Source of the DNA: a virus
Strand: one strand, 5' to 3'
DNA: 35,786 nucleotides
Virus record (IMG/VR): IMGVR_UViG_3300009103_000088
Span: 1 to 35,786 of that record
The number at the start of each line of letters is the position of its first letter. The stretch's first letter is position 1. Below are positions 1 to 35,786 of the stretch, in pieces. Below the pieces are notes generated by a model that had not been told where the DNA came from, made no database searches, and saw nothing but the letters and a program-made list of their open reading frames with translations. A program made the translations under genes and the position numbers.

Positions 1-69
1 TCCATAGATATCAGCGGCGGCGTTTCCACCTACCAATGTGATCAATAAGGCTACGAGGAATGGCCGCAT
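1..69 (-). CDS. Secreted protein, N-terminal part only
   Basis: The reading frame starts at an ATG at 69 and is still open at the left edge, so only 23 residues are visible. They begin MRPFLVALLITLVGGNAAAD, a short basic start, a hydrophobic core and an AAA-D site, which together make a typical Sec signal peptide. The start overlaps the end of the Cys-rich peptide gene by 19 bases, as in a tight operon. Nothing can be said about the mature protein. Confidence 0.5.
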   Translation of the reverse strand, partial: MRPFLVALLITLVGGNAAADIYG

Positions 70-164
70 TTGGGGCATAGGCACTCATCACATTTTCCAT
101 CTGCCGTACAGGTGCAGTGACCCTCTAGGCAGTCAGGGCAATTACAGGATGTTTTTTCACTCAT
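51..164 (-). CDS. Cys-rich metallothionein-like peptide, 37 aa
   Basis: This small frame encodes 37 residues with nine cysteines arranged as C-x-C-x2-C, C-x-C, then C-x2-C-x-C-x2-C near the end (positions 7, 9, 12, 17, 19, 25, 28, 30, 33), with one histidine at 35. The rest is polar and acidic. It overlaps the end of the 2OG oxygenase gene by 8 bases (ATGAGTGA), so it is probably translated by coupling. The cysteine spacing resembles metal-thiolate cluster proteins such as metallothioneins, or a pair of small zinc knuckles. There is no sequence evidence for a specific metal. A chance frame is unlikely given the cysteine pattern and the operon overlap, but possible. Confidence 0.6.
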   Translation of the reverse strand: MSEKTSCNCPDCLEGHCTCTADGKCDECLCPKCGHSS

Positions 165-651
165 ATTTAACAAAGGTCTGGAGAGTCAGCCTTTCCGGGG
201 TATCTGGTAGACGGAGATTGGTTCTATGGGAAATCTGTTCAAGGAAGATCAGCAGTTTGTTTTTCTCTGGGGCAATCCATCTGCCGTCTTCCAGCATCAG
301 TTCACCGCCCCAGTTTCTCTCCCATTCGGAGACATAGAGGGTGATATTTGCGTCGTGTCCGTGGTCGTCATGCCACAGGATGCAGGAGCCGGGAGTCCAT
401 CGATACATGAGGGTTTCGACGTGCCCCACTTTCTGCCCCGCCATGCGGGAAACCAGATCGGATAAACCTTTGTTGTAGTCCTTAAAATCCCCTTTCCCTA
501 CGAAGCAGGGGCCAACTTGGCCTCCGTCGTACTCGTAGAGGGATTTATTCCAGAACTGGCTGGAGGTTTCCCAGTCATTGGTTTCAAAAAATTGATCGCG
601 GAGTTTTTTTAGGAATTCCTCTGGGAGAAAGTCCTTTATTTCGTGGATCAT
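157..651 (-). CDS. 2-oxoglutarate/Fe(II)-dependent oxygenase
   Basis: A 164-residue protein of the 2OG-Fe(II) oxygenase superfamily (prolyl-4-hydroxylase-like branch). The iron ligands are visible as H94-x-D96 in the segment ILWHDDHGHD and H142 in ISHRT. R154 in the final strand (RLTLQTF) fits the 2-oxoglutarate carboxylate-binding residue. A longer open frame reaches 741, but its first 30 residues look like out-of-frame translation of the neighbour, and the ATG at 651 forms a TAATG overlap with the upstream stop, so 651 is chosen. Phage members of this family have been proposed to hydroxylate proteins or modify nucleic acids; the substrate here is unknown. Confidence 0.82.
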   Translation of the reverse strand: MIHEIKDFLPEEFLKKLRDQFFETNDWETSSQFWNKSLYEYDGGQVGPCFVGKGDFKDYNKGLSDLVSRMAGQKVGHVETLMYRWTPGSCILWHDDHGHDANITLYVSEWERNWGGELMLEDGRWIAPEKNKLLIFLEQISHRTNLRLPDTPERLTLQTFVKYE

Positions 652-905
652 TACGCCCTTAAAATTCGTGTACCAGCATGGGGGTGCTTCGTAAGGATAG
701 CCTCCGCTACCCCTGAGTCCCAACCTTTCGGATAGGTACACGGAAATAGGCCTCTGAGGCCATCTTTTAAGTACTTGCAGATAGCCTCGTTACGGATCAT
801 CACCCGCTCCTCCCAATCAGGGTCTAGAGGGCATATAGGAGCGTTACAGCGGTTGAATCTGTCGCAGTCAGTAGGACTTCTTTTTCTTTTTATATCCATT
901 GGCAT
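651..905 (-). CDS. Small Cys-containing phage protein, 84 aa
   Basis: The protein begins MPMDIKRKRSP and contains a compact segment with three cysteines (CDRFNRCNAPICPLDPD), followed by a charged helical stretch (EERVMIRNEAICKYLKDGL) and a tail with one more Cys. The N-terminal segment recalls a small conserved phage protein that I recognise by pattern but cannot name. The start could be 905 or the second ATG at 899. The gene overlaps its upstream neighbour by 38 bases in another frame and ends at the TAATG start of the oxygenase. Function unknown. Confidence 0.6.
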   Translation of the reverse strand: MPMDIKRKRSPTDCDRFNRCNAPICPLDPDWEERVMIRNEAICKYLKDGLRGLFPCTYPKGWDSGVAEAILTKHPHAGTRILRA

Positions 906-1002
906 AGGCCGCTCTGGCCTGTTTCTGGGCGCCCTTCTTGGATGGGTAGGTTTTGCCCCTTTTACCCCACTTGTATCCACCTTTTGTCTTTTTTACTGGC
1001 AT
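868..1002 (-). CDS. Lys/Tyr-rich basic small phage protein, 44 aa
   Basis: A 44-residue, highly basic protein beginning MPVKKTKGGYKWGKRGKTYP, then a QKQARAAYANGYKKK segment and a lysine-rich end. The layout (TKGGYKWGK.GK.YPSKK.A.KQA.A.YA.GYK) matches a small family that recurs in tailed-phage genomes, usually close to structural or lysis genes. It has no assigned function; the charge suggests nucleic-acid contact, which is inference. It is the first gene of the left minus-strand operon. An AT-rich inverted repeat (TTATA..TATAA, 1044-1057, inside GTTTA..TAAAC) lies just upstream and may be part of its promoter. Confidence 0.72.
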   Translation of the reverse strand: MPVKKTKGGYKWGKRGKTYPSKKGAQKQARAAYANGYKKKKKSY

Positions 1003-1502
1003 TTAGTTACCTATTCAAAAATATCCTGAGACGTGGAGGGTGTTTATATATGTATAAGGGTAAACCCCCCGCCCTGTGGCGCGGTCGCCCATTATCACCC
1101 GCGATTCGTCATCCCATGCGCGTACCCCGGAATAATCCCTGCGAGATGCCCGGGATCGGCGAAGGCATCGAAGCCCGGCGGCCTAGTACATCCCCGTATA
1201 TATTTTTTTTTAATCCCGCCGGGTCTGGATCGGCTGGGCTGATACCGCGGGGAACCCTTCACGCGGGCCTTTCCGCGTGGGCCTTGACCCTATGGGCTGG
1301 GGCGGCGGGCGCTGTTCTCGCGCTGTAGGCGAAGCCGAGACCCCGGTCATATACTAATTCCGAGATCGTTCGTTTCCCCCTGCCTGTCCCCCGAGAATCC
1401 ACCAGCCCTCCGGCGCCGGGTATCCACGGCGGCAGGCCGCGGCTGGCTACTCTCCCCCTACACAATCTGAGACGAGACCCTCTGGTTTTTCCCGCCCGGA
1501 CT

Positions 1503-1581
1503 GGTGGAGGCGGCGGGAATCGAACCCGCGTTCCCGGGCCGTCCCGTATGGGCCTTGGCCGGGTCTAGCCATGTCGCCCCC
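1503..1581 (-). ncRNA. tRNA-like/tmRNA-like domain with ACCA end
   Basis: On the minus strand the RNA would start GGGGGCG and end CGCCTCC-ACCA, giving a seven-pair acceptor stem with G·U at the third pair, the AlaRS identity feature shared by tRNA-Ala and tmRNA, and A as discriminator. A perfect T arm (GCGGG-TTCGATT-CCCGC) precedes the acceptor strand. The middle does not fold as a cloverleaf: there is no proper D loop or anticodon arm. Instead there is a GC helix (CCCGGCC with GGCCCGGG) capped by AAGGCCCATACGGGAC. The 5' end GGGGGCGACATGGCTAGAC resembles the start of tmRNAs as I remember them. It could be a minimal tmRNA-like domain, a tRNA mimic, or an attachment site copied from a host tRNA/tmRNA 3' end. 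Confidence 0.55.
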
Positions 1582-1733
1582 GGTAACCCCTTTGGGCTGG
1601 TATCGGTCGGTCTGGCCCCGTGCCGTGACGGGCCTTACAGGCGCTCTGAGGGCCGGATACCATCCCCGGTCACTCCCGGGGAGATATGTAAATATTGCTT
1701 GACATTCTCAATTCGTCAGGAGGCGGCTTGTGC

Positions 1734-1756
1734 TGTCTGTCAGACAACGTCAGACA
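1734..1756. promoter_or_regulatory. Repressor-type dyad, half-site GTCAGACA
   Basis: A perfect dyad TGTCTG-T-CAGACA spans 1734-1746 and is followed 10 bp later by another exact GTCAGACA half-site (1749-1756), one helical turn apart. The same half-site appears as a dyad inside the promoter near 1950. This is the usual appearance of operators for one phage repressor. No CI-like repressor gene is visible in this window. Confidence 0.55.
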
Positions 1757-1846
1757 ATACCTATACCAAGGCATTAGTCCCATCGAGATCGTTCGTTACA
1801 GGCCATTTCAGGAGGTCTTTTTCTCTTTTGTTTTCAACCACTTAAA

Positions 1847-1866
1847 CACTGTATAAATCCACAGAT
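1847..1866. promoter_or_regulatory. LexA/SOS box candidate
   Basis: CTGTATAAATCCACAG at 1849-1864 fits the gammaproteobacterial LexA consensus CTG-N10-CAG, with the favoured AT-rich inner half CTGTATAAAT. It overlaps a -10-like TATAAA (1852-1857) with a weak TTGTTT about 18 bp upstream on the plus strand. A DNA-damage-responsive promoter reading toward the early genes is therefore possible. The other direction is not excluded. Confidence 0.5.
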
Positions 1867-1945
1867 ATTTGACGTGGGCCTGCCGCCTGTGGTACGGGGT
1901 CGATGCCGGAAGTCTTCCCTCTATATGTACCAACAAAATTAGTTG

Positions 1946-1975
1946 TTGACAGACAATGTCTGACGGGTGCATACT
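1946..1975 (+). promoter_or_regulatory. Sigma70-type promoter with operator in the spacer
   Basis: A perfect -35 TTGACA (1946-1951) is followed after 18 bp by CATACT (1970-1975), a fair -10. The dyad CAGACA-A-TGTCTG (1950-1962) sits in the spacer, so a bound repressor would block RNA polymerase. Transcription would start near 1982 and read into the early operon through a structured leader of about 300 bases. The half-site is the same as at 1734-1756. Confidence 0.55.
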
Positions 1976-2220
1976 TGGGCCTGTTGTTCGGTGTGGCCGA
2001 CCTTGAGTCAAACGGCTACGGCGGGGGCCGCGCTGTATCGCGGATAAGCCAAAGGCGAATGCATCCCCCTTGAGACCGTGCTGGAGGTAAGTGCTAGCGG
2101 ATGTTCCCGCGGAGCCAATCACCAGTAAGTCCCCGACAAACGCCTACCTCTGCGCCGCGTCTCCCGCGGCCAAAAGCCGGGACGCCCTTCCCCGGCGAAG
2201 AACGAAGGGCCGCATGGATG

Positions 2221-2284
2221 CATCGACGAGCGCTTGAGTGAGCGCTGGTCGATGTTCCCATCAACACAATCTGCGAGGACTGTT
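2221..2284 (+). promoter_or_regulatory. Two-hairpin leader with TCTGCGAGG ribosome binding site
   Basis: A strong hairpin (CATCGAC-G-AGCGCT, loop TGAGTG, then AGCGCT-G-GTCGATG; 2221-2254) ends in GATG, which can also pair with CATC at 2259-2262. The two pairings exclude each other. TCTGCGAGGAC then leads to the ATG at 2285. Similar leaders precede the genes at 2636, 4074 and 6504. Confidence 0.6.
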
Positions 2285-2563
2285 ATGAAAGATATCAAGG
2301 TCGAACTTCAGTACCGTCAGTTGGTTACCTACATGATCGACTTCATTGTCCTGCTCGACGATCCCAAAGTACTTTGGCTGATCGAGTCGGGATTCATTAA
2401 CGCCAAGGACTGCGCCGATGAAAGCCGCGGCGGGGACTGGGACGGATGCGGTTACTGGGAGTTCGTTTACGTTTCGATTGCTTCCAATATCGACGACTAC
2501 TACCGCGGCGATCCGCGGTTCCAGAATGATCGCCCTGACAACGGTTATTTGATCAAGCGCTGA
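2285..2563 (+). CDS. Hypothetical early protein, 92 aa
   Basis: The open frame reaches back to 2234, but the ATG at 2285 is placed correctly behind the ribosome binding site CTGCGAGGA, and the upstream part lies inside the leader hairpin, so 2285 is chosen. The protein starts MKDIKVELQYRQLVTYMIDF and has an acidic, aromatic C-terminal half (WDGCGYWEFVYVSIASNIDD, then DYYRGDPRF). It has no membrane segment and no recognisable catalytic motif. It is the first gene of the plus-strand early operon, directly under the operator-controlled promoter. I do not recognise the family. Its position suggests an early host-takeover role, which is inference only. Confidence 0.72.
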   Translation: MKDIKVELQYRQLVTYMIDFIVLLDDPKVLWLIESGFINAKDCADESRGGDWDGCGYWEFVYVSIASNIDDYYRGDPRFQNDRPDNGYLIKR

Positions 2564-2577
2564 ACGTGTCTATCGGT

Positions 2578-2635
2578 CTGGGTCTCTGCGGAGGCCCAGC
2601 ACGATGTACACCATCAACCTTTCTGCGAGGACATT
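2578..2635 (+). promoter_or_regulatory. Two-hairpin leader before ardC
   Basis: Hairpin one is CTGGGTCT-ctgcgg-AGGCCCAG (2578-2599). Hairpin two is GATG-tacac-CATC (2603-2615). TCTGCGAGGA (2622-2631) provides the ribosome binding site for the ATG at 2636. The architecture is the same as in the leaders of 2285, 4074 and 6504, while the stem sequences differ. Confidence 0.6.
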
Positions 2636-3649
2636 ATGAAAAAACAATTCAAGAAAACCGACGTTGCTCAGGCGATCACCGACGCATTCGCCGCTCAGAT
2701 TCAGGGCTGGATAGACGACGGCGTCAAGGCGCCCGCTTGGTCGATGCCTTGGACTAACCGCGGCAACGGCGAGTGCTGGCCGGTTAAGGCAGACGGCACT
2801 CAGTACCGCGGCACTAACGTGCTTTGGCTGTCGCTGGTCGCCAGCGTGGAGGGCTTCACCAGCAACCAGTGGTTCGGGTTCGGTGCGGCCAAAGAGGCAT
2901 CGGCCAAAGCCGCCCGTGATCAGGGTCGCAACATCGAGACCCGCGACCGCAAGCGCGGCAAGGGTCAGTACTTCTGGGACGTGGACAACGATTGCCTTTT
3001 CGAGGGCGGCGTCCGCAAGGGCGAGAAGGCAACCCCGGTCGTCTTCTATAAGAAGATCGAGGTCGAGGATAAGAAGGCCGTCACCGAGAGCGGCGACCCG
3101 GCCAAGAAGTTTATCCCCCTGCTGAAGTACTACAACGTGTTCAATCGCGATCAGATCGAAGGCCTGCCCGCCATCGAGACCGACGCGGTCGAGATCGAGT
3201 TCGACTCTGTCGCCGCCGCCGAAGCCGTGATCGAGGGCTTCGATCTCCCCCTTAATGAGGGCGGCAACCGGGCGTACTACTCCCCGTCTCTGGATCAGTA
3301 CCACGTCCCCGGTCGGGATCAGTTCAACAGCCCGGGCGAGTTCTACGCGGCGGTCTTTCACGAGCAGGGCCATGCCACGGGTCACAAGTCGCGGCTGGAT
3401 CGTCTCAAGAAAGCCGAGTTCGGGTCGAAGGAATACGCCTTCGAGGAACTGGTCGCCGAGTTGACTGCCGCCTTTGTCTGCGCCGAGACCGGCGTCGAGG
3501 GCCGCATCCAGCACGTCGAGTATCTCGCGCACTGGCTCAAGGTTCTGGGCGAGGATAAGAACGCCATCATCCGCGCATCTTCAAAAGCGCAGGCGGCGGC
3601 GGACTACATCATGGGCCGTGAGCAAGTCCAGTACGCCAAGGCGGCGTAG
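2636..3649 (+). CDS. ardC: ArdC-like antirestriction protein (ssDNA-binding + zincin)
   Basis: A 337-residue protein with the two-domain ArdC layout. Residues from about 8 to 140 resemble the N-terminal ssDNA-binding domain (DUF1738 type: DVAQAITDAFAAQIQGWIDD, APAWSMPW, YRGTNVLWL, then KGEKATPVVFYKK). The C-terminal half is a zincin-like metallopeptidase with HEQGH at 242-246, followed by ATGHKSRLDR and the downstream EELVAEL segment. ArdC proteins are carried by plasmids and phages and protect incoming DNA from restriction; the peptidase domain is also common in polyvalent proteins. Length and motifs are normal. It is the second early gene, which fits a protein needed soon after DNA entry. 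A large antisense frame over it is a codon-bias shadow. Confidence 0.88.
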   Translation: MKKQFKKTDVAQAITDAFAAQIQGWIDDGVKAPAWSMPWTNRGNGECWPVKADGTQYRGTNVLWLSLVASVEGFTSNQWFGFGAAKEASAKAARDQGRNIETRDRKRGKGQYFWDVDNDCLFEGGVRKGEKATPVVFYKKIEVEDKKAVTESGDPAKKFIPLLKYYNVFNRDQIEGLPAIETDAVEIEFDSVAAAEAVIEGFDLPLNEGGNRAYYSPSLDQYHVPGRDQFNSPGEFYAAVFHEQGHATGHKSRLDRLKKAEFGSKEYAFEELVAELTAAFVCAETGVEGRIQHVEYLAHWLKVLGEDKNAIIRASSKAQAAADYIMGREQVQYAKAA

Positions 3650-3682
3650 CAACAACAACTATCAACAAAAGGCATATCGCCT

Positions 3683-3742
3683 CGGGGCCGCGTTTGCGGC
3701 CTCGCACGATGTCCCTTTCCACACGCAACATAGGAGGACGCA
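3683..3742 (+). promoter_or_regulatory. Intercistronic hairpin, CACGATG and ribosome binding site
   Basis: CGGGGCCGC-gttt-GCGGCCTCG (3683-3704) forms a nine-pair hairpin with one G·U. CACGATG follows, as in the other early leaders, but the matching CATC is absent. AGGAGGA precedes the ATG at 3743. This is a partial copy of the recurring leader design. Confidence 0.5.
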
Positions 3743-3991
3743 ATGTCCAGACACTGCTACACCATCCCCCCTACCCAGAACCCGGATGTTCACGGCGGGT
3801 TCGTTCCCAGCCTCATCGTCGAGGGCGAGTCAGGCCACCGTCCTATGACGGGCCGCGGCGAACACTCGATGCCGTGGGTCTGGGGTAAGACGCTGGAAGA
3901 AGCGGAGGCAACGTGCGCCGCTTTCAACCTCCGGCACTTCGGAGTAGACGAGGACGCCCACTGGGCAATCCTCTTTTCCACCTTCCGGTAA
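3743..3991 (+). CDS. Hypothetical early protein, 82 aa
   Basis: The ATG at 3743 follows AGGAGGA at good spacing. The protein starts MSRHCYTIPPTQNPDVHGGF, and its C-terminal half reads WVWGKTLEEAEATCAAFNLR followed by HFGVDEDAHWAILFSTFR. That half looks like a small alpha/beta fold in which a helix (LEEAEATCAAFN) precedes a final strand. Proteins with this GKTLEEAE..C..FN layout recur as uncharacterised products in phages and plasmids with ArdC, by pattern recall only. No catalytic residues are evident. It lies between ArdC and the DUF6011-like gene in the same operon. Confidence 0.7.
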   Translation: MSRHCYTIPPTQNPDVHGGFVPSLIVEGESGHRPMTGRGEHSMPWVWGKTLEEAEATCAAFNLRHFGVDEDAHWAILFSTFR

Positions 3992-4007
3992 ACGAGTCCA
4001 TCGACAC

Positions 4008-4073
4008 TGCGCCTCTGGATGGGGCGCATTCCGATGCACTCCTGCATCACTCAACCTTCTGCGAGGACTGATT
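4008..4073 (+). promoter_or_regulatory. Two-hairpin leader before the gene at 4074
   Basis: Hairpin one is TGCGCC (4008-4013) with GGCGCA (4023-4028). Hairpin two is GATGCA-ctcc-TGCATC (4033-4048). TCTGCGAGGA (4058-4067) is the ribosome binding site for the ATG at 4074. The order is the same as in the other early leaders. Confidence 0.6.
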
Positions 4074-4796
4074 ATGTGGCACAACATTCAATTCAACAGC
4101 GACCTGATCCAGTACCAGACCGAGCGGGCTGTGCTGATCCAACTGCCCGAGGACACACGGCAGTTCTGGCATCCGATCAAGTGCGTTCGGGATGTTCGCC
4201 CCGGGGTTATCAAGATCGGCGTTGCCGATGACATGGTGATCCGGTCGCACGTCCCGGCCCGAGCGGCCAACAGTAACTCCACCATCAAAACCGAGGAGCA
4301 AGAGCATACCCCGGGCGAGTTAATCGCACTGATGGCTGGCAAGTGTGGCAACCCTGACAAGCCCCAGTCCGGGCCTGTCGAGGTCGGCAACCTGTCGGAA
4401 CTGGTCGCCCTGCTGGTCACTGCCAGCGCCCACCTGAAGTTCCCGAAGTTCCGGGTCGCAACGCCATCCGGAGACGCGATTGTCTCCCGGGCTGGTGAGC
4501 GCTCGAAGAACGCGGGCTGGCTGTATGTCAAAAGCCCGGGCGCGTTTGGCGAGTCCACCTACTACGGCAAGGTCAACCCCGACACTGGCGTGTACCTCCC
4601 GTCCCGGGACGCATCGCCTGACGTGGCGGAAGCGCTGAAGCGCTTTGCTGATGACCCGGCCAAGGTAGCCGCCGAGTACGGCAAGTTAAACGGCAACTGC
4701 TGTTTCTGCTCCCGGCCTCTGAGCGACGAGCGCTCGACCGAGGTGGGATACGGCGCGACGTGCGCCAAACACTACGCCCTCCCTTGGGGGGCGTGA
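4074..4796 (+). CDS. DUF6011-like zinc-knuckle protein, 240 aa
   Basis: A 240-residue protein. The C-terminus reads CCFCSRPLSDERSTEVGYGA then TCAKHYALPWG, matching the short DUF6011 zinc-binding module (C-x2-C ... GYG..C..H) found at the ends of many phage and plasmid proteins. The middle (about 115-210) has strands and an alpha segment with KNAGWLYVK and YYGKVNPDTGVYLP, which looks like a small beta domain displaying a feature of the substrate. The N-terminal 60 residues are beta-rich (RAVLIQLPEDTRQFWHPIKC). Function is not established; nucleic-acid or host-protein binding is plausible. It has its own structured leader and strong ribosome binding site. Confidence 0.75.
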   Translation: MWHNIQFNSDLIQYQTERAVLIQLPEDTRQFWHPIKCVRDVRPGVIKIGVADDMVIRSHVPARAANSNSTIKTEEQEHTPGELIALMAGKCGNPDKPQSGPVEVGNLSELVALLVTASAHLKFPKFRVATPSGDAIVSRAGERSKNAGWLYVKSPGAFGESTYYGKVNPDTGVYLPSRDASPDVAEALKRFADDPAKVAAEYGKLNGNCCFCSRPLSDERSTEVGYGATCAKHYALPWGA

Positions 4797-4806
4797 TCAA
4801 TCTGCT

Positions 4807-5073
4807 ATGAGTTACCGCACCATTGCCGAGATCGCCGCTGGCAAGATCGAAGCCGAGGTCAACCAGCGCAAGCGCGAGTCCAAAGCCAAGGGCGAGTTGA
4901 TCGCCCTTCTGGATTCGTTCAACCAACACCAGCGCGACCGTGACTTGGAGGAGTCCGGTCGTCTCTGGATCGAGTCAGTTGACGAGGTGTTCTATGCAGG
5001 CCTTCCAGTGAATCGGAGGTTCCTGCGTAAGGTCTGCTTCCCGCATGACCGGGACATCGAGTCGCCAATCTGA
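4807..5073 (+). CDS. Hypothetical charged helical protein, 88 aa
   Basis: It starts ten bases after the stop of the DUF6011-like gene. The protein begins MSYRTIAEIAAGKIEAEVNQ and continues as a long charged helix, probably coiled coil, to about residue 50 (KRESKAKGELIALLDSFNQH, RDRDLEESGRLW). It ends with a basic segment (NRRFLRKVCFPHDRD). No ribosome binding site of the TCTGCGAGG type is present, which suggests translational coupling to the preceding gene. I do not recognise the family. GC-rich codon use like its upstream neighbours supports it as a real gene. Confidence 0.62.
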   Translation: MSYRTIAEIAAGKIEAEVNQRKRESKAKGELIALLDSFNQHQRDRDLEESGRLWIESVDEVFYAGLPVNRRFLRKVCFPHDRDIESPI

Positions 5074-5088
5074 ATCGCAGACGCCGTG

Positions 5089-5146
5089 GCCCCGGGCGAA
5101 AACGGGGCATCACTATCACCTGGCACTATCATTTTTCTCACTATCA
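5089..5146 (+). promoter_or_regulatory. GC hairpin followed by three CACTATCA repeats
   Basis: GCCCCG (5089-5094) pairs with CGGGGC (5103-5108). The octamer CACTATCA then occurs three times in direct orientation, at 5111-5118, 5124-5131 and 5139-5146. The array ends 28 bases before the ATG at 5175. It looks like a binding array for a regulator, but no matching protein can be assigned. Confidence 0.5.
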
Positions 5147-5174
5147 CAGTCGAAAATTTACTGGAGCAAAAACC

Positions 5175-5525
5175 ATGTACGACCACGAAAAAGAACAGTG
5201 GCATTGCACACGTTGCAATCGCTTAATTAAGAATGAGCGCATAGGCTGGCTCACTTACGATCAGCACCACGACCTGTACATCGACTTCAAACGGTCATGC
5301 GAGATTGGTCGAAGCGATCATCCAGACGCCACGGCAGGCATGACTGACAGCGAGGTCGCGGATTACCTTGATTCTAGTCTCGCTCATAACCAAACGATCG
5401 GCACTTTCCCATTTGGCCCCGAGTGCGTGAAGCAAGTGAATGGGAAATCATTGTCCGAGTTACGAGAGAAGGACAAGAACAAGACGAATCCAAAAGATGG
5501 TTCCCCTTATTGGGGCGAGGTCTAA
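5175..5525 (+). CDS. Zinc-ribbon-like hypothetical protein, 116 aa
   Basis: The ATG at 5175 follows GGAG. The N-terminal segment HCTRCNRLIKNERIGWLTYD has a C-x2-C pair like a zinc ribbon. Two more cysteines (SCEIGRSDH and GPECVKQ) could complete a metal site. The centre carries several His and Asp residues (DQHHDLYIDF). The end is lysine-rich and polar. The gene is less GC-rich than the block before it and starts a run of four small genes of similar composition (5175-6417), which suggests a separately acquired cassette. Function unknown. Confidence 0.68.
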   Translation: MYDHEKEQWHCTRCNRLIKNERIGWLTYDQHHDLYIDFKRSCEIGRSDHPDATAGMTDSEVADYLDSSLAHNQTIGTFPFGPECVKQVNGKSLSELREKDKNKTNPKDGSPYWGEV

Positions 5526-5544
5526 CTTAAACGGAGAACTTCAA

Positions 5545-5874
5545 ATGAAACAACAAGCACACAAAGACGTTATCGACATGGGACTGGAAGCCCGAGACAC
5601 AGTAACTGATTTACGCAGAGCGCTTTACGACGACGAGTATGAGCGCGTTTACAGCGATGCATATGACCACGGCGACGAATACGAAACTCTGAAGGCGCGT
5701 CTAAAGGTTGCGTTCCATCACATCGATATGAATGGCGACTGGTACAGATACCCAGAGTGTGTTGAAAAGAAAGCCCACTTCGATGCGGCTATCGAAATCA
5801 TACGGCATCTGCTCTTTACTCCGCCTCATCTTGCCTCACTAAAGCAGACAAAAAAGCCTTTAACAATTTCCTAA
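5545..5874 (+). CDS. Hypothetical helical protein, 109 aa
   Basis: The frame is open further upstream, but the ATG at 5545 sits after GGAGAACTTCAA, the same spacer seen before the gene at 5893, so this start is chosen. The protein begins MKQQAHKDVIDMGLEARDTV and is mainly helical and acidic, with tyrosine-rich YDDEYERVYSDAYDHGDEYE in the middle and a C-terminal helix (HFDAAIEIIRHLLF). There is no membrane helix and no metal motif. Short intergenic spacing to 5525 and 5893 places it in the operon. Not recognised. Confidence 0.7.
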   Translation: MKQQAHKDVIDMGLEARDTVTDLRRALYDDEYERVYSDAYDHGDEYETLKARLKVAFHHIDMNGDWYRYPECVEKKAHFDAAIEIIRHLLFTPPHLASLKQTKKPLTIS

Positions 5875-5892
5875 CTAACAGGAGAACTTCAA

Positions 5893-6108
5893 ATGGGTGA
5901 ATTTACTTCCGACAAAGAGCGCCTCGACAAAATGACCAGAGATCAATTGATGGAAGAAATCTGGGAGTTGGAAGACGATCTCGAAAAAATGTGGCGGTTA
6001 AAGAATCAGTACAAAAACATTGTACGGGCGAACAAGTGGATGGTCGATTTCGAGCAGTCGAAACCGGGCCAACCAGACGAGACCCCCTATAACGAAAACA
6101 TTGCCTAA
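5893..6108 (+). CDS. Hypothetical coiled-coil protein, 71 aa
   Basis: It starts after GGAGAACTTCAA. The protein is short and helical. Residues about 8-45 have a strong heptad pattern (ERLDKMTRDQLMEEIWELED, then DLEKMWRLKNQYKNIV), compatible with a coiled-coil dimer, and the tail is polar and proline-containing. The segment LMEEIWELEDDLEKM is typical of small phage proteins without known role. It sits in the lower-GC cassette between two other unassigned genes. Confidence 0.68.
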   Translation: MGEFTSDKERLDKMTRDQLMEEIWELEDDLEKMWRLKNQYKNIVRANKWMVDFEQSKPGQPDETPYNENIA

Positions 6109-6123
6109 CAGCGAGGACTGACC

Positions 6124-6417
6124 ATGACAAGTAACACCAGTGTATTGGATTTGGAAACGATCACGTTCCAAGCATACGACGTGCTTAACAGGCTCGATAA
6201 AACGCTTATTGGAACCGAAGAGTACATCGGCGTGGCGTATTTCTGGGCTTGGGATTACCGGCATTATTTGCGAGGCCTTTCCTTCGCCAAACGCCGCCAA
6301 GTCCATCGTGCGTTTCTGAAAACTGGATTAAGTGTTGATTCCGCTTCTGATGAGCATGAAGCGATCATCAAAGACATCGTGTTTCGGAAACGGAAAAGCC
6401 ACAAATCTTGGTTCTAG
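6124..6417 (+). CDS. Hypothetical protein, 97 aa
   Basis: It starts after GCGAGGACTGACC, close to the ribosome binding site used by the hairpin-led genes but without the hairpins. The protein begins MTSNTSVLDLETITFQAYDV. It has a helical core (FWAWDYRHYLRGLSFAKRRQ) and a very basic end (IVFRKRKSHKSWF). The aromatic and basic content could fit nucleic-acid binding, but no family is recognised. It is the last gene before the hairpin leader at 6430. Confidence 0.68.
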   Translation: MTSNTSVLDLETITFQAYDVLNRLDKTLIGTEEYIGVAYFWAWDYRHYLRGLSFAKRRQVHRAFLKTGLSVDSASDEHEAIIKDIVFRKRKSHKSWF

Positions 6418-6429
6418 GTTTCATCGCCT

Positions 6430-6503
6430 CATGGCTCCCGCGTGGAGCCATGCACGATGCATCCTGCATCAATCCAATCAACCAACCTCTGCGAGGTAAC
6501 AAA
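6430..6503 (+). promoter_or_regulatory. Two-hairpin leader before the gene at 6504
   Basis: Hairpin one is CATGGCTCC-cgcgt-GGAGCCATG (6430-6452), a perfect nine-pair stem. Hairpin two is GATGCA-tcc-TGCATC (6456-6470). TCTGCGAGG (6488-6496) is the ribosome binding site for the ATG at 6504. This is the clearest copy of the recurring leader. Confidence 0.65.
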
Positions 6504-6656
6504 ATGGCTGAACTCCAGCAAATGATGTTCTACGAAGACCTGATCATCGCCCTGATTTATTTCATCGGCTTTGGCGGTCTCCTTCTAATCGGCGGCAGTT
6601 TTGAAGCCGCTGGCAACCTGATCCTGAAATGGGTAAGGGGTCGTCATGGCCGTTGA
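6504..6656 (+). CDS. Single-span membrane protein, 50 aa
   Basis: The ATG at 6504 is set by the strong ribosome binding site 8 bases upstream; the longer open frame from 6408 runs through the leader hairpins and is not used. The 50-residue protein has one clear membrane segment (about 12-31, DLIIALIYFIGFGGLLLIGG) and a basic C-terminus (ILKWVRGRHGR), which predicts a cytoplasmic C-terminal end. The role is unknown; small early membrane proteins in phages include superinfection-exclusion and host-shutoff factors, and this is only a possibility. It overlaps the RHH gene by 11 bases. Confidence 0.7.
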   Translation: MAELQQMMFYEDLIIALIYFIGFGGLLLIGGSFEAAGNLILKWVRGRHGR

Positions 6657-6840
6657 TCATTTGAAAAACTACGCCAGCCAAAAGGATAAGACCCGTGTCA
6701 CCGTGCGCCTCCCGCTCTCGATGTCTGAGCAATTGCGGGAACTCGGAGATCGGGATGGCCTTACAACCAGCGACGTGATCCGCAAGATCATCAACGACAA
6801 ATTGCGGAAATCCCGTTTTCGGCGGGTGTTATCGAAATGA
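6646..6840 (+). CDS. Ribbon-helix-helix (CopG/Arc-type) regulator, 64 aa
   Basis: A 64-residue protein with the ribbon-helix-helix layout: a strand TRVTVRLP (16-23), helix one MSEQLRELGDRDG, a turn, and helix two TTSDVIRKIINDKLRK. RHH proteins dimerise through the strand, which contacts the DNA major groove, and usually bind inverted or tandem repeats. It is therefore the only visible candidate in this block for binding the repeated operator-like sites (GTCAGACA dyads, CACTATCA or TCGTGTATA repeats), but the pairing is not shown. It overlaps the membrane protein gene before it and the 59-residue gene after it. Confidence 0.8.
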   Translation: MAVDHLKNYASQKDKTRVTVRLPLSMSEQLRELGDRDGLTTSDVIRKIINDKLRKSRFRRVLSK

Positions 6841-7016
6841 GCAAGCGCACACTGAAGGACTTTATGAAGCCGCAACACAAGGCGTCTCTCGAAGGTCTCC
6901 CGACCTACCACTCTCATTGCTTCGAGCGCACCGGGGTCTGTCGCCCGGGTAAAACCGCCCGGGAACGGGCGAAGCGGGCAGAGCGTGAGAAAAAACATCG
7001 AGAGCAATCCTCTTAA
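6837..7016 (+). CDS. Basic small protein, 59 aa
   Basis: The ATG overlaps the stop of the RHH gene (ATGA), so translational coupling is likely. The 59-residue product begins MSKRTLKDFMKPQHKASLEG. It has two cysteines and a histidine (HSHCFERTGVC) and ends in a basic helix (ARERAKRAEREKKHREQSS). It is compatible with a nucleic-acid-binding tail but belongs to no family I can name. GC-rich codon use matches the RHH gene. Confidence 0.6.
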   Translation: MSKRTLKDFMKPQHKASLEGLPTYHSHCFERTGVCRPGKTARERAKRAEREKKHREQSS

Positions 7017-7027
7017 CTTATCTCAGC

Positions 7028-7043
7028 GCCCCCGTCAGGGGGC
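7028..7043 (+). promoter_or_regulatory. Short GC hairpin before the zinc-finger gene
   Basis: GCCCCC-gtca-GGGGGC forms a six-pair stem just upstream of the AAGGAG ribosome binding site for the ATG at 7055. It lacks the second hairpin of the other early leaders and a T tract, so a classical terminator is unlikely. Confidence 0.45.
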
Positions 7044-7054
7044 AAGGAGTCTCA

Positions 7055-7417
7055 ATGAAACTTGAATTCAAAAACAATATGCCCGTCATGGTTGACGAAC
7101 ACGGCACATTCCCCAGTAAGGTTGTTGTCTGCCCGTCCTGTGGCGGAACCGGATCAACCTTGATCCCGGGCCTGCGAGGCCATGCCTACACCCAAGACCA
7201 ACTGGATTATCTCGGCGAAGATTTTCTTAACGCCATGATGGGCGGCGACTATGACACCGTCTGTGACGAGTGCCACGGTTACCGTGTGTCGGCCACGCCG
7301 ATCATCTCAGGCCTATCCGCCAAAGATCGTGAGCGGCTGGCCCAGCACTACGAAGAGTTGGATCAGGAGTGCGCCATGCGCCGTGAGCAAGAAGCCGAAC
7401 GTCGGATGGGAGCATGA
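7055..7417 (+). CDS. DnaJ-type zinc-finger-like protein, 120 aa
   Basis: The ATG follows AAGGAG. Two CxxC pairs with the glycine context of DnaJ/RNR-type zinc fingers are visible: CPSCGGTGS and, about 45 residues later, CDECHGYRVS. The two pairs probably bind one zinc ion. A charged helical tail follows (KDRERLAQHYEELDQECAMR). Phages carry many such short Cys4 proteins and most have no defined partner. It ends in a TGA that is followed after one base by the next ATG. Confidence 0.75.
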   Translation: MKLEFKNNMPVMVDEHGTFPSKVVVCPSCGGTGSTLIPGLRGHAYTQDQLDYLGEDFLNAMMGGDYDTVCDECHGYRVSATPIISGLSAKDRERLAQHYEELDQECAMRREQEAERRMGA

Positions 7418-7418
7418 C

Positions 7419-7709
7419 ATGACCGATGACAAACTTCTCAACCTCAGCATCGAGCCGCGACATGGCCGATACAATGTCTATCAGTGGTACATCAAAGGAT
7501 CAGGCAGTGTCCTGACAGGCACTGAGCAGAAGCAATGGCTTGACGACTTCGACACCCAAGAGGAGGCCATTGCGGCCTTCCCGAAGGCTGAGGTTTATGC
7601 CTGCTGGGTTGCGCCGGGTGAAGTGCCTGAGCAAGCGCCTGCTGGTTATTACGGCGGCGACGGCGGCTTCTATGATGCTGGCGAGTACTGGTCAGAAAAC
7701 GATTACTAG
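7419..7709 (+). CDS. Hypothetical protein, 96 aa
   Basis: The open frame begins far upstream inside the zinc-finger gene, but the ATG at 7419 follows its stop directly, so that start is used. The product begins MTDDKLLNLSIEPRHGRYNV and has alternating aromatic strands (YQWYIKGSGSVLTG) and a helix (DTQEEAIAAFPKAEVY). The C-terminal segment, rich in glycine, tyrosine and acidic residues (YYGGDGGFYDAGEYWSENDY), looks disordered. It is not recognised. Operon position only suggests an accessory early role. Confidence 0.68.
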   Translation: MTDDKLLNLSIEPRHGRYNVYQWYIKGSGSVLTGTEQKQWLDDFDTQEEAIAAFPKAEVYACWVAPGEVPEQAPAGYYGGDGGFYDAGEYWSENDY

Positions 7710-7720
7710 GAGACTGAACT

Positions 7721-7948
7721 ATGAAAACCAAACGATCTATGAAGCAACGCACTTGCGGCGTATGTAAGGCCACGATTGACAAGGGCCAACAATACGCCCA
7801 GAAAAGTATCACCGTTGGCTACAGCGGAACTTGGGGCCACGGTAAAGACTGCAAGTGTTGTGGAGGTGTCATGCCTCAGTGGGCCTATAGTGACCCAGTG
7901 CGTATTAGAGAAGCAGTCTGCAATAGTTGTGCTAACCCGGAGAACTGA
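7721..7948 (+). CDS. Small zinc-finger protein, 75 aa
   Basis: It starts after AGGAGACTGAACT. The protein has three cysteine pairs: CGVC near the start, CKCC in the middle and CNSC near the end, with a histidine in WGHGKDC. This pattern would fit one or two structural zinc sites. The basic N-terminus (MKTKRSMKQRTC) could touch nucleic acid. A similar arrangement (C..C....G..Y......GKDCKCC) occurs in uncharacterised phage proteins. Spacing to neighbours is only a few bases, and lower GC content continues through the next two genes. Confidence 0.68.
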   Translation: MKTKRSMKQRTCGVCKATIDKGQQYAQKSITVGYSGTWGHGKDCKCCGGVMPQWAYSDPVRIREAVCNSCANPEN

Positions 7949-7951
7949 ACA

Positions 7952-8212
7952 ATGAATTACATCAACAACACTGAAGCGCAATTTCTTTGGACTCGCGCTT
8001 GTAGAAGTTTTCTGCCTGATCAAGCAGACCGCTTTGAATTTCTCGAAGATGACAAAATCGATCCAGACGAAGGCAGTCTTTTCTGGTGCGATACAGCCGC
8101 TGATGCCCTGTTGTTGATTGAGTTTTATCGCTCAGTCGGGATCAAAGCATACCTTCTAAACGACCTAGCCGAAGATGGCGGCTTGTGCGTTCACACGGAG
8201 ACTGAACTATGA
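7952..8212 (+). CDS. Hypothetical acidic protein, 86 aa
   Basis: It starts four bases after the previous stop, with CCCGGAGAACTGAAC as the ribosome binding region. The acidic 86-residue protein begins MNYINNTEAQFLWTRACRSF. It carries a clearly acidic stretch (LEDDKIDPDEGSLFWCDTAA) and a helix-strand pair (DALLLIEFYRSVGIKAYLLN). No catalytic motif or membrane segment is present. The high acid content could suit a DNA-mimic inhibitor, but there is no specific sequence support for that. It overlaps the next gene by four bases. Confidence 0.67.
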   Translation: MNYINNTEAQFLWTRACRSFLPDQADRFEFLEDDKIDPDEGSLFWCDTAADALLLIEFYRSVGIKAYLLNDLAEDGGLCVHTETEL

Positions 8213-8457
8213 GCAATAAGCACCGACTTACCGGACTTGGCTACGGTGATGGAAATTTCAAATCGGTAACTATTTTCTTGGATTTCGAGGATCATGCGGG
8301 GAACGAAATCCACCTGAATCCTGTCGAGGAGCGTAGTGCATCTGAAACTGAGTATCCCCGCAAAGAGTTAAAGATCGATCTGGGTAGCACACACAAATCG
8401 ACGCTGATGGGATTGCGTGATGCAATCACTGAAGAACTTGATTCAAGAACTCGATAA
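8209..8457 (+). CDS. Hypothetical protein, 82 aa
   Basis: The ATG lies in an ATGA overlap with the stop of the preceding gene. The 82-residue protein begins MSNKHRLTGLGYGDGNFKSV, continues with beta-strand-like segments (TIFLDFEDHAGNEIHL, ELKIDLGSTH), and ends with a helix (LMGLRDAITEELDSRTR). It could be a small beta domain with one C-terminal helix. It is the last gene before the strong terminator at 8467. Not recognised. Confidence 0.68.
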   Translation: MSNKHRLTGLGYGDGNFKSVTIFLDFEDHAGNEIHLNPVEERSASETEYPRKELKIDLGSTHKSTLMGLRDAITEELDSRTR

Positions 8458-8466
8458 GAAACACAG

Positions 8467-8491
8467 CCCCGCTTCGGCGGGGTTTTTTTTT
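8467..8491 (+). terminator. Rho-independent terminator of the early operon
   Basis: CCCCGC-ttcg-GCGGGG is followed directly by nine T residues. It is a textbook intrinsic terminator with a UUCG loop, ten bases after the stop of the gene ending at 8457. Confidence 0.92.
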
Positions 8492-8526
8492 GAGATCAAC
8501 ACCAACCCTATCCGTCAACCCCTAGT

Positions 8527-8589
8527 GTCGCTTTTACGCAACAACTGGTCGCTTTTAGGACAGACTTCTCTAAGTGGTTGATTTATAAT
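8527..8589 (+). promoter_or_regulatory. Promoter with perfect TATAAT and 21-bp-spaced repeats
   Basis: TATAAT at 8584-8589 is a perfect -10. There is no good -35. Instead GTCGCTTTTA is repeated at 8527-8536 and 8548-8557, exactly two helical turns apart, just where an activator could bind. The promoter lies after the terminator and would start transcription near 8596, upstream of the gene starting at 8708. Confidence 0.5.
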
Positions 8590-8648
8590 GGAAAAGTGGA
8601 ATCAGGTAATGAATCCACCGATCTTTAACAATTTGGATGCAAAAAGGT

Positions 8649-8672
8649 GGGGCCGAGCGCGAACTCGGCCCC
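8649..8672. promoter_or_regulatory. Nine-pair hairpin in the leader of the gene at 8708
   Basis: GGGGCCGAG-cgcgaa-CTCGGCCCC forms a perfect stem in the leader. On the minus strand it is followed by a T run (ACCTTTTT), so it could terminate minus-strand transcripts. On the plus strand it lies about 20 bases before the GGAGAA ribosome binding site and may affect message stability or translation. Confidence 0.5.
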
Positions 8673-8707
8673 GTGATCACTCTTTTCTATTGGAGAACTT
8701 CAAGAAA

Positions 8708-9280
8708 ATGATCAACGATGATTCTATACCATATGTGTACAACGATGGTGGCCGCGCTGATGCGGGCCGCAAGGGCCACACAGGCGACTGCGTGACCCGC
8801 GCCATTGCCATCGCCGCTGGCCTTCCCTATCAGGAGGTCTACGACAGGATGGCGGAGGGCAACGCGACCCAGCGTCGATCAAAGCACGACAAATCGAAGA
8901 GGTCTCGCACCGCGTCACACGGCATCGCCGTCAAGCGCAAGTGGTTCAAGGACTATATGGCCGAGTTGGGCTTCGAGTGGCATCCCACAATGCAGATCGG
9001 GAGCGGGTGCAAGGTGCATCTCAAATCCGATGAACTCCCCAAGGGGCGCATCGTGGTGACCCTCAGTCGGCACTACGCGGCAGTGATCGATGGTGTGCTG
9101 AACGACATCCAAGACTGCTCTCGCGAAGGAACCCGGTGCGTGTACGGCTACTGGGCGATCTCAGAAGAGCGCGTCGAGGAACTCGCCTTGGAGAGGAATA
9201 TCCGAGAGGGGCGGTTGAACCCGCTCCTTGAAGAGTTACTCACATTCCCAAGGGCCACACGACAGGGGAGCAGATTGTGA
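8708..9280 (+). CDS. Putative Cys-peptidase-like phage protein, 190 aa
   Basis: The frame is open from 8588, but that ATG overlaps the -10 box and the first 40 codons cover a hairpin. The ATG at 8708 follows GGAGAACTTC and is preferred. The product begins MINDDSIPYVYNDGGRADAG. The segment GHTGDCVTRAIAIAAGLPYQ places a Cys at the start of a helix, and SRHYAAVIDGVLNDIQDC places His before a strand with Asn/Asp after it. That is the order Cys, His, Asn/Asp of papain-like or C39-like peptidases. The GTRCVYGYW end is also typical of a phage family I recognise by pattern only. Activity is not proven. It overlaps the next gene by TGATG. Confidence 0.7.
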   Translation: MINDDSIPYVYNDGGRADAGRKGHTGDCVTRAIAIAAGLPYQEVYDRMAEGNATQRRSKHDKSKRSRTASHGIAVKRKWFKDYMAELGFEWHPTMQIGSGCKVHLKSDELPKGRIVVTLSRHYAAVIDGVLNDIQDCSREGTRCVYGYWAISEERVEELALERNIREGRLNPLLEELLTFPRATRQGSRL

Positions 9281-9612
9281 TGAGCATCTTAGACACTCCT
9301 GACAACTTGGCTCGGCTCTTCACCCTCTATCCCGGCATCGAGGCCGGATGGGATTTGGATGACCCGGAGAAGCGCCCGAAGACGCACTGGTTCCTTTCCT
9401 CGCCAAGAGGCTGGAACGCTGGCACTGATCTCGTCAAGGAGATCGGCATCAGAAGGCGCGAGGATAAAGACAGCAGGTTTCTCACCATCAACTTCGCGAA
9501 CCTGTATTTAGTTCCGGGCGAATCGGATCGAGAATACGACCTTAATCAGGGTACGCCCCAAGTCGAGGGGACTGTGTTCATCTCAGAACTGCGCTGGCGC
9601 AAACCCAAGTAA
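9280..9612 (+). CDS. Hypothetical protein, 110 aa
   Basis: The start is the ATG in the TGATG overlap with the previous stop (GTG at 9277 is possible). The protein begins MSILDTPDNLARLFTLYPGI. It has an aromatic and charged middle (GWDLDDPEKRPKTHWFLSSP), and the C-terminal half looks like alternating strands (RFLTINFANLYLVPG, GTVFISELRWRK). It follows the Cys-peptidase-like gene in a two-gene operon that closes at the terminator at 9622. Not recognised. Confidence 0.67.
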   Translation: MSILDTPDNLARLFTLYPGIEAGWDLDDPEKRPKTHWFLSSPRGWNAGTDLVKEIGIRRREDKDSRFLTINFANLYLVPGESDREYDLNQGTPQVEGTVFISELRWRKPK

Positions 9613-9621
9613 CTTCAACCG

Positions 9622-9650
9622 GGCGGGGCCGAAAGGCTCCGCCTTTTTTT
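9622..9650 (+). terminator. Rho-independent terminator
   Basis: GGCGGGGCC-gaaa-GGCTCCGCC (nine pairs with one G·U) is followed by seven T residues. It ends the plus-strand transcript ten bases after the stop at 9612. The convergent kinase gene ends inside the T run on the other strand, where the same hairpin lacks a U tract. Confidence 0.9.
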
Positions 9651-10539
9651 ATGCCGCTATCTGATCCTTTGGCCTTGGAATATCTGAGGCCACATGAGTT
9701 CCCATCATGCCGCAAACCATTCCCGCCGCGGCGTTAGCAAAATCCATACAGCCCTCTGTCTTCCAACCACGCGCCCGTCCTAGAACGAATGCGGCGAGAG
9801 CCGTGTCCCCTGCCCCAGTAACGTCGATCACGTCCTGAGCGATAGCGTCTCGGTGGATCGATGCCTTCCTTTTGGCGCTGTAATGCGTCATGCCCTGTGA
9901 CCCTTCTGTCACCAAGGCTTCCTTAATACAATTCTTTTTCAGCAGTTCCCGAGTATCGCCCCCCGCCCTTTCCAGTTCAGCGGCATTGGGAGTGATCAGA
10001 TCAGCACCGCGGTATATGCCCCAGTCATCAGACTTGGGATCGACCGCGATAGGTTTCTTCAGCGACTTGGCAATCTCGATAATGTCCTGCGCCCGGGACT
10101 GGAAGTGTTTCCCGTAGTCCGAGAAGATGATCCAGTCAGCCTCTTCGGCGTAGGACTCGAAATACCGGAGCGTGTCGCTCAGTTCTGGCGGTGAGCAGAT
10201 GTCCTCGTCATCGATTCTGAGGAGGTGCTGGTTCCCAACGATGTGGCGAGTCTTGACGGTGGTCGAGATTCTCGCTTGGTTGATCTGAAAATGTGATAGT
10301 TGACCCTTTAAGGATGCCACCAGATCACGCGCCGCCTCGTCCTGACCGACGACGGACATCAACCGAGTCTTAGCGCCCAAGGCATCAAGGTTCATTGCGA
10401 CGTTGCAGGCGCCCCCGGGCTGGTCTACCTGTCCGGTGACACGCATGATCGGGACGGGGGCTTCTGGAGAGAGCCGTAGGGAAGTGCCATAGAGATAGCG
10501 GTCTAAGATGGCATCGCCAATTACGAGAATGTGAGGCAT
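9649..10539 (-). CDS. HldE/RfaE-type PfkB sugar kinase
   Basis: A 296-residue PfkB-family kinase, closest by motif to the kinase half of HldE (heptose-7-phosphate kinase). Seen: LSPEAPVPI (23-31), the glycine-rich PGGACNVAMN (41-50), GKTRHIVGNQHLLR-like substrate segment (TVKTRHIVGNQHLLRID, 94-110), DPKSDDW (167-173) and the catalytic DVTGAGDTA (239-247, D245). The length equals a stand-alone kinase domain; the nucleotidyltransferase half of HldE is absent. In bacteria the enzyme supplies ADP-heptose for LPS core. In a phage it may alter host LPS or feed a nucleotide-sugar pathway. SD GGGGGAG precedes the ATG and TATAAT lies at 10566-10561, so it may have its own promoter. Confidence 0.88.
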   Translation of the reverse strand: MPHILVIGDAILDRYLYGTSLRLSPEAPVPIMRVTGQVDQPGGACNVAMNLDALGAKTRLMSVVGQDEAARDLVASLKGQLSHFQINQARISTTVKTRHIVGNQHLLRIDDEDICSPPELSDTLRYFESYAEEADWIIFSDYGKHFQSRAQDIIEIAKSLKKPIAVDPKSDDWGIYRGADLITPNAAELERAGGDTRELLKKNCIKEALVTEGSQGMTHYSAKRKASIHRDAIAQDVIDVTGAGDTALAAFVLGRARGWKTEGCMDFANAAAGMVCGMMGTHVASDIPRPKDQIAA

Positions 10540-10583
10540 AAAACTCTCCCCCTTATATTAATTATACCAAACTGGAGTACAAA

Positions 10584-11093
10584 TTATGCATGGGCAATAT
10601 GCCCTGATTCGATCAAAGCGTCGTCAACAACACTCATCCCGAATTCGAGCAATTCGTCGAGTTCTTCCTTGATCTTTTGGGATCGCCTTGTGATGGTTGA
10701 CTGGTTGAGGCCGTACTTTTTTGCCCACCATTCTGTGGTGTGGCGCATCTTTTTCCCTTTGGCCCAGTTCAACACTACCTCCAGCACAAACCAGCGATCC
10801 CAGCCGTGCAATTTTGCGAGATACTCGATCAACACGCCTGTTTCAGGCACTGTTCCTCCAGTGAAGTAAGTCAAGATCACGGCCTGATGCTGTTTGGTAC
10901 AGTGTCGTTCCATGTTCTTGAGGATTAGAGCGGCTTCCGCCACTTTATCCCACTCATTCAATCCGGGCAAAAAGTCCCGGCCAGAAGTTTTTCGACCTAA
11001 TTCCCAGATAGTGGGGCGGTCATAAATTGGGGTTCTTACACGTCGAAGCGCCCATCCGATAGCCTCATGGCAGTTAGCAAATCCGTTTCCCAT
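10584..11093 (-). CDS. HTH-containing putative transcription regulator, 169 aa
   Basis: The ATG at 11093 (MGNGFANCHEAIGWALRRVR) is chosen over a start at 11114. The protein is helical. The middle is aromatic (EAALILKNMERHCTKQHQAV, LAKLHGWDRWFVLEVVLNWA), and the C-terminal part has a helix-turn-helix resembling sigma region 4 (TTEWWAKKYGLNQSTITRRS, then QKIKEELDELLEF). In phages such proteins are late regulators or antitermination-like factors; here that is inference. It overlaps the PDDEXK-like gene by 58 bases and is the last of the left-going replication block before the kinase. Confidence 0.7.
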   Translation of the reverse strand: MGNGFANCHEAIGWALRRVRTPIYDRPTIWELGRKTSGRDFLPGLNEWDKVAEAALILKNMERHCTKQHQAVILTYFTGGTVPETGVLIEYLAKLHGWDRWFVLEVVLNWAKGKKMRHTTEWWAKKYGLNQSTITRRSQKIKEELDELLEFGMSVVDDALIESGHIAHA

Positions 11094-11416
11094 AACGCGG
11101 CCCTCCGGAGCCACTCCAATGCACGTCCATCGCGGACGTGTTTACCCGTGACCCTTAGCAACACAATGTTTGCTAGGGCCATCTCGTTATATTTTTCGCA
11201 GTCTTTTTCAAAACCTACGCCCGACGTATGTCGAGATTTTTTTAAGAATGTTCCTCCTTCTACCTCTACAGCCACGGGGAAAGATCGAGTGTCTTTTTCG
11301 CCCCAATAAAAATCTACCCGCCATTTTCTGACGGGGTGGAATCGGTATTCCCGCTCTGGATCAGGAAACCCAGCGGCCTTGACTTGCTCTAAGAATTTTT
11401 CTTCTAAATCAGACAT
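11036..11416 (-). CDS. PDDEXK-like (Vsr/HJR-type) nuclease, 126 aa
   Basis: The chosen ATG at 11416 lies in an 8-base overlap with the stop of the Cys-rich gene; the frame is open to 11569 but the upstream part is that gene's shadow. The protein starts MSDLEEKFLEQVKAAGFPDP. D35 in KWRVDFYWGE and E51-x-E53 in VAVEVEGGTF give the D...ExE/K-like core of PDDEXK nucleases, with strands on both sides and the late strand ANIVLLRVTG. These features resemble very-short-patch-repair/DUF559 endonucleases and small phage Holliday-junction resolvases. It sits in the replication block, consistent with processing of replication intermediates. Confidence 0.72.
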   Translation of the reverse strand: MSDLEEKFLEQVKAAGFPDPEREYRFHPVRKWRVDFYWGEKDTRSFPVAVEVEGGTFLKKSRHTSGVGFEKDCEKYNEMALANIVLLRVTGKHVRDGRALEWLRRAALWETDLLTAMRLSDGRFDV

Positions 11417-11618
11417 GAGGTGAACGCTCTCCAAACCCAGTGTCTCTCCCGCGTGTTGTCCAGACACGGAAGCGATTACACTCCGTTCCATAGGATCGGC
11501 AGTAATCCCAGTGATCGCATCTAGTTGGGGCTTCGCAGGGGGAGTCGTTAATCCCCTCGGTAAGAACAAACCGCACCGCGAGATTCGTGGTCTTTAATTT
11601 ACCGGGAGGTATAGCCAT
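11409..11618 (-). CDS. Small Cys-rich protein, 69 aa
   Basis: The protein begins MAIPPGKLKTTNLAVRFVLT and contains four cysteines in CEAPTRCDHWDYCRSYGTEC followed by NRFRVW. The C-x5-C-x5-C-x6-C layout with Asp, His, Trp and Tyr between the residues is typical of small metal-binding phage proteins. The end overlaps the ATG of the PDDEXK-like gene. Partner and function are unknown. A perfect hairpin precedes the start codon. Confidence 0.6.
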   Translation of the reverse strand: MAIPPGKLKTTNLAVRFVLTEGINDSPCEAPTRCDHWDYCRSYGTECNRFRVWTTRGRDTGFGERSPHV

Positions 11619-11625
11619 AAAGTGG

Positions 11626-11642
11626 CCCCGACAGTATCGGGG
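11626..11642 (-). promoter_or_regulatory. Hairpin just before the Cys-rich gene
   Basis: CCCCGA and TCGGGG form a perfect six-pair stem with a five-base loop, ending 8 bases before the ATG at 11618 on the minus strand. It covers the only purine-rich sequence available for ribosome binding, so it could reduce translation. Confidence 0.4.
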
Positions 11643-11693
11643 CGAAACGCTGTTGGCCTCAATGGGCCGAGTTATTATTATCTTCGCGTTGAA

Positions 11694-11900
11694 TCAATGC
11701 TTCCTACGAAAAACAACAGGCTCTTCGCAGGAAGGAAACAATTTTTTTACTTCTAGAAAGGCTTCATCCAAGCCCTTCTGTCTCATGTATTCCCATTTCT
11801 CATATTTGTTGTTGAATGGAACCATGACTCTATCAAGGTTTTCGCGCTTTACCGGGGAGTAACCCAGAACTTCTCTTATGCGTTTATCGCGTCTGCCCAT
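11694..11900 (-). CDS. Hypothetical basic protein, 68 aa
   Basis: The ATG follows AGGAGTAGCAA. The protein begins MGRRDKRIREVLGYSPVKRE, is strongly basic at both ends (PVVFRRKH), and has a charged central helix (YEKWEYMRQKGLDEAFLEVK). It overlaps the end of the replication-protein gene by 25 bases. It has no recognisable family. Position suggests an accessory of the replication block. Confidence 0.62.
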   Translation of the reverse strand: MGRRDKRIREVLGYSPVKRENLDRVMVPFNNKYEKWEYMRQKGLDEAFLEVKKLFPSCEEPVVFRRKH

Positions 11901-12505
11901 TTGCTACTCCTGACGTACTGTCGGCATCTATCCGACCATGCCTGTTTGGATTCATTCTCTGCGCGGGCTAGGCCCATTTTGTTCAGCATCTCGGCCATCA
12001 ATTTTAAATGCTCCCGATTGAAGCGCTTCGTCCAGTGCCACGCACAAAAGCCGACGCCCTCGACCAAAACAGTAGCGTCCCCATCGCAATCGGTGCAGGG
12101 CATCCTTGCGGAAGATTTTCCCTCGACGACATTACCGGGGAGCGAAGGAACAGAATCCATCCATCTGCCGCCGTTGAGCCATGTCGCAGGCATCGGTAGC
12201 CGAGGAACAAAGATGTCGTGCCGCCTTCGATCTTCAGAAGATGGGTACTTGTCGTAAACAGCCTTTCGATAGTCGCACTGATTTCGGATCGCTTGGATCA
12301 ATACATTCTTGGCAAAGTCTTTCCAGTCATTCTGAGGAATTCCCGGGTCTTTTTTGAACACCTTCAGCCAAGCCCGTAAAGCATCCTTCTTCCCGGTCTT
12401 CTGTCCCGAGGGCCACTTCTGCCACCATTCCTCAAACATATCGACAAGGTGGGACTCATCGATGGCGGCATCTACTGACTCAACCATTGTCTGCATAACT
12501 TCCAT
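11876..12505 (-). CDS. Replication protein O / helicase-loader-like protein, 209 aa
   Basis: The ATG at 12505 is preferred because it follows GGAGAACGAGA; the frame is open to 12565. The first half has the pattern of the C-terminal region of phage replication initiators and loaders: FEEWWQKWP, GKKDALRAWLKVFKKDP, an AIR segment and a conserved LPMPATWLNGGRW (P.TWLN.GRW). A zinc-like site follows (CTDCDGDATVLVEGVGFCAW), then a helical tail. The winged-helix origin-binding N-terminus common in O proteins is absent, so origin recognition may be lacking or separate. It is the first gene after the minus-strand promoter at 12755-12783. Confidence 0.72.
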   Translation of the reverse strand: MEVMQTMVESVDAAIDESHLVDMFEEWWQKWPSGQKTGKKDALRAWLKVFKKDPGIPQNDWKDFAKNVLIQAIRNQCDYRKAVYDKYPSSEDRRRHDIFVPRLPMPATWLNGGRWMDSVPSLPGNVVEGKSSARMPCTDCDGDATVLVEGVGFCAWHWTKRFNREHLKLMAEMLNKMGLARAENESKQAWSDRCRQYVRSSKWADAINA

Positions 12506-12754
12506 TCTCGTTCTCCCATAGCATTCACTGAGACGTAGGTGATGGGACATCGCCACGACAGTCATCGCCCCGCGGATTCCCGGTATATGGAGGGCCGCGC
12601 CAGCCCCGATGGCCTATCTCTAGGAAGCATCACCAATGCGGCGTTTATCCCGTCTCGGAGGTCGCCGTGGCTCACCTAACATCCTTCACTGGCTTTCTGG
12701 GATAAAGAGTCGGGTGACCAGCGGCCCCTCTCACTTTGCGTCCCGGGCAGTCAT

Positions 12755-12783
12755 AAGGTAGCCTCTAAGGCCTCTAGAGTCAA
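12755..12783 (-). promoter_or_regulatory. Sigma70-type promoter for the replication block
   Basis: On the minus strand TTGACT (12783-12778) and TACCTT (12760-12755) are separated by exactly 17 bp. The spacer contains TAGAGGC twice in tandem, 9 bp apart, an operator-like arrangement. Transcription would begin near 12748 and read a long leader into the gene starting at 12505. Confidence 0.5.
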
Positions 12784-12798
12784 CACATTATTTCCTTG

Positions 12799-12839
12799 TC
12801 GTGTATATTCGTGTATACTCGGGCTTATGAATACGAATA
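12799..12839. promoter_or_regulatory. Operator-like direct and inverted repeats
   Basis: TCGTGTATA occurs at 12799-12807 and 12809-12817, exactly one helical turn apart. TATTCGT (12806-12812) is inverted as ACGAATA (12833-12839). TATACT (12814-12819) is a good plus-strand -10, without a matching -35. The layout suggests a regulator that acts on right-going transcription. Confidence 0.5.
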
Positions 12840-13005
12840 GCGTGTGTTTGCCGAGCGCAAAATCGGCAAAGTGGTTGATCACCACCACCCTGTTGGGCGG
12901 CGACACAGATAATCTAGGTTTTTTTGTTTTCCTAGAGTCCTCCATCGTATACGCAAACAGCAAGTGATCTTCACTGCTCCAATTTCAGTGAAAGGTCATC
13001 GGTCA

Positions 13006-13030
13006 GCCCCTCCTCCGTCCTTGGAGGGGC
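13006..13030 (+). promoter_or_regulatory. Hairpin that sequesters the ribosome binding site
   Basis: GCCCCTCC (13006-13013) pairs perfectly with GGAGGGGC (13023-13030). The GGAGGGG arm is the only good ribosome binding site for the TTG start at 13038. No T run follows, so this is not a normal terminator. Translation of the recombination operon's first gene should depend on opening this stem. Confidence 0.55.
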
Positions 13031-13037
13031 AGGCCGC

Positions 13038-13343
13038 TTGATCACAAAACCGACAACATGGAGATCGAATGAATACAAAAAATTCTTACAAAGTCTTGAC
13101 TGCTCTATGTGCGGTCATTCTGGCTGGGACGACAACCAAGTTATTGTCCACCACGCCATCGCCATACCCGGACTTAACCTCGGCAAGATGGGAGGGAAAG
13201 CAAGTGACTCATTCGGAATCCCCTTACACGTTCTCTGTCATAATGAGTTCCACGCTCAGTTTCACAAATACAAGGGAGAGCAACACTTATGGTTGATCCG
13301 AACACTGGAAAGAGCGCTCAGGCAGTACGGGCCGACCCGATGA
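13038..13343 (+). CDS. HNH/Ref-like zinc-binding protein, 101 aa
   Basis: The start is a TTG eight bases after GGAGGGG; no in-frame ATG occurs before the conserved region. The protein begins MITKPTTWRSNEYKKFLQSL. It has C-S-M-C (CSMCGHSGWDD), a histidine pair (VIVHHAI), the segment GGKASDSFGIPLHVLCHNEF and a terminal H. This C-x2-C...HH...PLC..H.E.H order is the NinG/Ref-type HNH layout, found in phage recombination modules where Ref nicks or cuts RecA-bound DNA. It is the first gene of the recombination operon, and its ribosome binding site is in a hairpin. Confidence 0.74.
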   Translation: MITKPTTWRSNEYKKFLQSLDCSMCGHSGWDDNQVIVHHAIAIPGLNLGKMGGKASDSFGIPLHVLCHNEFHAQFHKYKGEQHLWLIRTLERALRQYGPTR

Positions 13344-13522
13344 ACCTCACCAGCGAAGCCATGATCCAGATGCTGGTCTTGGAAAATTTTCAGGACATCG
13401 CAAGGATGGTGAGACAAATCATGCTCAGGTATATCGGCACTCAATCTCTCTCGGAGGATGAGTACGAAATTGCTTCCTACATAAACGATTGCGTCTTAGC
13501 GCGGGAGGCTGACTTTGAGTGA
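13340..13522 (+). CDS. Hypothetical protein, 60 aa
   Basis: An ATG in ATGA overlap with the previous stop (13340) is chosen; the open frame extends to 13289, which would need a 55-base overlap. The product begins MNLTSEAMIQMLVLENFQDI. It is a two-helix acidic protein (RMVRQIMLRYIG, then LSEDEYEIASYINDCVLARE). No family is recognised. The overlap chain with both neighbours supports co-translation in the recombination operon. Confidence 0.6.
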   Translation: MNLTSEAMIQMLVLENFQDIARMVRQIMLRYIGTQSLSEDEYEIASYINDCVLAREADFE

Positions 13523-13841
13523 TCTCGTCAGTGATGAGCGGGTCGAGAAGGCAATGGTCTATCTCGCGGAGACAGACCTCCCCGCCGCTCAGGCAAAAGC
13601 CCGAGCCAAGTCCCTCGAACAATTCGGAAAAACAGTTAAGGCCTTTGGGTTTCTCGAAGCCAATGGGACAGTGGCAGAAAGAGAAGCAACGGCGCTCACC
13701 ACGAAGGAGTATCAGGACTACCTGTCGCAGTACGAGGCCGCGGTTGTGGAATCCGAGCAGTTTGCCAACAAACGGGCAACCGAGGCGGGCATCAGAGAGG
13801 TGTGGAGATCACTACAGGCAAACAGGAGGCAAGGCGCATGA
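13515..13841 (+). CDS. Hypothetical helical protein of the recombination operon, 108 aa
   Basis: The TTG at 13515 is the likely start because it overlaps the previous stop and gives MSDLVSDERVEKAMVYLAET. The protein is almost wholly helical and alanine-rich (LPAAQAKARAKSLEQF, REATALTTKEYQDYLSQYEA, ATEAGIREVWRSLQANRR). Similar short helical proteins precede ERF or RecT genes in many siphophages of proteobacteria (pattern recall), where they have no assigned activity. It ends in ATGA overlap with the next gene. Confidence 0.68.
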   Translation: MSDLVSDERVEKAMVYLAETDLPAAQAKARAKSLEQFGKTVKAFGFLEANGTVAEREATALTTKEYQDYLSQYEAAVVESEQFANKRATEAGIREVWRSLQANRRQGA

Positions 13842-14074
13842 GGCTCACCAGAGATCAGATCGAACGCAATCTTGAAACCATTAAGACCATAACTGCCGGG
13901 TTGAACACGGAGATGAAGTTCATCATCGATGATGGAGACACCCTGTCAATTGCCTTCACCCCGGATCGGGCGGATGACTATATCGAAGCGCTTCGAGACC
14001 TAACTAAGTTAATCAACAAGTCAATAGTGGAGATGGGAATCCCTGTTGGCTCACTACAGGAGCATCAACAATGA
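13838..14074 (+). CDS. Hypothetical protein, 78 aa
   Basis: The ATG at 13838 follows AGGAGG at nine bases and overlaps the previous stop. The product begins MRLTRDQIERNLETIKTITA. A charged helix is followed by strands (EMKFIIDDGDTLSIAFTP) and a final helix (DDYIEALRDLTKLINKSIVE). It may be a small alpha/beta accessory of the recombination module. Not recognised. It overlaps the ERF gene by four bases. Confidence 0.66.
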   Translation: MRLTRDQIERNLETIKTITAGLNTEMKFIIDDGDTLSIAFTPDRADDYIEALRDLTKLINKSIVEMGIPVGSLQEHQQ

Positions 14075-14721
14075 GACTACCAGAAGAACACGACACCTAC
14101 CCTGAACTACTGGAAGAGCCTTTGGTGCACACTCGGGAGATAGGGGAAATATCAGCGGCCTTAACGAAGTCCCTGAAGGACATCAAGGACATCCCAAAGA
14201 ACACGCAAGCGTTCAACTACAAATACGCTCCGCTTGAGTTGTACACCCCCATGATAAGACAGGCCTGCCTAAATAACGACCTGTTCGTTCTCCAAAGCCC
14301 TTCATCCTCAACCGGAAGGGTTGGAGTAACAACCCTGCTCACCCACTCGTCAGGCCAGTGGATCAGGGGAGAAGTAAGCATTCCTTTTGACCCCAAAGAA
14401 CATAAAAATGCCATACAGGCTCAGGGGAGCATCATAACGTACCTTCGTCGTTATTCGCTCGGTGCGTTCTGGTCGATTTCTTCGCACGGTGATGACTATG
14501 ATGCCGTGGAGGCTAAGAAGGAAGACCCGCCAACCAAGGCCAGCAAAGCGCTTCTATCAAAATTGGAGCAATCAGCCCAGCAGGGGAAAGAGTCGCTCAC
14601 ACAAGCGTTCGCCAAACTAAGCCCAACGGACAAAAAGTCCCTCACTGACGCTCAAGTCGCCAAATTTAAGGCGACCGCTATGTCGGTTAATGGATCACCA
14701 TGTCCGCCCCCACATCCCTGA
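14071..14721 (+). CDS. erf: ERF-family single-strand annealing protein
   Basis: A 216-residue ERF-type recombinase. The conserved core is visible: EIGEISAALTKSLKDI, the FNYKYAPLELYTPMIRQACL motif, then GRVGVTTLLTHSSGQWI, and AIQAQGSIITYLRRYSLGAF followed by DDYDAV. ERF proteins anneal complementary single strands as rings or filaments and work with a 5'-3' exonuclease, here encoded next door with a 22-base overlap. The C-terminus (from about 145) is polar and lysine-rich. Length is normal for phage ERF. Confidence 0.88.
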   Translation: MRLPEEHDTYPELLEEPLVHTREIGEISAALTKSLKDIKDIPKNTQAFNYKYAPLELYTPMIRQACLNNDLFVLQSPSSSTGRVGVTTLLTHSSGQWIRGEVSIPFDPKEHKNAIQAQGSIITYLRRYSLGAFWSISSHGDDYDAVEAKKEDPPTKASKALLSKLEQSAQQGKESLTQAFAKLSPTDKKSLTDAQVAKFKATAMSVNGSPCPPPHP

Positions 14722-15332
14722 TGGAGATTAAGTGCGAACAAGGTACACCCGAATGGTTCTGGGCGAGGAAGGGACTGCTGACGGCATCCAACGCTGGGTC
14801 GGCGGCAGGATTGCAAGGGGCATATCTTTCTCGCCCAGCCCTCTGGCGTTCTCTGAACGGGGAAGAGCGCCCCGTAACGCCCCCGATGATATTTGGGATA
14901 GAACATGAACAGATGGCGCGTCATGCAGGGGAAGTTGCAGTGGGCGCTGTCTCTTGGCCTGCTGGTTTTTTTATCAGCGACTCTGACGATTGGCTGGGTG
15001 CTAGTCCGGATGGCGTGTTCACTGGAATGGGTCTGCACGAAATTAAGTGCCGCCCTGAGAAGCCATATGAGGCCATATCACCTCAACACATGGCGCAGAT
15101 ACAGATGCAACTTGCTGTCTGTGGATGCGGAAGATGCATCTTCCAGTCATGGACGCCCGAGAAGCAAAGAATCTGGCAAGTCCCCTTCGACCAAGAGTAC
15201 TGGGACTGGTTGAAACCTTATTTGAAAGAATTCTGGCAATATGTCGTTTCTGATGAGGAGCCTCCGAGGCTTGCACAGAAAAGAATATATCCAGAAAAAT
15301 TGAAATACACCATAATATACGAGGGAGAATAA
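14700..15332 (+). CDS. YqaJ/lambda-exonuclease-type recombination nuclease
   Basis: A 210-residue PDDEXK nuclease. The family start is clear (GTPEWFWARKGLLTAS, 15-30). Active-site residues follow: FGIEHEQMAR (E68, E70), DDWLGASPDGV (D104), HEIKC (E114-x-K116) and a QIQMQL helix (134-139). YqaJ/RedExo enzymes resect double-strand ends and load the partner annealing protein, ERF here. The gene overlaps ERF and abuts the SSB-tip gene, which is typical of a phage recombination cassette. Confidence 0.9.
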   Translation: MSAPTSLMEIKCEQGTPEWFWARKGLLTASNAGSAAGLQGAYLSRPALWRSLNGEERPVTPPMIFGIEHEQMARHAGEVAVGAVSWPAGFFISDSDDWLGASPDGVFTGMGLHEIKCRPEKPYEAISPQHMAQIQMQLAVCGCGRCIFQSWTPEKQRIWQVPFDQEYWDWLKPYLKEFWQYVVSDEEPPRLAQKRIYPEKLKYTIIYEGE

Positions 15333-15604
15333 TGGCATACGAACATAAACCAAACAGATTTTCTTTGCTGAAAAATCAAAGGCGTCGAGGAGATAACGAC
15401 CCGGTCTACACCGGGGACGGGCTGATCGATTTGGCGGAACTTGGCCTTGGAACAGGTCAGGCGGAGGTGTGGGTTTCCCTGTGGAAGGGAGAAACTCAAG
15501 CAGGCGCGGTCAGGCTTTCTGGATCAATCAGAGCCAAAACGCCAAAGGAATTTGAAGAAGACCCAACTCAGCAGGGGGGATTTGATGATGACATTCCATT
15601 TTGA
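15332..15604 (+). CDS. Small protein ending in an SSB-type tip, 90 aa
   Basis: A 90-residue protein beginning MAYEHKPNRFSLLKNQRRRG, with beta-strand-like segments (TGQAEVWVSLWKGETQAG, AVRLSGSIRAK) and ending GGFDDDIPF. The last six residues equal the C-terminal tip of E. coli SSB (DDDIPF), which recruits exonucleases, RecO, RecQ, PriA and others. The WVSLWKGETQ..AVRLSGSIR segment could be a small ssDNA-binding or OB-like core. No complete OB fold can be claimed. Its place directly after ERF and YqaJ supports a role in recombination, either as a phage SSB or as a mimic of the tip. Confidence 0.7.
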   Translation: MAYEHKPNRFSLLKNQRRRGDNDPVYTGDGLIDLAELGLGTGQAEVWVSLWKGETQAGAVRLSGSIRAKTPKEFEEDPTQQGGFDDDIPF

Positions 15605-15827
15605 AGATTCCGAGGGAACGATCTGCGCTGGTGGAGAGTTGGCTCCCCACAAGAAATGGAAGGGGATCAGGTTGCCTATAAGGGTGATCACTCCGAAGCG
15701 GAACTTTGGGGCGCTCCCCAAGCCCGCAACGTATGACGGATACCAATTATTTGTGGTTCCCGGCGGCGACTCCGTATACTTTCCTTACGGCCACTCCCCA
15801 GTGTTTCTGAAGGCGGAGCGCACCTGA
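15585..15827 (+). CDS. Hypothetical protein, 80 aa
   Basis: Two ATG codons at 15585 and 15588 lie in the end of the SSB-tip gene after AGGGGGGA; either could start the frame. The product begins MMTFHFEDSEGTICAGGELA and is beta-rich (KWKGIRLPIRVITPKRNFGA, YDGYQLFVVPGGDSVYFPYG). It has no recognisable catalytic site. Overlap with the SSB-tip gene and the two-base gap to the HTH gene place it in the recombination operon. Not recognised. Confidence 0.62.
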   Translation: MMTFHFEDSEGTICAGGELAPHKKWKGIRLPIRVITPKRNFGALPKPATYDGYQLFVVPGGDSVYFPYGHSPVFLKAERT

Positions 15828-15828
15828 C

Positions 15829-16083
15829 GTGGCTCAGGAGAAGGGAAACCGATACCCAGTTCCGCCAGAGGACTCCCCCTTATTACTGGCGGTTCAGGCC
15901 CAGACGTATTTGGGGATAGGAAGAACCTCGTTCGAGAAATACGTTAGGCCGTGGCTGACTGACATCAAGATTGGCAGACGGCTACTCTTCAGCAAGGAAG
16001 AACTGGAACAAGTGATCGAGAAAATGGGGGGGAAATCTAAGATACGCGACCAGAGGTGGGGGAAAGGGGGAGGGGGAGAGTGA
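15829..16083 (+). CDS. Helix-turn-helix (excisionase/AlpA-like) protein, 84 aa
   Basis: A GTG start one base after the preceding stop is used. The segment LLLAVQAQTYLGIGRTSFEK is a helix-turn-helix in which AQTYLGIGRTSFEKYV matches MerR/excisionase-type HTH (helix_turn_helix_17). IKIGRRLLFSKEELEQVIEK is the usual wing and following helix. Such proteins in phages act as excisionases or small transcription regulators. No integrase is visible here, so a regulator is somewhat more likely. The tail is glycine- and lysine-rich. Confidence 0.72.
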   Translation: MAQEKGNRYPVPPEDSPLLLAVQAQTYLGIGRTSFEKYVRPWLTDIKIGRRLLFSKEELEQVIEKMGGKSKIRDQRWGKGGGGE

Positions 16084-16184
16084 GTAAAAAGGAAAAGATA
16101 CTCCGGTTGGTGTTCGGAGCGCCGATCATGGCGTTGCTGATGTGGTTGGTATGGGAAGTTGTGACTAACCCTTATGGTTGGTGA
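16080..16184 (+). CDS. One-helix membrane micropeptide, 34 aa
   Basis: A GTG overlapping the previous stop (GTGA) opens a 34-residue frame, MSKKEKILRLVFGAPIMALL and then MWLVWEVVTNPYGW. A basic N-terminus is followed by one hydrophobic helix. Ribosome binding is possible through GGGGGAGA just upstream. It ends 11 bases before the convergent late operon. It is plausible as a coupled membrane peptide but could be chance. Confidence 0.4.
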   Translation: MSKKEKILRLVFGAPIMALLMWLVWEVVTNPYGW

Positions 16185-16195
16185 GTGAAATCCGG

Positions 16196-16567
16196 CTAGT
16201 CCCCCTTCCCGCCAACAATCACATCCCAGTCGATCTCGTTAACAGATTCAGCAGAGGTATCTTTCACCTCGATCTCCTGCTCAGTCTTGGATGGAATCAG
16301 GGCGGTAGCAATCCTTACATAAGTGGACGGGTCTTTTTGCCTGACCTCTGCAATAACGGAGTCTCCGTGCTGCTCAAAATCCAATAGCATGGCATCCGTG
16401 AATGCCTGTGAGAATTTGTTCCGTGATCCAATGCGCCGTCCTGCTCTATTAATCCGGGGGTCATTCTTCACAAACGGCCTCCCTAATGTAGCCTTAGCCT
16501 TCTTAACGGAAGAAGCCGCCCGGGGGGCGGCTTTCTTAACGAGTTTGTTGTCTGTTTTCTTATCCAT
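16196..16567 (-). CDS. DUF5681/small-terminase-like protein, 123 aa
   Basis: The N-terminal third is basic and Ala/Lys-rich (KKAAPRAASSVKKAKATLGR). The core is GRPFVKNDPRINRAGRRIGS followed by RNKFSQAFTDAMLLDFEQHG and VIAEVRQKDPSTYVRIATAL. This matches the DUF5681/small-terminase-like pattern (G.P...D.R...GR..GSRNK....F..AL..DF..HG). Such proteins usually stand next to the large terminase and may bind the packaging site. No large terminase is in this window, so the function is inferred from the family. It is the last gene of the late minus-strand operon. Confidence 0.68.
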   Translation of the reverse strand: MDKKTDNKLVKKAAPRAASSVKKAKATLGRPFVKNDPRINRAGRRIGSRNKFSQAFTDAMLLDFEQHGDSVIAEVRQKDPSTYVRIATALIPSKTEQEIEVKDTSAESVNEIDWDVIVGGKGD

Positions 16568-16796
16568 CTCTTAACTCCGGTGGAGTGTGTTCAACGACCT
16601 CCTGTCTCAACTCCCAGACCTCGGGACTGGAATCTGAAAAAGCGCCGTGCTGTGACAGCATCGCATAACAAGCCGCCAATTTAGACCTCATACTTTTTGC
16701 ACCAAGCAGAGCGGTCTGAAACTGAGGGTTACTGATTCGACGCTGAACAGGTAGACGCATATGAGGCTCCTTTGAAAGGTAATATTCTTCAGTCAT
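16560..16796 (-). CDS. Hypothetical protein, 78 aa
   Basis: The ATG at 16796 follows GGAGGG at correct spacing and overlaps the end of the phosphoesterase gene. The protein begins MTEEYYLSKEPHMRLPVQRR, has a helical middle (QFQTALLGAKSMRSKLAACY) and an acidic end (SSPEVWELRQEVVEHTPPEL). No family is recognised. It overlaps the small-terminase-like gene by eight bases. Confidence 0.62.
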   Translation of the reverse strand: MTEEYYLSKEPHMRLPVQRRISNPQFQTALLGAKSMRSKLAACYAMLSQHGAFSDSSPEVWELRQEVVEHTPPELRDG

Positions 16797-17568
16797 GGTC
16801 GATTCCCTCCCGAATGAGGTAATCTTTTAATTCGATTTTTTCGTACTTGCGGCAAAGATATTTGAGACTTAATTCCATCATGTCGTAATCACCATCTTCT
16901 ACGCCATTCAGAACAACAACTCCCTGCCATGATTCCTTAGCCTGCGGCCCGAGGTACTCCTCTCTATGCAGATAACAACTTCCACATATCAGCGCTCTCT
17001 GCACCTGCCCCGTGGGCAACGCTCTCGCGGCAACAAGTTTTCCTTGGCGATGGCCTTGGCAATAAGACAGCCCTACGTTTCGGAGAATATTTTCTGCGGT
17101 TCCGCCATACGCTCTACCAGTGTAGGGAGCATAGAAGTAGTGGGTGAAGTGAACCCCGCCAATCTCATTCACTGTTTTGAACGGATGGAAGTTCCAACCA
17201 TCCCGATTCATTGCACCCTCTGATAGGACTCCATCCAGTACCGGGTGATCATCGATGTACCGCATTAATCGGTGTTCGTGATTACCGCCATGCAGATGAA
17301 ACTCTGGGCGCCTCTTCATGGGCTTCAAGGTCTTCCAGAATAAATCCATCGCCTTGTTACCAGCCTCGATGTCCTCGATAACCCTTTGCCCCTCTATCTC
17401 TTTCCTGCTGGAATAGGAACTCAGGGAGGGGAAATCCCAGTGGTCTCCAAGGTGGACAACGTGGTCACCCTCTTTCAGGTAATCTCTAATGGCTCTTGCC
17501 GCCCATTTCATCTGGACGATGGGAGCGCCGGGTTTAACCTGAGTATCTGGTATTACGAGAATCTTCAT
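16789..17568 (-). CDS. Calcineurin-like metallophosphoesterase, 259 aa
   Basis: The protein begins MKILVIPDTQVKPGAPIVQM. Metal-ligand motifs of the family are clear: DTQ (D8, position of D-x-H), GDHVVHLGDHWD (GD.H..GD), GGNHEHRLMRY (GNHE), GVHFTHYF and YCQGHRQGKL (GH.H-like). Relatives are nucleases, cyclic-nucleotide or protein phosphatases, and many phages carry one in late genes; the substrate is unknown. An ATG at 17568 is chosen; a GTG at 17580 adds four residues. The 5' end overlaps the preceding gene by 35 bases. Confidence 0.85.
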   Translation of the reverse strand: MKILVIPDTQVKPGAPIVQMKWAARAIRDYLKEGDHVVHLGDHWDFPSLSSYSSRKEIEGQRVIEDIEAGNKAMDLFWKTLKPMKRRPEFHLHGGNHEHRLMRYIDDHPVLDGVLSEGAMNRDGWNFHPFKTVNEIGGVHFTHYFYAPYTGRAYGGTAENILRNVGLSYCQGHRQGKLVAARALPTGQVQRALICGSCYLHREEYLGPQAKESWQGVVVLNGVEDGDYDMMELSLKYLCRKYEKIELKDYLIREGIDHD

Positions 17569-17833
17569 AAGTTCGACCACATGGTATTGACTCCACCAAT
17601 GTTTCGATGCCTAGCACCATTCCCATTGGTATCCGGTTGAGTCCTCCCCAGTGATCAGTGTCTGGTAAATGCGAATCTGCCAACACGACAAAATCCGTCT
17701 TCTTTTTCCCCGATGAAACCAAGTACCCTACTGTGTATATAATCCACGGCTTCTCTTTTTTAAGTTCCTGCCACCCAGCAGTATGGTCTGCGTCAATCCA
17801 TGACACGCGAACGAGCGCATGGTTACAGTTCAC
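17534..17833 (-). CDS. Hypothetical phage protein, 99 aa
   Basis: A GTG start at 17833, inside the end of the lipoprotein gene, gives MNCNHALVRVSWIDADHTAG and then WQELKKEK..IYTVGYLVS. The later part reads DFVVLADSHLPDTDHWGGLN and RIPMGMVLGIETL. The order VSWIDA...GW..L......VGYLV......VLA.S......G..RIP.GM matches a small phage family of unknown function that I recognise by pattern. It is probably a beta-rich single-domain protein. It overlaps the phosphoesterase start. Confidence 0.66.
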   Translation of the reverse strand: MNCNHALVRVSWIDADHTAGWQELKKEKPWIIYTVGYLVSSGKKKTDFVVLADSHLPDTDHWGGLNRIPMGMVLGIETLVESIPCGRTYEDSRNTRYSG

Positions 17834-18200
17834 GCTTCTTCGTTCCCGGCGATGGGATTATCAGCCCAACCAAGAACGGAAGGAGTAACGGGATGATTAG
17901 AAATGCTCCTACCACCCACCCAGCAACCTCTCCCAGCCTCGCCAGCAGTTCCCACACGGAATCCACCTTCTTCTCGACCGTATGTTCAACCCTTTTTTTG
18001 TGTTCATATATAGTCAAGATTGGCTCCACAATAATTTCTCCCGCAAGATCGCCCGCCGCGGCCCCCACAATTGCCCCGGGTACGCCAGCGGCGACGGCTC
18101 CAGCGGTAGCGGCGACGGTAGTTGTGCCGACCTTAGTTATCGTCCCACAGCCACATAACAATACACAAAATATGGTCATCCATAAAGCGTTTTTCTTCAA
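17823..18200 (-). CDS. Lipoprotein with glycine zipper and membrane segment, 125 aa
   Basis: A TTG start overlaps the stop of the giant gene. The N-terminus MKKNALWMTIFCVLLCGCG ends in a lipobox-like LCGC, so export and lipidation are likely. A glycine/alanine-rich stretch follows (ATAGAVAAGVPGAIVGAAAG), then a charged helix (EHKKRVEHTVEKKVDSVWEL) and a second hydrophobic segment (GAFLIIPLLLPFLVGLII). This resembles lipoproteins placed after the internal-core genes of podoviruses. It may be a spanin-like or envelope-disrupting protein; no direct evidence shows which. Confidence 0.65.
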   Translation of the reverse strand: MKKNALWMTIFCVLLCGCGTITKVGTTTVAATAGAVAAGVPGAIVGAAAGDLAGEIIVEPILTIYEHKKRVEHTVEKKVDSVWELLARLGEVAGWVVGAFLIIPLLLPFLVGLIIPSPGTKKREL

Positions 18201-21200
18201 TTCGTACCCCTCAAACTTCCTAGTGGGTTATCGCTCTCGATGCCCTCCTCAGCCTCTCTTTCAGCCCTTCGGAGAACGATTTTCTTGGCGATACCAGCCT
18301 TCAGTTCAGCGAGGCGGTCGATCTCTTTTCTCTTGTCTTCTGGACTCATATCCTTATCGTCGTAAATAAAGCCAATTCTCTTGTTGATCCTCTGCATGGC
18401 TTCGTTGGCTTTGTTGTAAGTCCTGAGCCAGCGCATTACATCCCTGTTTTCTGAGACCACTGCTCTGGCCTCGTCCACCATCCTTCTTCTTTTATAGGCA
18501 TCAAAAGCCGCCTTCAGTCCCTTGACCTCACCCATCTGGTCATAGAACACGGTTAGGTATTTGGTGGATTTTCGTGGAGAGCCAGAATAGAACGAGCCAG
18601 CAGGGACTAATCCCCGCATCTCATCGATTCTGGTTAGCGGGTCAACGTCACTTGAAAGGATGTCAAAAGCGCCTGCTGTGGTTGCGCCGATCCACCCGAA
18701 GTAACCTTTGATCAGGTGATCCATCTGGACAGGTGAAACGTGTAAACCCGATTCTTTTAATCCGATTAAGTCCAGCATCTCCCCCACAGCCCATGAGGAC
18801 TTAACAGAGAAATCAGACGTGTAAGCCCTGACCCTTAACTCCTTGGGTAGGTTATTCATCTGCCAAGTAATGTTTTCAATCTGGCGGTCAGTGAAGGCAT
18901 TCTTGTTCTGCCACAGTTCGATCATTGGCTTAACGATCTGAGGGCGCCAGTCCATTGCTAACTGGTGTATTAACAAATCAGTGATACGCGCTCGGGTGTA
19001 GTCATTCATGCCCAAGTCGCCCATATCCCGAATAAAGTTTTCGGTGATACGTTCCCCCATTGACGCTATTGCACCAATTTCAAAGGGCTTGGGGAGGAAG
19101 AAGAAGTCCTTCGTGCCGGGGATTTTGATCGGCCAGTAGGTATCCCTCTGCCACTCTTCCAGTTCGTCGTAGTCTTCATCTCCTTCGTTGGAGAGACGTA
19201 GCAGGATGCTGGCAAGGGTTACCAAGCCGACAACACTAAGTAATCTAGCACGTTCCCCTTTGGCCCCTGAGCGGGCTAACTTTGACAAACCTTGCAAACG
19301 TGCATTGAGGAACGGCATCATTCCGATAAGCCATTGGGCCGCAACTCCTCGACCGTGAGCAGAGAAATTCATCAGGTCTCTTGCTTCAAATGATGCTTGG
19401 AGATGCCCGACCTCTTCTTTTCTTTGCAAGTATAAGGAAGCGCGGTTAGCATTCTCCATTCTGTTGCCGATATCTTGATACCAGTTGAACAGAAGGCCCA
19501 TTGCCTTACGCGCCTTGACAGTCTTATCGAGAATCTTATTTTCACCTACCGCATCAACCATCCTACGAATAGCCGCTGGGTCGTCGTTGTAAAAACCAAA
19601 CTGGAATGTTGCCCCACCCATCATCATGTTAGCAGTGACGAGATGGTTATCTTTCAAAGTCTGGTATCCAGTGCTGGCATTACCCAATGCGTTATAGGAA
19701 AGTTTTCCGACTGCAACAGAGTGAACCGTGTCACGGATCATGTTCCTTATCTTGAACGCCGGAGATGCAGTGACGCCGATAGTTAGCCATCGCTTAAACG
19801 TAGACATAGTTCTAAGCGCTTTAGAATCCACACCGCCCCATGCAAGAGATGACATTGCGTTTAAGACAAGAGGATCGTTTACTTCGTACCAGACTTTCTT
19901 GCCGTCCTTCAGAACGTAGACAAAGGAATCGAATTTCTCGCTACGGCTTTTGCCTTTGGAGAATTCGATATTGGCGATATCCTTTGCGCTGGTTAAGAGT
20001 GTTGCCGCACCAGCCTTTGTGGCCGCTTCCATAGCGGCAACGCCAGCACGGTTCTTCATTGCGGCAGACATAATGGCCGTCCAGTTCAGCATCATGCTCT
20101 GGAGGGCATCTTGGATGTTCTCTTCGCTACCGCGAAGACGATTGATAACGCTCTTTATGTTCACAAAGTCGTGAACTGGGGTTGGCCCACGCACCGCGGT
20201 CTTCCCGTCTGAGGTGAACTCCCGGTAGAACGGGACATAGAAATCTGTATCCAATGTCTCTCTAACGGTTTCGTCAATCACTCCAGCATCGACCGCCATC
20301 TGCAAAACAGAGTCCTGCAACTTGGACATCTTCCTCATTGCCTTTTGATAGACGACCCTGCGATCCCGACCGCTTTTCATCTTATTGTTAGGTCGCTGGT
20401 TTAGTTTCAAACCCGCTTTAATTTGGGCTTCTGTAAAGTTCTTTTCCCGATCTTCTTTGGCTAAACGGTTAGCGCGGGTGTAAACCATCCAAGACATGAA
20501 CTGATCGGCTTCGCCTTCAAGGTCTTTCAGAATGTCGAGCAAACCATCCCTTGAGAAGTCCACATCGTACCAATCAAACTCTCCGTTGCGATATCTTGCT
20601 TTGGGGGCGCCATAGTGGAGCATTGCGTGAAGCATCCCGTGGGCGTTCTCTGATAACTGCATCATCTGCCACGCTCGGGTAGCCTGATCACCGAGAAGGT
20701 TCTTGACCGGGCGATAAGCATCGATCCAGTACTGAACGGTTTTCTGCCACCAACCGTTCCGAGCATCGGAGACCAACTCTCCAGCGCTTCGTCTGGCGCT
20801 CCCACCATTCGTTGCGTTAATAGCCGCTTTAGACTCCGCATCCAGACCCGGATTGGTATTGAGGGAAAACACTGGCCCCTCCTCTCCAATGACTGCCCCA
20901 CTTCGCAACTCCATCTGAGCATTGTCTTGAACCCGGGCAAGCATACTGGGATTCTTTCTTTGAAGGGCTTTCAGGAACTGCTGGTAGGTAAACTTCTGGC
21001 TATTGGATTTGGATATTCCAGCAACCCCGTCACCAAACGAGTATTCAAACTGGAACTGGAGGCCATTCATGCCATCGAGTTTTCCGATGGACAGCAACTT
21101 CACGGCTCTCTCAATTTCAGAGAGGTCAACCATATCCGTCTTGTGTCCGTTGTTGTAGGAAACAAACGGGAATGATCCTGCCGCAACAAACGGGTCTTTA

Positions 21201-24200
21201 GCATGATCAGACATCCTGATAACTAACTCTGTACCTGTCTGGGTGTTCTTGAACATCGCATACCGAGAAGTGATGCTGGTGTTAGGAGAGACAACAGGGA
21301 GATGGACATCGATGTTTTTGTAGCCTTTCTTGTAGACCCGCTCGGCTACCTTCATCATGCCGTCCATGTTTCTTCTGAGGCGTAACTCCTCGCTTCGGGT
21401 CAGCACTTTATCCACGGCGCTAATGATGTCGTAGCGTCTGTGTTCCTGCGTCAGGCTTCTGGTCGGAGCGGTGTACTCTGGGAATGCGATAGCCGCCCTT
21501 CCCAGTTGCACATCCCCGCCTTCCATTCTCATAAATCCGGGTAACTGATTGTTCTGACGCATTGCCTTTCTGAGAGACCCTTGGATAGCGTATCCAATCT
21601 CTTTGGGCGTCAGGTTTTTTGGTAGACCCACGTCAATATGCAGGAATTTTTTAATGGCTCTCCAGATGCGCGTCCTGAGAGGTAGAGTGATCTCACTGGT
21701 GTCTTCCGCTATAGCGGCAAGCACTTCCTCAGCAAAACGATCTGTTCCTTCGTTGACCCTGCCGCCGTAGTTAGCCCTGACGCGGTCGTACCACGGCTTG
21801 AAGGTTGTGTCCTTGCCAGCCTCAAGTTCTACAATCAGGTCAGCATAGGCCGTGTCCCCTAGCATTCGCTTGAGGCCAAAATGCGTACCGACCTCATGCA
21901 AAAGAACTTTTGGAGCGGTCAGCCTGTTGAGACGATTCGCTATTAGGTAGGCTGTATTGGTTTTAGGATCGAACAACCCACGGGCGCGTTGAGCCGCGTC
22001 CTGATCCTTAATGAGTCCCGCGGGTAAGTCCGCGGCAGATTCGACAATTACAAGGATGCCGTCTGCTTCAAGACGGGCAATGCCTTTTTCACCAAACTTG
22101 CTAACAAGGGCGCGACGTAGCCCAGAAGCAGAAAACCCGCCAGAGGCGGGCTTGTCGATGGGGATGAGGCTTTGCGCCTCTACGTCTTCATCATCTCTTT
22201 TAGTTCTTCCGGGCTTGCGTCCAGAATCGCCTTGACGTTGTGTTGTACGTCCTGCTCTATCTGTTTTTCGACTTCCTCTGAGGACATAGTCGAATCCCAA
22301 GTCTGGACGTTTCTCGGCGAGGAGTCTTCTTGCCGCTTGCTCATAATCTGTTGCCTCTGATCTCGAATCGGCTACGCCAAGTTTAGCATAAAGGTCTTTT
22401 TCGTGATACCAAAGTACGGCCTGAATATCTGCCGTAGTAATATCGATACCATCTTTTTTAAGCGCATCCTTAACGCCCTGAATAACTGAGCGCATAAATC
22501 CACGCTCTTCGCCATTTCTTGGAGCGTCTTCAAGTTGGTTGTGAATTTCATCGTATCGTTTAATGGTTCTTAATTCATCAGACTTATTCTTATATCCGCC
22601 TCTGGCCCATGCGCCATGTACAGACGCGGCCCATTCAAGGCGTAGTGCTTCATCTTTAAGCAAGTCTTGGCGCTTATATCCATTCAAGTGGGGTTTTACT
22701 AAACGCGCATTCTTTAAAAGGGTTAACAGTTCCTGTTTTGTAGAATTAAGTTTTGAGACGTTTGCAGATGTAAGTAGATTTCCACTAATTCTGTTCCACG
22801 TTCTACTAAACCATAAGTCAGCAGTAAGTGACTCGTAATGGCCGTATAGATTGCCAAAAAAACTGCCGATCTTTGGGCCGAAGATTAACGCTCCCCGGCC
22901 TTCATACGACATCAATTCACCAGAAACCTCAAAACCTCTTTCTTGCAATTGTTTGACAGTAAACGGTGCTTCAAGAAACTCTGTGGTCTGATCCAACCCT
23001 GTACTAGCAATCATCTTTGCAAGAGCCTGATGATTCAGTTTCATCGCTTTGATTGACTTACCAGTACCCCAAATTCGGATTTCTCCCGTGTTACGGTAAT
23101 GCTCGTACTGTTTAACAGCGTTGCGAATATTCTCGTCTACTTCAGTTCCCTGAGATGTAATAGCAAGAAATGCTTTCATTACCATCTCATTGTTTTTGTC
23201 GGTGTTGAGTTCTGGATAGATCACGCCCAACACTTCCATCATGTTCGATACTTTTTCCTCGTACCAGCCAATAGCATTATCTGACTGGCTCAATTGGTAT
23301 CGAACTTCTTCCAACATACTTGCAACGAACTGAGCCTTAGCGGCATCCGAGTAATCGCCAATAGCAATTCGCCCTTGCGCCCTAGTTCTCTCTTGAAGAA
23401 AAACTCCAAGATCAAACTTCCGAATCTTTCCATTTTTGCCAGTGCCTTCAATTGCTGGCTTTTCACGCCCGGTCAATATTCGGACAGTGCTTAGTTTCTT
23501 GGCTCTGGATTTTTGTAAATTGTCAGTAACTGGAAGAGGGAATGAAGCAATTACAGAATCTTTGCCTAGAGTTACGTTACCCCGAGTAAAAAACTTTCCA
23601 ACTGCCGTTTTGTATTTTTCTTTTTGCGCGTTGCTTAAATCTTTTGGCAGGCGAAAACGAATGTTTTCAGAGTCTTCCGCCAAGGTTTCCACTATTGGAG
23701 CAACTTTAGAGTCAATCCAAGATTGCATCTTTTGGGCGGCGGTAAGTTTTCCCAGCGAGAACAGCGGCCCTTCGTCGGTTCGATCTTCCACCCAAGCCTT
23801 GGCATCTTTAAGGCGGGGGAATGTATCCATCCAGTCCCAGTCGAAGTCAGCGTGGTAGTCTGGGTTTTCCTTTGTGGCTCTGTATAACTTCCACTCTCTG
23901 CCGGGGCCGAATGTTTCTTCCGGCTCTGCCTGTACAACCTTGTACTTGGTTCCGTCGCTGGCGGTTAGTTCGTATTCACCCGGGTATACCTTAGTTGTCT
24001 CAGCAAGAGAGAAGGCTACGCTTTCGTCGGCTTTATCCAGCGATGTGTCCTCTAATCTACGGAGAGGAACAGTTACTTGAGGCTCTACGGTGTCAATGTC
24101 GGCTCTTCCAGTTTGGGAAATAAAAACTGGTTTTGGATCGATGGCGTCAAAGTCCTCTACTCGATCCCTATTAAAAAACACATCGACTTCTATCTCATCA

Positions 24201-27200
24201 GTAAGGCCCAGAGAGGTAGCCGCGATCATGCGCCCACGCCCCTCATGCCCGGTTATTTGAAGACCGTTTTTTGTAATCTCTACATTAAGGAATGGAGGAG
24301 CCATCCTGTCCCCCTGCTCCAGACGATCCAGAATCGCCTCGACATTTGAGTCTTCAGTCCGATTTGGGACAAGATTCAAAAACTCCTGCGGCGTCATCTT
24401 GACTAAGATACCTTTGGCAAGGCCGGATTCTTTGGGATACTTCCTGTACTCGGCTTGATCAGGAACAAAGCCCATAGGCTCTTTTTTGTTTTCTATTTTT
24501 CTAGAAAATACAATTGCCTGCCCCTCCAAAGAAAAAGCCGCCTCATCGGCGGCTTCGGTTTCTTCAGCGGCGGTTTCCTGCGGCGGCGCTCTTGGAGCCT
24601 GCCTGTACTGGGCTACTTCTTTGGCCCCGAACTCCTCGGCGATATCGAGGTAATCGGCTCTCCGATCATCAACGTATTGGAGAATACTTCCGAATCCGAG
24701 TCTGCGAATTTCGCTCCTGATGCTTTCTCCAGAAGGGTCTTTAGTCCAGTCGTGGGTTTGCGTTTCGATTTGCGCTGTAAAGAGTTCCGATTTTCTGATG
24801 TCATTGCGCTTTCCGCGTAGTCTCCCGAACCGTCGTGCGAACTGGATCGGGGTAAGTTTTGGATTAGTGACCACTACCTCGAAGTCATTTATCCGGGTAT
24901 AGGTTGCGTCCTCACCAAAGGCCTGTTTGATCTGTCCGACCAGTTGGTTCTCCTGCACCCCTCCCAAGACCTTGTCAAAACGCATAAACGCGGACAGGTT
25001 TCCATCCTCAATAGCGAGGGTGTTGTCAGGGCGAATGGTAGACACAGACGGACGTAGCGTGATCAGCATCTGAGCCAGTGCATATGCCTTGGCTATGTTT
25101 GCCTGATCGGCTTTTCCGGTGAGTGTCAGTATGGAGGCGAGGTCACCCTCGGCTTTGCCGGGGTTCGCTTTTCGGTAGGCTTTGGCAATCTCTGCAAGGA
25201 GAGCGTCGTTGCCTTTCTTGTTGGTGAGGAGTTTCCTCACGCGCTCGATAAACTTTTCTTTACCAGTGCGTTTGAATGAGGACTCTAATGAGGTGAGGGC
25301 GCCAGACGATTGCGGAACAGTGATAGTTGTTCCTTTAACGGGCGCTTTTTTGGTTGGGGTCTGGAGTTCCTGCTCGGTGCGAATAGAGCGGACGTACTGA
25401 TTTAGACGACCTTTGTCAGCCTTAGACCAGCCAGCGATATTCTCCGCTTGGGTAAGAATATCCGATAGACCTTCCTCGTCTACCGTAATCTTGTCACCTT
25501 TTCTGGTGACGAAATTCTTCTCGATGCTGTCTATTATGGACTGAACATTTTCTCTAGGCGGTTGTCTCGCCTCGACCTGAGCCGCCTCTTTCTTCAGCGC
25601 GGCCTGCTTCTTCTCAGTCGTTTCTGGGGCTTTCGCGGCCTGCCCTTCATTTATCCAGAACAGATAATCATCGACAGTGCTTTGACCTACTTCCCGGTTC
25701 CCTGTGTTGGGAACTCGGAGAGTGGGCTTGTTATCAATAGGGATGAGGTGAACACCGTCAGCCTTCTTTGATAACTTGTATCCGGTGGGGGCAAGGACAT
25801 CGTTCAGCGCGTTGATGTTGTCCGGCTTTTCCAGAGCCTTGCGGTAGTTCTGCAAAGCCAAAGCCAAAGGCGGGCGCTTCTTACGCTGTCCCGGGAATAA
25901 GGGTATCTTGTTACGATCCACCGCCCCCTGTAACTTAGCGACAGTTTCGTAGTTGTCGGGTTCTCTTAACTGGGCAAGTTTCCTTGCCGCCTTGTCGGTT
26001 GCTTCTCTGGTATCGAGATCAACATCTCTCTTAGACCTGTCTGTTGCCTGAGTCTCAAGTTCACCGATCTCAACTTCTGTATCGAGAGTTGTTTCAACGT
26101 CCTGTCTGGCAAGTCTATCTGCCTCTTGTTCAAGTTTCTGAGATAGAACAGGTTTAGTTTCACTCGTTTCCGCAACTTTAGGAACCGCGGCCAGTTGCAT
26201 TCCCTTGGGCGATACAACCAGTTCCACATTATCCCAATTGCCACGCATGATTACCGAGGAAACGGGAACCTTAACAAGGACAACATCCTGACCGCCAAAG
26301 TTTTGGCCTTTCTTATCGGTCTTCCCTTTCCTTGCACTCACCCTGCCGCGACTGAGGCTTCCCTTTATAGGAGTGGAAAGCGATCCCCCTGCCGCTAGTG
26401 TGGCCTGCTCCTCTTTGGTGAGAGCAACGTAAAATGGAATCACGCCATTCGGATATGTGTCTTCTGTTTGGAGCGCGGATTGCAAAGACAATCTGTAGTT
26501 CGCAAACCCTTCCAGAGTCAGGGCAGTTCTAAGGGAATCAACCACAGACTGGGCGTTGTCCGCCTCACCTATATCTTCTTCAAAAGCGGCAATAGGCTCT
26601 GAGACTGTATCCAGTTGTGCGCTTACGCCATCTTTCTGGCGGCGCAGTGCCTCGTTTAATTCCTCTGGCTCAATACCGCTGGCTTCTCCTTTATGGACAG
26701 CATCTGCCTGTTGGCGTAATGACTCTTTTGTAGCCTTCTGTAGAAGTTGCTTTGACCCAGATAAAGACGCAGAGACAGATGCCTGCACAGCGGACTGGGC
26801 GGTACTGCCCAGCATTTCAAGGGCGATGTCTTCAAACGAAGTTTCACCGAATGCGGCAAGTCCGCCGAGACCTTCACCAACCCCCTCACCGAGGGTTTCA
26901 ATCGTCATCCTTTTAGTGCCGATTGCTTTGGCCCTTGGGGCTTCTGCATACTTCTTGAATGCCGCGGTTACTGCCCCATCGCCCTCTGCGTGTCTAACGG
27001 CGATCTTTTCCCAGTCGGCATTCTTCTTAATATCAATGCCTTCTTTAAGAAGGTCTTTGCGTAACTCACGCCCCGCCTTGGTTCCGGGCATCTTTGAGAG
27101 GCCCATAAACGCGGCATCAACTATTCCGATGGTAAGGCCTTTGGTGTAGCCTTTTTTGTACATTTCGCGCTGGAATTCAGGATCAGAGATGGCTTTCTGC

Positions 27201-27865
27201 ACCGCCGCCTCATTCGTAACATCGATACCCGCCTTCATCAGGGCTTCAATATAAGCCGCTCCTGTTTCGACCGATGCTCCTGCCGTTCCCGCCCCAACTC
27301 TGGAGCCAATCGCGATACCAAGAGGCCCACCCGGCGATCCAGCCAAAGCGCCAGCAAACATACCGCCAACAGCAACAGCCATGTTGCCTGCCTGCGATGC
27401 GCCAAACTCCGCTACACCAAGAGGGTTAGTGACAGCCGTCCAGATGGTTTTCCCCGCGGCATCGAGTACAGCCAACGAGGTATTAGCAAAGCCCTCTGCA
27501 TCCTTTACATCCTTGCTTTCTCTACCAACCACATCGAGCAGATACTTATGCTGGGCGCTTTTTGCTACCTCATGCTGTCTTCGAGAAGTTTCCGCAACGA
27601 TCCGTGCAATTTCTTCTTCGTTACCTTCAGCCCCGTCCAAGCCTAATGAAGCAAGACTTATGTAGTCATACGCATCAGCAAACGATTTTTTGATGTGCGC
27701 CCAGAAACCGCTTTCTGGTTTTTGCTCAATTACAGGCTGAGGATAATCCTTAAACTGGTCAAATATTGAGTCAAAACTAGAACTTGGCTGACCCTGTTGA
27801 ACGGCATTTGCTGGAGGTGCTTGAGTCTTGAACTGATCGAAAATAGAGTCGAATCTACTTGCCAT
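18197..27865 (-). CDS. Giant polyvalent virion protein, 3222 aa
   Basis: The largest gene here, placed like the internal core/ejection proteins of podoviruses. In order: two copies of FDSIFDQFK (5-13 and 31-39); a glycine-zipper region with MAVAVGGMFAGALAG (about 150-215); a ParB/Srx-like module with ITGHEGRGRMIAA (about 1150-1240); a DUF7178-like part ending SLTADLWFSRTWNRISG (about 1480-1700); a zincin with LHEVGTHFG (HEVGTH 1990-1995) and DRFAEEVLA downstream; and an LPD38-like C-terminal region (about 2350-2900) with TASPAFKIRNMIRD and NFSAHGRGVAAQWLIG, followed by a hydrophobic helix (LLSVVGLVTLASILLRL). Junctions of the form [DE]E-x(2-3)-FSL occur at about 1111, 1285, 1369 and 2333. Polyvalent proteins are thought to enter the host with phage DNA. 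Domain limits are approximate. Confidence 0.82.
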   Translation of the reverse strand: MASRFDSIFDQFKTQAPPANAVQQGQPSSSFDSIFDQFKDYPQPVIEQKPESGFWAHIKKSFADAYDYISLASLGLDGAEGNEEEIARIVAETSRRQHEVAKSAQHKYLLDVVGRESKDVKDAEGFANTSLAVLDAAGKTIWTAVTNPLGVAEFGASQAGNMAVAVGGMFAGALAGSPGGPLGIAIGSRVGAGTAGASVETGAAYIEALMKAGIDVTNEAAVQKAISDPEFQREMYKKGYTKGLTIGIVDAAFMGLSKMPGTKAGRELRKDLLKEGIDIKKNADWEKIAVRHAEGDGAVTAAFKKYAEAPRAKAIGTKRMTIETLGEGVGEGLGGLAAFGETSFEDIALEMLGSTAQSAVQASVSASLSGSKQLLQKATKESLRQQADAVHKGEASGIEPEELNEALRRQKDGVSAQLDTVSEPIAAFEEDIGEADNAQSVVDSLRTALTLEGFANYRLSLQSALQTEDTYPNGVIPFYVALTKEEQATLAAGGSLSTPIKGSLSRGRVSARKGKTDKKGQNFGGQDVVLVKVPVSSVIMRGNWDNVELVVSPKGMQLAAVPKVAETSETKPVLSQKLEQEADRLARQDVETTLDTEVEIGELETQATDRSKRDVDLDTREATDKAARKLAQLREPDNYETVAKLQGAVDRNKIPLFPGQRKKRPPLALALQNYRKALEKPDNINALNDVLAPTGYKLSKKADGVHLIPIDNKPTLRVPNTGNREVGQSTVDDYLFWINEGQAAKAPETTEKKQAALKKEAAQVEARQPPRENVQSIIDSIEKNFVTRKGDKITVDEEGLSDILTQAENIAGWSKADKGRLNQYVRSIRTEQELQTPTKKAPVKGTTITVPQSSGALTSLESSFKRTGKEKFIERVRKLLTNKKGNDALLAEIAKAYRKANPGKAEGDLASILTLTGKADQANIAKAYALAQMLITLRPSVSTIRPDNTLAIEDGNLSAFMRFDKVLGGVQENQLVGQIKQAFGEDATYTRINDFEVVVTNPKLTPIQFARRFGRLRGKRNDIRKSELFTAQIETQTHDWTKDPSGESIRSEIRRLGFGSILQYVDDRRADYLDIAEEFGAKEVAQYRQAPRAPPQETAAEETEAADEAAFSLEGQAIVFSRKIENKKEPMGFVPDQAEYRKYPKESGLAKGILVKMTPQEFLNLVPNRTEDSNVEAILDRLEQGDRMAPPFLNVEITKNGLQITGHEGRGRMIAATSLGLTDEIEVDVFFNRDRVEDFDAIDPKPVFISQTGRADIDTVEPQVTVPLRRLEDTSLDKADESVAFSLAETTKVYPGEYELTASDGTKYKVVQAEPEETFGPGREWKLYRATKENPDYHADFDWDWMDTFPRLKDAKAWVEDRTDEGPLFSLGKLTAAQKMQSWIDSKVAPIVETLAEDSENIRFRLPKDLSNAQKEKYKTAVGKFFTRGNVTLGKDSVIASFPLPVTDNLQKSRAKKLSTVRILTGREKPAIEGTGKNGKIRKFDLGVFLQERTRAQGRIAIGDYSDAAKAQFVASMLEEVRYQLSQSDNAIGWYEEKVSNMMEVLGVIYPELNTDKNNEMVMKAFLAITSQGTEVDENIRNAVKQYEHYRNTGEIRIWGTGKSIKAMKLNHQALAKMIASTGLDQTTEFLEAPFTVKQLQERGFEVSGELMSYEGRGALIFGPKIGSFFGNLYGHYESLTADLWFSRTWNRISGNLLTSANVSKLNSTKQELLTLLKNARLVKPHLNGYKRQDLLKDEALRLEWAASVHGAWARGGYKNKSDELRTIKRYDEIHNQLEDAPRNGEERGFMRSVIQGVKDALKKDGIDITTADIQAVLWYHEKDLYAKLGVADSRSEATDYEQAARRLLAEKRPDLGFDYVLRGSRKTDRAGRTTQRQGDSGRKPGRTKRDDEDVEAQSLIPIDKPASGGFSASGLRRALVSKFGEKGIARLEADGILVIVESAADLPAGLIKDQDAAQRARGLFDPKTNTAYLIANRLNRLTAPKVLLHEVGTHFGLKRMLGDTAYADLIVELEAGKDTTFKPWYDRVRANYGGRVNEGTDRFAEEVLAAIAEDTSEITLPLRTRIWRAIKKFLHIDVGLPKNLTPKEIGYAIQGSLRKAMRQNNQLPGFMRMEGGDVQLGRAAIAFPEYTAPTRSLTQEHRRYDIISAVDKVLTRSEELRLRRNMDGMMKVAERVYKKGYKNIDVHLPVVSPNTSITSRYAMFKNTQTGTELVIRMSDHAKDPFVAAGSFPFVSYNNGHKTDMVDLSEIERAVKLLSIGKLDGMNGLQFQFEYSFGDGVAGISKSNSQKFTYQQFLKALQRKNPSMLARVQDNAQMELRSGAVIGEEGPVFSLNTNPGLDAESKAAINATNGGSARRSAGELVSDARNGWWQKTVQYWIDAYRPVKNLLGDQATRAWQMMQLSENAHGMLHAMLHYGAPKARYRNGEFDWYDVDFSRDGLLDILKDLEGEADQFMSWMVYTRANRLAKEDREKNFTEAQIKAGLKLNQRPNNKMKSGRDRRVVYQKAMRKMSKLQDSVLQMAVDAGVIDETVRETLDTDFYVPFYREFTSDGKTAVRGPTPVHDFVNIKSVINRLRGSEENIQDALQSMMLNWTAIMSAAMKNRAGVAAMEAATKAGAATLLTSAKDIANIEFSKGKSRSEKFDSFVYVLKDGKKVWYEVNDPLVLNAMSSLAWGGVDSKALRTMSTFKRWLTIGVTASPAFKIRNMIRDTVHSVAVGKLSYNALGNASTGYQTLKDNHLVTANMMMGGATFQFGFYNDDPAAIRRMVDAVGENKILDKTVKARKAMGLLFNWYQDIGNRMENANRASLYLQRKEEVGHLQASFEARDLMNFSAHGRGVAAQWLIGMMPFLNARLQGLSKLARSGAKGERARLLSVVGLVTLASILLRLSNEGDEDYDELEEWQRDTYWPIKIPGTKDFFFLPKPFEIGAIASMGERITENFIRDMGDLGMNDYTRARITDLLIHQLAMDWRPQIVKPMIELWQNKNAFTDRQIENITWQMNNLPKELRVRAYTSDFSVKSSWAVGEMLDLIGLKESGLHVSPVQMDHLIKGYFGWIGATTAGAFDILSSDVDPLTRIDEMRGLVPAGSFYSGSPRKSTKYLTVFYDQMGEVKGLKAAFDAYKRRRMVDEARAVVSENRDVMRWLRTYNKANEAMQRINKRIGFIYDDKDMSPEDKRKEIDRLAELKAGIAKKIVLRRAEREAEEGIESDNPLGSLRGTN

Positions 27866-29182
27866 CTAGTTTGATCCCTTGGTGAACTCGTAATAGGCGG
27901 TCGCCAATGCTTTGGCGAATTCTCCATTTGCTTGTTCTGTCGGTATTTGTCCAAGCAGGTTCATTAACGATTTTTGGATAATATCTTTAGGCACGTCTGC
28001 GGCCTCCAAATCTTTTATCAGCCTTTCCACTAAATTCTTAGATTGTTCAGCATTGTATCCATACGCCTCTGACATTGTGAATGGCTGGGTTGGGGATACC
28101 ACTGTGGGCTTTGCTGAGGGCGGAAGTTCTGGAACGGCTTGACCACCTGTATTGATTGCCGGGAAACTTCCCGTTTGGGAACTTGTATTCACGCCCATGC
28201 CATCGGATGGGTCGAATGTTCTAGCACCGCTCGGGTTGATTTGATACTCTGCAAAATATTTTTTTTCTGCCATTTCCTTTTCAGCCGCGGCCTTTATTTC
28301 AGCCGCAATGTCCGACCCTTGTAAGCCGCTTACAGCGTCTGCCACTAACTCAATACCGCCTGCAAGTGCGCTTCCGGCTTTGTATTCAGGGCTAGATTTA
28401 ATACCCAAAGGATTCGGGGGATCATATATGCTGTGCGATAGTTGGTTGGTAGACACATTTGGGTCAGGTTTAGCAACAGCGGCGGCGGAAGGCGCTTCTG
28501 CGGCAGGCGCTTCTGCGGCAGGGGGAGTGTCTGCGGCGGATTCATCAACAATCTTACCGTTTACGATAGAACCGTTAGCAACACCAGTTTGATACGCTAA
28601 CGCAATTTGTTCATCAGTCGGGTCTTCTCCTACGATTGAGCGGAATTTAGATTTAAGTTTGCTTAACACATCTGCATCTATTCCTTCCAGCAAATCGACC
28701 TCAACATCTGCGGTGGTTCCGCGGGTCATGGTTCCATCCGGATTGAGGATGCGGATGTCATCCGGGTCTTTTTTGTTTATGCCGACACTCCGTTGAGCAA
28801 CAATTCCCCACTGTTGCTCTTGACGGTATCCAGTGGGACTCAGTTCGTCTTTAACTTCTTCGGTGTAATGCCCGTATACGTTTTGTTTTGTCCAGTGGTA
28901 ATCAGGAAGTAAGTCCTGCTCTTTTTCGTAATCGAACTTATCCTTAGCCAATTGCGCTGACTCCTTAGCAATGCCAAGCCTCTCCTGAGAGGATTCATAA
29001 TCAGCCACACGAAAAGCGTTTGTTATATCGTTTTGGCTTAACTGCATCTCCTGAAGACGGAGTTCTTTGCGGCGTTGGGCCTCAGCCTCTAACGAGGAAA
29101 TCTTTGTGCTGTGCTGAATATCCGCAAACTTCATTAAGTTTTCGCCAAGACTGGCGAATAGTATTCCAGATGACTGGCTCAT
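27866..29182 (-). CDS. Internal virion-type protein, 438 aa
   Basis: The ATG at 29182 overlaps the stop of the preceding gene (ATGA). The protein begins MSQSSGILFASLGENLMKFA. It has a long helical, probably coiled-coil region to about residue 85 (ISSLEAEAQRRKELRLQEMQ), a central beta/acidic part with DGTMTRGTTADVEVDLLEGI, and an Ala/Pro-rich linker (AAEAPAAEAPSAAAVAKPDP), then a helical end (MSEAYGYNAEQSKNLVERLI). Location between the giant protein and the other internal-protein genes suggests an ejection or core protein comparable in place to T7 gp15. Sequence similarity to T7 gp15 is not evident. Confidence 0.65.
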   Translation of the reverse strand: MSQSSGILFASLGENLMKFADIQHSTKISSLEAEAQRRKELRLQEMQLSQNDITNAFRVADYESSQERLGIAKESAQLAKDKFDYEKEQDLLPDYHWTKQNVYGHYTEEVKDELSPTGYRQEQQWGIVAQRSVGINKKDPDDIRILNPDGTMTRGTTADVEVDLLEGIDADVLSKLKSKFRSIVGEDPTDEQIALAYQTGVANGSIVNGKIVDESAADTPPAAEAPAAEAPSAAAVAKPDPNVSTNQLSHSIYDPPNPLGIKSSPEYKAGSALAGGIELVADAVSGLQGSDIAAEIKAAAEKEMAEKKYFAEYQINPSGARTFDPSDGMGVNTSSQTGSFPAINTGGQAVPELPPSAKPTVVSPTQPFTMSEAYGYNAEQSKNLVERLIKDLEAADVPKDIIQKSLMNLLGQIPTEQANGEFAKALATAYYEFTKGSN

Positions 29183-29796
29183 ACTGGCATTCCTCCCTCT
29201 GGGGAAACTGAAATCCCTCCTCTCGGAATTGCGGGAGGCATATCTGGAGCAACATCAGCCTCGGTAGGAAGGTGGTCATAATTTCCATCCATAACGCTTT
29301 CAATAAAATGCTCAACGCTTCCCTCTGGGATTGAATCGCCCTCGCTAAAAGACTTACCTAATTCTCCAGCGACCATTGTTAGGGAGATATTCTGGTTTCT
29401 CTCAATCTCCTCTTCATTGGATGGCTGATAAACACCAGTTTGAACCGCCATGTCATAGGCTTCAGATACCACCTCTGCTGATACATCCATAAGGTGATCA
29501 AAAGGAACTGGGCCTCCCGCTGAAACGGCCTCTATTTCAGGAACCAATAAACTCAGGGAAACCATTGCGAGGTCTTCAACCAAGTTATCGCTGGACTGGA
29601 GAACTTGCATATACTGATCAAACTCGTCTCCGTACATACGCGATTTTGATGACAGTATAATTTTAACTGCGGATTCGTTGGCTTGTTCATCATCAACTTG
29701 CAAGGCCGCGCTCTCCATAGGCGGTTGCTCCACGATTCCTTCCGGCAATATTTCCTGATCTGGTAACATAGGCATCTGTGGTGGTAATTCAGCCAT
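29179..29796 (-). CDS. Acidic virion-associated protein, 205 aa
   Basis: The gene starts in a TAATG overlap. The protein begins MAELPPQMPMLPDQEILPEG, is Pro/Met/Glu-rich at the N-terminus and strongly acidic over its whole length. Helical segments include YMQVLQSSDNLVEDLAMVSL and NQNISLTMVAGELGKSFSEG. No catalytic motif is visible. It is flanked by genes of the putative internal-core module, so a structural or scaffold-like role is plausible. The same layout (P/M/E-rich start followed by an acidic helical body) recurs beside podovirus internal-protein genes. Confidence 0.63.
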   Translation of the reverse strand: MAELPPQMPMLPDQEILPEGIVEQPPMESAALQVDDEQANESAVKIILSSKSRMYGDEFDQYMQVLQSSDNLVEDLAMVSLSLLVPEIEAVSAGGPVPFDHLMDVSAEVVSEAYDMAVQTGVYQPSNEEEIERNQNISLTMVAGELGKSFSEGDSIPEGSVEHFIESVMDGNYDHLPTEADVAPDMPPAIPRGGISVSPEGGMPV

Positions 29797-30875
29797 TACG
29801 CTATCCCCTTGATCCCCTTATATGGATCATAAGAAGTATTGTGTCCCTTAAAGTTCAGCCTGCGTTTCCTCTCCTCCTCTGCGGCGCTGGCCTGTTGCCA
29901 CTGACCCATCGTATTCAAGAACATTCCGCCCCCTGTCAGCCAGAGTTTCATTTCGTCTGCTCTTGCTCTAGCCGCGACTTGCTCTCTTGCTAGATCGTTC
30001 GCGTCCTTTAGGACTTGAAGGCGCTCTTCCGAGTTCTTTAAAATCATTTGCATAAGCGCAGACGGTTTTTCCGTAGTTGCGGGTGCTGTAAGAAGTCCTT
30101 GACCAGATGCCGTAGCCTGAACGGTGGACGCTTGAGTGACAGGCCCAGCCGCGCTCCCTGCAAACCCTGTTTGATTAGCAGGGCTTGTTCCCATTCCATA
30201 GCCATCAGAAACACCTGAGACGGCGCTGTCTGTGGACACTTCGCCGGGACTGAGCATCGTATTGTCCGCCATCCATGTATTTTGGTCATACATTTCAGCG
30301 TCTAAAGTAGACAGTTGATCTGGAGAGAGAAGTTGCTCGCCGCTTGTCTCTATAAGTCCCCCAGCCGCCTGAGCCGCATCAGCCGCAGGAGCGGTTACGT
30401 CATTAAGCCCGTTCCAAAGGATTCCCCAAGAGGACTGCGGATCAGCGCCAGAGGAGAAAGCAGACTGCGCCATATTGACGCCAGCGCTGACTGCCTCACC
30501 AACGGTTCCCATTGTGGAAAGGTTGTTGACTGCCGCGGTTCCTGCGGCAACCTGACCTGAGAGCGCCATCCCCGCTTGTGAGGCTTTAAACGAGCCTTCA
30601 GCAAACGCGACAGCAGACTTGGAAGCAGTTCCACTGGAGAGTCCTCCAAGGAATGATTTCCACACGCCAGCGGATTTAGTGAAAGCCGCCCCTACTCCTC
30701 CAGCGCCATATGTAACGGACGCTCCAGCGGCGGCTGTTCCAGCCCCGGAAGATGCCATCAGGTATGAGCCACCAAAGTAAACAGCCGCCGCTACGATAAG
30801 CACCGGGGCAATCTTTTTGATGACCTTACCGATTTTCTTGAAGGCCTTACCTACTGATTTAAAAAGTCCGCTCAT
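29796..30875 (-). CDS. Internal virion protein with N-terminal membrane segment, 359 aa
   Basis: It begins MSGLFKSVGKAFKKIGKVIK and continues into a hydrophobic helix (IAPVLIVAAAVYFGGSYLM, about 24-42), then a long Ala/Gly/Ser-rich region. This basic amphipathic start plus hydrophobic helix (GKVIKKIAP.LI.AAA.YFGG.YLM) is common in podovirus internal proteins that insert in the envelope during DNA ejection. The C-terminal part is helical and charged (ILKNSEERLQVLKDANDLAR) with a conserved-looking WLTGGGMFLNTMGQWQQAS. Operon overlap on both sides. A role in the ejection apparatus is inference. Confidence 0.67.
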   Translation of the reverse strand: MSGLFKSVGKAFKKIGKVIKKIAPVLIVAAAVYFGGSYLMASSGAGTAAAGASVTYGAGGVGAAFTKSAGVWKSFLGGLSSGTASKSAVAFAEGSFKASQAGMALSGQVAAGTAAVNNLSTMGTVGEAVSAGVNMAQSAFSSGADPQSSWGILWNGLNDVTAPAADAAQAAGGLIETSGEQLLSPDQLSTLDAEMYDQNTWMADNTMLSPGEVSTDSAVSGVSDGYGMGTSPANQTGFAGSAAGPVTQASTVQATASGQGLLTAPATTEKPSALMQMILKNSEERLQVLKDANDLAREQVAARARADEMKLWLTGGGMFLNTMGQWQQASAAEEERKRRLNFKGHNTSYDPYKGIKGIA

Positions 30876-31318
30876 ATTTCTAACCTGAATAATCCGCCGA
30901 GGCGTTTGAATCCAACTGCTTGATACAGTTTCTCAACACGTTCAACATCTCCTATTTCGCTGGTTACAGCGAGGGTGACATCTTTAATAATTGGGCGCTC
31001 ATTGACCCATCGTTTGAAACGACGCAATAAGAATCCCGCGGTTCCTTTCCCCTTTCCGTTTGCACAAAGAAACAGGTTGGTTGCGTAGTGTCTCTTGGTG
31101 AACCAGAGTTCCTGACTGATCACCCCTAACGCGGCGCAGATTTGCCCATCTCGTTCAACCACCCATACCTTATGCATTGGGGAGGACAACATGGCTGTGA
31201 GACTTTTTACAGCGACATTGTTCTGAAACTGGATATCTTTATATCCACCGCCCTCATGGAATGGCTTAATAAAGGTGATTAAATCTGGAATGTCTTTCAG
31301 CGTGGCTTCTCTAGCCAT
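30872..31318 (-). CDS. GNAT-fold / T7 Gp13-like protein, 148 aa
   Basis: The ATG at 31318 forms a TGATG overlap with the upstream stop; two TTG codons just before it are less likely. The protein starts MAREATLKDIPDLITFIKPF. The core shows the GNAT order: KVWVVERDGQICAALGVISQ (beta4), YATNLFLCANGKGKGTAGFL with a G-x-G-x-G/T pyrophosphate-loop-like turn, LRRFKRWV helix, and YQAVGFKRLGGLFRLEI at the end. T7 Gp13-type internal proteins share this fold and are found in the same genomic place. Acetyltransferase activity may or may not be retained. Confidence 0.75.
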   Translation of the reverse strand: MAREATLKDIPDLITFIKPFHEGGGYKDIQFQNNVAVKSLTAMLSSPMHKVWVVERDGQICAALGVISQELWFTKRHYATNLFLCANGKGKGTAGFLLRRFKRWVNERPIIKDVTLAVTSEIGDVERVEKLYQAVGFKRLGGLFRLEI

Positions 31319-32292
31319 CAACAAGCCGCCACGTCTTTATCATATGCCTGTCTCGCCATCGTTTGAAGTTGGACATAACGCTCTGCTGATATAGTGTCAG
31401 CCATTGCCTCGATGTCAAGCAGTCTCGCATTAAGTTTAGATAATGCATTCTGCCTACACCGTTTAGCGTTCTCTCCAGAGGAATGATCCTGCCCAGACTT
31501 CTGTCCCGCCGCGGCGGCGGCAATTCTCATCTCTTCTAACTTCTTCTTTAACAGACGCTCTAAAGCGTTTTGATGCTCCGCCCATGCGTTTTGGATTGCT
31601 TGCTCGTTTTTACTATAAGCCTGTTGCAAACCTTGGTTATAGGTTGTTGCCTTAGCGCCAAACTCTGTTAACTTGAACTGGTTTCGCGTCAGGTAATCCT
31701 GCATCAAGAACTCGTTAACGGCTCTCTGATTTTCAAGCGCCTGTCCATGCAAGGTTGTGGCATCCTGTTGCGCGATAGGCAAAACGCTCTTGATCGCCGC
31801 ATCCAGCCCAGCACTCGCCGCAATTGATGTGTTTAGCAATCCCCTTGAGTTTGCCCATTGAACGGCGTTAGTGACCGCTTGCTGAGTATATGGACTGTCC
31901 TGCTTCATCATCTGGGACATCCTATACTCAACTAACTCTTGCGGATCAACAGTTCTCTGCGCCGGAGAGGGTATATTAGTTGGGTCTCCAAGAGTGGGCA
32001 TACCCGCAACCGCTGTTTGTGCATACGGAACTTCATCCGTAAGAGATGGCGGCTGATACTCTGGCTCTGGCTCTGGCTCCGGCTCTGGAGTCGGACTCGC
32101 CGTTGGACTCGCCGTTGGGCTTGCCGTAGGACTTGCCGTAGGACTTGCCGGTGGGCTTGCCGTTGGAGGAGCCGGTGTGGTCGTTGTCGGAGGAGTCGGC
32201 GTAGTCGCGGGCGGCACATAGTCCGGGTGACGCGGGTCTGTTATCGGATAAAGTCCAGCGGCTCCATCACTACCACCGCCGCCATTAGCCAC
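31318..32292 (-). CDS. Virion-type protein with Pro/Thr/Ser/Glu-rich spacer, 324 aa
   Basis: A GTG at 32292 giving MANGGGGSDGAAGLYPITDP is preferred; a TTG at 32322 would add ten residues. After the glycine-rich start comes a low-complexity spacer of TTPTPP, repeated SPTA units and PEPEPE (about 35-85). The rest is helical (VEYRMSQMMKQDSPYTQQAV, QLMQ-like FLMQDYLTRNQFKL, HQNALERLLKKKLEEMRIAA), comparable in place and style to internal virion proteins or tail-linked helical proteins. It overlaps the GNAT gene by one base. No enzymatic motif seen. Confidence 0.64.
   Translation of the reverse strand: MANGGGGSDGAAGLYPITDPRHPDYVPPATTPTPPTTTTPAPPTASPPASPTASPTASPTASPTASPTPEPEPEPEPEYQPPSLTDEVPYAQTAVAGMPTLGDPTNIPSPAQRTVDPQELVEYRMSQMMKQDSPYTQQAVTNAVQWANSRGLLNTSIAASAGLDAAIKSVLPIAQQDATTLHGQALENQRAVNEFLMQDYLTRNQFKLTEFGAKATTYNQGLQQAYSKNEQAIQNAWAEHQNALERLLKKKLEEMRIAAAAAGQKSGQDHSSGENAKRCRQNALSKLNARLLDIEAMADTISAERYVQLQTMARQAYDKDVAAC
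32060..32170 (-). repeat. Tandem 12-bp and 6-bp coding repeats (SPTA and PE units)
   Basis: Inside the gene at 31318-32292 a 12-base unit encoding SPTA is repeated five to six times (about 32089-32170), next to a 6-base unit encoding PE (about 32060-32088). Such perfect short repeats change copy number easily and lie in a spacer between a glycine-rich start and the helical body. Confidence 0.7.
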
Positions 32293-32322
32293 AACACACC
32301 CCCAAAATTCTCTTTTGATCAA

Positions 32323-32541
32323 TCATAGTTGCGCCTCATCTGGGCATTCACACATTTTTTTGTTCATCTTCAAAGCCAATCTTGCGTTCATTCTCGACAT
32401 GAATTCGGGCAGAAAACTTGGAACAACAACGTGCGCCAGTCCAACGATCCCGGTTGCAGTAAACAGGAAGCACAATGTTCCTGCGTGTCGCGCATGGCTG
32501 AAATATTTCCCTTTTGCATGGTTTACATCAAACACTTTCAT
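32323..32541 (-). CDS. Small membrane protein (DUF6356-like), 72 aa
   Basis: The protein begins MKVFDVNHAKGKYFSHARHA and has one clear hydrophobic segment (GTLCFLFTATGIVGLAHVVV, about 21-40), followed by a proline-containing loop (PSFLPEFM) and a basic helix (MNARLALKMNKKM). The HA..YFSHARHA...L......GL.H...P..L pattern resembles DUF6356, a short membrane-protein family common in phage late clusters. The end is cysteine-containing (CECPDEAQL). Role unknown; holin or antiholin is possible but not shown. Confidence 0.62.
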   Translation of the reverse strand: MKVFDVNHAKGKYFSHARHAGTLCFLFTATGIVGLAHVVVPSFLPEFMSRMNARLALKMNKKMCECPDEAQL

Positions 32542-32786
32542 TCAACAATTCTCGCGATCACTTTCTTGTCTTCCCAATTGATTCTTGTTTCTACGACCCG
32601 CTTTTCACAGGCGTATCTGCCCCCTTGCGTGTCATACCATCCTTGGCGCTTTAATGTCCTTTTCATCGCAAGGCATCCGGGTAAACCCATTTCAACCCAC
32701 TCTTTCGTAGTAGGGTCTTCCCAGTAGGCCATATGCTCTTTAACTGCTCCATTCATATAGAGGAGCAACACAAATAAAGTTTCCAT
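32538..32786 (-). CDS. Hypothetical phage protein, 82 aa
   Basis: The protein begins METLFVLLLYMNGAVKEHMA with a short hydrophobic start, then two cysteines in a region of basic residues (LPGCLAMKRTLKRQG, then GGRYACEKRVVE). The pattern LFVL.....VKEH..........CL..KR.LKR.G.........Y.CEKR matches a recurring, uncharacterised family in marine and enteric podovirus-like phages that I recognise by pattern. The paired cysteines and N-terminal hydrophobic part suggest periplasmic exposure. It overlaps the DUF6356-like gene. Confidence 0.67.
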   Translation of the reverse strand: METLFVLLLYMNGAVKEHMAYWEDPTTKEWVEMGLPGCLAMKRTLKRQGWYDTQGGRYACEKRVVETRINWEDKKVIARIVE

Positions 32787-33230
32787 TCAATGTCCTCCGT
32801 TTGCCTTCATCTCGCTCGTCTTGTCCTTCAACACTTCGACGTGGCGCTCCAAATTTTCGATTCGCTGTTTGAAGAAGTCGAGGGTTAAAGCCTGTTGCTG
32901 ATCATACGGAGCCTTGCCTGTTTCTATAATTCCCTGTAACTTCGCAAACTCAGAGGCGAGATGCTCTAAAAGCATGAACTGTTCAGCGTCCGCCGGAAGA
33001 GCGCCTAATTCCCCTCTGGGCCATTTAATTCTGAAGTTTTCATTCTGTTCGACAGACTTCTGCATCAGGATTTGATTGGTTTCTAATTTGTTCAGCCTTT
33101 CCTGTAACCCGAACCATGCCCATGTCCCTATGGCTACTGCCGAGGCTAGGCCGATTAGGTTACGGATCGGCAAACCGACGTTGGTTTGATCCGATAAATT
33201 TACGGGGGACTCACCTTTTCTACCAGCCAC
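32787..33230 (-). CDS. Membrane-anchored coiled-coil protein, 147 aa
   Basis: One membrane segment (PIRNLIGLASAVAIGTWAWF, 21-40) is followed by a long charged helix with heptads (GLQERLNKLETNQILMQKSV, then DFFKQRIENLERHVEVLKDK). The topology, with a short N-terminal tail, one helix in the membrane and a coiled coil outside, is like holin-associated or spanin-like proteins in late phage operons. Neighbours are other one-span proteins. No lipobox is present. A lysis or virion role cannot be separated from sequence alone. Confidence 0.66.
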   Translation of the reverse strand: MAGRKGESPVNLSDQTNVGLPIRNLIGLASAVAIGTWAWFGLQERLNKLETNQILMQKSVEQNENFRIKWPRGELGALPADAEQFMLLEHLASEFAKLQGIIETGKAPYDQQQALTLDFFKQRIENLERHVEVLKDKTSEMKANGGH

Positions 33231-33235
33231 CTGAC

Positions 33236-33397
33236 TCAGCCATTCTTGTTGAATAGGTTGAAAAGGGTCTTCACCTTTTCTTTCAAAGTTTCGACATCAG
33301 TCCATAGTCGAGACAGCACAAATATCAACGTGACCAAACCAATGAAAATAGGCCATAGTTTTCCGACAACATCCACGAGAACAAGGCTCTCGCTCAT
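33236..33397 (-). CDS. Single-span membrane protein, 53 aa
   Basis: This short frame is preceded by an ATGA overlap with the stop of the 77-residue gene, which supports translation. The product begins MSESLVLVDVVGKLWPIFIG, has one hydrophobic segment (LWPIFIGLVTLIFVLSRLW, 14-32) and a charged, basic helix (VETLKEKVKTLFNLFNKNG). It has the size and layout of a small holin or holin-like protein. No charged residue interrupts the helix. It falls between two other one-span proteins, so the cluster 32787-34013 is a good holin/lysis candidate. Confidence 0.6.
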   Translation of the reverse strand: MSESLVLVDVVGKLWPIFIGLVTLIFVLSRLWTDVETLKEKVKTLFNLFNKNG

Positions 33398-33627
33398 TTT
33401 TCCATCTTCGATTCGAGTCGATTGATGCAGTCGATAATCCTATCTACGGCAGTTTCAAAATCTGCTTTGGAGACATACTGAGTTTGTACCTTGGTCACCC
33501 TCTCGTGGAGTTGACGATCAGCCTCTGCGAGTCTATCCGTGATTACGAAAATCCTCTTAACTACGAACCCAACCACGACAATTACCAGTCCGAACGCAAA
33601 ATCTATCAAGGATTGTATCTCCATCAC
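33394..33627 (-). CDS. Membrane-anchored coiled-coil protein, 77 aa
   Basis: A membrane segment near the N-terminus (LIDFAFGLVIVVVGFVV, 7-23) is followed by a charged coiled-coil helix (TDRLAEADRQLHERVTKVQT, then YVSKADFETAVDRIIDCINR, LESKMEK). The line RLAEADRQLHERVTKVQTQY-VSK.DF is a recurring pattern in small late-gene proteins of marine phages by recall. It is consistent with a class of holin-like or accessory lysis proteins. ATGA and TGATG-type overlaps connect it with both neighbours. Confidence 0.66.
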   Translation of the reverse strand: MMEIQSLIDFAFGLVIVVVGFVVKRIFVITDRLAEADRQLHERVTKVQTQYVSKADFETAVDRIIDCINRLESKMEK

Positions 33628-34013
33628 ATTTCAATCCCATTTTCCTTTCTCTCTGGTTCTGGCGGAAACTGTGGATTCGGGTTGACGCTGAACGCCATCC
33701 CCGACGGCGATGTCCCGCTCCAAGCCATACACGCTTGTTCGCCCATTTTTGTGCGCTTCGTGACCACGATGGTTGAATGTGTCTTTTTTTCGTTGGCGAA
33801 GATCAGTAGGGTCGTTGGATTCTCCCCTTCTTTTAAATACCCCATTGCGATGACTGTTTCTCCGAAATCAACCGCAAGAATGTTCATCAGGTATTCAAAC
33901 GAGTCGGCGCAGAACAGTTGCATCTTCACGACCACAGGCTTGATCCCTGCCGGGGGAGATTGCGCCAAGACTGGAAAAGAGATTAGCGCGAGGGCTATGG
34001 CGAGTGCTTTCAT
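33624..34013 (-). CDS. Secreted small protein, 129 aa
   Basis: A signal peptide is clear: MKALAIALALISFPVLAQS, with cleavage likely after VLA (17). The mature part has two cysteines (FCADSFEYL and EQACMAWSG) that could form a disulfide in the periplasm. Strand-like segments include GETVIAMGYLKEG and HSTIVVTKRTKMG. It resembles small secreted proteins placed next to holin-like genes in marine phage genomes. The ribosome binding site is weak. Function unknown. Confidence 0.64.
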   Translation of the reverse strand: MKALAIALALISFPVLAQSPPAGIKPVVVKMQLFCADSFEYLMNILAVDFGETVIAMGYLKEGENPTTLLIFANEKKTHSTIVVTKRTKMGEQACMAWSGTSPSGMAFSVNPNPQFPPEPERKENGIEM

Positions 34014-34024
34014 CGAAATGTCCG

Positions 34025-34048
34025 GTTAAATGTGCAGTTAAATGTGCA
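34025..34048. repeat. Two perfect 12-bp tandem repeats
   Basis: GTTAAATGTGCA occurs twice in tandem between the secreted-protein gene and the tail-chaperone-like gene, with a TGATGA/TCATCA dyad close by. It may be a slippage product in intergenic DNA or part of a weak terminator. Confidence 0.55.
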
Positions 34049-34072
34049 GTGGATTCTGATGACAGGTCATCA

Positions 34073-34366
34073 TTAAGGCGCAGTAGGGTATTCCACCGCT
34101 GTCACATCATCAGCAGTTCTCAGCCCTGCCGGGAGATCACGCAAGGCTTTCCGGTAATCACGCCATGCGGTGTCCTGTTCTACCGTGAGCGCAACATCCG
34201 CTACTTGTGTCCAGTCGCTTGATTCAAGCAGTTGGTTCCGGCGGGATCGGAGATCAGCGATTGCACGATCAAACGCACCTGCGTTCCATTCCGCTTCTTC
34301 CGCTTCGCGTTGTGATATTTCTTCAGCCGTAAGTTCTACGCGCTGACCGTTTACTATTTTGTGCAT
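34073..34366 (-). CDS. Tail-fibre assembly/chaperone-like protein, 97 aa
   Basis: The protein begins MHKIVNGQRVELTAEEISQR. The C-terminal half contains LRSRRNQLLESSDWTQVADV and DTAWRDYRKALRDLP. The R...R..LL..SDWTQ......W..YR.ALRDLP line is the signature of the phage tail-assembly-chaperone (Phage_tail_APC type) family. It follows the tandem fibre-like genes, as expected for a chaperone that helps fold or attach fibres. Confidence 0.78.
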   Translation of the reverse strand: MHKIVNGQRVELTAEEISQREAEEAEWNAGAFDRAIADLRSRRNQLLESSDWTQVADVALTVEQDTAWRDYRKALRDLPAGLRTADDVTAVEYPTAP

Positions 34367-34912
34367 TTAACTTACTCCGAAAAGATATATGTTGCCGTCA
34401 TCTATGTTTGTTTCTTGAAAAGTAAATTTGACAGCATCAACCGCTGAACTTGACACATTGATGTATCCCGCTCCAAAAATATTTCTTGAATAATCAGAGT
34501 GGGAGTAATTGTTACTGGTAAATTGAAAATGCTTCACTTTACTTGTTGACGACGGCGAATAAAGATGAAGGCATCCAGATACACATTGATCGTTATCGCT
34601 TCCTGTTGCGCTAGACAACGCTACAGAATTTGTTGATTGCGCCAAATCGCCTCCACCCCAATAAGCCAAAGAACCACCCGATCCTGATTCAGTATGTTCC
34701 GCTACAAATGCCGTTGTTGTTTTGGTAAGTCCGTAAGATGATCCACCGTCTGTACTAAAGTTACATAAAAAATCTTTGCCGTCTGCACCGGGGTGACAGG
34801 AAACAAACCAAAACTGATACTCGTCATACGTCGAATCAATCCCACTGGTGAACTCCACGCTTGACGAGCCTGATGCCGTGGCTGATGAAATGAGTGTTAG
34901 TTTTCCGCTCAT
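34367..34912 (-). CDS. Receptor-binding/tail-fibre-like protein, copy 3, 181 aa
   Basis: The ATG overlaps the stop of the previous copy (ATGA). The product begins MSGKLTLISSATASGSSSVE. Beta-rich segments follow in the same order as its neighbour: STYDEYQFWFVSCHPGADGK, DGGSSYGLTKTTTAF, YWGGGDLAQSTNSVAL, CLHLYSPSSTSKVKHFQFTS, and INVSSSAVDAVKFTFQETN. The repeated pattern suggests a compact beta domain, probably a receptor-binding head or decoration module. It is the most diverged of the three copies. Confidence 0.67.
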   Translation of the reverse strand: MSGKLTLISSATASGSSSVEFTSGIDSTYDEYQFWFVSCHPGADGKDFLCNFSTDGGSSYGLTKTTTAFVAEHTESGSGGSLAYWGGGDLAQSTNSVALSSATGSDNDQCVSGCLHLYSPSSTSKVKHFQFTSNNYSHSDYSRNIFGAGYINVSSSAVDAVKFTFQETNIDDGNIYLFGVS

Positions 34913-35445
34913 GATGCCACCAGACCGTATTGTTTTATTACGCCGTCAAAGTTTCCGCTAGACATTTTAAAGGCCGCCGCATTTACAGCAGAAGTGGTAT
35001 TTAAATATCCGGCTATATAACTATCCTCCATCGTGTCTCTGGTTTCATACGTTGCTGTCCTTGAATAAAAGTGCTTAACGTAGGTAGTAGAGGCTGGGTT
35101 AAACAGATAAAGTTCCCCAGTTCCACAAGCATCTGCATCGTTTGCAACATCCCGCATTAAAGTTTGATACCCAGTTCCTTGAGCAATATCACTTCCAGTA
35201 ATGTATCCAAGACCTGAATGAGCATCATTTTCCCAATGGTACGAATAAAAGAAAGTTGTAGTTTTGGTTACGTTGTAATTTGAACCGCCATCAGTGCTTG
35301 CGTTAAATTCAAACAAAACTGTATCCGTCGCAGGATTCACATCAACAAAAACAAACTTAAATATCTTGTAACCAGTCAGATCAGTGAACTCGACACTGCT
35401 TGCGCCAGATGCTGTGGAGGTGTTGAGTAGTTTCCAGTCGCTCAT
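34909..35445 (-). CDS. Receptor-binding/tail-fibre-like protein, copy 2, 178 aa
   Basis: An ATG at 35445 in ATGA overlap with the copy before it is chosen; the frame is open to 35457. It begins MSDWKLLNTSTASGASSVEF. The order of motifs matches copies 1 and 3: TDGGSNYNVTKTTTFFYSYH, GLGYITGSDIAQGTGYQTLM, ACGTGELYLFNPASTTYVKHF, and AGYLNTTSAVNAAAFKMSSG. These are tandem paralogues of a beta-rich fibre domain. The tail-chaperone-like gene downstream supports the assignment. Confidence 0.68.
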   Translation of the reverse strand: MSDWKLLNTSTASGASSVEFTDLTGYKIFKFVFVDVNPATDTVLFEFNASTDGGSNYNVTKTTTFFYSYHWENDAHSGLGYITGSDIAQGTGYQTLMRDVANDADACGTGELYLFNPASTTYVKHFYSRTATYETRDTMEDSYIAGYLNTTSAVNAAAFKMSSGNFDGVIKQYGLVAS

Positions 35446-35786
35446 TTGATACCCCACATTTTTATCGTGCCTGTAGCGATGTTGCCGCTAGACATTAAAA
35501 ACTTGATGCCGTCGAGTGCAGATGTGGTATTAAAATATCCTCCGATGAATCCACAGTTTGACGCATCCGAGTAATAGTAATATTGTCCTTTAGCGTAAAA
35601 ATGCTTAACGTATGTAGTAGATGCGGGGTTGAATAAAAACAGTTCTCCCGCTCCACATTCATCTGCTCCATTGCCCATGCTGTAAAAAATAGATTGATTG
35701 CTTGTCGATTGGGCTAAATCTTGGGCGGTGATGTAAGTTAATCCTGTGGAACTATCCGCCTCATTGTGATACGACTCAAAATAGGT
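35442..35786 (-). CDS. Receptor-binding/tail-fibre-like protein, copy 1, cut by right edge
   Basis: The frame is open through the right edge of the window, so only the C-terminal 114 residues are present. They contain TYFESYHNEADSSTGLTYIT followed by AQDLAQSTSN, then CGAGELFLFNPASTTYVKHF and GGYFNTTSALDGIKFLMSSG, matching copies 2 and 3 motif by motif. An internal Met at 35678 is not the start. It overlaps copy 2 in ATGA fashion. Confidence 0.68.
   Translation of the reverse strand, partial: TYFESYHNEADSSTGLTYITAQDLAQSTSNQSIFYSMGNGADECGAGELFLFNPASTTYVKHFYAKGQYYYYSDASNCGFIGGYFNTTSALDGIKFLMSSGNIATGTIKMWGIK

Follow-up and report, generated by a model that had tools for sequence, protein, structure and literature searches.

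A tRNA-like domain gene within a noncoding phage block

The stretch of DNA analyzed here (hereafter the window) comprises the 35,786 bases of IMG/VR virus record IMGVR_UViG_3300009103_000088. Positions 1003-2220 form a block flanked by leftward genes on one side and by a rightward operon with an ArdC-like antirestriction gene on the other. Open reading frames overlapping the block had no Pfam matches at E<=0.1, and just two PHROG matches, both marginal (E 0.014 and 0.037). In the absence of a convincing protein family match, a protein-coding reading of 1003-2220 was rejected, in agreement with an earlier first-pass annotation that had called it gene-free. Positions 1502-1581 on the minus strand encode a stand-alone tRNA-like domain (TLD) of tmRNA, in which a P2 stem and a mini-hairpin replace the mRNA-like/pseudoknot part. 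Its features are as follows:

1502-1581, minus strand: TLD-only (tag-less) tmRNA gene, 80 nt (Rfam RF00023, 52.4 bits; model R2, 69.0 bits)
1575-1581, minus strand: acceptor stem 5' strand GGGGGCG, forming 7/7 pairs with 1506-1512 and holding G3 of G3-U70
1563-1574, minus strand: stemless D-loop ACATGGCTAGAC, whose final C starts P2 (alignments A1 and A2)
1557-1563, minus strand: P2 stem 5' strand CCCGGCC (minimum-energy fold; P2 covaries across the class described below)
1543-1552, minus strand: apical mini-hairpin CCC-ATAC-GGG, at the place of the mRNA-like domain (fold)
1533-1540, minus strand: P2 stem 3' strand GGCCCGGG, with one bulged base (fold)
1513-1529, minus strand: T-arm GCGGG-TTCGATT-CCCGC (Rfam alignment, fold)
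1506-1512, minus strand: acceptor stem 3' strand CGCCTCC, with U70 (Rfam alignment, fold)
1502-1505, minus strand: discriminator A and encoded CCA (Rfam alignment)

The predicted fold of the RNA (GGGGGCGACATGGCTAGACCCGGCCAAGGCCCATACGGGACGGCCCGGGAACGCGGGTTCGATTCCCGCCGCCTCCACCA) consists of a 7-bp acceptor with G3-U70, a stemless D-loop, P2 with its apical hairpin, a T-arm and CCA; the acceptor, D-loop and T-arm are those of the tRNA-like domain of tmRNA. A covariance-model search, as the first-pass annotation had proposed, was run with cmscan and all Rfam 15 models, and matched 1502-1581 on the minus strand to RF00023 (52.4 bits, gathering score 47, E 5e-18). The match includes both model position 1 and model position 374, and about 20 nt bridge 314 of the 374 model positions, such that the mRNA-like domain is missing. 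The RF00023 alignment contained no resume codon, tag reading frame or tmRNA pseudoknots in 1502-1581. The GA of the D-loop aligns to G19-A20 of Escherichia coli tmRNA, the SmpB contact (alignments A1 and A2). This D-loop is one base below the canonical length (GGCUAGAC); a short form (GGUAAGAC) is shared by several other class members. There was no clear minus-strand promoter directly upstream of the gene, and a permuted two-piece tmRNA (RF04321, with the 3' half upstream of the 5' half) was rejected, scoring 26.4 bits against a gathering score of 47, whereas the standard order fits.

GOLLD and ROOL RNAs are noncoding and phage-borne, and often lie near tRNAs; the first-pass annotation had offered a large, ornate RNA of this type as an explanation for the block. 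Its noncoding RNA reading stands insofar as an RNA is present, but the RNA is an 80-nt TLD-only tmRNA, and the tRNA-like 3' end it had noticed, while real, was under-read, being the 3' end of a complete TLD with a matching 5' half. The cmscan search yielded no GOLLD, ROOL or similar RNA at gathering scores in the window, and none among E<=5 matches in 900-2400. As a positive control, the same search detected GOLLD in Mycobacterium phage SirSheldon (L124, 2300-2713, 216 bits), where an unannotated full tmRNA and two tRNAs lie in the same 3-kb stretch. The GOLLD/ROOL reading was rejected given the lack of an Rfam match. It is likewise very improbable that a larger structured RNA of GOLLD or ROOL type fills the block with the TLD as one part. 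The flanking noncoding block is partly kept in two relatives (L196 and L199), but Rfam large-RNA models have no match in the window, a relative retains the block without the TLD, and the folding energies of the block are no better than its composition gives. Mean folding z-scores over 120-nt windows in 1003-2220 were -0.20 (plus) and -0.38 (minus), versus -0.61 (plus) and -0.60 (minus) at 37 other places in the window, and 1663-1782 was the sole 120-nt stretch of the block with a z-score of about -2. Excess structure across the block was rejected on these ordinary values, contrary to its earlier description as highly structured and full of stable dyads. The letters for the alternative pairings proposed at 1594-1604/1656-1681 are present, but comparison by eye gave them no support, and the long-range stem is mismatched in L196.

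Elsewhere in this phage, the product of 868-1002 (minus strand) is a lysine-rich protein of 44 aa that matches phrog_31267 (E 3e-6) and has an equivalent in the corresponding position of relative L196. The largest gene (18197-27865, minus strand) encodes 3,222 aa, including an LPD38 domain; its product is probably a polyvalent internal virion protein.

Relatives and regulatory elements around the gene

Three further elements of the block provide context for the RNA gene:

1946-1975, plus strand: sigma-70-like promoter TTGACA-18-CATACT (1 found, 0.6 expected) serving the rightward operon; its spacer holds an operator dyad
1734-1756, no strand: operator-like repeats TGTCTGTCAGACAACGTCAGACA, not part of the RNA
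1686-1705, no strand: 20-bp element ATGTAAATATTGCTTGACAT, identical in L196

The two related operator-type dyads reported previously are present, with three copies of GTCAGACA in the block versus 0.94 expected in the whole window. The operator-like motif TGTCNGACA is repeated in the block, and the homologous block of L196 carries three perfect instances of it; perfect TGTCGGACA copies lie at 4282, 4481 and 4501 of L196. The 20-bp element at 1686-1705 is probably regulatory; two matches to it elsewhere, both in coding DNA (L206, L207), were judged to be due to chance. The sequence previously read as an SOS box (CTGTATAAATCCACAG, 1849-1864) does exist, but matches arose in 27 of 100 shuffles and it is missing from the aligned L196, and so it was rejected as not above chance and without a counterpart.

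Pieces of the block are kept in a relative at 57-70% (L196/L198; L197 and L200 are apparently the same virus), and the TLD is absent from the homologous site of L196/L198. In a third relative, L199, the sequence breaks off immediately ahead of the TLD site. Because a related phage (L196) with the same block lacks the gene, the TLD is accessory rather than essential to the lineage, and sits as an accessory gene inside a partly conserved regulatory block. The noncoding block also contains a variable tandem repeat, a 13-bp unit of the CGGCGGCAGGCCA type, present in one copy at 1415-1435 of the window, and in two and about three copies at the homologous places in L196 and L199, respectively.

Fold, covariation and distribution of the viral class

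Scanning IMG/VR for two tmRNA ends 20-50 nt apart gave 106 stretches, and a further 11 with a gap of 51-81 nt; tRNA-Ala, fragments inside full tmRNAs and chance matches were removed from the class by hand. The class comprises 94 IMG/VR loci (<95 nt, at least 6 of 7 acceptor pairs) in 59 clusters at 85% identity. No exact match to the window RNA's own 5' end was found in IMG/VR. Most members share a 6-8-bp P2, an internal loop rich in A, a 3-5-bp mini-hairpin (often GCCGCANGCGG) and GGAC before the T-arm, while in a minority of about 66-73 nt P2 stands alone. An independent model (R2), built from 39 other sequences and excluding the window, scored the window at 69.0 bits, indicating that its compact fold is common to other viral TLD-only RNAs. 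ARAGORN made no call at 1502-1581, and misses nearly all other class members or calls false tags. A second compact viral form was also observed (L109, L110, L113, L115 and L117), whose members span about 108 nt and share these tmRNA ends, with a longer insert and no obvious tag.

Compensatory changes, which the first-pass annotation had suggested seeking in related phages, were evident for the TLD across the class. In the 55 sequences of alignment A1, the window among them, 94.3% of cells were paired versus 73.7% when shuffled, the covariation score was 0.507 versus 0.116 when shuffled, and pairing fell to 57-62% when partners were slid by one column. The scan pattern itself fixes part of the acceptor and T-stem, and hence the genuine test lies in the free pairs and P2. 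Of 60 sequences, 100%, 95% and 100% formed acceptor pairs 5-68, 6-67 and 7-66, respectively, and in P2 5.05 of 6 positions were paired, compared with 2.81 +/- 0.14 when partners were swapped. The P2 result is cleaner than the acceptor-pair figure, since the loci were prefiltered for at least 6 of 7 acceptor pairs.

These patterns bear on two other origins for the gene. Phages commonly carry full and permuted tmRNAs, and the gene is missing in a close relative, as might be expected if it were the decaying, functionless leftover of a full phage tmRNA gene whose middle had been deleted. Yet the compact form recurs in 59 divergent clusters with compensatory changes and with P2, the mini-hairpin and G3-U70 conserved, and because remnants would not covary we regard this origin as quite unlikely for the class. 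Some prophages integrate in ssrA, and the RNA might instead be a phage attachment site, i.e., the 3' end of host ssrA carried as attP following integration into the host tmRNA gene. Many bacterial ssrA genes match the last 30 nt of the window RNA, and one match (H100) is annotated as attR. However, attP would retain the 3' end only, whereas this RNA also has the D-loop and a 5' acceptor strand that pairs 7/7. Class-wide covariation further shows selection on the RNA, and a tyrosine integrase was found in just 5 of 50 class contigs (many of them fragments), in no case near the RNA. The attachment-site reading is extremely improbable, being refuted by the paired 5' half and by integrases that are few and distant.

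The same pattern applied to 257 Gb of bacterial and archaeal genomes returned 59 stretches, the majority of them parts of full tmRNAs or of tRNAs. A clear fit to the class model (57-80 bits) was seen for five (L130, L157, L158, L172 and L180), and L157 is identical to the viral L032. Six bacterial MAG contigs (L133, L136, L154, L160, L178 and L186) carry tRNA-like genes of 71-74 nt that have G3-U70 but lack a D-stem and score 47-53 bits against model R1; these are either D-armless tRNAs or further TLD-like RNAs.

Among isolated viruses, the RNA occurs in eight Streptomyces phages (pSt2308, Riptide, BRock, LuckySocke, Tomas, Shaeky, Alone3 and Naboo), while GiJojo was matched by BLAST only. In the seven Streptomyces phages with gene annotations, no feature is recorded under the match, which lies among tRNA genes (e.g., between tRNA-Phe and tRNA-Leu in Shaeky), as one would expect if the RNA is expressed and matured by tRNA processing. 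In the Streptomyces phage RNAs, G3-U70, the alanine identity element, is kept while acceptor pairs 4 to 6 vary (e.g., GGGUUUG/CAAAUCC). The structure, its covariation, the retained identity elements, the lack of a reading frame and the wide distribution in phages are all established computationally.

Other isolate phages (L118-L128) had full or permuted tmRNAs, partial matches, or no match at the gathering score, and none had a TLD-only form. Genes for permuted two-piece tmRNA (RF04321, 103-124 bits) lacking a tmRNA annotation were observed in Xanthomonas phage Rb1 (L120), Alcaligenes phage QDWS595 (L121), Acinetobacter phage BUCT628 (L123) and Stenotrophomonas phage Moby (L128). In Tunturiibacter phage Tunturi_4 (L119), two ribosome-rescue elements adjoin: an annotated RF-1-domain (ArfB-like) release factor (1616-2377) lies directly upstream of an unannotated permuted tmRNA.

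Possible interference with host ribosome rescue, and known systems

As the likeliest reading, we consider it somewhat probable that the 80-nt RNA is an alanylatable decoy that blocks host trans-translation. The RNA would be processed like a tRNA, charged with alanine through G3-U70, and bound by host SmpB (via the D-loop GA) and EF-Tu. Neither SmpB nor a full-length tmRNA was found in 50 class contigs, many of which are fragments that make these absences soft, and therefore any partner would be the host's. Host tmRNA would face competition, either through titration of SmpB or through entry of the RNA into stalled ribosomes, and, with no resume codon or tag in the RNA, trans-translation would be blocked. 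Proteins from stalled ribosomes, phage proteins included, would then escape tagging for proteolysis. We infer that the window RNA is expressed and charged, that it binds SmpB and that it acts as an inhibitor. Host tmRNA is needed by some phages, so that inhibition need not always be of benefit.

The decoy reading draws on the role of the D-loop GA in SmpB contact, on ribosome binding by truncated tmRNA, and on the precedent of mycobacteriophage DS6A. G19 of E. coli tmRNA stacks on SmpB, with G19C blocking both binding and trans-translation, and, together with SmpB and EF-Tu, a truncated tmRNA attaches to the ribosome (PMC8363625). DS6A is reported to carry little more than a TLD (Mao et al. 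2009, via PMC4131195 and PMC11915505), and a DS6A-like molecule, chargeable or not, strongly inhibited tmRNA in E. coli, perhaps via SmpB titration (PMC4131195, PMC11915505).

Alternatively, the RNA could help rescue: a minimal rescue RNA acting with host SmpB would take the stalled peptide on its alanine and free the ribosome without a tag. Charging and SmpB determinants are all retained, the tRNA-array location in isolates suggests a role in translation support, and tag-less organellar tmRNAs, for which such a role has been suggested, exist (PMC11915505). We find this doubtful, as an RNA with neither a resume codon nor a stop codon has no known release route, an RF-1-domain release factor was found in just 1 of the 50 class contigs, and the one reported test of a similar molecule gave tmRNA inhibition (PMC4131195). 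Sequence cannot separate a decoy from a minimal rescue RNA.

Viewed as decoys, these RNAs suggest that many phages use a stripped-down RNA to interfere with host ribosome rescue. More tentatively, stand-alone TLDs with P2 plus mini-hairpin may represent a widespread, largely unannotated family of viral RNAs in unrelated phages, which possibly evolved as anti-rescue RNAs that shut down host trans-translation in infected cells by hijacking SmpB, EF-Tu and alanyl-tRNA synthetase. The class now takes in dozens of contigs along with eight or more isolated Streptomyces phages, and with isolates in hand it can be tested directly whether phages block or borrow host ribosome rescue. The ARAGORN misses reveal a blind spot for TLD-only tmRNAs.

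Several known RNAs resemble the window RNA in part. GOLLD and ROOL share its noncoding, phage-borne nature, but the RNA here is 80 nt and matches neither model. Full or permuted phage tmRNAs (e.g., SirSheldon and Moby) are also phage-borne with tRNA-like ends, but have a tag and mRNA-like domain or are circularly permuted, whereas the window RNA has the standard end order and no tag. The tag-less tmRNAs of jakobid mitochondria and Mallomonadaceae plastids similarly lack a coding sequence (those of plastids are about 65 nt; PMC11915505) but, unlike the window RNA, were retained by descent and are not viral. Closest by description is the TLD-only tmRNA of DS6A (tmID 11587), likewise phage-borne and little more than a TLD, and the one phage example named in the papers cited (PMC4131195, PMC11915505). 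The present RNA differs in occurring in an unrelated phage and in belonging to a widespread class with a shared P2 plus mini-hairpin. What this analysis adds is a member from an unrelated group of phages, a covarying consensus fold, the RNA's unannotated presence in isolates, and the failure of a standard tRNA/tmRNA finder to detect it.
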